A stretch of DNA of 48,489 nucleotides from contig JAFTSU010000021.1 of the NCBI GenBank assembly GCA_017467105.1, positions 1 through 48,489 on the forward strand. The letters run 5' to 3'. Both the position numbers and the translations under genes were made by a program. Position 1 is the stretch's first letter; every line of letters starts with the position of its first letter. The notes beneath the pieces were generated by a model, which was given only the letters and a program-made list of their open reading frames with translations, did no database searches and was not told the origin of the DNA. Shown here one piece after another: positions 1 to 48,489 of the stretch. The DNA is from Clostridia bacterium (GTDB lineage: Bacteria; Bacillota; Clostridia; Oscillospirales; CAG-272).

Positions 1-284
1 AACTTCAATTCCTGCTTTATCAGCTGTAGCAATTTGGAAAATGTATCCTCTTTTTCGGTATAATGATACGAACTGTCACAAAGCATTTTTCCATTGTGAT
101 AAATTTCGCCTCGATCTGTTATGAAGGTATGTGTGTCTTTCCCGATTTCCAATTTCAAAACAATATTTCCAAAAACTTTTTCGTAATAATCAAACGAAAC
201 TACAGTTGCGTTGGTCGGTAGAAGTGTTTTTATCATCTCAAACATTTCATTCTTTTTTTGTTCTACTCTTTTCTTGAAAAACAA
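1..284 (-). CDS. Partial hypothetical protein (cargo of the tRNA-Trp palindrome module)
   Basis: A minus-strand reading frame is open from a TTG at 284 to the window edge, about 94 codons, and its C-terminus is cut off. The start is chosen because a strong GAGGAGGTG Shine-Dalgarno (291-299) lies seven bases upstream and no ATG is suitably placed. The N-terminus reads MFFKKRVEQKKNEMFEMIK, followed by a mixed alpha/beta-looking region (IVLKLEIGKDTHTFITDRGE). It has no recognisable family, signal peptide or membrane segment. Codons are visibly A/T-ending and lysine-rich, unlike the GAG/AAG/TAC-rich genes from 912 onward, which suggests horizontal acquisition (inference). It is driven by the promoter at 308-336, whose -35 box is the end of the palindrome array. 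Confidence 0.6.
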   Translation of the reverse strand, partial: MFFKKRVEQKKNEMFEMIKTLLPTNATVVSFDYYEKVFGNIVLKLEIGKDTHTFITDRGEIYHNGKMLCDSSYHYTEKEDTFSKLLQLIKQELK

Positions 285-307
285 TGTTGACACCTCCTCT
301 ATAATAC

Positions 308-336
308 ATTATACCACACTTTTGTAAACAAATCAA
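308..336 (-). promoter_or_regulatory. Promoter of the 1-284 gene, embedded in the end of the palindrome array
   Basis: On the minus strand TTGATT (336-331) and TATAAT (313-308) are separated by exactly 17 bases. The -35 box overlaps the last palindrome (334-348). The spacer ends in AAAGTGTGG, almost identical to the spacer of the promoter at 48020-48048. Confidence 0.8.
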
Positions 337-520
337 GGCAAAGCCTTGTATATCATCCGCAACTTGTTGCGGTATATCATCAATGCGAAGCATTGTATAT
401 CATCAAGCCGCAGGAGAGATACAGCCCCAAAGGGGCTGATGAGATACAAGGGCGGTGAGCCGCCCTTGATGATATACACCACGCTTCGCGCGGCGATGAT
501 ATGCCAAGCCTGCGGCTTGG
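334..520 (-). repeat. Array of variable short palindromes with constant 8-nt spacers
   Basis: Read on the plus strand, palindromes lie at 334-348 (CAAGGC/GCCTTG), 357-372, 381-395, 422-438 (CAGCCCC/GGGGCTG), 447-468 (nine-bp arms), 477-495 and 504-520 (CCAAGCC/GGCTTGG). A half-palindrome CAAGCCGCAGG lies at 404-414. Palindromes differ from each other in sequence and are 15-22 nt long, with loops of about 2-4 nt. The spacers are near-constant: TATATCAT at 349-356, 373-380 and 396-403, then the reverse complement ATGATATA or close variants at 439-446, 469-476 and 496-503. The array lies between the hairpin after tRNA-Trp and the promoter of the 1-284 gene. Function is unknown. It could be a nucleic acid recombination substrate or a structured RNA. 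Confidence 0.85.
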
Positions 521-523
521 ATA

Positions 524-566
524 AACAAAAAGAGAACTTTTGTCTACCAAAAGTTCTCTTTTTGTT
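524..566 (-). terminator. 19-bp-arm inverted repeat directly after tRNA-Trp (terminator-like, conserved)
   Basis: A perfect inverted repeat has 19-nt arms (524-542 and 548-566) and a 5-nt loop. On the minus strand it reads as a hairpin followed by a T tract, so it would terminate tRNA-Trp. It begins on the A of the encoded CCA. The near-identical repeat after ssrA (47817-47860) has a compensating G-C pair in place of one A-T pair and the loop in reverse complement. Confidence 0.85.
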
Positions 567-641
567 GGCAGGGGCAGAAGGACTTGAACCCACGACCCAT
601 GGTTTTGGAGACCAGTACTCTACCAACTGAGCTATACCCCT
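566..641 (-). tRNA. tRNA-Trp (anticodon CCA)
   Basis: The minus strand folds as a complete cloverleaf. The acceptor AGGGGTA pairs with TGCCCCT. The anticodon loop is CTCCAAA with anticodon CCA, the T arm contains GGTTCAAGTCC, the discriminator is G, and CCA is encoded. It delivers tryptophan at UGG codons. It has its own promoter and is followed at once by the inverted repeat at 524-566. Confidence 0.95.
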
Positions 642-654
642 ACGTACGCGTAAT

Positions 655-683
655 ATTATACTAAATTTTTGGCGTTTTGTCAA
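655..683 (-). promoter_or_regulatory. Sigma-A promoter of tRNA-Trp
   Basis: On the minus strand TTGACA (683-678), a 17-base spacer and TATAAT (660-655) end 13 bases before the mature tRNA 5' end. Both hexamers match the consensus. Confidence 0.9.
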
Positions 684-872
684 GATGTTTTTCAAATAAT
701 CTTACCGTAAACCTTCGATTTTTACAGTAATTGTTTATTTTTTGGTATAAACTTCATTTTTCAATAGGATAACCGTATTTTTAAGCATTCATTTTTGACT
801 CGATAAACGTTCTCTCTTATGGAGTACGATCAAACCAAAAACGCAGTGAATTTTTTTTATGAAAAGCATAAA

Positions 873-902
873 TAAAAAAGACCGCTTCCGTGGAAGCGGT
901 CT
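873..902 (-). terminator. Terminator of the cation ATPase gene
   Basis: On the minus strand AGACCGCTTCC pairs with GGAAGCGGTCT around a 2-nt loop, followed by a run of T, ten bases after the ATPase stop codon. The rest of 684-872 is AT-rich and shows no gene. Confidence 0.9.
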
Positions 903-911
903 GAAGTTTTA

Positions 912-3548
912 TCAATTATCCTTATTTAGTTTTCTCTGAATAAGCTTAACAAGCTCTACGACGGGTATTACGATAGCGCCGAGAGCGATAGCTATCAGAT
1001 ACTCTGTGATGCCTATGCTTACGAAGCCAAAGGCGTTCGCCAGAGGAGTGATCTCACACACAAGGGTCGTAGCGATGAGAGAGCCGATGCCTGCCAGCCA
1101 CAGCGTTTTGTTCTGTGAACCGAGGGAGAAGATGCTTCCGCGCTGAGAGCGCATATTGAAGCTGTGGAATATCTCTGCCATCGACATAGTGAGGAATGCC
1201 ATAGTCATACCGTGATCTCCGTTGGTAGCGCCTGCACCGAGAACAGAGTGGCCGATATAGTAGGAGATAAGGGTCAGAGCCGATACCATTATACCCTGAT
1301 ATAGAATATCTATACCCATACCGCCGGAGAAAATACCGGATTTCGCATCTCTGGGCTTGCGGCGCATAATGTCGGGCTCAGCTCTTTCCATACCTAGCGC
1401 AAGGGCGGGGAAGCAGTCGGTAACAAGATTGATCCAAAGAAGATGAACGGGCTTTAAGATCGTAAATCCAAGCAACGTAGCGGTGAATATTGACAGCACC
1501 TCGCTCATATTTGAGCCAAGCAGGAACTGTATTGCCTTGCGTATATTGTCGTATATACGGCGGCCCTCCTCAACAGCGCCGACGATAGTGGCAAAGTTGT
1601 CGTCCGTCAGAACCATATCCGCAACGTTTTTCGTAACGTCAGTACCGGTAATACCCATACCCACGCCGATGTCCGCGCTCTTTATCGAGGGCGCGTCGTT
1701 TACACCGTCACCGGTCATAGCGGTAACGTAGCCTGCCTTGCGCCAAGCGTTGACTATTCTGGTCTTATGCTCGGGCTGAACACGTGCGTAAACGCTTATA
1801 TCCTTGAACTTAGACTCAAATTCCTCGTCGCTCATATCATTCAGCTGAGAGCCTGAGATAGCGTAGGTATCATCGGTTATGATTCCAAGCTCCCTTGCAA
1901 TAGCGACGGCGGTGTCTATGTGGTCACCCGTGATCATAATAGGACGGATGCCGGCGCTTCTGCACTCTACTATAGCGTCCTTGACCTCGGGTCTTACAGG
2001 GTCGATCATACCGCACAGACCAACGAAGCACAGCTCACGCTCAAGTCCCTCGGCATCAAAGTCTTGGGGCTTATCGCTCCATGCTCTGGTAGCGCAGGCG
2101 AGAACGCGAAGTGCCTTGTCTGCCATTTTTTTGTTTGCCTCGAGAATGGACGCCTTGTACTCATCGGTCATAGCCACGGCTTCGCCGTCCTTAATGTAGT
2201 GAGTACATTTGTCTATTACAACGTCAGGCGCGCCCTTCGTGTATTGCAGGCATCCCGTGGGCGTCTGATGCACGGTAGACATCATTTTTCTTCCTGAGTC
2301 GAAGGGAGCCTCTCCGCATCTTGGGTTTTCGCTCTTAAGCTCGTATTTTTTCATTCCCAGCTTGTCGGCCCAGACTACCAGTGCAGCCTCGGTAGGCTCA
2401 CCGGTAACACCGCCCTCGGTATCAAGCTCTGCGTCGCAACACAGCGCCATTGCCTTGGCAATGCTTTTCTCGTCCTCGCCGAAGAAATCCACTACCGTCA
2501 TCTTGTTTTGCGTTAACGTTCCGGTTTTATCGGAGCAGATTATCTGAGCGCAGCCCAGAGTTTCAACCGCGGTCAGACGGCGGATTATCGCGTTTCTCTT
2601 GGACATATTTGTAACGCCGATGGAAAGAACTACGGTTACTACCGCGGCAAGACCCTCGGGAATAGCCGCTACAGCGAGAGAAACCGCTATCATAAACGAG
2701 GGCAGAACGGTTTCGTTAAAGCTGAAGTTGCCTGCGCGGATCACCTGAACGCCGAATACCACGATGCATATGCCAAGCACCAGCCAGGTGAGGATCTTGG
2801 ACAGCTGATTAAGCTTCATCTGCAGAGGAGTCTCACCGTCCTCCGCCTCCTGCAGAGCGCCTGCGATTTTACCCATTTCGGTGTCCATACCGGTAGCGGT
2901 AACGACCGCAACACCACGTCCGTATACGACGGTGGAGCCCATATAGAGCATGTTTTTACGGTCTCCGAGAGGAACGTCGCGCTCACCGTCCTTCAGGTTT
3001 ATTATGTCAATAAACTTGGTAACGGGTACGGATTCTCCGGTCAGCGCCGCCTCCTCGACCTTCAGGCTCGCATTCTCAAGTATTCTCGCGTCTGCGGGAA
3101 CAGCGTCGCCTGCCTCGAGAAGAATGATGTCGCCGATAACAAGATCCTCGCTGTGTACGGTTTGTACCTTACCGTCACGCAGCACCTTCGAGGTCGCCGC
3201 CGACATCTCCTGCAGTGCCTCTATAGCCTTTTCCGCCTTGCTCTCCTGGTATACACCAAGGACCGCGTTGATAATAACGACGGCGAGGATGATGATAACG
3301 TCGGCAAAGCTTTCGCCCTCCGCAACGGCAAGCACGCCGCTGATAAGCGCAGCAACGAGAAGTATGATGATCATAGGGTCGGTAAGCTGCTCTAAGAATC
3401 TGCGGATCAGAGACTTTCCCTTGGCGGCAGCAAGCTTGTTCTTGCCGTTCTCCTCAAGGCGTCTTGCCGCCTCCTCAGATGAGAGACCCTCTCTCGTGCT
3501 TTTTACTTTTTCGAGGACTGTTTTGTCGTCTTCACAGTAAAATTTCAA
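912..3548 (-). CDS. P-type cation-transporting ATPase (Ca2+-ATPase-like, probable Mn2+ exporter)
   Basis: This 878-aa protein is of normal length for P2A-type ATPases, which use ATP hydrolysis to move divalent cations across the cytoplasmic membrane. In order it shows an N-terminal cation-ATPase domain, membrane helices from about 55-100, the actuator motif TGES (170-173), helices near 253-310 with PEGL (297-300), the phosphorylation motif DKTGTLT with Asp340, the hinge motif TGDGVNDAP, and C-terminal helices with NLVTD in the M6 position. The start is a TTG preceded by AGGAGG eight bases upstream; no ATG fits. Family membership alone would suggest Ca2+. The upstream yybP-ykoY riboswitch instead argues that Mn2+ is the physiological substrate, as known for other ATPases under that riboswitch (inference). 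Confidence 0.93.
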   Translation of the reverse strand: MKFYCEDDKTVLEKVKSTREGLSSEEAARRLEENGKNKLAAAKGKSLIRRFLEQLTDPMIIILLVAALISGVLAVAEGESFADVIIILAVVIINAVLGVYQESKAEKAIEALQEMSAATSKVLRDGKVQTVHSEDLVIGDIILLEAGDAVPADARILENASLKVEEAALTGESVPVTKFIDIINLKDGERDVPLGDRKNMLYMGSTVVYGRGVAVVTATGMDTEMGKIAGALQEAEDGETPLQMKLNQLSKILTWLVLGICIVVFGVQVIRAGNFSFNETVLPSFMIAVSLAVAAIPEGLAAVVTVVLSIGVTNMSKRNAIIRRLTAVETLGCAQIICSDKTGTLTQNKMTVVDFFGEDEKSIAKAMALCCDAELDTEGGVTGEPTEAALVVWADKLGMKKYELKSENPRCGEAPFDSGRKMMSTVHQTPTGCLQYTKGAPDVVIDKCTHYIKDGEAVAMTDEYKASILEANKKMADKALRVLACATRAWSDKPQDFDAEGLERELCFVGLCGMIDPVRPEVKDAIVECRSAGIRPIMITGDHIDTAVAIARELGIITDDTYAISGSQLNDMSDEEFESKFKDISVYARVQPEHKTRIVNAWRKAGYVTAMTGDGVNDAPSIKSADIGVGMGITGTDVTKNVADMVLTDDNFATIVGAVEEGRRIYDNIRKAIQFLLGSNMSEVLSIFTATLLGFTILKPVHLLWINLVTDCFPALALGMERAEPDIMRRKPRDAKSGIFSGGMGIDILYQGIMVSALTLISYYIGHSVLGAGATNGDHGMTMAFLTMSMAEIFHSFNMRSQRGSIFSLGSQNKTLWLAGIGSLIATTLVCEITPLANAFGFVSIGITEYLIAIALGAIVIPVVELVKLIQRKLNKDN

Positions 3549-3691
3549 TTAATTTGCCTCCTGTTTTTTGTTTTTATGTAAAACCCAAATAATCAAAGAC
3601 TTAATAATTATATGATAACAGTAAAACCGAAATAATCCTATATTTTAGACGTATAAGCCGAAAATAATTCTAAATTGCGCGGTAAAAGCAT

Positions 3692-3815
3692 AAAAAAGCG
3701 AGACTTACCCTTCTTACGAAAGATAAGTCTCGTCATTTAAGATAAAGCCAAGATTATCTGTGATGGTGACTTTACCACACCTACGTGCCGACTACTCCCT
3801 TATGGAATAATATTC
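3692..3815 (-). promoter_or_regulatory. yybP-ykoY (manganese) riboswitch with intrinsic terminator
   Basis: Upstream of the ATPase the minus strand carries the family hallmark AAGGGAGTAG (3802-3791), later followed by GACGAGACTTATC (about 3735-3723). The latter is the 5' arm of a strong hairpin ending in six T (3692-3733). ATAAG before the GGGAGTAG can pair with CTTAT of the terminator arm to form P1, so aptamer and terminator are mutually exclusive. Known members bind Mn2+ and turn expression on, often for exporters. It lies in the 333-bp gap after the 3882-4946 gene. A weak promoter, or readthrough from that operon, would supply transcription. Confidence 0.82.
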
Positions 3816-3881
3816 TGACAGAACGTTAATACTCCGTTCTGTTGCACATACCAAATTTCTTAGATTGCGTTTCTTATGTTA

Positions 3882-4946
3882 TCAATCAGCAAGCCACTTG
3901 TCGAGGTTCGCCTTTACGAAATCGTCATCATTCAGATGAGGATACATTTTATAGACTCTGTCGATCTCCTCAAGCTGACCCTCGCTCATAGCTTCGTCGG
4001 GGTTCAGACACCAAGTGCCCTTAAACAGACCCTGACGGCGAAGCACCTCGTGCAGACCTGCAATACAGCCCTTGAAGCCGTTTGCGGTGTCAAAGAACGC
4101 CGCGTTCGTATCGGTAACCTCGTTCGCGAGTGTAAGCATTTCGTAGGGAACGGAATCCATTTCGCGAACCTTTTTGCACTTCTCGAACAGCTCAACGGCT
4201 TTCTTGGTCCAAACAGACCAGTGACCGAGCAGACCGCCGATGAAGCTCTTCTCGTAGGTCTTGCCGTCTACGGTGAAGCTGTAGCTTGAGATAAGGTCGA
4301 GAACGATATTATCATCGTTACCGGTATAGAGGGTGATCTCGTCAGCACGTCTGGAAAGAGCGGCTGCCTTAACCACGTCAAAGGAATAATATCTGTTGAA
4401 GGGGGCTGCCTTGATAGCCACGACGTTGTCAATATCGCAAAGCCTCGTCCAATAGTCGTATGAGAATACCTTTCCGCCAACCGCGGTCTGAAGATAGAAG
4501 CCGATAACGGGCATAACAGCAGCAACAGCCTTTGTGCGCTCGATCATCTCGTCCTCAGAGAGATGGTTGAGTCCGCCGGGAGAGAGAAGCACTGCGTCGT
4601 AGCCAAGGCTCTTTGCAAGCTCAGCCTCCTTTACTGCCTGATCCTTAGGACCGCAGACGCCTGCTACCATTACAATAACCTCGCCGGTCCTTTCCTCAAA
4701 TTTTGACGCCTCGTCCTTCGCAACCTTAAGCACGGGCTCAAGGAGATTGTACTTAGGATCGCGTATCTCAAACTGAGTTGTATGCACCGCAACGGCAAGT
4801 CCGCCGACGCCTGCATCCAGATAATATCTTACTATAGCTCTCTGACGCTTCTCGTCGAACTGACGGTTTTCATCAAGGGCGAGAGGGTTAGCGGGTATAA
4901 CAGTGCCCTCGTGGAGCTTTTTGAGTGCTAATTCGTGTCTTGTCAT
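3882..4946 (-). CDS. Dihydrodipicolinate synthase family aldolase/lyase
   Basis: This 354-aa protein has the DapA/NanA-type TIM-barrel pattern. The Schiff-base lysine is Lys179 (VVAIKAAPF), and the catalytic-type tyrosine is Tyr151 (GFYLQTAVGG). Family members perform aldol condensation or cleavage of pyruvate with aldehydes. It is longer than classical DapA (about 290-300 aa), and the tail from about 300 is extra. True DapA is unlikely because no lysine-pathway gene is nearby. The ATG is one base after the stop of the 4948-5970 gene (TGATATG), with the SD AAAGGAAGC inside that gene, so the two are translationally coupled. It is the last gene of the M20/epimerase/aldolase operon. The substrate is unknown. 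Confidence 0.85.
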   Translation of the reverse strand: MTRHELALKKLHEGTVIPANPLALDENRQFDEKRQRAIVRYYLDAGVGGLAVAVHTTQFEIRDPKYNLLEPVLKVAKDEASKFEERTGEVIVMVAGVCGPKDQAVKEAELAKSLGYDAVLLSPGGLNHLSEDEMIERTKAVAAVMPVIGFYLQTAVGGKVFSYDYWTRLCDIDNVVAIKAAPFNRYYSFDVVKAAALSRRADEITLYTGNDDNIVLDLISSYSFTVDGKTYEKSFIGGLLGHWSVWTKKAVELFEKCKKVREMDSVPYEMLTLANEVTDTNAAFFDTANGFKGCIAGLHEVLRRQGLFKGTWCLNPDEAMSEGQLEEIDRVYKMYPHLNDDDFVKANLDKWLAD

Positions 4947-4947
4947 A

Positions 4948-5970
4948 TCAGTAGCTTCCTTTTCTTTCTTCGAAGTGAGTGGGCTTGTCCAGAGTTCTGC
5001 CGCCCGCCATAATGTACTCAGCCTGCCATCTGATCAGGGTGTGAGCGCAAACGTCGGGATAACCGAACATTTCCATAGCCAGCGAGGAGTCGCTGAGGTA
5101 AGCGGTGTTTCCTTCCTCGCCCGCAAATATGGGCTCCTTACCCAGATACTTGCCGAGCTGAATGGACGCTTTTCTGATAGAAACGGTCTCCGGACCGGTA
5201 ACGTTAACGGTACGCATAGGGGATTCTGCGTGGAGCAGACCTCTGATAGCGATCTCGTTCGCGGTACCCTGCCAGATAAAGTTGAAGCAAGGAGTAGCGA
5301 GAGATATGGGAGTTCCGTCGATGATCTTCTTCGCACAGTCGTAGAGAACGCCGTAGCGCAGATCAACGGAGAAGTTCAGACGATAGTTGAATATTTTCGT
5401 TCCGTAGGTTTTGGACGCATACTCAAACGCGCGCTCTCTTGCCAGAACGCTCATAGTATAGTCGCCCACAGGAGCGACCTTCTCGTCCTCCGTGCATCCT
5501 CCGTGAGAAATCGGAACGAGCGGATATATGTTTCCGGAAGAGAACACTACGATATTGGACTTTCTGAACTTGTATGCGACAAAAGAGGGAAGGGTAGAGT
5601 TCATTGCCCAGGTGAGATACTCGGTTCCGCCGTCGGTACCGAACTTTCTGCCCGCCATAAAGATAATGTTTTCTACCTCGGGAAGAGCATTCAGGCTGTC
5701 CTGATCAAGCAGGTCTGCGCTGATGGTCTCTATGCCATTTGAGTGAAGATAATCAAGCGCGATAGGATCACTGAATCTCGACACGGCTATAACCTTCTTC
5801 TTAATTCCTGCCTTCTTGATTGCGTTCTTAGCAAGAATGCAAAGGGTGGGACCCATCTTTCCGCCTGCGCCGAGAACCATGATATCGCCCTTTATCTTTG
5901 CAATATCATTAACCAGCTTGTCGGAGGGAGTGGTGAGTAGTTCATTAAGCTTTTCTTCTGTCCACATCAT
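4948..5970 (-). CDS. NAD(P)-dependent epimerase/dehydratase-like protein
   Basis: This 340-aa extended-SDR-like protein has an N-terminal Rossmann motif, GAGGKMG, at 34-40, and VFSSGNIYP (142-150) matches the strand before the active site. The usual YxxxK is not intact: the aligned segment is Tyr171-TMS-Val175, so the lysine is missing. It may bind NAD without classical epimerase chemistry. AGGAG lies six bases before the first of two ATGs; the first is used. It is the middle gene of the operon, 42 bases after the M20 gene and one base before the aldolase gene. A joint role in sugar-acid or amino-acid-derivative catabolism is inferred only from context. Confidence 0.78.
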   Translation of the reverse strand: MMWTEEKLNELLTTPSDKLVNDIAKIKGDIMVLGAGGKMGPTLCILAKNAIKKAGIKKKVIAVSRFSDPIALDYLHSNGIETISADLLDQDSLNALPEVENIIFMAGRKFGTDGGTEYLTWAMNSTLPSFVAYKFRKSNIVVFSSGNIYPLVPISHGGCTEDEKVAPVGDYTMSVLARERAFEYASKTYGTKIFNYRLNFSVDLRYGVLYDCAKKIIDGTPISLATPCFNFIWQGTANEIAIRGLLHAESPMRTVNVTGPETVSIRKASIQLGKYLGKEPIFAGEEGNTAYLSDSSLAMEMFGYPDVCAHTLIRWQAEYIMAGGRTLDKPTHFEERKGSY

Positions 5971-6012
5971 AATGTACTCCTGTGTTTTTGCTACATTTAT
6001 TTTAATATTTGT

Positions 6013-7296
6013 TTAAAAGTTAAGGTATTCTTCCTTCGTCATCAGAGGCTTGAAGCTATCCTTGATGGCGAGAGCCTCGGTCGCTCCGTCGGAGAGAAGA
6101 TCGATAACCGCCATTGCCATAGTTTTCGCAGGGTCGATATACGCCCGCCTTTTATCCGCAACAGCAAACTCTACCGCGTGCAGATTTCCTACGAATCCGC
6201 CTACAGTTGGCTGGATAATCGGCATAATGTGACCGAGATCGCCTATATCCGTAGAGCCCGTCATATCAACGTCGCGTCTGACCGTCGGAGGCTCGGGAAG
6301 CATCAGAGCGTTTCTCTCGTATACGCGTGAGAGCTCTTTATCCTGTACGAGAGGGAGATAACCCTTATAATTTTTAATTTCACACTTAGCGCCGATGGCA
6401 AAGCAAGCGCCCTCAATGGCACGGTCCACCTTGGCTGATGCGTCCTTGATAGCGTCCGAGGTTGCGCCTCTGACGTACGTCTCCATAGTAACGAGCGAGG
6501 GAACTACGTTTACAAGCTCGCCGCCGTTTGTGATTATCGGATGTACTCTGATCTTATCTTCGTCACGGAAGGTCTCGCGCTGTGCGTGAATGCACATCAT
6601 AGCAGCCATAGCCGCGTTCAGCGCGTTTATTCCCTCGTGCGGGGCGCCGCCTGCGTGTGCCGCCTTACCGATAAAGTTTACGGTCTTGGCAACGAAGCCT
6701 ATTCCGCCGCCGTCAAGGCAAACGGTATTCTCGGGGCAGTTGCCCTGGGCATGTACCATCATTGCCATATCTATATCGTCAAATTCGCCTATACGGATCA
6801 GCTCCTGCTTGCCGCCGAAAAATTTTATATCGCCCCTCTCGCTAAGCTTCTCTCTGTAGCCGATCTCAACGAACTCCTCCGCAGGAACGGCAAAGAAGCA
6901 AACGTCACCGTCCAGCTCTCCCTTAATTGCCGAGAGACCTATAGCCGCACCCAGCATTGCCGCTATCTGTCCGTTGTGTCCGCAAGCGTGAGATGCGCCG
7001 CTGACAGGATCAGCGAGAGGATGTGTAGCGCAGGTAACCGCATCCATTTCACCTAATACAGCTACAGTCGCAAGGCTTCTTTTTCCCTTTATCGTACCCT
7101 TTACGCCGGTTACGGCAAGCTTATCCCGATAGGGAATACCCATCTCTTCGAGCTGCACCTTTATCAGCGCCGAGGTTTCAAACTCGCGGTAGCCCATCTC
7201 GGGCTTATTCTGCACCTTGTCGCCGATCTCGATAATTCTGTCGGCATTTTTGTCTATAGCCTCGCATACGCGACGCTTAAGCTCTGCTCTGTTCAT
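6013..7296 (-). CDS. M20 family amidohydrolase / peptidase
   Basis: This 427-aa protein belongs to the M20D-type amidohydrolases, which hydrolyse amide bonds in N-acyl amino acids, aminobenzoyl conjugates or small peptides. Visible features are the GDKVQNKPEMGYREFE N-terminal signature, LGEMDAV (81-87), the metal-site motif HACGH (103-107), catalytic glutamates PAEE (138-141), and the dimerisation-domain signature GKAAHAGGAPHEGINAL. It has no signal peptide, so it is cytoplasmic. A GAGGT SD precedes the ATG. It is the first gene of the operon and has a leader of about 220 nt. The acyl substrate cannot be told from sequence. Confidence 0.88.
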   Translation of the reverse strand: MNRAELKRRVCEAIDKNADRIIEIGDKVQNKPEMGYREFETSALIKVQLEEMGIPYRDKLAVTGVKGTIKGKRSLATVAVLGEMDAVTCATHPLADPVSGASHACGHNGQIAAMLGAAIGLSAIKGELDGDVCFFAVPAEEFVEIGYREKLSERGDIKFFGGKQELIRIGEFDDIDMAMMVHAQGNCPENTVCLDGGGIGFVAKTVNFIGKAAHAGGAPHEGINALNAAMAAMMCIHAQRETFRDEDKIRVHPIITNGGELVNVVPSLVTMETYVRGATSDAIKDASAKVDRAIEGACFAIGAKCEIKNYKGYLPLVQDKELSRVYERNALMLPEPPTVRRDVDMTGSTDIGDLGHIMPIIQPTVGGFVGNLHAVEFAVADKRRAYIDPAKTMAMAVIDLLSDGATEALAIKDSFKPLMTKEEYLNF

Positions 7297-7517
7297 CTGG
7301 ACCTCACAGATCGCGTCCTTGAAGATCGGACGGCGTAATCATTTACGTGAAATATACGAAAAATAACCGCTTGGCTATTCCGCTTGAAGCGAGCGCCAAC
7401 ACCCCCGGTATACCGAAATAATACTATATCGGTCGGAAGCCGTTTTCTGCCCCTGTTATCCGTGACCTGACATCAGCGGGTTTTGACAGCCTTTTTCTGG
7501 CACGAATAAATATAGAT
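7297..7517 (-). promoter_or_regulatory. Long 5' leader of the M20/epimerase/aldolase operon
   Basis: Between the predicted start (about 7517) and the ATG at 7296 lie about 220 transcribed bases, GC-richer than the neighbouring intergenic DNA. They contain GGTATACCGGGGGTGTTGGC and local inverted repeats such as CGCTTC/AAGCG. I could not match it to a known riboswitch or T-box, and no open reading frame is evident. Confidence 0.35.
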
Positions 7518-7524
7518 AATACAT

Positions 7525-7553
7525 ATTCTAGCATAATTTACAATGCTTGTCAA
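7525..7553 (-). promoter_or_regulatory. Promoter of the M20/epimerase/aldolase operon
   Basis: Minus strand TTGACA (7553-7548), a 17-base spacer and TAGAAT (7530-7525). It diverges from the 7646-7674 promoter. Confidence 0.82.
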
Positions 7554-7645
7554 GCACAAAAATTATATTTTAAAATAACTCCTAAAGAACCGAGTCACAG
7601 GTTGTGAAATGAAATAATCTTATACCTAAAAAAACGGATAACTTA

Positions 7646-7674
7646 TTGACAAGGCGGATAAAAGGTTGTATAAT
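7646..7674 (+). promoter_or_regulatory. Promoter of the Gfo/Idh/MocA gene
   Basis: TTGACA (7646-7651), a 17-base spacer and TATAAT (7669-7674), both at consensus, 69 bases before the ATG. Confidence 0.9.
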
Positions 7675-7742
7675 GGTCTTGTCTTACGGGAGGCTATCCC
7701 GGATACAATGTTTAGTGATCAAAGGATCGAAAGGATTAAGCT

Positions 7743-8690
7743 ATGATTAAATTTGCTATTGTAGGAACGGGCGCTATTGCCAGCCATCATATCAAAGCTA
7801 TTGAGGCGCTTCCGGAGTGCGAGCTCGTTGCTCTCTGCGACCTGAACGAGCCGCTTGTTAAGGGACTCTCCGAGCAGCTTGGCGTGCCCTATTTCCTTGA
7901 CTATAAGGACATACCTGCAAACGTTGAGTGTGATGCTGTAATACTCAACCTCCCCCACGGACTTCATATGCCCGCATCCATCTTTTTCCTCGACAACGGT
8001 ATTCACGTGCTTGTAGAGAAGCCTATGGCAAATACCGTAGAGGAGTGCGACGCTATGCAGGCTGCAGCGGACAGAAACGGCAAGAAGCTGGCTATCGCTC
8101 ATATTCAGCGCTTCTTTGACGTTAACCGCGTAGTCAAGGAGATCATCGACAGCGGAGAACTTGGTACTCCCTGTATGTATTCTGAGCAGAGAAGCATTAA
8201 CTACTTCCTTCCCAGCCGTCCCGCTTGGTTCACCAACAAGAAGATGTCCGGCGGCGGTATCGTTATGAACTACGGCGCTCATGCGTTTGACAGAATATTC
8301 TACACCACCGGCGCCCGTCCCGTATCCGTCAGCGCCAGCTGCCAGAACTTTATCAACGACCGTGACGTAGAGGGTCACGCTCAGATATTTACCAAGCTTG
8401 ATAACGGCATGTCCGCAGTCGTAACCTTCTCGGGCTACAGCACCGTTGTTTACGAGATCTACTACTATTTCACGGGCGGAGCGCTCAAGCTCAGCGGCAC
8501 CTCCGGCATCTTCATTAAGAAGGAGGGCGAGAAGGACTGGACCGCAGTACCCTTCGAAAAGACCTCCGGCGAGTTCGTTGGCGAGATCCGCGAGTTCTGC
8601 AAGTACGTAAACGGCGAGCCCTCAATTATTCCCGATTACGAGTACAGCCGCGCAGTTATCGACGCTATTACCAAGGCGTATAACAGCTGA
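7743..8690 (+). CDS. Gfo/Idh/MocA family oxidoreductase
   Basis: This 315-aa NAD(P)-dependent dehydrogenase of the glucose-fructose oxidoreductase / inositol dehydrogenase family has the N-terminal Rossmann motif GTGAIA (8-13) and the hallmark EKP (92-94) with the catalytic-type Lys93. A C-terminal alpha/beta substrate domain contains MNYGAHAFDRI. Such enzymes oxidise or reduce a hydroxyl of sugars, inositols or related acids in the cytoplasm. AAAGGA lies seven bases before the ATG. The gene stands alone between a consensus promoter and a strong terminator. It diverges from the M20/epimerase/aldolase operon, and a shared pathway is plausible but inferred. Confidence 0.9.
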   Translation: MIKFAIVGTGAIASHHIKAIEALPECELVALCDLNEPLVKGLSEQLGVPYFLDYKDIPANVECDAVILNLPHGLHMPASIFFLDNGIHVLVEKPMANTVEECDAMQAAADRNGKKLAIAHIQRFFDVNRVVKEIIDSGELGTPCMYSEQRSINYFLPSRPAWFTNKKMSGGGIVMNYGAHAFDRIFYTTGARPVSVSASCQNFINDRDVEGHAQIFTKLDNGMSAVVTFSGYSTVVYEIYYYFTGGALKLSGTSGIFIKKEGEKDWTAVPFEKTSGEFVGEIREFCKYVNGEPSIIPDYEYSRAVIDAITKAYNS

Positions 8691-8720
8691 TTCCGGTGAT
8701 TATTACAAATTAAAAGTTAA

Positions 8721-8768
8721 ACGCGAATACGATTACTCATTAAGGGATAGATCGTATTCGCGTTTTTT
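8721..8768 (+). terminator. Terminator after the Gfo/Idh/MocA gene
   Basis: ACGCGAATACGAT (8721-8733) pairs with its complement at 8751-8763, followed by T6. A weaker T run on the other strand may also serve the converging 8884-11172 gene. Confidence 0.92.
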
Positions 8769-8883
8769 GTTATTTTTCTATGAAAAACAAGGATAAATAC
8801 AGGAAAATGTAAGATTTATGAAAAGCATCCATTGCTTTATTTATAAATAATAACGATTTGAAAGTTTTCTGCGGCGCGGTAGA

Positions 8884-11172
8884 TCAGATTATGAATTCGT
8901 TGTATCCAACGTTCAATTTCCTGATGAATTTGCCGTATATGAATTTTCCCTTTGCCGCTTGTGGCAGTGTAACAAAAAAACGGATTTTTCCGCTCTCGCG
9001 CGTCCAACCGCCAAACGCCTTTCCGTCACCGAAATCATACTCGGCGTATGCGTGATTAAGTTGTCTTATAACACATGGCTCTAGGATAACGGTACGTTCA
9101 TCGGTAAGCTTGGGATTGATTTTTAATCCTGCAAAATGTGAAATAAAGATACGGGAAATATCCCCGAAAATGTGATGATTTTCCGATTCCTGCACGCCGT
9201 TTTCCTCAAGAGATTCACACAGTGCAGTGGCTCCTCTTTCGATCATTGCGGCGTATGAGGGAGGATCCGGGCGAGTTATCATTTCATAGGCGAGCTCACC
9301 GTCTCCTCCTTCTATCAGCACGTCAAATATAAATCTCGCGCCTATCATACCGCACATAAGATGCCGTCCGTCGTCTTCAATAATTTCGATCAACCGCTTA
9401 TATGCGCGATCCCTTTCATCCTCGTCAAAGATGCCAAGATAATATAAATAAGCCTGTGACGTCTGGCAGCTGCCGTCGGCTGTCATCGTAGTATAATCTA
9501 TAAGGTTTTCGCGAATAGCGCATCGCATCTCGCGGGCAAGCCTCAGCGCGAACTGCCTTTCTGCTTCAAGACCCAGAAGCTCAAATATTTCTGCCGCCTT
9601 TTTTGAGATATCGTATACTGTAGCGCTGTCAGTGAGCTTAAGAGGAGCCATCATTCCGCGCTCCTTGATTTTCGGCTGTACCCAATCACCAAGGCCTACG
9701 GCAACCAGACCGTTTTTGTCACGTCGCTTTGCAATATAGTTTAGATATTTGCAGATCATCTCTGCATTGTCAGACAGAACGCTCATATCTTTATCAAACT
9801 TATAAATATAGTAGGGAAGATTTACGCACGCCGCATCCCAAAAGGGACCGTTACCCCAGGAGTAGCCCCAGCTCGCAGTGGGTACAATCGCAGGCAGCAT
9901 ACCGCTCTCCATTTGCGACTCACGCAGTGATCTCAGCCATAGTGCAAAGCTTCGTTTTGCATCAAACGAGAGCAGGATATGCTCTGACGATACGGATATA
10001 TCACCCGTCCAACCGTTCTTTTCTCTATGCGGACAATCGGTAGGAAAATAGTGAAAATTGGATAGGACTGCGTTTTCTCCCATTTTATAGAGCTTGTTCA
10101 GCACCTCGTCGGATGAGCGAAAGCAACCTCTCCTTTTTACGTCCGAGTTGAACACCTCAAAGGTCAAGAGATCCTCTGTTGCCTGTTCAACGGTTATCCC
10201 CTCTACAAGTACGTATCTGAAGCCGTGATATGTAAATTGCGGAACATAGGTTTTACTCTTGTTATCCCCTAAAATATAAACATCTGTTTGAAAATCCGGA
10301 ATAAAATCCAAGTAATCCTTGTTGTAGGTGTATATTGAGTTGATATTGAAATTGCCGTCAGAATCAAGCTTCTCGCAGTGACGAAGAGTAATTTTCTGAC
10401 CTGCCCTTCCTCTTATGCTTAGCTTACATACACCGGAGTGGCTTTCGCCAAAATCGTATAAATAACCATCTTTTATATGTGAAAATTCTACGTTTTCCCC
10501 GCCTCTATATGCGGTTTTTAAATAGTAGAAATCAGACACTCGTCTTATACTGATCGGCTTTAACTCATATTGCAAAACAACCGGTTCGGCGGTGCAGGGA
10601 ATGATCTCGCCGTCCGGAGCCTTGGCGATCGATACGCTATTCCACTTTTCGTCGTTGAAATGTGGCTCCGACCAGCCGTCAATCTCTCTTCTTGCATCGT
10701 AGTGTGTGCCGTAACGGTACATATCGTAGATTATTGGTGACGGATACCATTTGAAGTCTTCGTCTGTCTCAAGCGTATATTCCTTGCCTTCTCCCAAAAC
10801 TTTCAGTCTGGCTGCGACTGAGAGCGGCGCGCGAAATGCTGCATCACCAAATCCCCAGTGATACACGCTCTGGTTCGCAAATCCGTTTCCTAATATGATA
10901 CCTATGGCGTTTTTGCCATTCTTTAGAATGTCCGTAACGTCATATTCGTCATAGCAAACGAAATGCTCCGGGTTTGATATGTAAGGCGCGATATATCCCT
11001 TTGTGATTCTTACACCGTTCATATACAGATCGTAGAAGCCTGCCGTGCATATTCGTAAAACGGCCCTGGTAAAGTTAAAATCAATTTCAAAGCAACGTCT
11101 TATATAGGGAGCGGGTACGTGATTATCTTTGTCGGTATAGCCATCGTAGGCTTTAATAAATTTCATGGACAT
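8884..11172 (-). CDS. GH78-family alpha-L-rhamnosidase
   Basis: This 762-aa protein removes terminal alpha-L-rhamnose from plant glycosides and pectic side chains. N-terminal beta-sandwich segments (about 25-130 and 235-345) include the rhamnosidase signature IRRCFEI...AGFYDLYMNGVRITKGY. The (alpha/alpha)6 catalytic domain from about 350 includes FPTDCPHREKNGWTGD (376-391), the family's DCPxRExxGWTGD motif, and GDWVQP (495-500). It has no signal peptide, so it is probably cytoplasmic and acts on imported glycosides. It is shorter than many GH78 enzymes (800-1100 aa). The first ATG is used; its SD is weak (GGTG), so coupling to the GNAT gene 34 bases upstream is likely. Confidence 0.9.
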   Translation of the reverse strand: MSMKFIKAYDGYTDKDNHVPAPYIRRCFEIDFNFTRAVLRICTAGFYDLYMNGVRITKGYIAPYISNPEHFVCYDEYDVTDILKNGKNAIGIILGNGFANQSVYHWGFGDAAFRAPLSVAARLKVLGEGKEYTLETDEDFKWYPSPIIYDMYRYGTHYDARREIDGWSEPHFNDEKWNSVSIAKAPDGEIIPCTAEPVVLQYELKPISIRRVSDFYYLKTAYRGGENVEFSHIKDGYLYDFGESHSGVCKLSIRGRAGQKITLRHCEKLDSDGNFNINSIYTYNKDYLDFIPDFQTDVYILGDNKSKTYVPQFTYHGFRYVLVEGITVEQATEDLLTFEVFNSDVKRRGCFRSSDEVLNKLYKMGENAVLSNFHYFPTDCPHREKNGWTGDISVSSEHILLSFDAKRSFALWLRSLRESQMESGMLPAIVPTASWGYSWGNGPFWDAACVNLPYYIYKFDKDMSVLSDNAEMICKYLNYIAKRRDKNGLVAVGLGDWVQPKIKERGMMAPLKLTDSATVYDISKKAAEIFELLGLEAERQFALRLAREMRCAIRENLIDYTTMTADGSCQTSQAYLYYLGIFDEDERDRAYKRLIEIIEDDGRHLMCGMIGARFIFDVLIEGGDGELAYEMITRPDPPSYAAMIERGATALCESLEENGVQESENHHIFGDISRIFISHFAGLKINPKLTDERTVILEPCVIRQLNHAYAEYDFGDGKAFGGWTRESGKIRFFVTLPQAAKGKFIYGKFIRKLNVGYNEFII

Positions 11173-11206
11173 TATCGATTCACCATTTTCTTTCCTTCAG
11201 AATCTA

Positions 11207-11704
11207 TCATTTTACGGATTTAGACGTTTTTTGATAAGCTAAGCGTTCCTCTCCACTTTCAAGATAAATTATTCCGCAGTATTTAAATCCCGCCTTTGCA
11301 AGAGAACGCTGCATCGGCAGATTATCCTTGTGGGTGTCTATTTTAATATTTGGATGAAGCTTAAAGCACTCGGAATATATAAAGTCTGCAATTCCTTTAC
11401 CATGGTGCTTAACTGCAATTCTGTGTATCACGGCATATGGCTGAGTGTTTACCCACTCTCCATCATATATCTTAGCGTAGGACCGGTCGTTTTCGATGCT
11501 GAAATAAAAGGTAGCCACCACCTCTTCTCCGTCAACGCACACGTAGCTTGCACCCTTTTTCATGCCCAATCTTATGTCCGTTTCGGTAGGATAAGTGTCT
11601 GACCATTGCCACGGATTTCCATTTCTTTTCATGAAGTCGCGGGCGCAGATGTATATATCGTTTGCAGCATTAACCTCGCTGAGTTTTATAGGTCTGATTA
11701 TCAT
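11207..11704 (-). CDS. GNAT family N-acetyltransferase
   Basis: This 165-aa single-domain protein has the GNAT fold pattern: N-terminal MIIRPIKLSEVNAAN, a central VIHRIAVKHHGKGIADFIY (acetyl-CoA-binding motif A with a relaxed Q/RxxGxG/A, here HGKGIA), and a late LAKAGFKYCGII typical of motif B. It probably transfers an acetyl group from acetyl-CoA to a small molecule or protein N-terminus; the substrate is unknown. The ATG has GGAG seven bases upstream. It lies 34 bases upstream of the rhamnosidase gene in the same direction, probably co-transcribed. Confidence 0.87.
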   Translation of the reverse strand: MIIRPIKLSEVNAANDIYICARDFMKRNGNPWQWSDTYPTETDIRLGMKKGASYVCVDGEEVVATFYFSIENDRSYAKIYDGEWVNTQPYAVIHRIAVKHHGKGIADFIYSECFKLHPNIKIDTHKDNLPMQRSLAKAGFKYCGIIYLESGEERLAYQKTSKSVK

Positions 11705-11792
11705 TTTTAATCTCCGTTTCGTTTTTACGTCATACTTATGCCGAATAAGAATGGTACGACGGCAAAAAGTAGGAAATACAGCGTCAGCACTA

Positions 11793-11821
11793 TTGAAATT
11801 TACGATAAACCTTGCTATAAT
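11793..11821 (+). promoter_or_regulatory. Promoter of the radical SAM gene
   Basis: TTGAAA (11793-11798), a 17-base spacer and TATAAT (11816-11821), 23 bases before the ATG. Confidence 0.85.
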
Positions 11822-11844
11822 ATATTAAAAAGGAGGATAGAGGG

Positions 11845-12684
11845 ATGCAGAAAAAGCCATACTCACGGGTATACGTTGAGATCACCAATATATGTAACAG
11901 ATCCTGCTCCTTCTGTCACGGAACGTCAAGGCCGAGTGCCAGAATGTCGCTTGAGAGATTCCGCTATATAGCGTGTGAGCTACGTCCGCTGACAGACTAC
12001 CTATATTTTCATGTTATGGGCGAGCCGCTGACTCATCCTTCGCTCGCAGATATGATAGAATACGCTACCTCACTCGGCTTCAAATGTGCCGTAACCACAA
12101 ACGGCACTCTGCTGGATAGTGTAGGAGACAAACTTATAAGCTCGGGCGTATACAAGGTGAACGTATCCGTCCACTCCTTTGAGGAGGGCACCGACGAGGA
12201 CTATTACAGCTATCTTTCTTCAATAGCGGATTTTGCCGAGAAATCCTCCGCCAAGGGAGTGCTTACCGTCTTAAGGCTCTGGAATAAGGGCACTGACGGT
12301 GGCAGAAACGATAGAACGCTTGAGTTTTTTAAGTCAAGACTTGTGGGTGAGTGGAAATGGGGCGCGAGAGGCGCAAGGATCCATCATAAGCTTCACCTTG
12401 AGTACGGTGACAGATTTGAATGGCCCGATATGGAGGCGAAGGAGGGAGACGGCAGAGTGTTCTGCTACGGACTCTCCGATCACTTCGGCATTCTGTCGGA
12501 CGGTACTGTAATTCCGTGTTGTCTTGACAGTGAGGGAACTATAAACCTAGGCAATATTTTTGACACGGGTATAGGGAAAATACTGTCTTCAGAGCGTTCT
12601 GAGGCAATTCAACGCGGATTTTCCGAGCGAGTTGCCGTAGAGCCGTTGTGCTCAAGATGCGGATACGCCAGAAGGTTTAAGTAG
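11845..12684 (+). CDS. Radical SAM/SPASM domain protein
   Basis: This 279-aa protein has the radical SAM cluster motif CxxxCxxC at Cys17, Cys21 and Cys24 (NICNRSCSFCHG), which holds a [4Fe-4S] cluster that cleaves S-adenosylmethionine. The GEP-type strand MGEPLTHP follows. The C-terminal region carries a SPASM-like cysteine set, FCYGLSDHFGILSDGTVIPCC and then LCSRCGYARR, for auxiliary Fe-S ligands. SPASM proteins often modify peptides or act as anaerobic maturases. No precursor peptide or sulfatase lies beside it, so the target is open. An AGGAGG SD lies eight bases before the ATG. It is a single-gene unit with its own promoter. Confidence 0.88.
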   Translation: MQKKPYSRVYVEITNICNRSCSFCHGTSRPSARMSLERFRYIACELRPLTDYLYFHVMGEPLTHPSLADMIEYATSLGFKCAVTTNGTLLDSVGDKLISSGVYKVNVSVHSFEEGTDEDYYSYLSSIADFAEKSSAKGVLTVLRLWNKGTDGGRNDRTLEFFKSRLVGEWKWGARGARIHHKLHLEYGDRFEWPDMEAKEGDGRVFCYGLSDHFGILSDGTVIPCCLDSEGTINLGNIFDTGIGKILSSERSEAIQRGFSERVAVEPLCSRCGYARRFK

Positions 12685-12756
12685 ATCCGGCAGATATTAA
12701 TGCTTCAATTGTTTTTTCAAAAAGAAGCAAAATCTGACATACGTATAGCGTTTTTC

Positions 12757-13500
12757 TCAACAGTATGACTTTTGAGCGCACATATTTTCACTGTTTACTT
12801 CTTGTAATGCCGCACTCAGATCGTTGTCACGGTATATCACTATCTTGTCGCGCACTGCACCTTTGAGTATTTCGATTCTTTCCTCTACCGTATATTCGGA
12901 GTTGTATTCCCTGCAGTAGAGATCGGGAGACTCTTCGCATAGCGGTTCCTCGTTTATCAGGCAAACGTCTATATTCTCTGCCATAACCGCGCCGAGAATT
13001 ACGGCTTCACCCATTGCGCAGTCTCCAACTATGTATATAGGACGCCCCGGATGCTCGTATCTTATACAGTCTGCGACCAACCCTGCCGCATAGGCGCACA
13101 GCATCAAGCGACCGGGGATCCCTTTTTTCTGTCTGTTGCAGGCGAGCTTAACCAGGGATGACTTATCGTGGCTTTTATCGAATAATTCCTTAAGACATAA
13201 TGATACGGTTCTATATCCAATATTGGCGATTTTTTCACACGGGGTAGTGCTAACCGTCGATTTTTTATCGCATCCAACGTAAATCAGTATGCAACGTTGA
13301 GTGTCCGCAGGCATAATCGAGCGAATATTAAAGCTGAAAAAACCTTTATCGTATTCTGCGGTTATTTTATGCTCATAGTATAATTTTCCGTCGCCACATC
13401 CGTACTCCTCTTCCTTTATGATCTCAAGATACAGATGCTTCGGCTTTTTCGGTAGTCTGCCGTATATACGCTCTACTTCGTTTATTACCTTTTTTCTCAT
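12757..13500 (-). CDS. Alpha/beta-hydrolase-like protein with a cysteine at the nucleophile position
   Basis: This 247-aa protein, from the ATG at 13500, is not firmly assigned. The segment GRLMLCAYAAGLVADCIRYE, then RPIYIVGDCAMGEAVILGAV, resembles the helix and nucleophile elbow (GxSxGG) of acetyl-xylan/CE15-like esterases. Here the elbow is GDCAMG, with Cys161 in place of serine. The following VCLINEEPLCEES resembles the strand after the elbow in those enzymes. Catalytic Asp and His are not evident, and the protein is short for the family. It may be a degenerate or regulatory hydrolase. The SD is weak, and a GTG at 13509 is an alternative start. The gap 12685-12756 holds only a weak GCTTC/GAAGC hairpin. 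Confidence 0.6.
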   Translation of the reverse strand: MRKKVINEVERIYGRLPKKPKHLYLEIIKEEEYGCGDGKLYYEHKITAEYDKGFFSFNIRSIMPADTQRCILIYVGCDKKSTVSTTPCEKIANIGYRTVSLCLKELFDKSHDKSSLVKLACNRQKKGIPGRLMLCAYAAGLVADCIRYEHPGRPIYIVGDCAMGEAVILGAVMAENIDVCLINEEPLCEESPDLYCREYNSEYTVEERIEILKGAVRDKIVIYRDNDLSAALQEVNSENMCAQKSYC

Positions 13501-13744
13501 GCCCGTCACTTTACTCTTGTGTCTTTGATTATTGCTCGATTTTATTTAGGCGTAATCCTTCACTTTACTGTGCAGATAAGCTACGTTCGATCCGCCTAAA
13601 GCACTTTGCTCGTCCGCTCTTATGCGTTCCTACTTTTAGAGAATAGTCTCGAGTAGGTAGATCTATTATATTCTACCACAACCGATCCTTTTTTTCAATA
13701 CCGAAGGCACGGTTACAGTTTACTTTTTTATAGGAGGGTCTTGA

Positions 13745-14974
13745 ATGTCAGACCTAAAATTTGTTTTGCCAGAAGAGGTGAAATATATCATTGGCAGATT
13801 ATCGGAGAACGGCTATCGGGCGGACGTAGTAGGCGGCCCGGTACGTGATCTGCTTCTTGGTAAAGAGCCGTATGATTACGATATTACTACCTCTGCGACA
13901 CCCGATGAGGTCAAGGCCTGCTTTCCCGATTTTCGAACCGTAGACACGGGGATCAAGCACGGCACGGTCACTCTGGTTATCAATAAAGTCGGTTACGAGA
14001 TCACCACGTATCGCATTGACGGCGAGTACCTGGATTCACGTCATCCGGAGAGCGTTAGCTTCACCACAGAGCTGTCTCTCGATCTTTCCCGTAGGGATTT
14101 TACGATGAATGCTATTGCCTACAGCGAGAAGTACGGTATTACCGATCTTCACTCGGGCAGGGAGGATATAGAGGCGGGTATTATCAGAGCGGTTGGAGAT
14201 CCGGATACCAGATTTCACGAGGATGCTCTGCGCATTCTTCGCGCCGTCAGATTTGCGTCGGCGCTTGGCTTTAGCTTAGAGAAAAGTACGGATGCAGCCG
14301 TTCGCAGCTGTGCTTCGCTTTTGAGTGGTGTTTCCGCAGAGAGAATATATTCGGAGTGGATTAAGCTGATTTCCGGCAAGGATAGATACAGAATACTTGC
14401 CGAATATTCCGACGTTATATCCGTGTTCCTTCCGGAGCTCTTTACAGGTGAGAAGGGCGACTTAAGTTTAATGCTTCCGGATGGGGAAGACAGAAGCGAC
14501 GCGCATCCGCTCATTCTTATGCTTGCTCTCTTCCGCTTGAATATAAAAGAGAGAGCGGCGGCCGCCTATAAGCAGGCGATGATAAGACTTCATACGGATG
14601 CATTCACCAGAGATACGGGAACGCTTGCCCTTACCGCGATCGGCGGATATGCCACCTCGTCGAGAGCCGGTATCCTCAGACTTATGATGGATCTGGGAAG
14701 AGAGACTGCCGAGCTTGTGATCGATACGGAAATACTGCTTGGTATTACCTCCCGAGATTCCCGCAGCTTGCTCGACGCTATAATAAAGGAGAGAGCCCCT
14801 TATCGTCCGTCGGATCTTGACGTTAACGGCAATGACCTCATAGAGCTTGGTTATTCGGGAGCCGAGATAGGTAAAGCCATGCGACTTCTTCTTGTCGAGG
14901 TTATTGACGGTGCTGTTAAAAACGATAGGGCGTCTCTTATGGCTCGCCTTCGTAAAATGAGTAAGAATGTGTGA
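13745..14974 (+). CDS. cca: CCA-adding tRNA nucleotidyltransferase
   Basis: This 409-aa class II nucleotidyltransferase adds or repairs the 3' CCA of tRNAs using CTP and ATP. It shows GGPVRD (30-35), the metal-binding DYD (44-46) in YDYDITTS, the flexible-loop region around TVDTGIKHGTV, RRDFTMNA (motif B) and the EDALRILRAVRFA motif. The size fits bacterial CCA enzymes without an HD domain. The start is the ATG six bases after AGGAGGG. It stands alone, with a hairpin terminator 30 bases after the stop. The upstream 235-bp gap (13510-13744) contains only weak promoter-like sequence on either strand. Confidence 0.95.
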   Translation: MSDLKFVLPEEVKYIIGRLSENGYRADVVGGPVRDLLLGKEPYDYDITTSATPDEVKACFPDFRTVDTGIKHGTVTLVINKVGYEITTYRIDGEYLDSRHPESVSFTTELSLDLSRRDFTMNAIAYSEKYGITDLHSGREDIEAGIIRAVGDPDTRFHEDALRILRAVRFASALGFSLEKSTDAAVRSCASLLSGVSAERIYSEWIKLISGKDRYRILAEYSDVISVFLPELFTGEKGDLSLMLPDGEDRSDAHPLILMLALFRLNIKERAAAAYKQAMIRLHTDAFTRDTGTLALTAIGGYATSSRAGILRLMMDLGRETAELVIDTEILLGITSRDSRSLLDAIIKERAPYRPSDLDVNGNDLIELGYSGAEIGKAMRLLLVEVIDGAVKNDRASLMARLRKMSKNV

Positions 14975-15003
14975 TATCCTAACGTAACTTATCTGCATAT
15001 ACT

Positions 15004-15033
15004 ATAGCAGGCGTAATGCCTGCTATTTTTTTT
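15004..15033 (+). terminator. Terminator after cca
   Basis: ATAGCAGGC (15004-15012) pairs with GCCTGCTAT (15018-15026) and is followed by T8. Confidence 0.93.
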
Positions 15034-15050
15034 GTTTTGTGGGTTTATCT

Positions 15051-15467
15051 ATGATCGTGTATTTGATGTCGCTTTGTAAAACAGAAGTAAATAATTTCGA
15101 AAAAGCATCAGAATGTAAACTAAAGTGCGAAAAATATAGTCAATTTGTGTACGGTGCATATGTATATTCGAATATATACTGTGCCGAAAAATATGAGATT
15201 TCGCTGTATTACGCCGACGTTACGGAGTGCTTTGACAGAGATATACTGAAAATTATGGCGGCAAGGTATCCCAAACCCCTGATTTCCGCGGTCTACACCG
15301 TCAGGGCGAACAGAGTGTTTGCTTATGTTGACTCATTAGGAGATGACCGTTCATTGCTTCAGAGCCTTATATCCGCGATCCAATCGGATGCATTACTCCG
15401 TGGATACGGTGCGGATGAAATATATCTGACTGTATCGGGCGGCAAATCGGCTATCACTTTGCTCTAG
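15051..15467 (+). CDS. Hypothetical protein (orphan)
   Basis: This 138-aa reading frame has coding-like codon use (GAC, TTC, AGC, GAG mixed with A/T-ending codons). Recognisable pieces are a cysteine-containing N-terminus (MSLCKTEVNNFEKASECKLKCEKY), a middle with YADVTECFDRDILKIMAARYPKP, and an end VSGGKSAITLL. I recognise no family, signal peptide or membrane segment. The ATG at 15051 is preferred over a GTG at 15039 because the latter lies against the cca terminator's T tract. Neither has a clear SD, so expression and start are uncertain. It sits between cca and rqcH. Confidence 0.5.
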   Translation: MIVYLMSLCKTEVNNFEKASECKLKCEKYSQFVYGAYVYSNIYCAEKYEISLYYADVTECFDRDILKIMAARYPKPLISAVYTVRANRVFAYVDSLGDDRSLLQSLISAIQSDALLRGYGADEIYLTVSGGKSAITLL

Positions 15468-15492
15468 CTTATACACATTTACTTATTTTCAC

Positions 15493-15521
15493 TTGACTTC
15501 TTATCCTTCGTGTGCTAAAAT
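15493..15521 (+). promoter_or_regulatory. Promoter of rqcH-mnmM
   Basis: TTGACT (15493-15498), a 17-base spacer and TAAAAT (15516-15521), 31 bases before the rqcH ATG. Confidence 0.83.
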
Positions 15522-15552
15522 AATATAAAATATTGAGAAAAGGAGAGTAGAT

Positions 15553-17322
15553 ATGTCATTTGACGCATGTATGATGCGCGCTGTGATAGAGGAATTCTCG
15601 CGGGAATTTCCTGAGGCTAAGATAGAGCGTGTTCTTCAGCCGCAAGGTGACGAGATCAATCTGGTTATTCACTCCGGCGGACGCTCAGGCAGGCTTGTTT
15701 TTAACGTAGGTCCGAATGCTCCAAGGCTTCAGCTCTCCGACGTACAGAAGGAGAATCCTAAGCAAGCGCCAATGTTCTGTATGCTCCTTCGTAAGCTTCT
15801 CATAGGCGGAAAGATCACCTCCGTCACCCAACTTGGCTTTGACAGAATAGCAGTTTTCAAGGTCTCCTGCTACGATGATATGGGCTTCAAGGTTGATAGG
15901 TCCATCGTTTGCGAGATAATGGGTAAGTATGCGAACCTTATCGTTCTTGACTCGGATAATAAGATCCTCGCAGCTCTTAAGATAATAGATTTTGCCGCCA
16001 GCACGGTACGCCAGGTCATACCGGGTATGAAATATCAGATCCCTGCACAAAGGGAGAAGATGTCCCCCCTCGTTATTGATAAGGATAAATTTTTTGATAG
16101 CTTTTACGCCTATCCATCGGTCAGGTCATCGGAGAAATTTATCACGGATTCCTATTCCGGAATAGCCACTCAGATAGCGCACGAGCTTGTGTATCGGGCG
16201 ACGGGATCAGTTGATACCGCGGTATCGGAAACCGACCCCGTGTCGCTTTATTCGGTGTTTTCCGAGTGGCAACAGCTGCTTATTGATCATCGATATACTC
16301 CCACCTCGGCCGTTAATTCAGAGGGTAAGCCGATAGATTACTCCTATATGCCCATCACCTACCTTGGCAACAGCGTTCGGACGGAGATGTATCACGACTT
16401 CAAGTGTCTCTTTGACAAATATTTTGCGGAGCGTGACAGGCTGGATCACATACGCGAGAGATCAAAGGATATTATGCAGCTTCTGGATAATACCATTGCC
16501 CGTACTGAGAGAAAGCTTGGCATACAGCGCCAGGCCCTTCTTGACAGCGATAAGGGCGAGCTCTATAAGCGTGAAGCCGATCTTATTACAGCTAACCTCT
16601 ACAAGCTATCGCGCGGAATGGAGAGCTTTACGGCTATCGACTATTACGACGAAAGCTGTCCCGAGATAGAGGTCAAGCTTGATCCCAGGCTTCACCCCTC
16701 TCAGAACGCCCAGAAAAAGTACAAGCTGTATCAGAAGTGTAAAAACGCTAAGATCATTTTAGCGGAGCAGATAGAGCTTTGGGAGCGGGAGCTAAAATAT
16801 CTTGAAAGCGTGCAGGTCTTTCTTGAGAACGCGGAGCGTGAGGACGATCTGGCGGAGATCAGAGACGAGCTGTACAGAGCCGGTTATGCATCCAGGATGC
16901 GCGGCTATACTCCGCCACGAAAGCTGAAAAGCTCGTACACGAGGCTTAGAACAACTGACGGAAAGGTACTGCTAGTCGGTAAAAATAACGTCCAGAACGA
17001 TAATCTTTCTCATCGCTTGGCAGACCGAGACGATCTATGGTTTCACACCAAGGATATCCCGGGCTCCCACGTAATACTCGTGACGGATGGGGAAGAGCCT
17101 ACTGATCTTGATTATACTGAGGCAGCCCGTGTTGCCGCCAGATATTCTAAGGCGAAGGGCGATAATATAGCGGTAGACTATACCCGTGTTAAAAATTTGC
17201 GCAAGCCTGCGGGCTCAAAGCTCGGGTTTGTAACCTATAAAACCAACTATACGGCTTTTGTCAGACGCGCGTCTGATGACGAGATCGAGACCATGCTCAA
17301 CGCAGGAAAGACAGAGGTTTGA
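15553..17322 (+). CDS. rqcH: Ribosome quality control protein RqcH (NFACT family)
   Basis: This 589-aa homologue of Rqc2/NEMF binds split 50S subunits that carry stalled peptidyl-tRNA and directs addition of C-terminal alanine tails, marking the chain for degradation. The NFACT-N domain (about 1-210) contains the key Asp97-Arg98 pair (GFDRI) at exactly the positions known in Bacillus RqcH. The middle (about 280-440) is a charged coiled-coil HhH/CC-M region. The NFACT-R domain (about 465-570) carries VGKNNVQNDNLS and DLWFHTKDIPGSHVI. A GGAGAG SD precedes the ATG. The stop overlaps the start of the methylase gene, so the two are coupled. Confidence 0.95.
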   Translation: MSFDACMMRAVIEEFSREFPEAKIERVLQPQGDEINLVIHSGGRSGRLVFNVGPNAPRLQLSDVQKENPKQAPMFCMLLRKLLIGGKITSVTQLGFDRIAVFKVSCYDDMGFKVDRSIVCEIMGKYANLIVLDSDNKILAALKIIDFAASTVRQVIPGMKYQIPAQREKMSPLVIDKDKFFDSFYAYPSVRSSEKFITDSYSGIATQIAHELVYRATGSVDTAVSETDPVSLYSVFSEWQQLLIDHRYTPTSAVNSEGKPIDYSYMPITYLGNSVRTEMYHDFKCLFDKYFAERDRLDHIRERSKDIMQLLDNTIARTERKLGIQRQALLDSDKGELYKREADLITANLYKLSRGMESFTAIDYYDESCPEIEVKLDPRLHPSQNAQKKYKLYQKCKNAKIILAEQIELWERELKYLESVQVFLENAEREDDLAEIRDELYRAGYASRMRGYTPPRKLKSSYTRLRTTDGKVLLVGKNNVQNDNLSHRLADRDDLWFHTKDIPGSHVILVTDGEEPTDLDYTEAARVAARYSKAKGDNIAVDYTRVKNLRKPAGSKLGFVTYKTNYTAFVRRASDDEIETMLNAGKTEV

Positions 17323-17894
17323 TGATGGTAGACCTTACAGGACTTCATAAGCATTTCATACTTGAGCATCTTGGCGAGGGCGATGTTGCCGTTGATTTCA
17401 CAATGGGTAACGGAAACGACACTCTTTTTCTCTCACGCACAGTCGGGGAGTCGGGCAGAGTATACGCCTTTGATATTCAAGAGGAGGCGCTTCTGTCCAC
17501 CGAGAAGCATCTTCGTGACAACGGCGCTCCGGAGAATTATCAGCTGATTTGCGCCTCTCATCACCGTGTACGCGAGTTCGTGAAGGAGCCTATCAAGGCA
17601 GGTATGTTTAATCTGGGTTATCTTCCGAGAAGCGGCAGAAAAACGGTAACCACCAGGCGCGAAACTACAATTGAGGCTGTAAAGGCGGCGATAGATCTGT
17701 TGCTGCCGGACGGCGCTTTAATAATAGCAATTTACCCGGGACACGAGGAGGGGGCGCTTGAGGGAGAGATGCTTCGTGAGTATTTTTCAACTCTCTCTCG
17801 CTTCAGAATCTGCGCATCCGAGTTCAGAATACTGAATTCACCTACCTCCCCGTACTTTTTCCTGGTGGAGAAAAGTCCAAGAGTGAAGAGTTGA
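17322..17894 (+). CDS. mnmM: Class I SAM-dependent methyltransferase, MnmM (YtqB) family
   Basis: About 190 aa, within the family's usual size. It has an N-terminal SAM-binding motif (VAVDFTMGNGNDTLFLS), acidic motif II (YAFDIQ), and the family signatures FNLGYLPRSGRKTVTTRRET and AIYPGHEEG. Family members (Bacillus YtqB = MnmM) methylate aminomethyl-2-thiouridine at the tRNA wobble position. The ATG at 17322 shares one base with the rqcH stop; a second ATG at 17325 is equally possible, with GAGG just upstream for both. Co-transcription with rqcH pairs two translation-quality functions. Confidence 0.85.
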   Translation: MMVDLTGLHKHFILEHLGEGDVAVDFTMGNGNDTLFLSRTVGESGRVYAFDIQEEALLSTEKHLRDNGAPENYQLICASHHRVREFVKEPIKAGMFNLGYLPRSGRKTVTTRRETTIEAVKAAIDLLLPDGALIIAIYPGHEEGALEGEMLREYFSTLSRFRICASEFRILNSPTSPYFFLVEKSPRVKS

Positions 17895-17938
17895 TCACTG
17901 TCGGGAATTTTTTTGATTACTAACCGAAAGGAAACAAT

Positions 17939-19150
17939 ATGAAAAAAACATTATTTATACTACTTACAGCACTCATTTGTATGTCAGCGCTCGCATCCTG
18001 CGGCGGATCGGGAAACGGCGGAAATGAGGTCGCTACAGTAACCGGCGCTACCGTTGAGGATGGCGTGCTTAAGCTTTTGCTCAGTGACAATTCGACCATC
18101 AGAGTGGGTGTTTTACCGATGAACTCAGAGAGAATTGCATTCACCTCTGCGGAGATAAAGGATGACGGGCTATATGTATCCTTTAACGACGGATACATGA
18201 AACGCTTTGCCGAATTCAATAGCTACAAGGATAAGATCACCGGCGCTTCCATAACCGCTGAGGGTGCTCTTCTTATCCAAACTACAGATGGAGAGGTAGA
18301 TCTTGGTCAGGTATTCTATCCTACCGTGCCCGCGGCTCCTCTCACTCCATCCGGCGCGTCCGGGTATGCAGCCTCCAGAGATACGACCGGCAGAAATACC
18401 GCGACGGTTGAGATGGACGTTAAGGGATACGGCAAGGTAACCATTCTTCTTGACGCCACCACGGCGCCCGTCACCGTTAAGAACTTTGTCAAGCTGGCGA
18501 AGAGCGGATTCTACGACGGGCTCACCTTCCACCGTATCATAGAGAACTTTATGATACAGGGCGGCGATCCTCTCGGTACGGGAGGCGGCGGCAGCGGAAC
18601 GAATATCTACGGTGAGTTCTCCTCAAACGGCTATCAGGGCAACGATATCCTTCATAAGCCGGGCACAATCTCCATGGCTCGCGCGGAGGACAAGAACAGC
18701 GCGTCCAGTCAGTTCTTTATTTGCACAGCCGATTATACCTACGGTGACGGAAATTATGCAGCATTTGGCTACGTTATAAACGGTATGAATATCGTCTATG
18801 AGATCTCGGAGCTTGGAGCGGTATACGGTGATTCAAACGGTACTGTAAGAGATCACGATAAGCAGATCGTGATCAACTCCATAGAGGTTATCGAGGATCT
18901 TGATGCAGAGGATGAATCGGGCGAAGGCTCAGGCGAAGGCTCCGGTGATAACTCCGGCGAAAACTCAGGCGAAGGCTCAGGCGAAGGCTCCGGTGATAAC
19001 TCCGGCGAAAACTCCGGCGAAGGCTCAGGCGAAGGCTCCGGTGATAACTCCGGCGAAGGCTCGGGCGAAAACTCCGGCGAAGGCTCGGGCGAAAACTCCG
19101 GCGGATACGAGGATGATTCTGATGACGGCGGCTGGTCCCGCCCTGACTGA
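17939..19150 (+). CDS. Cyclophilin-type peptidyl-prolyl isomerase lipoprotein
   Basis: This 403-aa protein starts with a lipoprotein signal peptide (MKKTLFILLTALICMSALASC, lipobox LASC), so it is anchored outside the membrane. An unassigned domain spans about 25-130. A cyclophilin domain (about 155-325) follows with FHRIIENFMIQGG, GTISMAR and SSQFFIC, which keep the catalytic Arg/Phe/Gln region; it would catalyse proline isomerisation in exported proteins. The last 80 residues are a low-complexity tail of Ser-Gly-Glu-Gly and Ser-Gly-Asp/Glu-Asn repeats encoded by tandem DNA repeats. GAAAGG lies seven bases before the ATG. It may be co-transcribed with mnmM, 44 bases upstream. Confidence 0.9.
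   Translation: MKKTLFILLTALICMSALASCGGSGNGGNEVATVTGATVEDGVLKLLLSDNSTIRVGVLPMNSERIAFTSAEIKDDGLYVSFNDGYMKRFAEFNSYKDKITGASITAEGALLIQTTDGEVDLGQVFYPTVPAAPLTPSGASGYAASRDTTGRNTATVEMDVKGYGKVTILLDATTAPVTVKNFVKLAKSGFYDGLTFHRIIENFMIQGGDPLGTGGGGSGTNIYGEFSSNGYQGNDILHKPGTISMARAEDKNSASSQFFICTADYTYGDGNYAAFGYVINGMNIVYEISELGAVYGDSNGTVRDHDKQIVINSIEVIEDLDAEDESGEGSGEGSGDNSGENSGEGSGEGSGDNSGENSGEGSGEGSGDNSGEGSGENSGEGSGENSGGYEDDSDDGGWSRPD
18917..19102 (+). repeat. In-frame tandem repeat encoding the SGEGS/SGEN tail
   Basis: The units TCAGGCGAAGGC, TCCGGTGATAAC and TCCGGCGAAAAC recur at multiples of 12 bases within the cyclophilin lipoprotein gene. They encode acidic Ser-Gly-Glu/Asp repeats. Unit order varies, and copy number is likely unstable (inference). 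Confidence 0.85.
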
Positions 19151-19267
19151 TTTGCGTGTAAATATTTCCGTGCTGCAGCTTGGGCAAAACAGCGTGCCTG
19201 CGCAGAAAATTACGCAATATTAGCTATACGCTATCGCGAAAACGTGTTTTTACCGGTATATATACGA

Positions 19268-19307
19268 ACAAAGGGCAGACACAGCCGTGTCTGCCCTTTG
19301 TTTTTTT
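19268..19307 (+). terminator. Bidirectional terminator between converging lipoprotein genes
   Basis: ACAAAGGGCAGACAC (19268-19282) pairs with GTGTCTGCCCTTTGT (19287-19301) and is followed by T7. It separates the converging 17939-19150 and 19322-21187 genes. The 19151-19267 stretch shows nothing else. Confidence 0.9.
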
Positions 19308-19321
19308 GTTATCAGAATTTA

Positions 19322-21187
19322 TTATTCGCCCCCGACAATAAAATTATCGGGATCAAAGGCTCCGCCCTCGCCATCAGCGGTAAGGTCACCGTACGGCTTG
19401 GCAATAGCATTTCTTATAGCCTCGGCTATGATAGAGAAGTCGCCGTCCTCAACCGGCACGTACTTGTGCTCGCCGTGATTAAGATCCTCCTCCACGTCAT
19501 TAAGGGTGGGTCTGTAAGTGATGCTTTCGGGCGAGTCACCCGTCAGATAGCAGTACCACATAAGTCCCAGCGCGAATCTGCCGAGCCCCATGCTTAAGTG
19601 AGCGTAATCTCTGTGGAGCTGTTCGTAGGTAATTCCATTTTTTCTCAGCTGACAAATGAGCTCCAGCGAGGATATAACACCGGAAAATTTACCTGTTTTT
19701 AATACACGCTCACGGGTTATTTCCACGATTCGCTCATAATTATCAAGAGTGTCGCTGTAATACTTCCATATCATATGATATACGAGCTTCACGTCGGGAT
19801 TTGTGACTCTGTCCTCAATGTACTGCAGTAGAAATTCAAGATCGGAGTAGGTTTCGATAAGCTCAACCTCAGCGGGCGCGTGCTGCAGAGTGATCACGTC
19901 CCAATCCTCATCCCGTATAGCGTAGTCGTAGCTGTTTTCGACGGTTTGCTTTATACCGTTCAAGGTTTTGGAATATTGGAATCCTCCCTTGAAATCGTTG
20001 GATGGATCGTCATCAAGATAGGTGACGTGATGATTTATATTACATCCACCCTGCGCAAGAATACCTATTACCACACGTCTGTATCCTGCGTCAAGGAACA
20101 TTTCGGTGAGAAACCTTTTGGCATCATTTCCGTAGCTGTTTCCGAATATCAGTATTTTGATCGATTTGATCTCCGGTGTAGTAATGGTATATTTGTTTTC
20201 CATAGCTCCCGAGAGACATTCGTCCGCTATATCCGCGGATATCTTATCGCTATAAGAGCTATCGAGAGTATCACGGGCAGATTTGCCGGTAAGATAAGAA
20301 TACCAAAGACAACTTGCTGCCGTTTTGCCCTCATTGGTCAACCCAAGTGTATCAGGAGAGAATTCATCGAAGAAATCTGCACTTCTGAGGTTTTCTATCA
20401 ATGTGCCGACGGGGATCACTTCGTGAAGCAGGTTGCTTCTGCTCTCCACGTCTTTCACAGCTAAACGAATAGACTCGCTCATTCTGGATGATGAGCCCGC
20501 ATAATCCTCGAGCACCGCATTGCCGGAACCGTCAGGCAGAGACCAGGGCATATGCAGGAGCAGCTTGGTATGGAACGACGCCATATTCTTTATGATGCTA
20601 AGCAGCTCGTCAAGCCCACCGTAGCTCTCCGCCTTTCCGGAAAGCACGAGGGATTGACCTATAGCTATGTAATCCCATTCGTCAATAGCGATAGCTTCTG
20701 CTATTGTTTTTGAGAAATGGTACTTGGAGTTGCCGTTTTTCGTCACGGTAAGGTTGTATGACGGAGCGTTGCTTTTTGCGTTGTCGAGGTGCATATCAAT
20801 GCTCGCGCCGGTGTTGTACGCGCATGAAGCGACAGCCACAACAGACTTGGTTAACCCGGACCCGTGTAGCATTTCATAGAGGGAATCGACTGAATCGGAG
20901 ATGGTTATATCGCCGATAACCAGCAGCTTGATAGCTTTCGTAGCCTCTATGGTAACTAGCTTTTCGTAGTCGCACTCGGAGCAACGCTCAATCTTCTCTC
21001 CGTTGTCGTATGCGGTAGGAGCTACCGTTATCTCCTCGGTTATCTCTCCTCTGTCGCACATAGGGCAGGGATAATCTCTCTGACCGTCTCCCTCACCGCC
21101 CCCATTTCCTCCTTGGCACGATGATGCAAATGAGGTGATTAAAAGTATGATTAAAAGTAGAAATTTAGCTTTAAATCTGATGTTCAT
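19322..21187 (-). CDS. Lipoprotein with two tandem DUF4886/SGNH-like domains
   Basis: This 621-aa protein has a lipoprotein signal (MNIRFKAKFLLLIILLITSF then lipobox ASSC). A small four-cysteine motif follows: CPMC near 41-44 and CSEC about 30 residues later, possibly zinc-binding. Two related domains come next. The C-terminal one begins IKILIFGNSYGND, with a GNS nucleophile motif, and ends RDYAHLSMGLGRFALGLMWY, with a DxxH-type end, as in DUF4886/SGNH esterases. The N-terminal copy has IKLLVIGDITISDS and SPDTLGLTNEGKTAASCLWY at the matching places, lacking both the Ser-containing GNS and the His. It therefore looks like an inactive duplicate. It probably acts on cell-surface or dietary glycan esters. 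Confidence 0.8.
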   Translation of the reverse strand: MNIRFKAKFLLLIILLITSFASSCQGGNGGGEGDGQRDYPCPMCDRGEITEEITVAPTAYDNGEKIERCSECDYEKLVTIEATKAIKLLVIGDITISDSVDSLYEMLHGSGLTKSVVAVASCAYNTGASIDMHLDNAKSNAPSYNLTVTKNGNSKYHFSKTIAEAIAIDEWDYIAIGQSLVLSGKAESYGGLDELLSIIKNMASFHTKLLLHMPWSLPDGSGNAVLEDYAGSSSRMSESIRLAVKDVESRSNLLHEVIPVGTLIENLRSADFFDEFSPDTLGLTNEGKTAASCLWYSYLTGKSARDTLDSSYSDKISADIADECLSGAMENKYTITTPEIKSIKILIFGNSYGNDAKRFLTEMFLDAGYRRVVIGILAQGGCNINHHVTYLDDDPSNDFKGGFQYSKTLNGIKQTVENSYDYAIRDEDWDVITLQHAPAEVELIETYSDLEFLLQYIEDRVTNPDVKLVYHMIWKYYSDTLDNYERIVEITRERVLKTGKFSGVISSLELICQLRKNGITYEQLHRDYAHLSMGLGRFALGLMWYCYLTGDSPESITYRPTLNDVEEDLNHGEHKYVPVEDGDFSIIAEAIRNAIAKPYGDLTADGEGGAFDPDNFIVGGE

Positions 21188-21214
21188 ATATTATGCGTTC
21201 TCCGTGAACTGTCT

Positions 21215-22018
21215 TTACTTTATATATTCGTGAAGCTTCAGCCACTTTTCGAGATCTGATGCCCAGGTTGTAACGTATGGCTCGTTAATGTTCATATCAG
21301 GGTAGTATCCAAGTCCAAGACCGTGACCGCCTACGGGATAAACGTGCATCTCAAGCTCTACTCCAAGCTCATGCAGCCTCGTTGCGTATCTGAACGATCC
21401 GTTAACGTCAACCGCAGGATCGGAGGACGTATGCCACATAAAGACGGGGGGCGTGTCGCGATCTGCAAGGTACATAGGCGTAATTTTACGGTGAGATGAA
21501 TAATTTTCTCCTAAGTTATTGAAGAATGAACCGGGGTGCGAGTTTATGTCTAAAACGGGATAGCAGAGTATCTGCGCGTTTGGCATACAGTCCGTTTCAT
21601 CCAGAGCGTCAACGCCCTCGCCCTCAATCTTGAACTTATAGGTAGATACCAGAGCCGCCAGGTGTCCGCCTGCGGATGATCCCATTACTGCAATTTTCTG
21701 CGGATCAATACCGTATTTTTCAGAATTGGCTCTGACGTACCTTACGGCGCGTCTGGCATCAAGAAGCGAGCAAGGGAATCTTGCGGGCTTAACTCTGTAC
21801 TCAACGTCGAAGGCGTCGATGCCTCTCTCCGCGAGCCATCTGCAGTATGACTCGCATTCGTAAAGAGCGCGCGTTCTGTATCCTCCGCCCGCGAAATTAA
21901 TGACTGCGCTTTTGCACTTTTTGTTTTTGGCAGGGAAATACTTTATGTGAGGGACGTCGAACCCCTCCTCGTATAGCGGAGCGTCACCGTCCCAAAGCCT
22001 TGATTTTACGTATTCCAT
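21215..22018 (-). CDS. Alpha/beta hydrolase, acetylesterase-type
   Basis: This 267-aa protein has an oxyanion motif (NFAGGGYRTRA), the nucleophile elbow GSSAGGH, an acid-residue region (SSDPAVDVNGS) and the histidine in YPVGGHGLG. This matches BD-FAE/acetylesterase-like hydrolases that remove acetyl or other short acyl groups from sugars. It has no signal peptide, so it is cytoplasmic. The ATG overlaps the stop of the upstream membrane-protein gene by one base (TAATG), with GGAGG seven bases before it. It is translationally coupled to that gene and lies just upstream of the DUF4886 lipoprotein gene, with which it probably forms one unit. Confidence 0.88.
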   Translation of the reverse strand: MEYVKSRLWDGDAPLYEEGFDVPHIKYFPAKNKKCKSAVINFAGGGYRTRALYECESYCRWLAERGIDAFDVEYRVKPARFPCSLLDARRAVRYVRANSEKYGIDPQKIAVMGSSAGGHLAALVSTYKFKIEGEGVDALDETDCMPNAQILCYPVLDINSHPGSFFNNLGENYSSHRKITPMYLADRDTPPVFMWHTSSDPAVDVNGSFRYATRLHELGVELEMHVYPVGGHGLGLGYYPDMNINEPYVTTWASDLEKWLKLHEYIK

Positions 22019-22779
22019 TAGTTGTCCTCCGTAGTCTTATGTATAGAGTTTTTTATCCTCACGCATATCAGGTGACACAGCACCATCATGCATAGAAGTC
22101 CAATATAAGTCAGCATAATGTAGATTATCTCACCTGCGCCGTACATACCTGCGTCCTCGATAAGATAGCTGACCGTGTCAAAAAGCTCGGCTATCACAGA
22201 AACCGTGAGTCTGGTTATAGCTATTGCGAGAATTCCGACGGTTGCCGGATGGGAGAGATCGAAGTATGCTCCGACCATGTTTTCATAGACGCTGATGCGA
22301 GCCGCTTTTCTGTCACTGAGCATACCATCCATGTCAGCTCTTCTCGCAGCGCGGCAAGCAAAGAAATCTGCAAGCATAATGAATAGCAGTATTTCTGCTC
22401 CGCGCAGGACAACGTCACCGACAGTCATCAGCGCTGACAGACACACAGACTCTATGGAGTCAAAGCCGAAGGTGAGCATGTAGAGATAATAATAGGGAAG
22501 ATAATATACCGCGGCGCAGGACGCGAGAGACAGAACGCGAAGCATTTTTTTACCGATCCTCTCGCACGTCTCTGCAGAGAATACGGTTGCCGCAGCCGTG
22601 GTCGGTATGATAAACGCGATGATCCGCTCAGCGATCTCCCTTGCCACAAGATAGGTACCAACGTAACTCTCCGGTAGCTCAAAGACGTAGTTTGGTAAAT
22701 AGAATATCAGGAAAATAAGCAAGTATCCGATACAGTATAGCCAAGATGCCATACCGTATATTTTCTTTTTACTGTTCAT
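22018..22779 (-). CDS. Integral membrane protein of unknown function
   Basis: This 253-aa protein from the ATG at 22779 has about six hydrophobic segments: near 10-30, 45-65, 80-105, 115-140, 170-195 and 220-245. Charged loops lie between them, including RRADMDGMLSDRKAARIS. No catalytic or transport motif is recognised. A TTG two codons upstream is an alternative start, but the SD-like GGAAAGAG is spaced better for the ATG. It is coupled to the esterase gene and has its own promoter at 22813-22841. Confidence 0.78.
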   Translation of the reverse strand: MNSKKKIYGMASWLYCIGYLLIFLIFYLPNYVFELPESYVGTYLVAREIAERIIAFIIPTTAAATVFSAETCERIGKKMLRVLSLASCAAVYYLPYYYLYMLTFGFDSIESVCLSALMTVGDVVLRGAEILLFIMLADFFACRAARRADMDGMLSDRKAARISVYENMVGAYFDLSHPATVGILAIAITRLTVSVIAELFDTVSYLIEDAGMYGAGEIIYIMLTYIGLLCMMVLCHLICVRIKNSIHKTTEDN

Positions 22780-22812
22780 AGACAAACTCTTTCCACTATA
22801 GTTTACGCTTGT

Positions 22813-22841
22813 ATTCTACCATAGAGAGAGGGGTATTTCAA
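22813..22841 (-). promoter_or_regulatory. Promoter of the membrane protein / esterase operon
   Basis: Minus strand TTGAAA (22841-22836), a 17-base spacer and TAGAAT (22818-22813). Confidence 0.8.
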
Positions 22842-23002
22842 GTATTTTCTGTAAATTTGTAGCTGTGGATGGGAGTCGTTACCTATATTTCCGGACGGTT
22901 CGTCACTTTTTTCGGCGCAATGTTCTCCCCGGGGCTTCGGAAAGGGAAATACAGGAAAATTGTTAATAAAACGTAAATTTTAAATAAATGTAAAAACTAT
23001 AC

Positions 23003-23031
23003 TTGAAAATAACAAATAAATATGCTATTAT
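23003..23031 (+). promoter_or_regulatory. Promoter of rpsB-tsf
   Basis: TTGAAA (23003-23008), a 17-base spacer and TATTAT (23026-23031). The transcript would start at the foot of the structured leader. The rest of 22842-23002 shows no gene. Confidence 0.82.
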
Positions 23032-23038
23032 ATTAAGG

Positions 23039-23130
23039 CTGTCCGCAAGGATAGACAAATTATATCTCACATAGCGAGTAGGTTTACTGCCGGTGCGCGA
23101 TCATTCGCGTCGCAGTATTATGTCGCTATG
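23039..23130 (+). promoter_or_regulatory. Structured rpsB leader RNA (candidate autoregulatory site)
   Basis: Hairpin 1 is CTGTCC-GCAA-GGATAG with one G-T pair (23039-23054). A long interrupted hairpin closes with CATAGCGA (23070-23077) and TCGCTATG (23123-23130), then ACTGC/GCAGT, then CGCG/CGCG around ATCATT. It ends 27 bases before the rpsB ATG. Ribosomal protein leaders that bind their own product are known; S2 binding here is inference. Confidence 0.55.
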
Positions 23131-23157
23131 GCGGAAAAAACCAAGGAGGAACATAAA

Positions 23158-23901
23158 ATGTTCGAAATCACAATCAAGCAGTTGCTTGAAGCAGGCGTTC
23201 ACTTCGGTCATCCGACTAAGAAGTGGAGTCCGAAGATGGCAGAGTACATCTTCACCCAGAGAAACGGTATTCACATCGTTGACCTTCAGAAGACCGTTAA
23301 GAAGTTCGAGGAGGCGTACAATTACGTTTCCGAGCTTGCGCAGGCAGGCGGCACCGTTCTTTTCATCGGTACCAAGAAGCAGGCAGCAGAGACCGTTAAG
23401 GAAGAGGCGCAGAGATGCGGCATGTACTACGTAAACGTACGTTGGCCCGGCGGTATGCTCACTAACTTCCACACCATTCGCAGATCTATCAAGAGACTTA
23501 AGGATCTTGAGAAGATGCAGGCAGACGGTACCTTCGATCTTCTTCCCAAGAAGGAAGTTGCTAAGAAGATCAAGGAGATCGAGGATCTTGAGAAGTCCTA
23601 CGGCGGTATCAAGGATATGGAGACTCTCCCCTCTTGCGTATTCGTAGTAGACACCCGCAAGGAGAGAAACGCAGTTCTCGAGGCAAAGAAGCTGGGTATT
23701 CCCGTAGTTGCTATCGTAGATACTAACTGCGATCCCGACGATGCAGATTACATCATTCCCGGTAACGACGATGCTATCCGCGCTATCAAGCTTATCGCAG
23801 GCGCTCTTGCAAACGCAGTTATCGAGGCACACGGCGGTGTTCAGGAAGAGCCCGCAGCAGAGGAAGCTACCGAGGCTCCCGCAGAAGAGTCTGCAGAGTA
23901 A
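23158..23901 (+). CDS. rpsB: 30S ribosomal protein S2
   Basis: The 247-aa protein begins [20 protein letters not shown], the S2 N-terminal signature, with the S2 pattern [10 protein letters not shown] and a late [14 protein letters not shown]2 binds the 30S body-head junction late in assembly. The true start is the ATG at 23158, with AAGGAGG eight bases upstream. An in-frame ATG at 23128 would place that SD inside the gene and is rejected. The C-terminus is extended by an acidic Glu/Ala tail, [18 protein letters not shown]. It is followed by tsf after 34 bases, the standard bacterial order. Confidence 0.97.
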
Positions 23902-23935
23902 TCCTTTTTCAAATTAAAATTAAGGAGAAATTAAA

Positions 23936-24850
23936 ATGGCATTTACAGCTAAGGACGTAGCCGAGCTAAGAAAGCAGACCGGCTGCGGTATGATGGACTG
24001 CAAGAACGCTCTCGTAGCTTCTAACGGAGATTTCGAGGCAGCAGTTAAGTTCCTTCGTGAGAAGGGTATGGCAGCAACCGCTAAGAAGGCTGACAGAATA
24101 GCAGCAGAGGGTCTTGTAGACGTTATGACCGTTGGCAACACCACTGCTATCGTAGAGGTTAACTCCGAGACAGACTTCGTTGCAAAGAACGCAACCTTCC
24201 AGGAGTTCGTTAAAGAAGTACTTCAGACTATTATCGCTAATAAGCCCAAGGACGTAGAGGCTCTTCTTGCCTCCGAGTTCGTTACCGGCGGCACGGTTGC
24301 AGACGCTCTCGCAGAGAGAATCTATAAGATCGGTGAGAAGCTCTCCATCCGTCGCTTCAACATTGTTGAAGGTGTTGTATCCACTTACATCCACGGTCTT
24401 GGCGCTACCGGCGTTATCGTAAGCTTCGATACCGACGTAGCAGACAAGGACGGCTTCGCAGAGTGCGCTAAGAATATCGCGCTCCAGACCGCAGCTATGG
24501 ACGTTAAGTATCTTGACCGTGAGTCAGTTCCCGCTTCCGTTCTTGCAGAGGAGGAGGCTATCCTCATCAAGCAGATGAAGGAAGATCCCAAGATGGCTAA
24601 CAAGCCCGACAACATTCTCGCTAACATCGTTAAGGGCAGACTTGGTAAGTTCTACGAGAACAACTGCCTTACCGAGCAGGCATACGTTAAGGACGACTCT
24701 ATGAGCGTTGCTAAGTACGTTGCTTCTGTTGCTAAGGAGCTCGGCGGTTCTATCAAGATCACCGGCTACGTTCGCTATGACAAGGGCGAGGGCATTCAGA
24801 AGAGAGAAGAGGACTTCGCAGCTGAGATCGAGAAAATGGTCAAGGGCTAA
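23936..24850 (+). CDS. tsf: Elongation factor Ts
   Basis: The 304-aa protein recycles EF-Tu by exchanging GDP for GTP. It has the N-terminal UBA-like region with VAELRKQTGCGMMDCKNAL, the conserved EVNSETDFVAKN core, and a C-terminal domain with EQAYVKDDSMSVAKY. Length and domain order are normal. AAGGAG lies seven bases before the ATG. It is second in the rpsB-tsf operon and is followed by a strong terminator; no pyrH or frr follows. Confidence 0.97.
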   Translation: MAFTAKDVAELRKQTGCGMMDCKNALVASNGDFEAAVKFLREKGMAATAKKADRIAAEGLVDVMTVGNTTAIVEVNSETDFVAKNATFQEFVKEVLQTIIANKPKDVEALLASEFVTGGTVADALAERIYKIGEKLSIRRFNIVEGVVSTYIHGLGATGVIVSFDTDVADKDGFAECAKNIALQTAAMDVKYLDRESVPASVLAEEEAILIKQMKEDPKMANKPDNILANIVKGRLGKFYENNCLTEQAYVKDDSMSVAKYVASVAKELGGSIKITGYVRYDKGEGIQKREEDFAAEIEKMVKG

Positions 24851-24881
24851 TCCTCGCATTTCTTAAAGCTTAAATCAAAAT

Positions 24882-24909
24882 CGGTCTGCATACCGCAGAC
24901 CGTTTTTTT
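24882..24909 (+). terminator. Terminator of rpsB-tsf
   Basis: CGGTCTGC (24882-24889) pairs with GCAGACCG (24895-24902), followed by T7. Confidence 0.93.
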
Positions 24910-25010
24910 GTTAGATCTCTGCTCTCGCGTTATATTGGCAGATGTTATATTATCCATCCACATTTCTCTACAGACAACAAGCAAGTCCATGCTTTTGCTC
25001 GGTAAAAAGC

Positions 25011-25060
25011 AAAAAGGCCAAGCCGCAAACGACCTAATAAGGATAGCAGCTTGACCTTTT
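25011..25060 (-). terminator. Terminator of the small membrane protein gene
   Basis: On the minus strand AAAGGTCAAGC pairs with GCTTGGCCTTT across a long loop, followed by a T run. It lies 55 bases after the stop at 25115. The 24910-25010 stretch shows no gene. Confidence 0.75.
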
Positions 25061-25114
25061 ATATAATATGTAGAAATTACGTCAGGAAAACACCTCGATG
25101 TAAAAGGCGTCCAA

Positions 25115-25333
25115 TTACTTCAGTATGAACCAAAGGAATATGTAGCCTAAGATAAGCAGCGGGGAAGCCATAAGGAGAATAAGGAGTCCTGTAGTACACT
25201 TATCCCATACTACCTTCCAGTTTACGTCCTTAGTTACCTTCTTGAACCACTCTACGAATTTAGAGATGATGCCCTTGCACCAATTTACACATTTGTCAAA
25301 GAAATTCTTAACCTTATCGAGAACCTGCTTCAT
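25115..25333 (-). CDS. Small single-span membrane protein
   Basis: A 72-aa reading frame starts at the ATG at 25333, with GGAG six bases upstream. A TTG four codons earlier would overlap that SD and is rejected. The N-terminal half (MKQVLDKVKNFFDKCVNWCKGIISKFVEWFKKVTKD) is a basic amphipathic segment with periodic aromatic residues. Then comes one hydrophobic helix, GLLILLMASPLLILGYIFLWFI, reaching the C-terminus. No family is recognised. It could be a tail-anchored membrane-associated or pore-type peptide; function is unknown. It has a terminator of its own, so it is a discrete unit. Confidence 0.7.
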   Translation of the reverse strand: MKQVLDKVKNFFDKCVNWCKGIISKFVEWFKKVTKDVNWKVVWDKCTTGLLILLMASPLLILGYIFLWFILK

Positions 25334-25487
25334 AATAATCTCCAATTAAATGTTATCTTATCCTGTAATGGATATCTTACATACCTTTACAACTAGTATT
25401 CTATCACAATTTTATGAATAAGTCAAGAACAAAACGAATAAAGTTTGCTCAAAAGACAAGATTGTTTAAATAAAGGAAGTGACAGAC

Positions 25488-25516
25488 TTGCAAAATGGCA
25501 TTATTTATGATAAAAT
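25488..25516 (+). promoter_or_regulatory. Promoter of the CYTH gene
   Basis: TTGCAA (25488-25493), a 17-base spacer and TAAAAT (25511-25516), 23 bases before the ATG. Confidence 0.8.
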
Positions 25517-25539
25517 AGTGAAAATAAGGAGCTGAAAAA

Positions 25540-26046
25540 ATGAAAACAGGTATCGAAACAGAGAGAAAATACGTAATATTAAAGCCGGATATAAATGTGC
25601 TCGCCACATTTCCCGACTTTACCGAAAGCTATATTACCCAAACGTATCTTTCATCAGAGGCGGAAGTTACTCACCGCGTCCGTAGAAGAGTGAGCGCGGG
25701 TAAGACAGTTTATACGGAAACCGTAAAGCGCCGAATCAGTCCCTCCTCCGCGCTGGAATCCGAGAGGGAGATCGGTGAGAGTGAATATTTTGAATTGACG
25801 AAAAAAATAAAGGGCGGCACTGTGCCGATAGAGAAAATCAGGTACACCTTTTCCTATTCCGGCAAGCTCTTCGAAGTAGACTTTTATCCGGAGTGGATAA
25901 AAAGCTGTATTATGGAAATAGAGCTGAAAAGCGAGGACGAAGAGATCGGTATACCCACATTTATTAAAATAATTCGCGAGGTAACAGGGCGGAGAGAGTA
26001 CTCAAATGCATTTATGTCACACATCTTTCCCACGGAGCTTGTCTGA
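25540..26046 (+). CDS. CYTH domain protein (triphosphate tunnel metalloenzyme)
   Basis: This 168-aa protein has the defining ExExK motif at Glu6-Glu8-Lys10 (GIETERKYV), followed by basic strands (HRVRRRVSAGKTVYTETVKRR) and acidic strands (FEVDFYPE, CIMEIELKSEDEE). These line the triphosphate-binding tunnel of CYTH enzymes. Family members hydrolyse tripolyphosphate or thiamine triphosphate, or cyclise ATP. With no HD or CHAD domain, a cytoplasmic phosphatase is the simplest reading. AAGGAG lies before the ATG. It is monocistronic, with a promoter and a terminator. Confidence 0.87.
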   Translation: MKTGIETERKYVILKPDINVLATFPDFTESYITQTYLSSEAEVTHRVRRRVSAGKTVYTETVKRRISPSSALESEREIGESEYFELTKKIKGGTVPIEKIRYTFSYSGKLFEVDFYPEWIKSCIMEIELKSEDEEIGIPTFIKIIREVTGRREYSNAFMSHIFPTELV

Positions 26047-26073
26047 CGACCTATAGCAGCCAATATTTTAAAA

Positions 26074-26111
26074 AAGAACGGAGGATTTCTGCAATTCTCC
26101 GTTCTTTTTTT
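26074..26111 (+). terminator. Terminator of the CYTH gene
   Basis: AAGAACGGAG (26074-26083) pairs with CTCCGTTCTT (26097-26106), followed by T tract. Confidence 0.92.
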
Positions 26112-26190
26112 GAGAAAAAATATTTACTTAAATCATATAGCGTATCATAAATGCCGAAGCTTTTTAGAGCTAAGATTGCCTTTAATAAAG

Positions 26191-26670
26191 TTATTTATGA
26201 TATTTTTTGCCCGCCAGGATAGTGAATGAACGGTAAACGCTCTCCAACAGAATGACCCTCATAAGCTGGTGTGGAAATGTCAGCTTTGATACCGAGAGCT
26301 TAAGCTCAGCGGCAACCTTTACCTTGTCGGAGAGACCGTGGGAAGAACCTATAACGAATGCGATCCTGCCCCTCTCATCGATCATTTTGCCGATTCGACT
26401 TGCGAGCGCGGGAGAGTCCGTCTGCACACCCTCGACACACATTGCTACGATAGAGGAGCCCTTGGGAACTGCCGCCAGGATCCTATCGCCCTCAGCATTC
26501 AGCGCTCTTTGTATCTCGGCCGCATTATCCTCGTCCGAGATCCGCTCTTCCTTGAGGTTTATCTCCTCAACTCTTGCGTACTGCGAGAGCCTTTTTTTAT
26601 ATTCCAAGACGGCATCCTTCAGGTAGCCTTCCTTCAGCGTGCCAACGGAAATGATCGTTATATCAGCCAT
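26191..26670 (-). CDS. rlmH: 23S rRNA (pseudouridine1915-N3)-methyltransferase RlmH
   Basis: This 159-aa SPOUT-class methyltransferase methylates pseudouridine 1915 in helix 69 of 23S rRNA. It shows the family N-terminus ITIISVGTLKEGYLKDAVLEY, the knot motif FVIGSSHGLSDKVK, and the C-terminal signature LLESVYRSFTILAGKKYHK (the usual form is EQ-YRAF-I-YHK). Length is standard. The ATG lies one base after the upstream cysteine desulfurase stop (TGATATG), so it is translationally coupled. Confidence 0.95.
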   Translation of the reverse strand: MADITIISVGTLKEGYLKDAVLEYKKRLSQYARVEEINLKEERISDEDNAAEIQRALNAEGDRILAAVPKGSSIVAMCVEGVQTDSPALASRIGKMIDERGRIAFVIGSSHGLSDKVKVAAELKLSVSKLTFPHQLMRVILLESVYRSFTILAGKKYHK

Positions 26671-26671
26671 A

Positions 26672-27838
26672 TCACCGTACCCGTGTTAATTTTTTTAATC
26701 CTTCCTTCAGCTTTTCTACCAGCATATCCACGTCTTTTGTTTCGTTTCGGTGAGAGAAGCTTACGCGTATGGACCAGTCGGCCTCGTCAGCGCTTCTGCC
26801 GTATGATATGAGGGCGGAGGACGGGGATTTGGAGTTTGAGGAGCAGGCAGAGCCGCTGGAGATGTAGATACCGAAGGAAGAGAGATAGTGGAGCATCGTC
26901 TCACTTTTGATTTGAGGAAGTGTAATGTTCAGAATATGCGGGGCGTGAGAAACAGGAAGAGTCAGAGATAGCTCGTCAAGCCCATCATCCTTTATTTTTT
27001 TGATCAGATACTCACGTAGAGAGTTCATTCTCTCGTATCTTTCCCGTAGCGCAAGGCGCCCTATGCGTACCGCTTCACCGAAGGCTGCGATGCCCGGAAC
27101 GTTTTCCGTGCCGGATCTGAGTCCGCTCTCCTGTCCTCCGCCCAGTATCAGCGGAGACAAACCTCTCGCCTTGATAACCTTCTTGTCGATCACCAGAGCG
27201 CCAACGCCCTTCGGTCCCTCGATCTTGTGCGAGGACAGGGTGATCATATCAGCTCCGCATGATGCCTTGGTAAATGGGAGCTTCATATAGCTTTGAGTTG
27301 CGTCTATATGCATAAACGAGTCGGGGCAGCGCACTTTCATATATTTTGCGATCTGTGCGGTGTCGTATAACGCTCCGGTCTCGTTGTTCACCATCATCAC
27401 ACTTACGAGTATTACGTCCGGTGTCAGAGCCGATAAGAGCGCACCCGTGTCGATTTTTCCTTCCTTCGTTGGTATCCTCTCCACTTTGAAGCCGAGACTC
27501 TCAAGGTACTTTGCGGGCTCGCTTGATGATGCGTGCTCGCTGTCTGTTATTACTACTTTCGCGCCCCTTTTATATCTTTCCTTTGAGAGCGCGCGCCCAA
27601 TGATCGCCAGATTGTTTGCCTCACTTCCGGAAGCGGTGAAGACGACCTCGGAATCACGGTCAGAGAGCGAGGCAAGGATCTCGCCTCTTGCCTCCTTCAG
27701 TATTCCCTCAGCCGAGAAGCCCATTCCGTGCAGAGAGGACGGATTTCCGTAACACGCCCTGGATACCTGTACGTACTTATCAAGCGCCTCGTCGGATATT
27801 CTGGTGGTCGCGCTATTGTCTAAATATATTTCCATCAT
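26672..27838 (-). CDS. Cysteine desulfurase (NifS/IscS-type class V aminotransferase)
   Basis: This 388-aa PLP enzyme takes sulfur from cysteine for Fe-S clusters or tRNA thiolation. It shows the N-terminal YLDNSATTR, TASGSEANNLAI (cofactor phosphate region), HIDATQSY, the PLP lysine in SSHKIEGPKG, GGGQESGLRSGTEN, and the active-site cysteine in SSGSACSS. The start overlaps the stop of the upstream lipoprotein gene (ATGA). A second ATG follows directly. No iscU or mnmA is adjacent, so the exact sulfur acceptor is unclear. Confidence 0.93.
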   Translation of the reverse strand: MMEIYLDNSATTRISDEALDKYVQVSRACYGNPSSLHGMGFSAEGILKEARGEILASLSDRDSEVVFTASGSEANNLAIIGRALSKERYKRGAKVVITDSEHASSSEPAKYLESLGFKVERIPTKEGKIDTGALLSALTPDVILVSVMMVNNETGALYDTAQIAKYMKVRCPDSFMHIDATQSYMKLPFTKASCGADMITLSSHKIEGPKGVGALVIDKKVIKARGLSPLILGGGQESGLRSGTENVPGIAAFGEAVRIGRLALRERYERMNSLREYLIKKIKDDGLDELSLTLPVSHAPHILNITLPQIKSETMLHYLSSFGIYISSGSACSSNSKSPSSALISYGRSADEADWSIRVSFSHRNETKDVDMLVEKLKEGLKKLTRVR

Positions 27839-28971
27839 CTGAAGCTGACCTTTTCAAGTATTGCTTTTAGCTCGATAAAGTTGTTTGGATACTCCTCTTC
27901 CGTTGCCGTATATGTCAGAACGTATCCGTACAGGTTGTCCGCACCGAGCACCTGGTAGACGCGGTAGGTTGTTCCTTTGTAGACGTAAGAATATTCGTAT
28001 GCGGCGATCTTGCCTTGATCCAGCTCGCCGAACGTCAGCGATGCGTCATAGGTGGGAAGTATCTCCAGCTCCCAGTCCTCAAAGTATTCTGTATCCGTGG
28101 ATATAGGTCTCGCTACGGAAATGCGAATATCCTCGAAGCTGTCGGCAATTTTGAGTATGTCCGCTCTTCTCGCCAGTAGGTAATCCAAAACCCCGAGCCC
28201 TGTTTCTGACGCACGGGTTACGCTTAATGCCGCGTTTTCATTGATTTTCAGCTCAACAAGTCCGCTGTTGCTTAAAACCTCGTAGCTGTCTGGAACATAC
28301 AGCTCAAAGCCGGATATCTGCCCTTCGGAAACAAGGATGTAACCGTCATCGTCACGCTCGTATGCGGGCGAGTCCTCCTCGCTGCCGCCGGATGTAAAGT
28401 AGAAGCTGTCTATCGCTCCCTGAACCTTGGATATATGCGCCTTGTAAGCACCGTTTTCATCGGTTGGAAGACCGCTTGCCGTATAGGTGAAAACATAATA
28501 GCTCTCACCCTTCCTTAAAAGGATCTGCAGACAGCTGTAGTCGGTTTCCTCGTATTTATAGCTGTATATGTATTTGTACGCGTCGTCAGCGCCACCCTCG
28601 GAGGTACCGAAGTTGGTCTTCGTTCCCGTGGCTGCGCCCTCTGCGATCGGCGCGTCGTCCTTATAGAAGGTTACGGAGTATGGGAACTTGTCTAAGCTTC
28701 CCGTGAAATAGTCGGCTATCGACTCTCCCTCACCGAGTGACATCTCTGTAAAGGTAATAGATACCTTGCTGAGCGTGGACAGATACGTTGAGGTGATGTC
28801 GCCGTGATTGGCTATGACCCATCCCTCAGGACCGAAAAATACGTATCCCTCGCTTTTATTCTCATTTACCAGCTGCATACCGTCCGGTACGGTGATCTCA
28901 CCCTTTTGACAGCTGCAAAGTGCCGCTATACATATGAGGATTACAGCCAAAGCCTTGATAGTTCTTTTCAT
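27835..28971 (-). CDS. Lipoprotein with two PsbP-like repeats
   Basis: This 378-aa protein has a lipoprotein signal, MKRTIKALAVILICIAALC, with lipobox ALCSC. Two related halves (about 30-185 and 205-378) each contain a region like GYVFFGPEGWVI or GFELYVPDSYEVL, an acidic AYKYIYSYKY or AAYEYSYVYKG strand, and a YVFTYTAS or YVLTYTAT strand. This is the pattern of PsbP/DUF1795-like domains. Function is unknown; it is anchored outside the membrane. AAGGAAGG lies before the ATG. It is the first gene of the lipoprotein-desulfurase-rlmH unit. A structured element lies just upstream at 28990-29066. Confidence 0.8.
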   Translation of the reverse strand: MKRTIKALAVILICIAALCSCQKGEITVPDGMQLVNENKSEGYVFFGPEGWVIANHGDITSTYLSTLSKVSITFTEMSLGEGESIADYFTGSLDKFPYSVTFYKDDAPIAEGAATGTKTNFGTSEGGADDAYKYIYSYKYEETDYSCLQILLRKGESYYVFTYTASGLPTDENGAYKAHISKVQGAIDSFYFTSGGSEEDSPAYERDDDGYILVSEGQISGFELYVPDSYEVLSNSGLVELKINENAALSVTRASETGLGVLDYLLARRADILKIADSFEDIRISVARPISTDTEYFEDWELEILPTYDASLTFGELDQGKIAAYEYSYVYKGTTYRVYQVLGADNLYGYVLTYTATEEEYPNNFIELKAILEKVSFR

Positions 28972-28989
28972 TTGTCCTTCCTTTCGTTT

Positions 28990-29066
28990 CGGAGTGGGCT
29001 CAGATGCTTGTCTTCAGCACGATAATCTCAGATGAGTCTGTGGGATTATCTCGTGTTTCCACTCCG
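28990..29066 (-). promoter_or_regulatory. Structured leader element upstream of the PsbP-like lipoprotein gene
   Basis: On the minus strand CGGAGTGG (29066-29059) pairs with CCACTCCG (28997-28990), closing a 77-nt domain. Inside, CACGAGATAATC pairs with GATTATCGTG with a 2-nt bulge. It ends about 18 bases before the lipoprotein ATG and starts 13 bases after the murD stop. It matches no riboswitch family I know. Confidence 0.55.
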
Positions 29067-29079
29067 TTGTTTCACGTTG

Positions 29080-30414
29080 TTATTGGTTGATCAGCCTTCG
29101 GAACGCCTCACCGCGCTCCTCAAAGCTTCTGAATTCATCGTAGCTCGTGCAGGCAGGAGAGAGCATAACCGTATCTCCCGGTATTGCCGTACGTCGCGCC
29201 AGAGCAACTGCGTCGGAAAAACTCTCGCACATATCGACCTCGCATATGTCGGAGATCTCTCTGTAAATTTTTTCTCTCTCCTCACCGAAGAGAATGATCT
29301 GCTTGCAAAACCTCGCTAACGTATCCCGGATTTCCCTGTATGACAGTCCCTTGCCCCTGCCGCCCATCAGCAGTATTACAGGCTTACCGTAGCTTGTCAG
29401 AGTTACGGCGCATCTCTCGGGCGTGGTATCAATAGAGGAGTCGATATATCTAACTCCACCTACCGTCGCAACCGTCTCGCATCTGTGTGAAAGCCCGGAA
29501 AATCCGCCGATAGCAGCGAGCATCTGCTCCTTGAGCGCATATCCGTCAGTCAGCGCTACAGCGCATAACGCATTAGCTATAAGATAGCGGTCGGAGCGAA
29601 ATAGGGCGGAGGTGTGTAACAGTTTTTCGCCATTTCTCAAAAGATACGAGTTCTCGTACGTCATATATACGTCCGCTCTGCACACTTTTATCAGCTCCTT
29701 CAGGGGCATTTCTGTGCTTACCGCGCCGAACAGCCGTCTGTTGCCTGCAGCCTCTCTGAGAATAGGGTCGTCTGCGTTTACGATCGCCTGGTGTGACAGA
29801 GTCATAAGCGATAGCTTTGCTCTTTTATAGCTTTCGAATGATCCGTGGTAGTCCAGGTGATTAGGTGTAACGTTAGTAATAACAGATCTGTCTACGATAG
29901 CGTGCCCATGCTCCAGCATAAAGCTGGACAGCTCCGCAACGTATACCCTCGCGTTCTCCGGAGCTTCACACATCGGCGTTCCGATATTGCCTATCAGCGC
30001 GGATCCGCAGCAAGCGCCGCCAAGCATCAGATGAGACATAGTCGCCGTAGTGCTTTTTCCGGACGATCCGGTAACCGCCAGCACGGGCGCCTTTCGTCCC
30101 TCAAAGAAAACCTCGTAGTCAGACGTCACTCTGACCCCTCGGCTCACCGCTTCATTTATCTCCGGTCTGTCGCGTCTGACGGACGGCGATAGCACCAGCA
30201 CGTCCTCGCGTATATCCTTCAGCGCCACGTCTCCCTCGTAAATCGCCTTGATCTTTAATCCACAGGGCAGAGAAGAGAGATCTGCTTTTTTGTCAGAGCG
30301 TAGCACAACGCCGCAGTCCCTCGGAACCAGCCTCATAAGCGCCAAATTGGATTTTCCTATCCCTACAAATCCGACAGTACAGCCCTTCTCATCATCCCTA
30401 AGCAAAGAAAACAT
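29080..30414 (-). CDS. murD: UDP-N-acetylmuramoyl-L-alanine--D-glutamate ligase
   Basis: The 444-aa Mur ligase adds D-glutamate to UDP-MurNAc-L-Ala in peptidoglycan precursor synthesis, using ATP. It shows the N-terminal Rossmann-like VGFVGIGKSNLALM, the ATP loop VTGSSGKSTTATM, TNVTPNHLDYHGSFESYKRAK (central-domain signature), and the C-terminal region with DSSIDTTPERCAVTL and LLMGGRGKG, typical of MurD. Length is standard. GGAG lies seven bases before the ATG. It is not beside mraY, ftsW or murG, so it lies outside a dcw cluster. Confidence 0.93.
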   Translation of the reverse strand: MFSLLRDDEKGCTVGFVGIGKSNLALMRLVPRDCGVVLRSDKKADLSSLPCGLKIKAIYEGDVALKDIREDVLVLSPSVRRDRPEINEAVSRGVRVTSDYEVFFEGRKAPVLAVTGSSGKSTTATMSHLMLGGACCGSALIGNIGTPMCEAPENARVYVAELSSFMLEHGHAIVDRSVITNVTPNHLDYHGSFESYKRAKLSLMTLSHQAIVNADDPILREAAGNRRLFGAVSTEMPLKELIKVCRADVYMTYENSYLLRNGEKLLHTSALFRSDRYLIANALCAVALTDGYALKEQMLAAIGGFSGLSHRCETVATVGGVRYIDSSIDTTPERCAVTLTSYGKPVILLMGGRGKGLSYREIRDTLARFCKQIILFGEEREKIYREISDICEVDMCESFSDAVALARRTAIPGDTVMLSPACTSYDEFRSFEERGEAFRRLINQ

Positions 30415-30542
30415 ATAATCTCTCCATATATTATAATTTATACGCGCCCCCCCGTCAAGTATAAGCGCCGAAATTTAACAAAAATAAAACATTACGGTAG
30501 ATTATATGCACCAAAGCCAGTACTTAAACATTTATTTGAAAT

Positions 30543-30590
30543 AAAAACCGCGCCGAAGCAAAGCACGTTTTGTGCATCGCTATGGCGCGG
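30543..30590 (-). terminator. Terminator of rnpB
   Basis: On the minus strand CCGCGCC (30590-30584) pairs with GGCGCGG (30554-30548), with a nested GCAC/GTGC stem, followed by T5. Confidence 0.88.
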
Positions 30591-30605
30591 AGATCGTTAT
30601 TGTTT

Positions 30606-30973
30606 GACCGAGCTTGTAAGCCGGGTTCTGTACACTTGCGTGCGGCAATCATCTATCTTCACTGCGTGTCGCCGCGCAGTTCAAGCCTTATGGCTCTGCC
30701 ACCATGACGTTTGGCGAGCAGCCTATCGGTGTGACCCGATGGTCAAGGTGTTGCATCGGATAGGGTTTACAGCAAATCTATGTTACCATAGAAGTGGGTG
30801 AGCTCTTACCTCGCCTTTCCATCCTTACCGTACGGATACGGCGGTTTATTTCTGTTGCACTTTCCCGCGAGTCGCCTCGGACGGACGTTATCCGTTATCC
30901 TGCTCTATGATGCCCGGACTTTCCTCACCGTAATACCTTTCGGCAACATACGGCGCGATTGCCCCACTCGGTC
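30606..30973 (-). ncRNA. rnpB: RNase P RNA
   Basis: The minus strand carries the universal core GAGGAAAGTCCGGGC near the 5' end. Further on lie TAAACCCTATCC-type core sequence and ACAGAACCCGGCTTAC near the 3' end. The 5' GACCGAG pairs with the 3' CTCGGTC to close P1, setting ends near 30973 and 30606 (368 nt). It is the catalytic RNA that removes 5' leaders from pre-tRNAs. It has its own consensus promoter and terminator. The 31010-31235 stretch upstream shows no gene. Confidence 0.97.
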
Positions 30974-30979
30974 CTAAGT

Positions 30980-31008
30980 ATTATACACGAAAAGACTTCG
31001 TTTGTCAA
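30980..31008 (-). promoter_or_regulatory. Promoter of rnpB
   Basis: Minus strand TTGACA (31008-31003), a 17-base spacer and TATAAT (30985-30980). The expected start falls on the 5' end of P1. Confidence 0.93.
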
Positions 31009-31235
31009 GTAAAAGCTACGCAAACGGAGTATTGGTAGCCGATATAAGATACACATGAGCAAAAGAAACCGTAAAGCCTTCGGAAAAAGCTAAGACTCTT
31101 GATAACGTAAGCGTAGCTACGGGTCGGTATGCGGAAAACTCATGGATAGACGGAAAAAGCAATTCTTTGCGTTGTATGCATGGATAGCTTTAACCGGAAA
31201 GCGCAAGCTTGCAATTGCTTCCACCACACTTTTCA

Positions 31236-33662
31236 CTATATTCTGGTAGCGGCAGGGAAGCTACGGCTCTCGGAGCAGGTGAAATAGAGTATTTGCCTGT
31301 ATGCACCTATCTTGGTAAGCAAAGACTTTGCCGCGGAGATCTTTTCATCGTCAAACGTGACGAATGGATCGTCCAGGATAATGAATGGCTCTTCATCAGC
31401 GAAGAGCGCATCAACCAGTCCAAGTCTGACGCACAGTCCGTATAGCTCCCGTTCCCCTCGGCTGTAGCCGTCGACTGATGAGGTCTTACCCCCTTCGGTC
31501 ACTGTAAGCTGTAGCTCCGTATCGATATTTAAGGCGCGAGATGAGCTCTCTGACAGCAGGGAAGCATAGCTTGTAAGACTTTGTCGGCTCTTACCTAAAT
31601 ATCTTTCCGTCATATTCTCAGCCGCGTACCCGAGATGAGCCGCGGCCAGAGCGATAATCCTTGCGTTTTTCTCGTATTTCTCGACACGGGTAAGCAGTTT
31701 TTCTCTTTCAGACTTCAATCGGTCTAACTCTGAGAGAGCCTCCTCATCCGCCTTGTACTGTGCCTCCAGAGCCGCTCTTCGTCTGGAAAGCAAACGCATT
31801 TCTTCATCAAGCTGCGCCTTATCCTTATTGATAAGCGCCTCGCTGTCGCCAATGTCTTCGCTGGAGCTTACATAAATTCCGCGCATAGAGGTCAGCCCTT
31901 CGATCTCACCTCGGATAGAGATAATTTTAGAGGTCAATCGCTCGTATTCTCTCATCGCCTCGGAGAGCTCGTCAAACGGGCTTGTGCTTTTAAGCTTGAA
32001 TCTACGAAGGAAGTCGTTAACTGCAGAGGATAGCCTATCGGCCTTCTCCTTCTTTGAGGAAGAGCTGTCAACACCTTTGGAAAGGGAAGCGCGAAGCGAT
32101 AAGTATCGCTCGTACTTGCTGACGATCTCCATAGTAGCTTTTGAGGGGTTAAGCCAACCCCGTGTAAAGAATTTTGAGAGAAAAGCGTTCACATCCTCGC
32201 GAATCTGCTTAAGCTCGGATTCCTTGTTTTCAATACTTATAGCCGCCGCCATCATCTCATCAAGCATAACCAGCCGCGTCTCGTCGTTAGAGCCCGAGTC
32301 GGAGCTTACGGATCTGAGAAAGTCGGTCAGCGCGTTGCTGCGACGTGATTTTTTTGTCTTGCTTCTGATAGACGCTATTAATCCTGAGCATAAAATAAGC
32401 GCGCCCACACAGGACAAAAGATACAGCATCTTATCTACAAGATATCCCGCGCCCAGACCGCAAACGGCGAGTAACGTACCGATTATAATCAGCGCAAGAT
32501 ACGGACCGCTCTTTCCTGTCTTTACCGAGTAGTAGCTTTTCTTTATTTCTTCGATCTCACTTGACTGCGGAGTACGAATACTGAATAATCTTCTATGACT
32601 TTCCTTGAGCGTCTGAACCTCGTCCGTCTTCCTGATTAGATTATCTGCATTTATACGCGCCCTTTCGATCTCCACGGGAGTGCATCTGCCGTCAAAATAT
32701 GCCTCAAGACCCATATATTCCGGGGTCTCATCCGTTTCACTGTCGTTTTGCAACCTGCGAGCTTCTATGCTCATTTGACGGTGCTTTTCTATTTCCTCAT
32801 AGCTTGGTATTTCACCGTCGAAAAATTCCATCACAGAATTTTTTCTGAGTGTGAGCTTGGTAAGCTCGGCTTTTAATCCGCCCAGACGTGAATTAAGCGC
32901 GTCTCTGATACCGTTTTCCTTCAGAGCCTCTACTCGCTTACCGATATCTTCGCCGCGTTTGATCAGTTCGCTTTCTTTCTTTGCGATATCCAATAGCTCA
33001 AAGGACGTTGAAGCCATTCTGGATTCAGCTGTCTTAAGCGACTCTATTTCGCCGTTTGTCGAGTTTAATTCTACACGTGTGGCGGATATTTCTCCTCCTC
33101 CGCCTCTTTTTGTATAAAATTTTCTCTGCTCATCCAACACTCTCTTAGCTCTTTCCAAAGCATCGATATCCACGTCTGTGCTGACCAGAGAAGACAGTCT
33201 TGCACTTATGGAGTCTGGGTCGCTCGAAGCTGATAAATTTCTCTCGGAAAGATACAGCGTTCTCTCAAATCCCGATACGTCGATAGAAAACAGCTCCTCG
33301 CCTATCCGATCAGAAAATTTATCTGTTGCCTTACCGGTTCTCGTATCATATACGGCACAGGTATCATCAGCTGCGCGCTTTCCAAAGCTTCGTTCTATTC
33401 TATATTCTCTGCCACCCTCGGAAAAGGTCAGAGTACCTCCCGCCTTCGCTCCGGATCTTGGAAGGTACCGTTTTCTGTCGTTTTCGTCGAGATTTGCTTT
33501 TTTTGTATCTCCAATGCCATACAGCATTGCCTTAATAAAAGCGGCAAGCGTGGTTTTTCCGGCGCCGTTTCTTCCAATAAATGCGCATAAACCCTTGTTG
33601 AACACTATGCGCTTGTTTTTCGTGCCGCCGAATTCCTTAATATAACATTCTACAAGCTTCAC
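31236..33662 (-). CDS. SbcC/YhaN-like AAA ATPase with central membrane segments
   Basis: About 808 aa from the GTG at 33662, eight bases after the upstream stop; AGGTAGG precedes it. A GTG at 33692 is an alternative that would overlap the SbcD-like gene. N-terminal Walker A is GRNGAGKTT. Long charged coiled-coil stretches are interrupted near residues 355-415 by two hydrophobic helices (LALIIIGTLLAVCGLGAGYL and LYLLSCVGALILCSGLIA), as in YhaN. The C-terminus has the ABC signature-like DGYSRGERELYGL and Walker B FIILDDPF. It probably works with the upstream phosphoesterase as an Mre11-Rad50-like DNA-end nuclease at the membrane. Confidence 0.87.
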   Translation of the reverse strand: MKLVECYIKEFGGTKNKRIVFNKGLCAFIGRNGAGKTTLAAFIKAMLYGIGDTKKANLDENDRKRYLPRSGAKAGGTLTFSEGGREYRIERSFGKRAADDTCAVYDTRTGKATDKFSDRIGEELFSIDVSGFERTLYLSERNLSASSDPDSISARLSSLVSTDVDIDALERAKRVLDEQRKFYTKRGGGGEISATRVELNSTNGEIESLKTAESRMASTSFELLDIAKKESELIKRGEDIGKRVEALKENGIRDALNSRLGGLKAELTKLTLRKNSVMEFFDGEIPSYEEIEKHRQMSIEARRLQNDSETDETPEYMGLEAYFDGRCTPVEIERARINADNLIRKTDEVQTLKESHRRLFSIRTPQSSEIEEIKKSYYSVKTGKSGPYLALIIIGTLLAVCGLGAGYLVDKMLYLLSCVGALILCSGLIASIRSKTKKSRRSNALTDFLRSVSSDSGSNDETRLVMLDEMMAAAISIENKESELKQIREDVNAFLSKFFTRGWLNPSKATMEIVSKYERYLSLRASLSKGVDSSSSKKEKADRLSSAVNDFLRRFKLKSTSPFDELSEAMREYERLTSKIISIRGEIEGLTSMRGIYVSSSEDIGDSEALINKDKAQLDEEMRLLSRRRAALEAQYKADEEALSELDRLKSEREKLLTRVEKYEKNARIIALAAAHLGYAAENMTERYLGKSRQSLTSYASLLSESSSRALNIDTELQLTVTEGGKTSSVDGYSRGERELYGLCVRLGLVDALFADEEPFIILDDPFVTFDDEKISAAKSLLTKIGAYRQILYFTCSESRSFPAATRI

Positions 33663-33669
33663 CGTATAC

Positions 33670-34743
33670 CTACCTATCGTATATTGCTTCACCTACCAGA
33701 GCGTACAGTCCACAGCTTATGACCTCGCCCTTTTCCTCGTCGGACAGAGTAGTGTCCGACATAACCGAACGGATAAATTCTCCGCGCAGAGACTTATCGT
33801 TTTTATAGTCCTCCATATTTATCATAGGAAGAGAACGATCATTGACCTCAAAGTGATAAAATTTATGTCCAAACAACCGTATAAGCCTATCCGTGTCACG
33901 AATAAGCCCGATTTCGTATCTTCCGACTATCTCTATTCTGACAAGATCGGAGGCAGGAATTTTTTGCACCGCACAGTTCACGCGCCACTCCCATTCAGCG
34001 CCGTCACGTACACCGGTAATATCAACTGTTATCGTATGCAGAGTGCGCTTTGCCTGACTTCTGAAGGTGTATTTCGTTCCTCCTCCGTCAACGTCTAAAA
34101 CCACGTACCCCTTTTTACCGCATTCGTCAAAGCCGCGCCCCTCGGGCGTTCCGCAATACACAGCAGAACACCCATCGTCTACCGGATATTCACAGAATGA
34201 ATGATAGTGACCGAGCGCAATATAATCTATTCCAAGTCCCGACGCATCTCTTAGCGGTATAACGCCCTCTCTCTCTCCGGTCTCTCTCGCCTCGCCGTGC
34301 AGGACTACTATATTTCTCGCGCCCTCACGTATCATCAGCGTCTTGAACATATCCTGCCGTATCTCCGATCTTCCGGCTATTCTTACCTCGCCAATATCAA
34401 AATAAGTCCACCCCGTGTTGAATATTTTCAGGTTTTTTGGCAGCTTAAGGCCACAGGATCTGACCACCTCGCCCTCGTGATTTCCGGGCAGGAGAAGGAA
34501 GCTTAAGGACGAATGCTCTCTCATAAGCGACAGAACAGCCTCTACGGTTCTCAGTGGCACCCTCTCACTGTCAAAGAGATCGCCCGCTATAATGATGACC
34601 TCCGCTCCTATTGCCTCGCCGTCACGTATCATAGCCGCAAAGCCGTCCAATAGCTCTCTCGATCTCTCTCTCGCCTTCGCTCCGCAAAGCACGGAGGTCA
34701 TTGGGGCGCCAATATGTATATCCGACGTATGTATAAGCCTCAT
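33670..34743 (-). CDS. SbcD/YhaO-like metallophosphoesterase
   Basis: This 357-aa calcineurin-like phosphoesterase of the Mre11/SbcD type has the metal motifs DIH (8-10, HTSDIHIGAP), GDLFDSE, PGNHEG, a later VLHGEARE, and GHYHS. These bind two metal ions for nuclease chemistry. It lacks the extended SbcD C-terminal cap, fitting YhaO-type proteins. The ATG overlaps the stop of the AraC/PocR gene (ATGA), and the SbcC-like gene follows after seven bases, so the three are tightly coupled. Confidence 0.9.
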   Translation of the reverse strand: MRLIHTSDIHIGAPMTSVLCGAKARERSRELLDGFAAMIRDGEAIGAEVIIIAGDLFDSERVPLRTVEAVLSLMREHSSLSFLLLPGNHEGEVVRSCGLKLPKNLKIFNTGWTYFDIGEVRIAGRSEIRQDMFKTLMIREGARNIVVLHGEARETGEREGVIPLRDASGLGIDYIALGHYHSFCEYPVDDGCSAVYCGTPEGRGFDECGKKGYVVLDVDGGGTKYTFRSQAKRTLHTITVDITGVRDGAEWEWRVNCAVQKIPASDLVRIEIVGRYEIGLIRDTDRLIRLFGHKFYHFEVNDRSLPMINMEDYKNDKSLRGEFIRSVMSDTTLSDEEKGEVISCGLYALVGEAIYDR

Positions 34744-35570
34744 CGATCCTCTTCGCCTCCGTTTATCTCATATCTGTATTCGCTGGGAGACACGCCGTGC
34801 TCAGCAGTAAACACCTTGGAGAAGTATGACTGATCGGAGAAGCCGGTATCCATTGCTATCTCGTTGATTTTTTTCTCGGTGCTTCTCAGCATCGTTCTTG
34901 CTTGCTTTAGTCTCTCGGCGGTTATATAGTCGTTAATAGTTACCCCGTATCTCTTTTTAAAGGCTGTAAGAAGCGTGGATTTTGAGCAGCCTATGCTGTG
35001 GCATATCTCACCTATCGACAACTTGTGACCGAGATTTTCGCCAATATACTTTTTTGCCATCTCGGCAACCGTTGGCTTTTTTGACGGCAGTGCGTTCGAC
35101 AGAGTAATATATTGAGCGCAAACTGTCATTATTTTAATAAATGAGGAGACCATATCAGGCTTGACAACGGGTATGGTAGCGGCGATCCTCTGCGGATCCT
35201 CTCCGCGCAGCACCGTTCCGGCTAATCTTACGGCATCAAGCGTTCCCGACTCACTTTCGGCGATCTGTCCCATCATTAAAAAACCGGACAAAACGCCGAA
35301 ATTGTATAAGGGACTTACCGCTTCGGTCAGTCCGTAGCGGCATTTATATATATACGTATCACGACTTTCAAGGGCAGCGGTGCAGGCAAGCTTGTCGCAA
35401 TCCCTGCAGCTTTTATGCTCCTTTTCGTTTTTATTTACAAGTCGGCAAAAGGGGTGCGCCTCGGCAGGATAAGCGGATATCTGCTCGAAGTCCGCGTTGT
35501 ACATCGTAATTTTGAAGCCTGTGATCTTGTGCAGCTCGGCAAGTATCATTGTGATCTCCGGTTTATTCAT
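34740..35570 (-). CDS. AraC-family regulator with PocR sensor domain
   Basis: This 276-aa protein's N-terminal region (about 5-160) matches the PocR sensory domain. It has ITGFKITMYNADF, then FCRLVNKNEKEHKSCRDCD with paired cysteines, and YKCRYGLTEAVSPLY with a third cysteine, a set associated with redox, metal or small-ligand sensing. The C-terminal AraC-type double helix-turn-helix (about 170-272) includes IGEICHSIGCSKSTLLTAFK and INEIAMDTGFSDQSYFSKVF. AGAGGT lies before the ATG. It is the first gene of an operon with the SbcD/SbcC-like pair, so it may regulate that operon. Confidence 0.88.
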   Translation of the reverse strand: MNKPEITMILAELHKITGFKITMYNADFEQISAYPAEAHPFCRLVNKNEKEHKSCRDCDKLACTAALESRDTYIYKCRYGLTEAVSPLYNFGVLSGFLMMGQIAESESGTLDAVRLAGTVLRGEDPQRIAATIPVVKPDMVSSFIKIMTVCAQYITLSNALPSKKPTVAEMAKKYIGENLGHKLSIGEICHSIGCSKSTLLTAFKKRYGVTINDYITAERLKQARTMLRSTEKKINEIAMDTGFSDQSYFSKVFTAEHGVSPSEYRYEINGGEEDR

Positions 35571-35583
35571 AGCTACCTCTTTA

Positions 35584-35597
35584 TGTAAAATTTTACA
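35584..35597. promoter_or_regulatory. Perfect 14-bp palindrome in the AraC/PocR leader (candidate operator)
   Basis: TGTAAAATTTTACA lies between the -10 box at 35621-35626 and the AraC/PocR start codon, just downstream of the expected transcription start. It could be a repressor or autoregulatory site. Confidence 0.35.
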
Positions 35598-35620
35598 AAA
35601 ACCGTTCTTTTCTACAAATA

Positions 35621-35649
35621 ATTATACAATTTTCTCTGGAAAAAATCAA
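35621..35649 (-). promoter_or_regulatory. Promoter of the AraC/PocR-SbcD-SbcC operon
   Basis: Minus strand TTGATT (35649-35644), a 17-base spacer and TATAAT (35626-35621). Confidence 0.82.
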
Positions 35650-35680
35650 CTGCTTCGGCTATAATATATTCGAAAAAATG

Positions 35681-35730
35681 AAAAACGCGCAAAAAATACG
35701 GACAGCTTTACAGGATCCGTTCGCGTTTTT
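35681..35730. terminator. Inverted repeat between divergent promoters
   Basis: AAAAACGCG (35681-35689) pairs with CGCGTTTTT (35722-35730), with an inner CGGA/TCCG. It resembles a terminator on either strand although no gene runs into it. It may insulate the divergent units or end a small RNA. Confidence 0.4.
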
Positions 35731-35762
35731 ATTAAAAATACATAATTTGTTAACAGTCTCTG

Positions 35763-35791
35763 TTGACATTTATGTTATTTTTTGGTAGAAT
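35763..35791 (+). promoter_or_regulatory. Promoter of the NahK-like kinase gene
   Basis: TTGACA (35763-35768), a 17-base spacer and TAGAAT (35786-35791). The following leader of about 125 nt (to 35923) contains a repeated CCGGTAATA but no recognised structure. Confidence 0.85.
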
Positions 35792-35923
35792 TAATAAATA
35801 GGTGAACGATTTATCTGATGTAAGCTTCTTTTTTGGGGGACGGCTTGCGTTGGATCAGTATTGATTTTAGCGGTTTATTAGTAAAAAACACCGGTAATAG
35901 CCGGTAATACGGGAGGACGAACT

Positions 35924-37027
35924 GTGATAGAGCAGGTTCAGAGAGTAATAGACAATTTTCAGGTAACGGGTAAGGTTACTCGCGCGGAGCGCTACGGCTC
36001 GGGTCATATCAACGATACAAGATACGTGGTGATCGAGAACGATAGCGGCTCACGCGACTACATACTTCAGCGTATTAATAAGAACGTATTTAAGGATCCT
36101 ATGCAGCTGATGGAGAATATCGTTGCGGTTACCGATTATCTTCGCGAGGTTATTCTCGCCAGAGGTGGCGATCCGGACAGAGAGACGCTGACCGCTATCA
36201 GAACGAATAACGGTACAGCCTGCTATATCGATCCTGACGGAGAGTATTGGCGCCTTGTTTATTTCATTACAGATAGTCAGAGCTTTGATAAGGTAGAGAA
36301 CCCCGAGCAGTTCTACAGAAGCGCCGTTGCGTTTGGTAACTTCCAGTATCTGCTGCGCGATTTCCCTGCAGCTGTACTTCACGAGACTATCGTGAATTTC
36401 CATAACACCCCGGATAGAATCCGTCAGCTGCGTGAGGCTGTGGAGCGTGACGTATGCGGCAGACTTTCCTCTGTTAGAGCGGAGGTGGACTTCGTTCTTT
36501 CCCGTGAGGAATTTGCGGGAACGCTCGAGCGCGCTCATAAGGAGGGTAAGCTTCCTCTTAAGGTTACACACAACGACACGAAGCTTAATAACGTTCTCTT
36601 TGACGCTATAAGCGGCGACTCCCTTTGCATCATAGATCTCGACACTATTATGCCCGGATATTCCGTCAACGATTTCGGCGACTCCATACGCTTCGGCGCA
36701 ACTACCGCTCTAGAGGACGAGGCTGATCTCTCTAAGGTCAACTTTGATATTTCTCTTTACGAGCTGTACGTACGCGGATTTATAGAGGGCGCAAACGGCG
36801 GTCTTTCCGAGGGGGAGCTTGAGATGCTTCCCATAGGCGCTATTATGATGACCTTTGAGTGTGGCACGCGCTTTCTTACCGACTATCTCTCAGGCGATAC
36901 CTACTTCCGCACCTCTCGCGAGGGTCACAATCTTGACCGCGCTCGCAATCAGTTCAAGCTTGTCACAGATATGGAAAAGAGACTTTCGGAAATGCGCGAG
37001 ATCGTACGTAAATACAGCGTAAAGTGA
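35924..37027 (+). CDS. NahK-like N-acetylhexosamine 1-kinase (aminoglycoside phosphotransferase fold)
   Basis: This 367-aa kinase has the N-terminal AERYGSGHINDTRYVV, the catalytic motif VTHNDTKLNNVLFD (HxDxxxxN), and metal-binding IIDLDTIMPG followed by NDFGDSIR, as in N-acetylhexosamine 1-kinases of the lacto-N-biose pathway. It would phosphorylate GlcNAc or GalNAc at C1 using ATP. Exact sugar specificity is not decided by sequence, and no lacto-N-biose phosphorylase is adjacent. The start is a GTG with GGAGG seven bases upstream. Confidence 0.88.
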   Translation: MIEQVQRVIDNFQVTGKVTRAERYGSGHINDTRYVVIENDSGSRDYILQRINKNVFKDPMQLMENIVAVTDYLREVILARGGDPDRETLTAIRTNNGTACYIDPDGEYWRLVYFITDSQSFDKVENPEQFYRSAVAFGNFQYLLRDFPAAVLHETIVNFHNTPDRIRQLREAVERDVCGRLSSVRAEVDFVLSREEFAGTLERAHKEGKLPLKVTHNDTKLNNVLFDAISGDSLCIIDLDTIMPGYSVNDFGDSIRFGATTALEDEADLSKVNFDISLYELYVRGFIEGANGGLSEGELEMLPIGAIMMTFECGTRFLTDYLSGDTYFRTSREGHNLDRARNQFKLVTDMEKRLSEMREIVRKYSVK

Positions 37028-37080
37028 TTTTTCGGATCAACCCTCCGCGACGGCTTTGATTTGACGCGCGGAACGATAAT

Positions 37081-37116
37081 AAAGCGCTTACTTCCACCCG
37101 GAACTAAGCGCTTTTT
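37081..37116 (+). terminator. Terminator between the NahK-like and CotH genes
   Basis: AAAGCGCTTA (37081-37090) pairs with TAAGCGCTTT (37105-37114), followed by T5. It ends only 15 bases before the CotH start codon, so CotH expression would need readthrough or a promoter inside the hairpin. Confidence 0.88.
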
Positions 37117-37131
37117 ATATAGGATAAGGAT

Positions 37132-38652
37132 ATGAGAAAAGTTTTCAAAAGAGTTAAGGCTATAATAGTGATCCTGTTTTTGCTGGTGTTTATTCCCACG
37201 CTTTTAATTCACGCCCGCTTCACCGGCTTCGAGGGCGGCAGGATAGTTATCGACGACGGCCGCCTTGTCGCTGTGGCAGATATGGGATATCGGTTTGTGG
37301 GCTGGGAGAGCGGAGAAGAAGATAGCTCTATTCCGCTGTTTTCCGGGGATAGCATTATGTCCGTGCCTCTCTTTGAGCCTGAGCGCACCGATCTTCCCAC
37401 AGTCTTCATTACAACCGAAGGAGAAGCGCCTGTAACCACCAAGGAAAATTACGTCAATTGCACGGTTTCTCTTATCGGCGCTGACGGAGGAGTGGAGAAC
37501 GAGTCAGCTCGCATCAAGCTTCGTGGCAACTCCACTTTAGCTCAGGATAAGAAGCCCTATAAGCTGAAATTTGACGAAAAGGTTGATCTTTTCTGCGAGG
37601 GTAAGGCAAAGGAGTGGACGCTTCTGGCTAACCATATGGACTACAGCCTTTCGAGAAACTACCTAGTCTACTCTGTGGCAGAGGTGCTTGATAATCTTAA
37701 ATATACCACGTCGGTCCACTTCGTAGACGTTTATCTGAACGGCAGATATGACGGAGTTTATACCTTGTGCGAGCAGGTTGAGACAGGTAAGAACAGAGTA
37801 GATATCCCGGACGATCTTGACGTTACCGATACCGGATACCTTGTCGAGATGGACGCAAGAGCGACCGTAGAGGGCGTTGAAAACAGAGATTGGTTCAGCA
37901 TTGACTTCGGTCAGCCATACGCCATAAAATCCCCGGATACCGAGGATGAGCAGTTCACCTCAGCTCACGTTGAGTTTATCAAAAATTATATGTCTCTGGC
38001 ACGCGAAGCTCTCGTTTCGGGAGAGTGGTCAAGAGTGTTGGAATACCTAGACGTCAAGAGTTTCGTTGACGGATATATCATTGACGAGCTTTTCAAGCCG
38101 TGCGACATTGGTTTTTCCAGCTTCTATATGTATAAGGACGCAGGCGGTAAACTCTGCCGCGGACCCATCTGGGACTACGATCTTTCCTCCGGAAATTCAC
38201 AGCCCCCCGCGTCAAACGATACGTCAGCGTTCTATACCGCCGCGGTGAACGTCTGGTACGCGGAGCTTTTGAAGTATGATCAATTCCGAACTATGATAGG
38301 CACAAGACTGCATCAGATCGGTGACGATATAGAGGCGCGTCTTGACTCCTGCTTTGAGGAAATATACAGTATCAAGTCCTGCCTTGAGCGCAACTTTGAG
38401 AGATGGGCTATTCTCGGCACCTTTACTATGGAGTGGAATTCTGCCGACGCTTGCGCAATAGATAACTATGACGGGCAGCTGTCCTTTCTTCGTAATTGGA
38501 TGACGGACAGCTATGCTACCCTGATGGCTGAATATTCAAGAGAGATAAGCCTTGCGGATCGGCTGCAGGAGATAATGAATTCCCACCGCCCACCGTTTAA
38601 GCTGAGGATACCGCGAGGACAGATAAAACTGCAAAACAACTCTGACAGCTGA
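37132..38652 (+). CDS. CotH-family protein kinase, membrane-anchored
   Basis: This 506-aa protein's N-terminal helix (AIIVILFLLVFIPTLLIHA, about 10-29) anchors it outside the membrane. A small beta domain (about 30-80, FEGGRIVIDDGRLVAVADMGYRFVGWESG) precedes the CotH kinase domain (about 90-430). That domain has IKLRGNSTLAQDKKPYKLKFD, LLANHMDYSLSRNYLVY, YDGVYTLCEQVETGKNRVDI and the metal/ATP-site motif GPIWDYDLSSGN. CotH kinases phosphorylate surface or spore-coat proteins; non-spore homologues occur beside surface glycan systems. AGGA lies seven bases before the ATG. The substrate is unknown. Confidence 0.9.
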   Translation: MRKVFKRVKAIIVILFLLVFIPTLLIHARFTGFEGGRIVIDDGRLVAVADMGYRFVGWESGEEDSSIPLFSGDSIMSVPLFEPERTDLPTVFITTEGEAPVTTKENYVNCTVSLIGADGGVENESARIKLRGNSTLAQDKKPYKLKFDEKVDLFCEGKAKEWTLLANHMDYSLSRNYLVYSVAEVLDNLKYTTSVHFVDVYLNGRYDGVYTLCEQVETGKNRVDIPDDLDVTDTGYLVEMDARATVEGVENRDWFSIDFGQPYAIKSPDTEDEQFTSAHVEFIKNYMSLAREALVSGEWSRVLEYLDVKSFVDGYIIDELFKPCDIGFSSFYMYKDAGGKLCRGPIWDYDLSSGNSQPPASNDTSAFYTAAVNVWYAELLKYDQFRTMIGTRLHQIGDDIEARLDSCFEEIYSIKSCLERNFERWAILGTFTMEWNSADACAIDNYDGQLSFLRNWMTDSYATLMAEYSREISLADRLQEIMNSHRPPFKLRIPRGQIKLQNNSDS

Positions 38653-38705
38653 TATTATCGTGGCTCGCTTTAAGGATACAAAACACACAACCTACCAAAA
38701 AACTT

Positions 38706-38743
38706 AACACGCATATGGGCTAATATGCCCATATGCGTGTTTT
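38706..38743. terminator. Bidirectional terminator between CotH and the solute-binding lipoprotein
   Basis: AACACGCATATGGGC (38706-38720) pairs exactly with its complement at 38727-38741 around TAATAT, with T-rich ends on both strands. It serves the two converging genes. Confidence 0.9.
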
Positions 38744-38794
38744 AAAGTTATAAGCTCACTTCATAGCAGGGTGCTTTTGAAATGACAGAGCGGT

Positions 38795-40597
38795 TTACAG
38801 ACCGTATCCCGGCTCATTCCATCTTCTGATAAGCAATTTAAGAGATTGTTTCGACTCGACAGTGGCAGCAAAACCTTCAAAATCAGGAAACATCAAAGGC
38901 TGATATTTAGTCATACTATAATAGTGATGCAGGGGCGTTTTATCGTAGCCATAAGAGTAGCTGCAGATGATTGTATAAAACAGCTGATTTCTGTCAAGCG
39001 TTGCTTTGCTTACTATTAACTTCAATGCTTCTGCATTCAGGTCCTCGTTGTTTTCATCATTAATGAAATACTCTTTAAAGTATTCGTTAACAATATCCTC
39101 GGAATTCTTTGACAGATAATCAAGATACAAAGCACTCTGCTCAAAGCTCGTTGTTTTATTGCACAAGGCAATAGCGCGAGCATTTATATTAACAGTGGTA
39201 TTATAGTTATCGCCGTCCATATAAATTGGTATAGGTGCTATAACGAATCCATCATGCGCTGCCTGATAATTATCACTCTCAAGCGTATAAAGCGAAGCTA
39301 TACCGCCGAAGAGCACCTCATCGTTAGCAAATTTTTCGGAGATCTGTTTTGACGCTCCCTGTGAGACCGTAATTATTCCGTTTTTACCGAATTCTGATAA
39401 AGTATTATATAGATGTTCAGTATATGCCAAAAAATCATCATTTGTAAACGGGATCTTTACCAGATAATCACCGCATACGCAATCAACTAAGTGTTTATCA
39501 TTAATTTCATCTATATCGTAGATCGGAGTTTTTTTAAGTATTTGTATAGAATGATTGAAAAACAGAGTATTTGCTGTATGGCCACCGGTGGAAACTACAA
39601 ATCCCAACACGTCAGACAGATTAGAGTATGCATTTTCTTCACCGCTCCACACCGCCTTTGAATAAGCTGCCAAAAGCTCATAGCTCCATTTGCCGGCATA
39701 TACCTGCTTATAGAAATATTCTACGTTAGTCTCCCCATCCTCTTTTGTGATGCCGTCAGTCTTTGGCAAAAGATCGTAGCTTATAGAGTTCATAAGCTTA
39801 ACGTTCACCGGAATAACACTCATCGCGCGTATAAAATCTAACGTGTAGTTGGAAGCAAGTACGTACATTTTGTCATCCGAAAGAGTGATAGACTTCATGT
39901 ATTCGTAGAAGTAATCGTCGCCGTCGTAATTATCTTCGTTAAAGCCAAAATAATTTTGCCCGTTACCGTACGTGCTTTCGGAATAAGACGAATTAGAGCG
40001 CAGATTCGCTACTTGGTTCTTAAGTGCACACAAAGTAATATCGTAGACGAATCCGGATGCGATATCCGGTGTTTGTCCCGGAATATAGAACTGTGAGCCG
40101 TACATAAGGGTACAAGAACCCCAGTCGTTTGAAGAGTTATCAGGGAGATACTTGTATGTAACTTCAACGTTTGCATAACGTGCGGCTGCTTCATTTCTGT
40201 TCTTTACAGCAACGTCAATAATGTCGGGATTCTCGTTCGTTTCACCAACGTAATATTTATCCGCACCGGCAATATATGTCTTGGAATCTGATCCTTTGGC
40301 AATCTGTACGATTATTGGCGCCTTTTCCCAATAAACACCATCGCCTATTCCGCCTTCGACATTACCGGGCTGCTCATCGCTGCTTCCGCCGGGCTGCTCA
40401 TCGCTGCTTCCGCCGGGCTGCTCATTGCCGTTTCCACCGGGTTGCTCATTTCCGCTTCCATCGGGTTGCTCGCCGCCGGACTCATCTTCTGATTCGCCGC
40501 CAGACTCGCCACCTAAATCGCTACAGCTCGTTAACCCAACCAAAGTCAACGATAAAACCAGTAACATAGCGATTAAAAAACGAATTTTCCTTTTCAT
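38795..40597 (-). CDS. Extracellular solute-binding-like lipoprotein (orphan)
   Basis: This 600-aa protein has a lipoprotein signal, MKRKIRFLIAMLLVLSLTL, with lipobox LTSC. A low-complexity linker (about 28-85) of acidic Gly/Ser/Asn-Glu-Gln-Pro-Gly repeats follows. A large folded region (about 90-600) resembles family-1 extracellular solute-binding proteins, with WGSCTLMYGSQFYIPGQTPDI, SLADVLGF-like segments and SEKFANDEVLFGGIASLYTLES. It would bind a sugar or oligosaccharide at the cell surface. No permease or ATPase gene is adjacent. AAAGGAG lies six bases before the ATG. It is transcribed with a structured leader ending in a terminator-like hairpin. Confidence 0.8.
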   Translation of the reverse strand: MKRKIRFLIAMLLVLSLTLVGLTSCSDLGGESGGESEDESGGEQPDGSGNEQPGGNGNEQPGGSSDEQPGGSSDEQPGNVEGGIGDGVYWEKAPIIVQIAKGSDSKTYIAGADKYYVGETNENPDIIDVAVKNRNEAAARYANVEVTYKYLPDNSSNDWGSCTLMYGSQFYIPGQTPDIASGFVYDITLCALKNQVANLRSNSSYSESTYGNGQNYFGFNEDNYDGDDYFYEYMKSITLSDDKMYVLASNYTLDFIRAMSVIPVNVKLMNSISYDLLPKTDGITKEDGETNVEYFYKQVYAGKWSYELLAAYSKAVWSGEENAYSNLSDVLGFVVSTGGHTANTLFFNHSIQILKKTPIYDIDEINDKHLVDCVCGDYLVKIPFTNDDFLAYTEHLYNTLSEFGKNGIITVSQGASKQISEKFANDEVLFGGIASLYTLESDNYQAAHDGFVIAPIPIYMDGDNYNTTVNINARAIALCNKTTSFEQSALYLDYLSKNSEDIVNEYFKEYFINDENNEDLNAEALKLIVSKATLDRNQLFYTIICSYSYGYDKTPLHHYYSMTKYQPLMFPDFEGFAATVESKQSLKLLIRRWNEPGYGL

Positions 40598-40622
40598 TGT
40601 TTTCTCCTTTCAAAATATAATG

Positions 40623-40651
40623 AAAAAAGTGCGCACGCAATGCGAGCGCAC
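40623..40651 (-). terminator. Terminator-like hairpin in the solute-binding protein leader (attenuator)
   Basis: On the minus strand GTGCGC(T)CGCA pairs with TGCG(T)GCGCAC in near-perfect symmetry, followed by T6, and ends 25 bases before the start codon. Its position between promoter and gene makes it a candidate attenuator. Confidence 0.7.
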
Positions 40652-40672
40652 CCAAAAATGTACTCTCCACAT

Positions 40673-40771
40673 TGCTGCGACACAATTTTTACCCGAATAT
40701 AGGGGAAGATGGGAGGTACAAATTTGCATAGTACCACCCTATATTCGGAAGCTGTTCAATTGTGTCGCAAC
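40673..40771 (-). promoter_or_regulatory. Interrupted ~100-bp palindromic leader of the solute-binding protein gene
   Basis: Arms match in nested order: GCGACACAATT (40677-40687) with AATTGTGTCGC, CCGAATATAGGG with CCCTATATTCGG, and GGTAC with GTACC around an 11-nt loop. Asymmetric internal loops separate them. The predicted transcript starts at its edge, so it would fold as one long hairpin at the 5' end of the mRNA. It matches no known family. Confidence 0.65.
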
Positions 40772-40774
40772 TTT

Positions 40775-40803
40775 ATTATATCATATGAAAAGAAAAATGT
40801 AAA
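40775..40803 (-). promoter_or_regulatory. Promoter of the solute-binding lipoprotein gene
   Basis: Minus strand TTTACA (40803-40798), a 17-base spacer and TATAAT (40780-40775). The -10 box abuts the leader palindrome. Confidence 0.83.
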
Positions 40804-40849
40804 GGTTTTTTTAATGATTACTGCAAAAAACATATTTAGTTTAGTGCAG

Positions 40850-43243
40850 TCATCTTATATCATAAACCGACCTTAGCCTTATCTCCTTAGCTTCACCCTC
40901 TATGATCTTGATTCGTCTTTCTCCGGGATTCATATCGAAGAAGTTATCCTCAAAAATGGGATCTACGTCCGGAGAATACAGCTCCACGCTCTTTGCGTAT
41001 GCGCAGGCTTTAACGGTTACGTAGCCATCCTCCACGGTACAGCTGAGCTTGGGGTCAGAGAAGTCAAAGTGCTTAGGCGACGTGAATATCACACTGCCAC
41101 TTGACAGCACCTCACCACCCGAAACAAACTCGTAAAAATAGTAGCTTTCCCTCACGTTCGTTTTGTGGAAATCTACGTCATCAAGCCACAAAACGCTACA
41201 CGGGTCTACACTAACAGCCTTTTCTTCGCTCGAAAGCACCTCGCCGTCCGATGCTCTGCGAAGCTCGGCGCGTACCACACCGTCCACCCTTTTCAGAGTA
41301 TCGTTAGTTATACACAGTCGCGCTCTGGTTTCGTAATCGTATACGTCAGGCTGCATGATCACGTGAGGTCTGCCGTCCTTTTCTCCTATTTCGAGGCAGG
41401 AGATCAGCACCGGAGAATAAAACCTTTTCGCATAGTAGTGCAGCGCCTTCAGTCTACCGTAGTAGTCAATGCTTGACCAGGATGCAACCGGCCATATATC
41501 GTTTAGCTGCCAATACAGAGTACCCATACATCTGCCTCTGTTACGTCTCAGATGCTCCACCCCGTACTTGATAGCTTCAGCCTGAAGAAGCTGTGACGCA
41601 TACAAGAGAGTGGGGAAGCTCGAGGGATACAGGAAGGTATTGGCGAGATAAGTAACTATCTTTGCGTTTGCACCGCTGTTGCGCTGATGTAATTCCATAA
41701 CTCTTGAGAATATATTTCTATCCTCGGGAAGAGTAAACTGATTTACGGTTTTTTCAGATGGAAAGGACTGGAAACCAAACTCGGAGAGATATCTGAAGTA
41801 GTGATTTCTGTACTCGGTGAACGGCACGCCGCCGTGCCATACCCTCCAATAGTGAGAGTCACCGAAGTCCTCGTTATTCGGATCAATAAAGTGTCCGCAG
41901 GTTATGGGAGAAGTTGAGATATACGCAATATACGGACACACCTTGTTTACGATATCAGCGATAATCCCCTCAAAAAGCTCGATGCACGCAGGCTTACATA
42001 GCTTCAGTACGTGCTCCGGCGATTCGGGAGCGCAGCTTTCCACCTCGTTGTTTCCGCTTATTACGGCAACCGATGCGTGATGACGGATGCGTGTCAGATT
42101 TTGCCTTATTTCCACCTTTATGCTTTCTGTCATTTTTTCGTCGGGCAGATATAGAGAGCAGGCAAACATCATATCTAAGAACACCACGATTCCAAGCTCG
42201 TCACAGATATCGAAGAAGAAATCGTCGGGATAGTATCCTCCGCCCCATACTCTTATCGCGTTGAAGTTTGCAAATCTGCAACGCAAAAGCAGCTGCCGCG
42301 TTCTTTCCTCCGTAATGCGTGAGAAAATATTATCCTCGGGGATATAGTCAGCGCCCATAGCAAAGAAATCTATACCGTTGCATCTGTGCTTGAAGCTCTC
42401 GCCGTATTTGTCCTTCTCGCGAATAAGCTCAAGAGTTCTGAGACCTATACGCTTTCTGCATTCGTCACCGTCTACTTTAGCAACGAATTCATACAGGCTC
42501 TGCTCGCCAAGTCCTGCAGGCCACCACAAGATAGGATCGACTATCTCACTCTCTTCGTTTGCGGGAATAGTGTATTCCTCACCGGACGGTGTTCTGACGA
42601 GCACAAGGATATCCGTCGGCTCGTCAACCGTTACCGTCGGAGTAACAAACACCCGCCCCGCCTCGTGCCGCTGTGTAATATGAAAATCGGTAATGCGTGC
42701 TGAGTCCTTTTCGATCAGATACACGGGACGCCATATTCCCATATCCGGCACGTAAGGTCCCCAGTCCCAGCCGCACATACAGTGAGCCTTTCTGATGTGT
42801 GAGAATCCCTCAAGCGCAAAATTCGCTCTGTATAGTGGGATCTCGGCGTGCTTCATCTTTATATACTCGTGTATGTTCTTTGTAACAACCTTTACCGTGT
42901 TCTCGCCTGCATTCAGCTTTTCCGTCACGTCAAGCTCATAGGTGACGTGCATATTATCGGTGCTTGCTATCAGCTCCCCATTCAGATACACGTCGCACAG
43001 TGTGTCAAGTCCCTCGAAACGCAGAATATATCCGCATTCACGCTTATCAACGGTTAAGGCCTTTTCGAAGGTATAGTCGTTATGAGTCAGAGCAAGAGCA
43101 TCGAACTCGTTATCTCTGTAGTATGGATCCTCTATAAGTGCGTTTTCTAACAGAAAGGAATAGAGAGAACCGGGTACGGTGCCCACGCAGTCAAAACCGC
43201 CGCCCCTCATTCGCCACTCGCCATTCAAGGATATTCTTTTCAT
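40850..43243 (-). CDS. GH2-family beta-mannosidase
   Basis: This 797-aa glycoside hydrolase releases terminal beta-mannose from manno-oligosaccharides or N-glycan cores. An N-terminal sugar-binding domain begins LNGEWRMRGG. CGWDWGPYVPDMGIWRPVYL (158-177) is a beta-mannosidase signature. The TIM barrel has RVWGGGYYPDDFFFDICDE, the acid/base Glu400 in SGNNE and the nucleophile Glu488 in YLSEFG. It has no signal peptide, so it is cytoplasmic. GGGAGG lies before the ATG. It diverges from an AraC regulator that probably controls it. Confidence 0.92.
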   Translation of the reverse strand: MKRISLNGEWRMRGGGFDCVGTVPGSLYSFLLENALIEDPYYRDNEFDALALTHNDYTFEKALTVDKRECGYILRFEGLDTLCDVYLNGELIASTDNMHVTYELDVTEKLNAGENTVKVVTKNIHEYIKMKHAEIPLYRANFALEGFSHIRKAHCMCGWDWGPYVPDMGIWRPVYLIEKDSARITDFHITQRHEAGRVFVTPTVTVDEPTDILVLVRTPSGEEYTIPANEESEIVDPILWWPAGLGEQSLYEFVAKVDGDECRKRIGLRTLELIREKDKYGESFKHRCNGIDFFAMGADYIPEDNIFSRITEERTRQLLLRCRFANFNAIRVWGGGYYPDDFFFDICDELGIVVFLDMMFACSLYLPDEKMTESIKVEIRQNLTRIRHHASVAVISGNNEVESCAPESPEHVLKLCKPACIELFEGIIADIVNKVCPYIAYISTSPITCGHFIDPNNEDFGDSHYWRVWHGGVPFTEYRNHYFRYLSEFGFQSFPSEKTVNQFTLPEDRNIFSRVMELHQRNSGANAKIVTYLANTFLYPSSFPTLLYASQLLQAEAIKYGVEHLRRNRGRCMGTLYWQLNDIWPVASWSSIDYYGRLKALHYYAKRFYSPVLISCLEIGEKDGRPHVIMQPDVYDYETRARLCITNDTLKRVDGVVRAELRRASDGEVLSSEEKAVSVDPCSVLWLDDVDFHKTNVRESYYFYEFVSGGEVLSSGSVIFTSPKHFDFSDPKLSCTVEDGYVTVKACAYAKSVELYSPDVDPIFEDNFFDMNPGERRIKIIEGEAKEIRLRSVYDIR

Positions 43244-43328
43244 ACGTCCCTCCCATTTAGTGTTCTTTTCATTATTTCATCATTCAGCACAGGTGCACCG
43301 AAAATGTTGGAATAATATTGCTATTTGT

Positions 43329-43357
43329 ATTATATTATGATAAAATATAAATATCAA
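43329..43357 (-). promoter_or_regulatory. Promoter of the beta-mannosidase gene
   Basis: Minus strand TTGATA (43357-43352), a 17-base spacer and TATAAT (43334-43329). It lies in the AT-rich region shared with the divergent AraC gene. Confidence 0.78.
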
Positions 43358-43403
43358 TGTAATATCTTATCATCTATTTATATTATCTTACTGTGAGGTG
43401 TGT

Positions 43404-44180
43404 ATGGAATTTGTTATTTGGGGCACCGACTTCGGTCATAAAAGGGGCGAGTTTTGCGTGCGAAGCATATCTGGACAATATCTTTTATCCTATTTCCGTA
43501 CGGATTACCTATACGAGAAGGACGGCGAGCTTTTAGAGGGCAGAGCAGGGGATATGCTTATAATGCCTCCCGGCGTTACCGTGTATCACGGTCCGATTTC
43601 CAATATGACGGAGGGATTCGTCAACGATTGGATATACGTCGGAGGAGATGATTTTTCCGCTATCTTAGATAAATATCCGCTCCCCCTCGCTACTCCCTTC
43701 AGAGCCTCAGATGGCGAGCTGCTGGCGAGGTGTATCAGAAAAATTAATGCCGAAGCCTCGTATAAGCTATGCGGCCATACGGAGAAGTGCGACGGCTGTA
43801 TGACAGAGCTCATAATAGATCTGTATAGGGAATACACAAGGCAGACTTCGGCATCCGTGACGTCAGCGATAGAGCTTATCAGAAGTGAGTTTCTGAAGGA
43901 TCCGAAACGGAGCTGGACTCTTTCCTCAATGGCTGAATTCTGCGGTTACTCAGAGAGCCGTTTTTCAGCACTCTATAAGCAGAAGTATTCGCTCTCACCG
44001 ATCAGCGACCTTATCGACATCAGGCTAAAGCAGGCGCAGATGCTTCTTAGGTACAGCCCTCTTTCTATATCCGAGATAGCAGATTCCGTGGGATTTGGGA
44101 GCATCTTCTATTTTTCCAAAGCGTTCAAATCCGCCTTTGGACTCTCTCCAACAGAATACAGAAGAGAGTATGCTTCTTAA
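43404..44180 (+). CDS. AraC-family transcriptional regulator
   Basis: This 258-aa protein from the ATG at 43404 has GAGGTGTGT upstream; a GTG two codons earlier is less likely. The N-terminal half (about 1-130) is a cupin-like ligand domain with EGRAGDMLIMPPGVTVYHG, typical of sugar-responsive AraC proteins. The C-terminal double helix-turn-helix (about 160-256) includes LSSMAEFCGYSESRFSALYK and ISEIADSVGFGSIFYFSKAF. It is divergent from the beta-mannosidase gene, so activation of that gene by a manno-oligosaccharide is likely (inference). Confidence 0.9.
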   Translation: MEFVIWGTDFGHKRGEFCVRSISGQYLLSYFRTDYLYEKDGELLEGRAGDMLIMPPGVTVYHGPISNMTEGFVNDWIYVGGDDFSAILDKYPLPLATPFRASDGELLARCIRKINAEASYKLCGHTEKCDGCMTELIIDLYREYTRQTSASVTSAIELIRSEFLKDPKRSWTLSSMAEFCGYSESRFSALYKQKYSLSPISDLIDIRLKQAQMLLRYSPLSISEIADSVGFGSIFYFSKAFKSAFGLSPTEYRREYAS

Positions 44181-44181
44181 T

Positions 44182-44218
44182 AAAAAAGCGTGAGTGCATT
44201 ATTTAACACTCACGCTTT
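44182..44218. terminator. Shared terminator between AraC and YbaK genes
   Basis: AAAGCGTGAGTG (44185-44196) pairs with CACTCACGCTTT (44207-44218). The T6 tract is on the minus strand, so it is strongest for the 44247-44723 gene. Confidence 0.9.
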
Positions 44219-44246
44219 GAAATTATATTTGCTTTGTTAAAGGGAA

Positions 44247-44723
44247 TTATTCGTATTCTCTTCTCTTACATACGTCAACCCATTCCTCAGCCTTGGAGGC
44301 GCGATACAGCTCCTCACAGCTGAGACTTACCGCGCTGCTTGCCGTGCCTGCCGCAGGGTATACCGTGTCGAATCTTTGCATAGAAACGTCGAGAAATACA
44401 CGCACCCTGGCTGGAAGGGCGAAGGGACATACTCCGCCGACAGCGTGACCAGTAAGCGAGAGCGCCTCGTCGGGCGAGAGCATTCTCGGCTTAAAGCCGA
44501 ATTTGTCCTTAAATTTTCTGTTATCTATCTTGCAGTCCCCGGCACAAACCACCAGCACGCACCCGTCACCGTCAGACAGAGATATACTCTTCGCGATCCT
44601 TGCGCCCTCGGTTCCGAGCGCCGCGGCAGCGAGCTCCACGGTTGCGCTTGATACGTCAAATTCGATAATTCTGCCGTCTAGTCCGTATTCTGCGAGATGC
44701 TCCCGTACCTTTTCTATAGACAT
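44247..44723 (-). CDS. YbaK/EbsC-family aminoacyl-tRNA deacylase
   Basis: This 158-aa protein shows the YbaK/ProX fold pattern: ISLSDGDGCVLVVCAGDCKIDNRKFKDKFG, including the conserved lysines, then LTGHAVGGVCPFALP, the family GxxxGGxxPF motif. Family members hydrolyse mischarged Cys-tRNA-Pro or related aminoacyl-tRNAs in trans. The exact mischarged substrate cannot be read from sequence. AGGAAG lies before the ATG. It follows the FGGY kinase gene after about 30 bases in the same direction and may share its promoter. Confidence 0.88.
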   Translation of the reverse strand: MSIEKVREHLAEYGLDGRIIEFDVSSATVELAAAALGTEGARIAKSISLSDGDGCVLVVCAGDCKIDNRKFKDKFGFKPRMLSPDEALSLTGHAVGGVCPFALPARVRVFLDVSMQRFDTVYPAAGTASSAVSLSCEELYRASKAEEWVDVCKRREYE

Positions 44724-44755
44724 CTTTTTCTTCCTTTTTTTGACACGCCCCCGGA

Positions 44756-46153
44756 TTATATGTTAAGGAGCTTATCTATTTTAGTAAATCTTTCGTAGCA
44801 CTCGCTGTAATCCGCGCCGGTGGGCTCGTAGGTGCGATCAATAGCGATCAACTCACATGCGCTCTCTACGGAGTCAAACACACCCGTTCCAACACCTGCC
44901 AGAATTGCAGAGCCCAGACATGCGGTTTCCTTGTTCTTTAGAGTCTGCAGCTTCTTTCCGGTCATGTCCGCCTTGATCTGACACCACAGAGGGCTGGATG
45001 CACCGCCTCCCATAGCGCGTATCTCACTGACGTCAAGGTCAAGGTAATCAAGATTGGACTTCAGCATGCAGGCAACAGACTCCATTACCGCGCGAACAAA
45101 GTGCCCTCTGTTATGCTCGGTGGTCAGACCCGTGAAGCTTCCTCTTGCATCGGGATTATACTTCGGCATTGTAGAGCCGCAGAGATACGGCAGGAAGGTC
45201 ACACCGTCAGAACCGGGAGCGATATCCTTTGCCTGCTCGTCAAGCTCCATAAATGAGAAGCTCTCGCACAGCGCATTTCTGAACCATTTAAGTGCCATGC
45301 CGGCAGTGGGCGACCAGGAGAGCAGACAGTATTTTCCGTCGTAGTTGTAGTGGCAGGGAACTATGCTTGAGGGATCGTATTCCGGGATTTTATCCGAGGG
45401 TGTGAAAATTACCATCGTCGTACCGGTCATAACGCTGACGATACCGCGCTTCACGATACCTGCACCAATAGCGCCTGCAACCTGGTCCATAGCGCAAGTG
45501 CATACCTTAATGCCCTCATACTCGCCAATGCACACGCCACTGTCCAAAAGCTCGGGCAGCATCTCGCGGGAGCATCCTATAAACTCGAGCATCTCACCCC
45601 ACCAGTCGTTTTTGCTTATGTCAAAGTATATTGTGGACGACTGCAAAGTTTTCTGCGTTACGAATTTACCCGTCATCTTGTAGAGTATGTAGTCTTCAAG
45701 CAGGAATACCTTCTTTGTCTTTGCCCATACCTCAGGCTCGTTTCTCTTGACCCAGAGCAGCTTGCAGGCAGGCCAGGTTGCAGTGACCTCGGGCTGACCC
45801 GTGATCTCGTATACCTTTTTTCTGCCGAAATGCTTTTCGATCAGGCTTGCCTCCTCTGTAGCTCTGTTATCAAGCCATACGATAGCCTTTCTCGTGGGAT
45901 TGCCGTCCTCGTCGGTCAGTATCAGGGTCTCGCATTGAGTATCAATAGCCAATGCATCTATCTGAAGCTCAGCCTTGATCTTTTCGATCTCACCCTTTAC
46001 GATATCCCAGTATTTCTCTGCAGAAAACTCCATAATATCTCCCTTTGATTCAACCAAGTAATCAGCGGTGAGCTTGATCTTCTCCTCCAGCTTCTCGTTA
46101 AAAACAGCCGTTTTTACCGAGGTAGTACCCATATCTATACCCATCAAATTCAT
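44756..46153 (-). CDS. FGGY-family carbohydrate kinase
   Basis: About 465 aa from the second ATG at 46153. It has the AAAGGA SD six bases upstream; the ATG at 46159 is only two bases from it. The N-terminal FGGY domain has GIDMGTTSVKTAVF, AIVWLDNRA and ATWPACKLLWVKRNEPEVW. The C-terminal domain has the catalytic-aspartate region MDQVAGAIGAG, SVMTGTTMV and the ATP motif MGGGASSPLWCQIKAD. This is closest in look to xylulokinase/gluconokinase-like enzymes, which phosphorylate a pentose, ketose or polyol in the cytoplasm. No isomerase or transporter is adjacent, so the sugar is open. Confidence 0.9.
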   Translation of the reverse strand: MNLMGIDMGTTSVKTAVFNEKLEEKIKLTADYLVESKGDIMEFSAEKYWDIVKGEIEKIKAELQIDALAIDTQCETLILTDEDGNPTRKAIVWLDNRATEEASLIEKHFGRKKVYEITGQPEVTATWPACKLLWVKRNEPEVWAKTKKVFLLEDYILYKMTGKFVTQKTLQSSTIYFDISKNDWWGEMLEFIGCSREMLPELLDSGVCIGEYEGIKVCTCAMDQVAGAIGAGIVKRGIVSVMTGTTMVIFTPSDKIPEYDPSSIVPCHYNYDGKYCLLSWSPTAGMALKWFRNALCESFSFMELDEQAKDIAPGSDGVTFLPYLCGSTMPKYNPDARGSFTGLTTEHNRGHFVRAVMESVACMLKSNLDYLDLDVSEIRAMGGGASSPLWCQIKADMTGKKLQTLKNKETACLGSAILAGVGTGVFDSVESACELIAIDRTYEPTGADYSECYERFTKIDKLLNI

Positions 46154-46200
46154 ATTCATATTCCTTTCTTATAAGTGAAGATTTGTTTTTTACTAATGTG

Positions 46201-46229
46201 ATTATAGCACATAAAAACAAATAAGTCAA
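46201..46229 (-). promoter_or_regulatory. Promoter of the FGGY kinase gene
   Basis: Minus strand TTGACT (46229-46224), a 17-base spacer and TATAAT (46206-46201). The 46230-46390 stretch shows no gene. Confidence 0.87.
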
Positions 46230-46391
46230 CCGCGCGCGACGCTTTGCGGTATTTTTTTCGCGGCAGCATTTGTTAAGCATTGTCGGCAAACCCGGAGGCT
46301 TTATGCTTTATCGCCCCTTCATTTCACCCCGCGCTTTATTTGGCACTTGATTACACCCTTCACTTGCGTACCGACAGAAGCCCTTGAACTA

Positions 46392-46420
46392 TTGACTTTG
46401 CAAAAACGAAATGGTATAAT
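46392..46420 (+). promoter_or_regulatory. Promoter of the HAD hydrolase gene
   Basis: TTGACT (46392-46397), a 17-base spacer and TATAAT (46415-46420). Confidence 0.88.
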
Positions 46421-46451
46421 ATAACAAAAGCACGATGCAAAGGAGAACAAA

Positions 46452-47303
46452 ATGCGTAAAAAGCCGACGATCGCACTTATGTACGATTTTGATAAAACTC
46501 TGTGCGACGCTGATATGCAGCACTACACCTTCATACCGAATCTTGGTATGACCAGCGATCAGTTCTGGTCAGACGTGGAGCAGTTCAGACGTAAAAACTA
46601 TATGGAGAGCATCCTCGGATATATGTACTACTCTATGAATATCTGCAAGGAGAAGGGAATTCCGTTTACCAAGGAATATCTGCGCTCCACAGGTAAGGAT
46701 ATCCGCTTTTATAAAGGCGTACAGAATTGGTTCAGCCGAATCAATAAGTACGGCGAATCCATAGGCGTGAACATAGAGCATTACGTAATCTCCAGCGGTA
46801 TCAAGGAGATCATCGAGGGATGTGACATCAAGGATGAGTTTAAGAAGATCTTTGCCTGTCAGTATTATTTTGACGAAAGCGGTGAGGCGATCTGGCCAAA
46901 GATCGCGATAAACTATACTCAGAAAACCCAGTACATTTTCCGTATTTCTAAGGCAGCCTTTGACGAGAGTGATAATAAGAAGGTAAACGATAAGATGTCC
47001 GATCGCCCCATACCCTATCAGAATATGATATATTTCGGTGACGGAATGACGGACATTCCTTGTATGACCTTCGTTAAGAAGCAGGGCGGTATATCCATTG
47101 CCCTCTATCAGAAGGGACAGAAAAACAAGGTTACCGACCTTCTCCTCGACGAGAGAGTAAACTATATCTGTCCCGCTGATTACCAGGAGGGCGGTGATCT
47201 TGACGCTCTTGTAAAGTGTATTCTTCAAAAGATGCAGCTCTCTCACAGCCTGTGTCTGAAGCAACGCCGTCAGCGCCAGCGAGAATCTAAGAAAAACAGC
47301 TAA
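46452..47303 (+). CDS. HAD-superfamily hydrolase
   Basis: This 283-aa protein has motif I at Asp12-Asp14 (YDFDKTLCD), motif II near YVISSGIKEII, and the acidic motif FGDGMTDIPCM with a lysine-rich lead-in. These form the phosphoaspartate site of HAD phosphatases. A helical cap lies between motifs I and II. The C-terminus is a basic Arg/Lys/Gln tail (KQRRQRQRESKKNS). The substrate is a phosphorylated small molecule, not identifiable here. AAAGGAG lies before the ATG. It is a single-gene unit between a promoter and a terminator. Confidence 0.88.
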   Translation: MRKKPTIALMYDFDKTLCDADMQHYTFIPNLGMTSDQFWSDVEQFRRKNYMESILGYMYYSMNICKEKGIPFTKEYLRSTGKDIRFYKGVQNWFSRINKYGESIGVNIEHYVISSGIKEIIEGCDIKDEFKKIFACQYYFDESGEAIWPKIAINYTQKTQYIFRISKAAFDESDNKKVNDKMSDRPIPYQNMIYFGDGMTDIPCMTFVKKQGGISIALYQKGQKNKVTDLLLDERVNYICPADYQEGGDLDALVKCILQKMQLSHSLCLKQRRQRQRESKKNS

Positions 47304-47356
47304 AATTTGACACGCCCCATACCTAAATTGTCAAATAAGCTGAAAATATGTTAACT

Positions 47357-47390
47357 GAGGCAGAGGCTTTTTCACCTCTGCCTCATTCTT
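47357..47390 (+). terminator. Terminator of the HAD hydrolase gene
   Basis: GAGGCAGAGG (47357-47366) pairs with CCTCTGCCTC (47375-47384), followed by a T-rich stretch. Confidence 0.82.
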
Positions 47391-47404
47391 TCTTTACAAT
47401 TCTA

Positions 47405-47433
47405 TTGACATTTATAAAAAAATGATTTATAAT
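47405..47433 (+). promoter_or_regulatory. Promoter of ssrA
   Basis: TTGACA (47405-47410), a 17-base spacer and TATAAT (47428-47433), 18 bases before the mature tmRNA 5' end. Confidence 0.92.
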
Positions 47434-47451
47434 ATTTTCTGCAAACCGAAT

Positions 47452-47817
47452 GGGGCCGTAAAGGTTTCGACAGGGGTTTTGAGATATGATAAGCGTGGCG
47501 GGCAGGATAATCCCGTAAAACTGTCCAAACTTAAAAATAAACGACAACAATAGAGTTGCTCTGGCAGCGTAAGCTGCTGACGCGGCAATAACGCCGCCCG
47601 TACCGCGTGAGAGGACTACGACTCACGCCGTGCGTCAAATTAGTAGTGCCCGTGAACCGAGATTTCGCACTTGTATCGGTCACGCATTAAAGCGCTACCG
47701 GAGCGAGAGCCTGTCTATCGGCGCTCGCAAAGGGAATTTCAAAAGATAAGACTGCCCACGGAGAAGGTTATATCAAGGGGCTTTTGGACACGGGTTCGAC
47801 TCCCGTCGGCTCCACCA
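47452..47817 (+). ncRNA. ssrA: Transfer-messenger RNA (tmRNA)
   Basis: The 5' end GGGGCCGTAAAGGTTTCGAC and 3' end GGTTCGACTCCCGTCGGCTC plus ACCA form the alanyl-tRNA-like domain. The internal tag frame ends AACGACAACAATAGAGTT and then codes ALAA before TAA (47570-47572), giving a tag that ends in NDNNRVALAA; the resume codon is uncertain. It rescues stalled ribosomes with SmpB and tags the chain for proteolysis. The first base after CCA begins the inverted repeat of the downstream palindrome module. Confidence 0.97.
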
Positions 47818-47860
47818 ACAAAAAGGGAACTTTTGTCTACCAAAAGTTCCCTTTTTTGTT
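47817..47860 (+). terminator. Inverted repeat directly after ssrA, matching the one after tRNA-Trp
   Basis: The left arm AACAAAAAGGGAACTTTTG (47817-47835) pairs with its complement at 47841-47860, with one extra T, around the loop TCTAC. It serves as an intrinsic terminator for ssrA. Relative to the RNA gene, the loop is the reverse complement of the loop in the tRNA-Trp copy. Confidence 0.87.
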
Positions 47861-47863
47861 TAT

Positions 47864-48022
47864 CCAAGCCGCAGTAGGGGTTCCCCGAAGCGAGTGCGCG
47901 AGCTTTGGGGGTTCCCGTAGGCTTGGTATGGAATCAACGCGCCCCGCGCGTTGTATGGAACCCCGACGAAGTCGCGAATGGCATTGCGCGAAGCGCGTAT
48001 AGAATAAAGCTCCTGCGGCTTG
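47864..48022 (+). repeat. Second array of variable palindromes with near-constant 8-nt spacers
   Basis: Palindromes: 47864-47926 (CCAAGCC/GGCTTGG outer arms with an insertion in the loop), 47935-47953 (CAACGCG/CGCGTTG), 47962-47976, 47985-47997, and a half-palindrome at 48007-48022 whose minus strand contains CAAGCCGCAGG. Spacers are TATGGAAT (47927-47934), TATGGAAC (47954-47961), AATGGCAT (47977-47984) and TATAGAAT (47998-48005). The layout matches the array at 334-520, but the spacer family differs. It lies between the ssrA hairpin and the promoter of the GNAT gene. Confidence 0.82.
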
Positions 48023-48048
48023 ATTTATCTCTGAAAGTGTGATATAAT
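48020..48048 (+). promoter_or_regulatory. Promoter of the partial GNAT gene, embedded in the array end
   Basis: TTGATT (48020-48025), a 17-base spacer ending AAAGTGTGA, and TATAAT (48043-48048). The -35 box is the end of the last palindrome. It is nearly the same composite as at 308-336. Confidence 0.85.
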
Positions 48049-48086
48049 AGACTCACCGAAAATCCAGAATTTGACGGGTGAATATT

Positions 48087-48489
48087 ATGAGCAGTTTAAC
48101 TTATCAGAAAATGATATTTGAGGACGATGCCGATGTTTCTAAACTTGTAGAAATATATCAAGCACCCGAAATTTCGCGATATTTAAGTATCAGCGACAAC
48201 TACTTTCACTATGTGACAAATAATAAAAATGTTCATTTTTACAAAGTGTACAAAAATGACGAATTGATTGGAACGACACATCTGGAACAACAAGAAACCG
48301 TACTGTTTATGGATGTATTGGTGTTTCCTAAGTTTCAAAGAGCAGGATTAGGTACAAGTATTGTCAAAGATATTCAAGATGATATTTTTGAACTCGGTTA
48401 TAAAAGCATTGAAATTTCCATTGATGAAGAAAATATTGGATCTTTAAGATTGTTCGAGAAGGCTGGATTTGCATTCGTATCAAAAGAAG
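48087..48489 (+). CDS. GNAT family acetyltransferase, 3'-truncated by the window
   Basis: 134 codons are visible before the window ends. It has the GNAT pattern: an N-terminal region MSSLTYQKMIFEDDADVSKL, the motif A strand and loop VLVFPKFQRAGLGTSIVKDI (Q-R-A-G-L-G binds acetyl-CoA), and motif B with DEENIGSLRLFEKAGFAFV. It transfers an acetyl group to an unknown acceptor. GGGTG lies before the ATG. Codons are visibly A/T-rich (AAT, AAA, GAA, TTT), like the 1-284 gene and unlike the housekeeping genes between them. It is the cargo gene of the ssrA-linked palindrome module. Confidence 0.88.
   Translation, partial: MSSLTYQKMIFEDDADVSKLVEIYQAPEISRYLSISDNYFHYVTNNKNVHFYKVYKNDELIGTTHLEQQETVLFMDVLVFPKFQRAGLGTSIVKDIQDDIFELGYKSIEISIDEENIGSLRLFEKAGFAFVSKE

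Follow-up and report, generated by a model that had tools for sequence, protein, structure and literature searches.

What kind of element places a row of differing palindromes, separated by near-constant short words, directly behind a tRNA gene and leads from there into the promoter of an AT-rich gene? The question is raised by positions 285–566 of the window, i.e. the whole 48,489-nt stretch of DNA analysed here, which derives from a Clostridia genome (G000; 57% complete, 1.68 Mb, 29 contigs). The feature lies behind the gene for tRNA-Trp (566–641, minus strand), whose CCA end coincides with the start of the element (CC|AA) and constitutes its target site. The opening part is a hairpin (524–566, minus strand) with the loop GGTAGAC/GTCTACC, which occurs in both orientations among the copies. 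The inverted repeat with 19-bp arms proposed in the original prediction was recovered exactly, as the arms at 548–566 and 524–542 are 19 nt each, 100% complementary and separated by 5 nt; together with the T-run that follows, this gives the hairpin the shape of an intrinsic terminator. The T-run and the first array hairpin, H1 (CCAAGCC GCA GGCTTGG), occupy positions 504–526 on the minus strand.

Read on the minus strand, the array comprises the expected seven full palindromes and one half palindrome, all located between 520 and 335: H1 (520–504), H2 (494–478), H3 (467–448), H4 (437–423), the half palindrome (413–405), H5 (394–382), H6 (371–358) and H7 (347–335). A first half-array (414–503, minus strand) contains H2, H3 and H4 together with the spacers CATATCATC, GTATATCATC, GTATCTCATC and GTATCTCTC, and a second half-array (335–404, minus strand) contains H5, H6 and H7 with the spacer GATGATATAC occurring three times. 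Between them lies the half palindrome CTGCGGCTT (405–413, minus strand; hereafter the mid-strand), which complements H1 over its 5' arm and loop (AAGCCGCAG). The spacers had been described as near-constant and 8 nt long; the words are indeed near-constant, but by the present division they are 9–10 nt long, and their orientation flips at the half palindrome (GTATATCATC to GATGATATAC), after which the tRNA-sense strand carries the main first-half word in reverse complement. The left array is two half-arrays placed face to face. When its folding was compared with that of shuffled sequences, z-scores of −6.63 (RNA, minus strand) and −7.49 (DNA, plus strand) were obtained, and 0 of 200 shuffles were as good in either case. 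A promoter follows (TTGATT-N17-TATAAT; 308–336, minus strand), with the −35 element at 336–331 and the −10 element at 313–308, and the −35 element overlaps the tail of H7, as had been noticed from the sequence. The cargo gene behind it (1–284, minus strand) encodes at least 94 amino acids, is cut by the contig end and has no accepted family, its sole match in Pfam being to DUF7809, under the cut-off of that family. Its GC content of 0.32, and that of 0.325 for the cargo gene at the other end of the window, compared to 0.47 for the window, bear out its description as AT-rich.

A second array lies behind the tmRNA gene (ssrA; 47452–47817, plus strand), which is the target site of the second cassette. 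Here, a terminator hairpin with the loop GTCTACC (47817–47860, plus strand) is followed by an array (47858–48025, plus strand) with an expanded-loop H1, GTATGGAATC-type spacers and the mid-strand CTCCTGCGGCTTG at 48010–48022. This array is without a second half and stops at the half palindrome, which also provides the TTGATT-N17-TATAAT promoter (48020–48048, plus strand) of a gene encoding a GNAT-family acetyltransferase (PF00583, 5.8e-12; 48087–48489, plus strand) cut by the contig end. The claim that the same module recurs at ssrA accordingly holds for the terminator, the promoter and the 17-nt junction GTTTATCCAAGCCGCAG, but not for the array as a whole, which has the first half only, other spacers and an expanded first hairpin. 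The junction is found at 526–510 (minus strand) and 47858–47874 (plus strand) with 0 mismatches; allowing up to 3 mismatches, 0.10 matches would be expected, and two were reached in 1 of 100 shuffles. As both cargo genes are cut by the contig ends, the window contains only the 5' parts of two cassettes. Positions 1 and 48489 each fall inside a cassette, and contig ends within cassettes were also seen elsewhere in the genus (e.g. G025:C27, G047:C153 and G016:C10). Cassettes thus seemingly break assemblies, and the copy numbers given here, which come from fragmentary assemblies, are likely underestimates.

The two arrays are members of a family and not chance structures, as had been proposed: a 13-nt core pattern gave 5 matches in the (incomplete) source genome and was found in 34 of 60 genus genomes, source included, compared to 1 match for the reversed control. 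Some pattern matches (L007, L018, L019 and L029) lie inside genes and are without an array. A scan of GTDB contigs yielded at least 119 stretches in metagenome-assembled genomes titled Clostridia, Oscillospiraceae, Ruminococcaceae and similar, and where these records name a host or organ (RGIG), it is the gut of cattle, goat, sheep, deer, yak or buffalo. Among 172 distinct array starts, 9 were too close to the end of the locus, leaving 163 that could be assessed, in loci selected by array pattern or recombinase family and not by tRNA. Of the 163, 93 (raw count) lie directly behind a tRNA or tmRNA gene, with a complete tRNA or tmRNA of 18 kinds ending 28–43 nt upstream, which bears out the proposed association with tRNA and tmRNA 3' ends, and 91 of these 93 copies share the junction CCA+A, i.e. 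the last three bases of the tRNA and the next one. The other 70 starts have no complete tRNA directly upstream; by eye, many of them follow a partial tRNA 3' end or the 3' end of another cassette, and others are chance matches in genes.

Sites and cargo differ between genomes. Judged by eye, 17 readable tRNA-Trp sites comprised 4 with a TTTAT[CT]CAAGCC array, 2 with another hairpin array and 11 with neither, and 3 of 29 tmRNA sites carried an array (one odd row left out), so occupancy varies. The family thus extends to further copies, and arrays and cargo are not fixed among relatives. Palindrome arrays of a similar kind also occur between ordinary genes. A palindrome–spacer array with 27 spacers in L238 (1669–2412), and the same unit arrays in L234, L237 and L240–L242, are without a tRNA or cassette start. 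The window array had no blastn match in the phage and plasmid collections. Viral contigs gave 1 match to the relaxed pattern (L377), 0 with the stricter pattern and 19 stretches with the spacer pair; in L377, no tRNA (ARAGORN) and no recombinase (profile) were found, and by eye the cassette cargo is that of L005 and L010.

When both strands of all loci were searched for segments enclosed by GATGATAT[AG]C words, 378 units were obtained, 170 of them distinct. Four or more perfect outer pairs are formed by 68% of the distinct units, compared to 0.9% of random segments of the same length. Variable palindromes between constant words, the opposite of CRISPR arrays with their constant repeats and variable spacers, are what these loci show, as had been recognized for the left array. 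Spacer types could be classified for 124 of 156 arrays (32 unclassified), and 107 of the 124 are of the ATATCATC/GATGATAT type. The 17 rarer first halves comprise 8 with an exact-complement partner (7 ATGGAATC/GATTCCAT and 1 ATGTAATC/GATTACAT), 7 with a partner differing by one mismatch (ATGGCATC/GATTCCAT) and 2 that mix types. Apart from such exceptions, the two halves of an array correspond in spacer type. A perfect H1 is present in 168 arrays and falls into 11 types, 140 arrays having the type of the left array in the window. The mid-strand is complementary to H1 in 106 of the 168, compared to 202 of 1680 in a cross-type control, with matches in 91 of 140 arrays of the main type and in 15 of 28 arrays of the ten other types (in five of the ten). 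H1 and the mid-strand covary.

Since array lengths differ, pairs within the hairpins were counted per unit and not by alignment-based covariance. On the tRNA-sense strand, 106 distinct first-half hairpins contain 25 G-T, 7 A-C and 12 other mismatches, and 56 distinct second-half hairpins contain 1 G-T, 2 A-C and 6 others; as the units are related, these G-T and A-C counts are not independent. Among the 14 distinct 17-nt forms of unit 2, the outermost pair is A-T in 5 cases, G-C in 4, G-T in 5 and A-C in 0. The G-T excess in the first half hints that the sense strand folds single-stranded, as RNA or DNA, while the second half contains too few mismatches to show strand folding.

Cassettes can follow each other in tandem, and in one class (class I) a 3' end could be defined. 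In L035, L036 and L037, a terminator, an array, a gene and a 3' end are followed by a terminator and an array again, and cassettes in tandem and in the same orientation were likewise found in L179, L148 and the source-genome locus L376. The class-I 3' end is about 58 nt long, contains two direct repeats (roughly ACCTTTTnn(n)YGTTYTT) and ends in GC. A profile built from eleven ends found 38 distinct ends (the 11 seeds included), and for 28 of these a TTTATC[CT]AAG[CT]C start lies no more than 2.5 kb upstream, partly because most loci had been chosen for having arrays. The junction reads GC|AA in 28 of the 38 and not in the other 10. Behind these ends, a further TTATCC array was found in 13 cases and, in 2, an array with 5 or more hairpins that belongs to another family, while 22 had none by this measure and 1 was too short; the lack of a following array is expected for the last cassette, and also for decayed ones.

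The same cassette was found behind tRNA-Ala (L047) and tRNA-Leu (L148), with 92.9% identity over 1,035 nt. The identity starts after CACC (CC|AA) and stops at AAGGC|AA (GC|AA), and both copies carry the same terminator stem; beyond the shared cassette, a terminator follows in one locus and a terminator and another array family in the other. The tRNA-Ala 3' end occurs nearby in L047 a second time, as CACC|AAACAAAAAAGACC, and the same sequence follows the cassette, making this second copy, as far as the sequence goes, in effect an empty junction. A second pair, L133 (read as a tRNA-Trp remnant) and L193 (tRNA-Leu), is 92.6% identical over 959 nt from the terminator onward, a comparison that stops short of the far end, so that both exact ends were seen in the L047/L148 pair only. 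Among the pairs listed, the others are 75–90% alike, and L180/L211, at 98.5% over the whole 2,350 nt, look orthologous. A search with the flanks for an orthologous empty site returned one long match (L365), which is without a tRNA. The suggestion that the element is a mobile cassette is supported by the cassette found whole, with exact ends, at two tRNAs; for the accompanying suggestion of recombination through single-stranded hairpins, the G-T excess is a hint, and no recombinase was identified. The spacer inversion, the complementarity of the half palindrome to H1, the 3' end, the tandem order and the 23S rRNA intervening-sequence protein (IVP) gene described below had been overlooked.

A promoter of the form TTGAnn-N16-18-TAnnnT after the last spacer was found in 54 of 107 arrays, compared to 2 of 107 mononucleotide shuffles, and in 35 arrays the −35 element is TTGATT, as in both window cassettes. 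The 99 cargo ORFs of at least 80 amino acids have a median GC content of 0.38, and in 60 of 80 pairs the cargo GC is below that of the upstream DNA (600–1350 nt). Starting from 151 array-bearing starts, 192 ORFs were collected, of which 126 were distinct and on the plus strand; 101 were compared to Pfam and 25, mostly short, were left out by hand. Among the best 25 of 67 families, PF05635 (23S_rRNA_IVP) was matched by 17 of the 101 ORFs and an HTH family by 6. PF05635 is not the cargo of either window cassette; it is present in 58 of 69 genus genomes and in 0 of 14 controls. The association was also seen from the side of the IVP genes (best-scoring loci of the family search): the 380 nt upstream were hairpin-rich, i.e. 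exceeded all 40 dinucleotide shuffles, for 16 of 27 IVP genes compared to 3 of 98 ORFs taken as controls from recombinase loci, and at least 6 hairpins were found upstream of 12 of 27 and 1 of 98, respectively (Fisher p 1.1e-8). A tRNA on the same strand within 600 nt was found for 7 of 30 IVP genes, all seven of which are hairpin-rich upstream. At the class level, 5 of 27 IVP genes are hairpin-rich upstream, most being without such arrays, and a tRNA or tmRNA lies upstream of 3 of 29, one of them with both features. By eye, several IVP arrays follow the two-half plan with other words (GTGATAT/ATATCAC, ATGAAGC/GCTTCAT and GTGAAGT/ACTTCAC).

The 18 distinct IVP ORFs behind TTTATCC arrays have a median identity of 79%. 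In 12 of the 18, the next ORF starts within 70 nt, and 6 have no close second gene. The 12 second genes represent 12 blastp families, no two matching at 1e-4, and the junction between IVP and second gene is an identical 4-nt stop–start overlap in 9 of the 12; with such varied second genes and a shared overlap, the IVP gene appears to stay constant in the front position while its partner is exchanged. Among solved structures, the chain closest to one cassette IVP is 2rld. Published work describes the S23p of Xanthomonas as a homopentamer of four-helix bundles from a family without a known function, and the intervening sequences as being of unclear origin with a role in mobility that has only been proposed (PMC4990558); a resemblance of the S23p/IVP family to Avd has been reported (PMC10053308), and in CPR bacteria, rRNA insertions also encode members of the family (PMC11270868). 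A figure legend in a terascale survey of CRISPR systems names the 23S rRNA IVP (PMC10910872), and our guess is that IVP hairpin arrays may have passed for CRISPR arrays in that survey.

We consider it likely that the window feature represents the 5' portion of a mobile cassette that inserts at the CC|AA of tRNA and tmRNA ends, with stacking and gene exchange. On this reading, a cassette consists of a terminator hairpin, a two-half array whose spacers turn into their reverse complement in the second half, a promoter with either a single gene or an IVP gene and a variable gene coupled to it, and, in the class that could be defined, the class-I 3' end. Insertion takes place between CC and AA at the end of the tRNA or tmRNA, ahead of the terminator of the site, so that the RNA gene stays whole and the cargo has its own promoter; cassettes stack in tandem and exchange genes. 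The anatomy, the target, the tandem order, the one cassette with both exact ends at two tRNAs, the differences in cargo and the association with the IVP were seen directly in the sequences. Movement may proceed by site-specific recombination in which only about 3 bp (CAA) are shared and the intermediate is circular or single-stranded, and the machinery may recognize the array folded on the tRNA-sense strand. The Avd-like IVP would be a dedicated partner, arrays without an IVP would be non-autonomous, and catalysis could perhaps be provided in trans by a resident Xer-like recombinase or a tRNA-targeting integrase. A broader proposal, which we put forward tentatively and hold to be possible though doubtful, is that of a second bacterial gene-cassette system unrelated to integrons, with the folded array as its mobile signal, the IVP as a protein dedicated to binding or mobilizing it, docking at tRNA CCA ends and genes loaded at the IVP stop–start overlap; if true, it would also explain the role that the IVP has in rRNA intervening sequences.

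Of 60 genomes, 55 had tyrosine recombinases. One candidate, a protein of about 345 amino acids seen in most genomes, was rejected as the mover, as the five that were profiled (G002, G023, G007, G049 and G010) are Xer-like, with XerC and XerD as the best models, all under the curated cut-offs; its neighbor was an HTH protein in the two cases checked, and a part as helper is possible. Beyond the recombinase loci, a profile of 11 Xer-like proteins detected 5 ORFs, and none of these is clearly part of a cassette, in a search that divergent integrases could escape. Recombinase-like ORFs lie upstream of array starts in L220 (173 nt), L152 (about 1,080 nt) and L128 (about 390 nt, opposite strand) and are possible helpers.

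The tRNA 3' end is a classic target of integrases, and the arrays could therefore be remnants of tRNA-integrating elements, i.e. hairpin pieces left over where the tyrosine integrases of phages or integrative elements had placed DNA at tRNA 3' ends. Elements of this type resemble the cassettes in using the tRNA 3' end as their site and in keeping the tRNA whole, the source genome contains an apparent duplicate of about 50 nt of a tRNA-Leu 3' end in L376 (by eye), and the recombinase-like ORFs near the arrays in L220, L152 and L128 would fit as well. However, tandem repetition is seen for cassettes no longer than about 1 kb, one complete cassette has identical ends at two tRNAs, and many tRNA kinds are used by one family without an integrase being found inside the cassettes. 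Neither is the class-I 3' end a copy of a tRNA end (by eye), as a direct repeat at the far end would be, although the larger L376 element does show a tRNA 3' repeat. Four genomes that are 86–94% complete (G004, G007, G023 and G025) have 2–5 pattern matches each but a single match to PF00589, and the two of these proteins that were profiled (G007 and G023) are Xer-like; we regard an origin as integrase remnants as unlikely. Housekeeping repeats, acting as insulators or RNA-stability hairpins, with cassettes spread by homologous recombination between the repeats and no dedicated system, would account for the arrays in plain intergenic regions, and between cassettes, terminators as well as arrays are alike enough to recombine. 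Such repeats do not readily explain the exact CC|AA and GC|AA points behind unrelated tRNAs and leave the common 3' end beyond the repeats unexplained, which makes this explanation less probable still.

A retroelement, in which a reverse transcriptase with the IVP as its Avd-like partner would copy cassettes from RNA, with priming at the CCA ends of tRNAs, would agree with the insertion exactly at the CCA end, the G-U type pairs on the tRNA-sense strand and the inverted tRNA 3' copies near some sites. Avd, the accessory protein of diversity-generating retroelements (DGRs), indeed resembles PF05635 (PMC10053308). RVT_1, however, is present in only 11 of 69 genus genomes (4 of 22 of the best), a difference from DGRs, and none was found in the incomplete source genome; the reverse transcriptase is too patchy for a universal mover, and the retroelement reading is very improbable. 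Palindromes produced by a RAYT or another Y1 transposase, as in REP, BIME or REPIN sequences, would be similar in being short, arranged in arrays between genes, flanked by fixed words and present in two orientations. In the arrays described here, the palindromes vary and the spacers are near-constant, and we know of no gene cassettes with a 3' end among BIMEs. Y1_Tnp was found in 18 of 69 genus genomes (15 above the cut-off), leaving 51 of 69 hosts where none was found, and none was found in the incomplete source genome, which has at least 5 copies; the Y1 transposase is likewise too patchy for a universal mover. We give this explanation the lowest probability of all.

Stackable and swappable gene cassettes are, to our knowledge, known chiefly from integrons, and the cassettes at tRNA ends are similar to these in that small units, each with one or two genes, stand in tandem in the same orientation, with a folded element between genes, few junction bases in common and mostly unknown cargo. 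In contrast to integron cassettes, they target the tRNA or tmRNA end and not attI, have the array on the 5' side and carry their own terminator and, in about half of the tested arrays, a recognizable promoter. The attC ends, with the consensus RYYYAAC/GTTRRRY, were absent at the cassette junctions (by eye). An integron reading was rejected, as 0 of 69 genus genomes had an integron integrase (TIGR02249) above the curated cut-off, with weak matches below it in 62 of 69; none was found in the source genome (57% complete). The intervening sequences of rRNA share with the cassettes an IVP/S23p (PF05635) gene, stem-loops, a stable-RNA target and a sporadic distribution, and differ from them in lying inside rRNA and not behind tRNA or tmRNA; the large two-half array and the coupled variable second gene are further differences. 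A location of the IVP inside 23S rRNA was likewise rejected, since the 20 class-level IVP loci searched (of 30) had no rRNA match and no IVP inside 23S rRNA, and the window copies lie at tRNA-Trp and tmRNA. The arrays belong to a large family of cassettes in gut bacteria that is integron-like but without the integron enzyme and inserts exactly behind tRNA genes. Nothing recognizable as this element came up in the open-licence PMC literature searched with narrow terms (preprints excluded), a limited basis on which to call the family new. A separate cassette family docking at tRNA genes, in which every cassette supplies a terminator, a hairpin array and a gene of its own, would give gut bacteria a new way to exchange genes, and the cassettes provide a handle on the old question of the role of the IVP/S23 protein and the movement of intervening sequences.

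Several further observations were made. In L376 (source genome, C23:75000-82475), a tRNA-Leu is followed by two arrays and a Fic-like gene (by eye) and, beyond the tRNA-Leu 3' duplicate, by a third array with an IVP and another lipoprotein-like gene. Behind the tmRNA in L246, L248, L258, L267 and L270, a terminator is followed by an apparent inverted, diverged copy of the tmRNA 3' half, and a similar inverted copy of the tRNA 3' half is apparent behind tRNA-Trp in L289 and, less clearly, in L297, L298 and L303 (all by eye). In L246 and L289, the inverted copy is followed by a direct copy, forming large palindromes of the tRNA end, as if copied by fold-back. Another apparently mobile sequence occupies the tmRNA site in L249, L253, L255, L271 and L273, where a near-identical stretch starting with AACGTGTATTGGACGAACAC or similar and a shared terminator follow tmRNAs that are 73–88% identical to that of the window, and G039:C97 contains two near full-length tmRNA matches about 1.4 kb apart. 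Finally, by eye, short tandem words (CACTCTT, GGAGTTA, AATGCAA and similar) take the place of the hairpin array at tRNA-Trp in L288, L290 and L295 and upstream of the IVP in L304, L307, L308 and L313; those at tRNA-Trp have a partly complementary word further on, possibly representing the two-half plan with hairpins of zero length.
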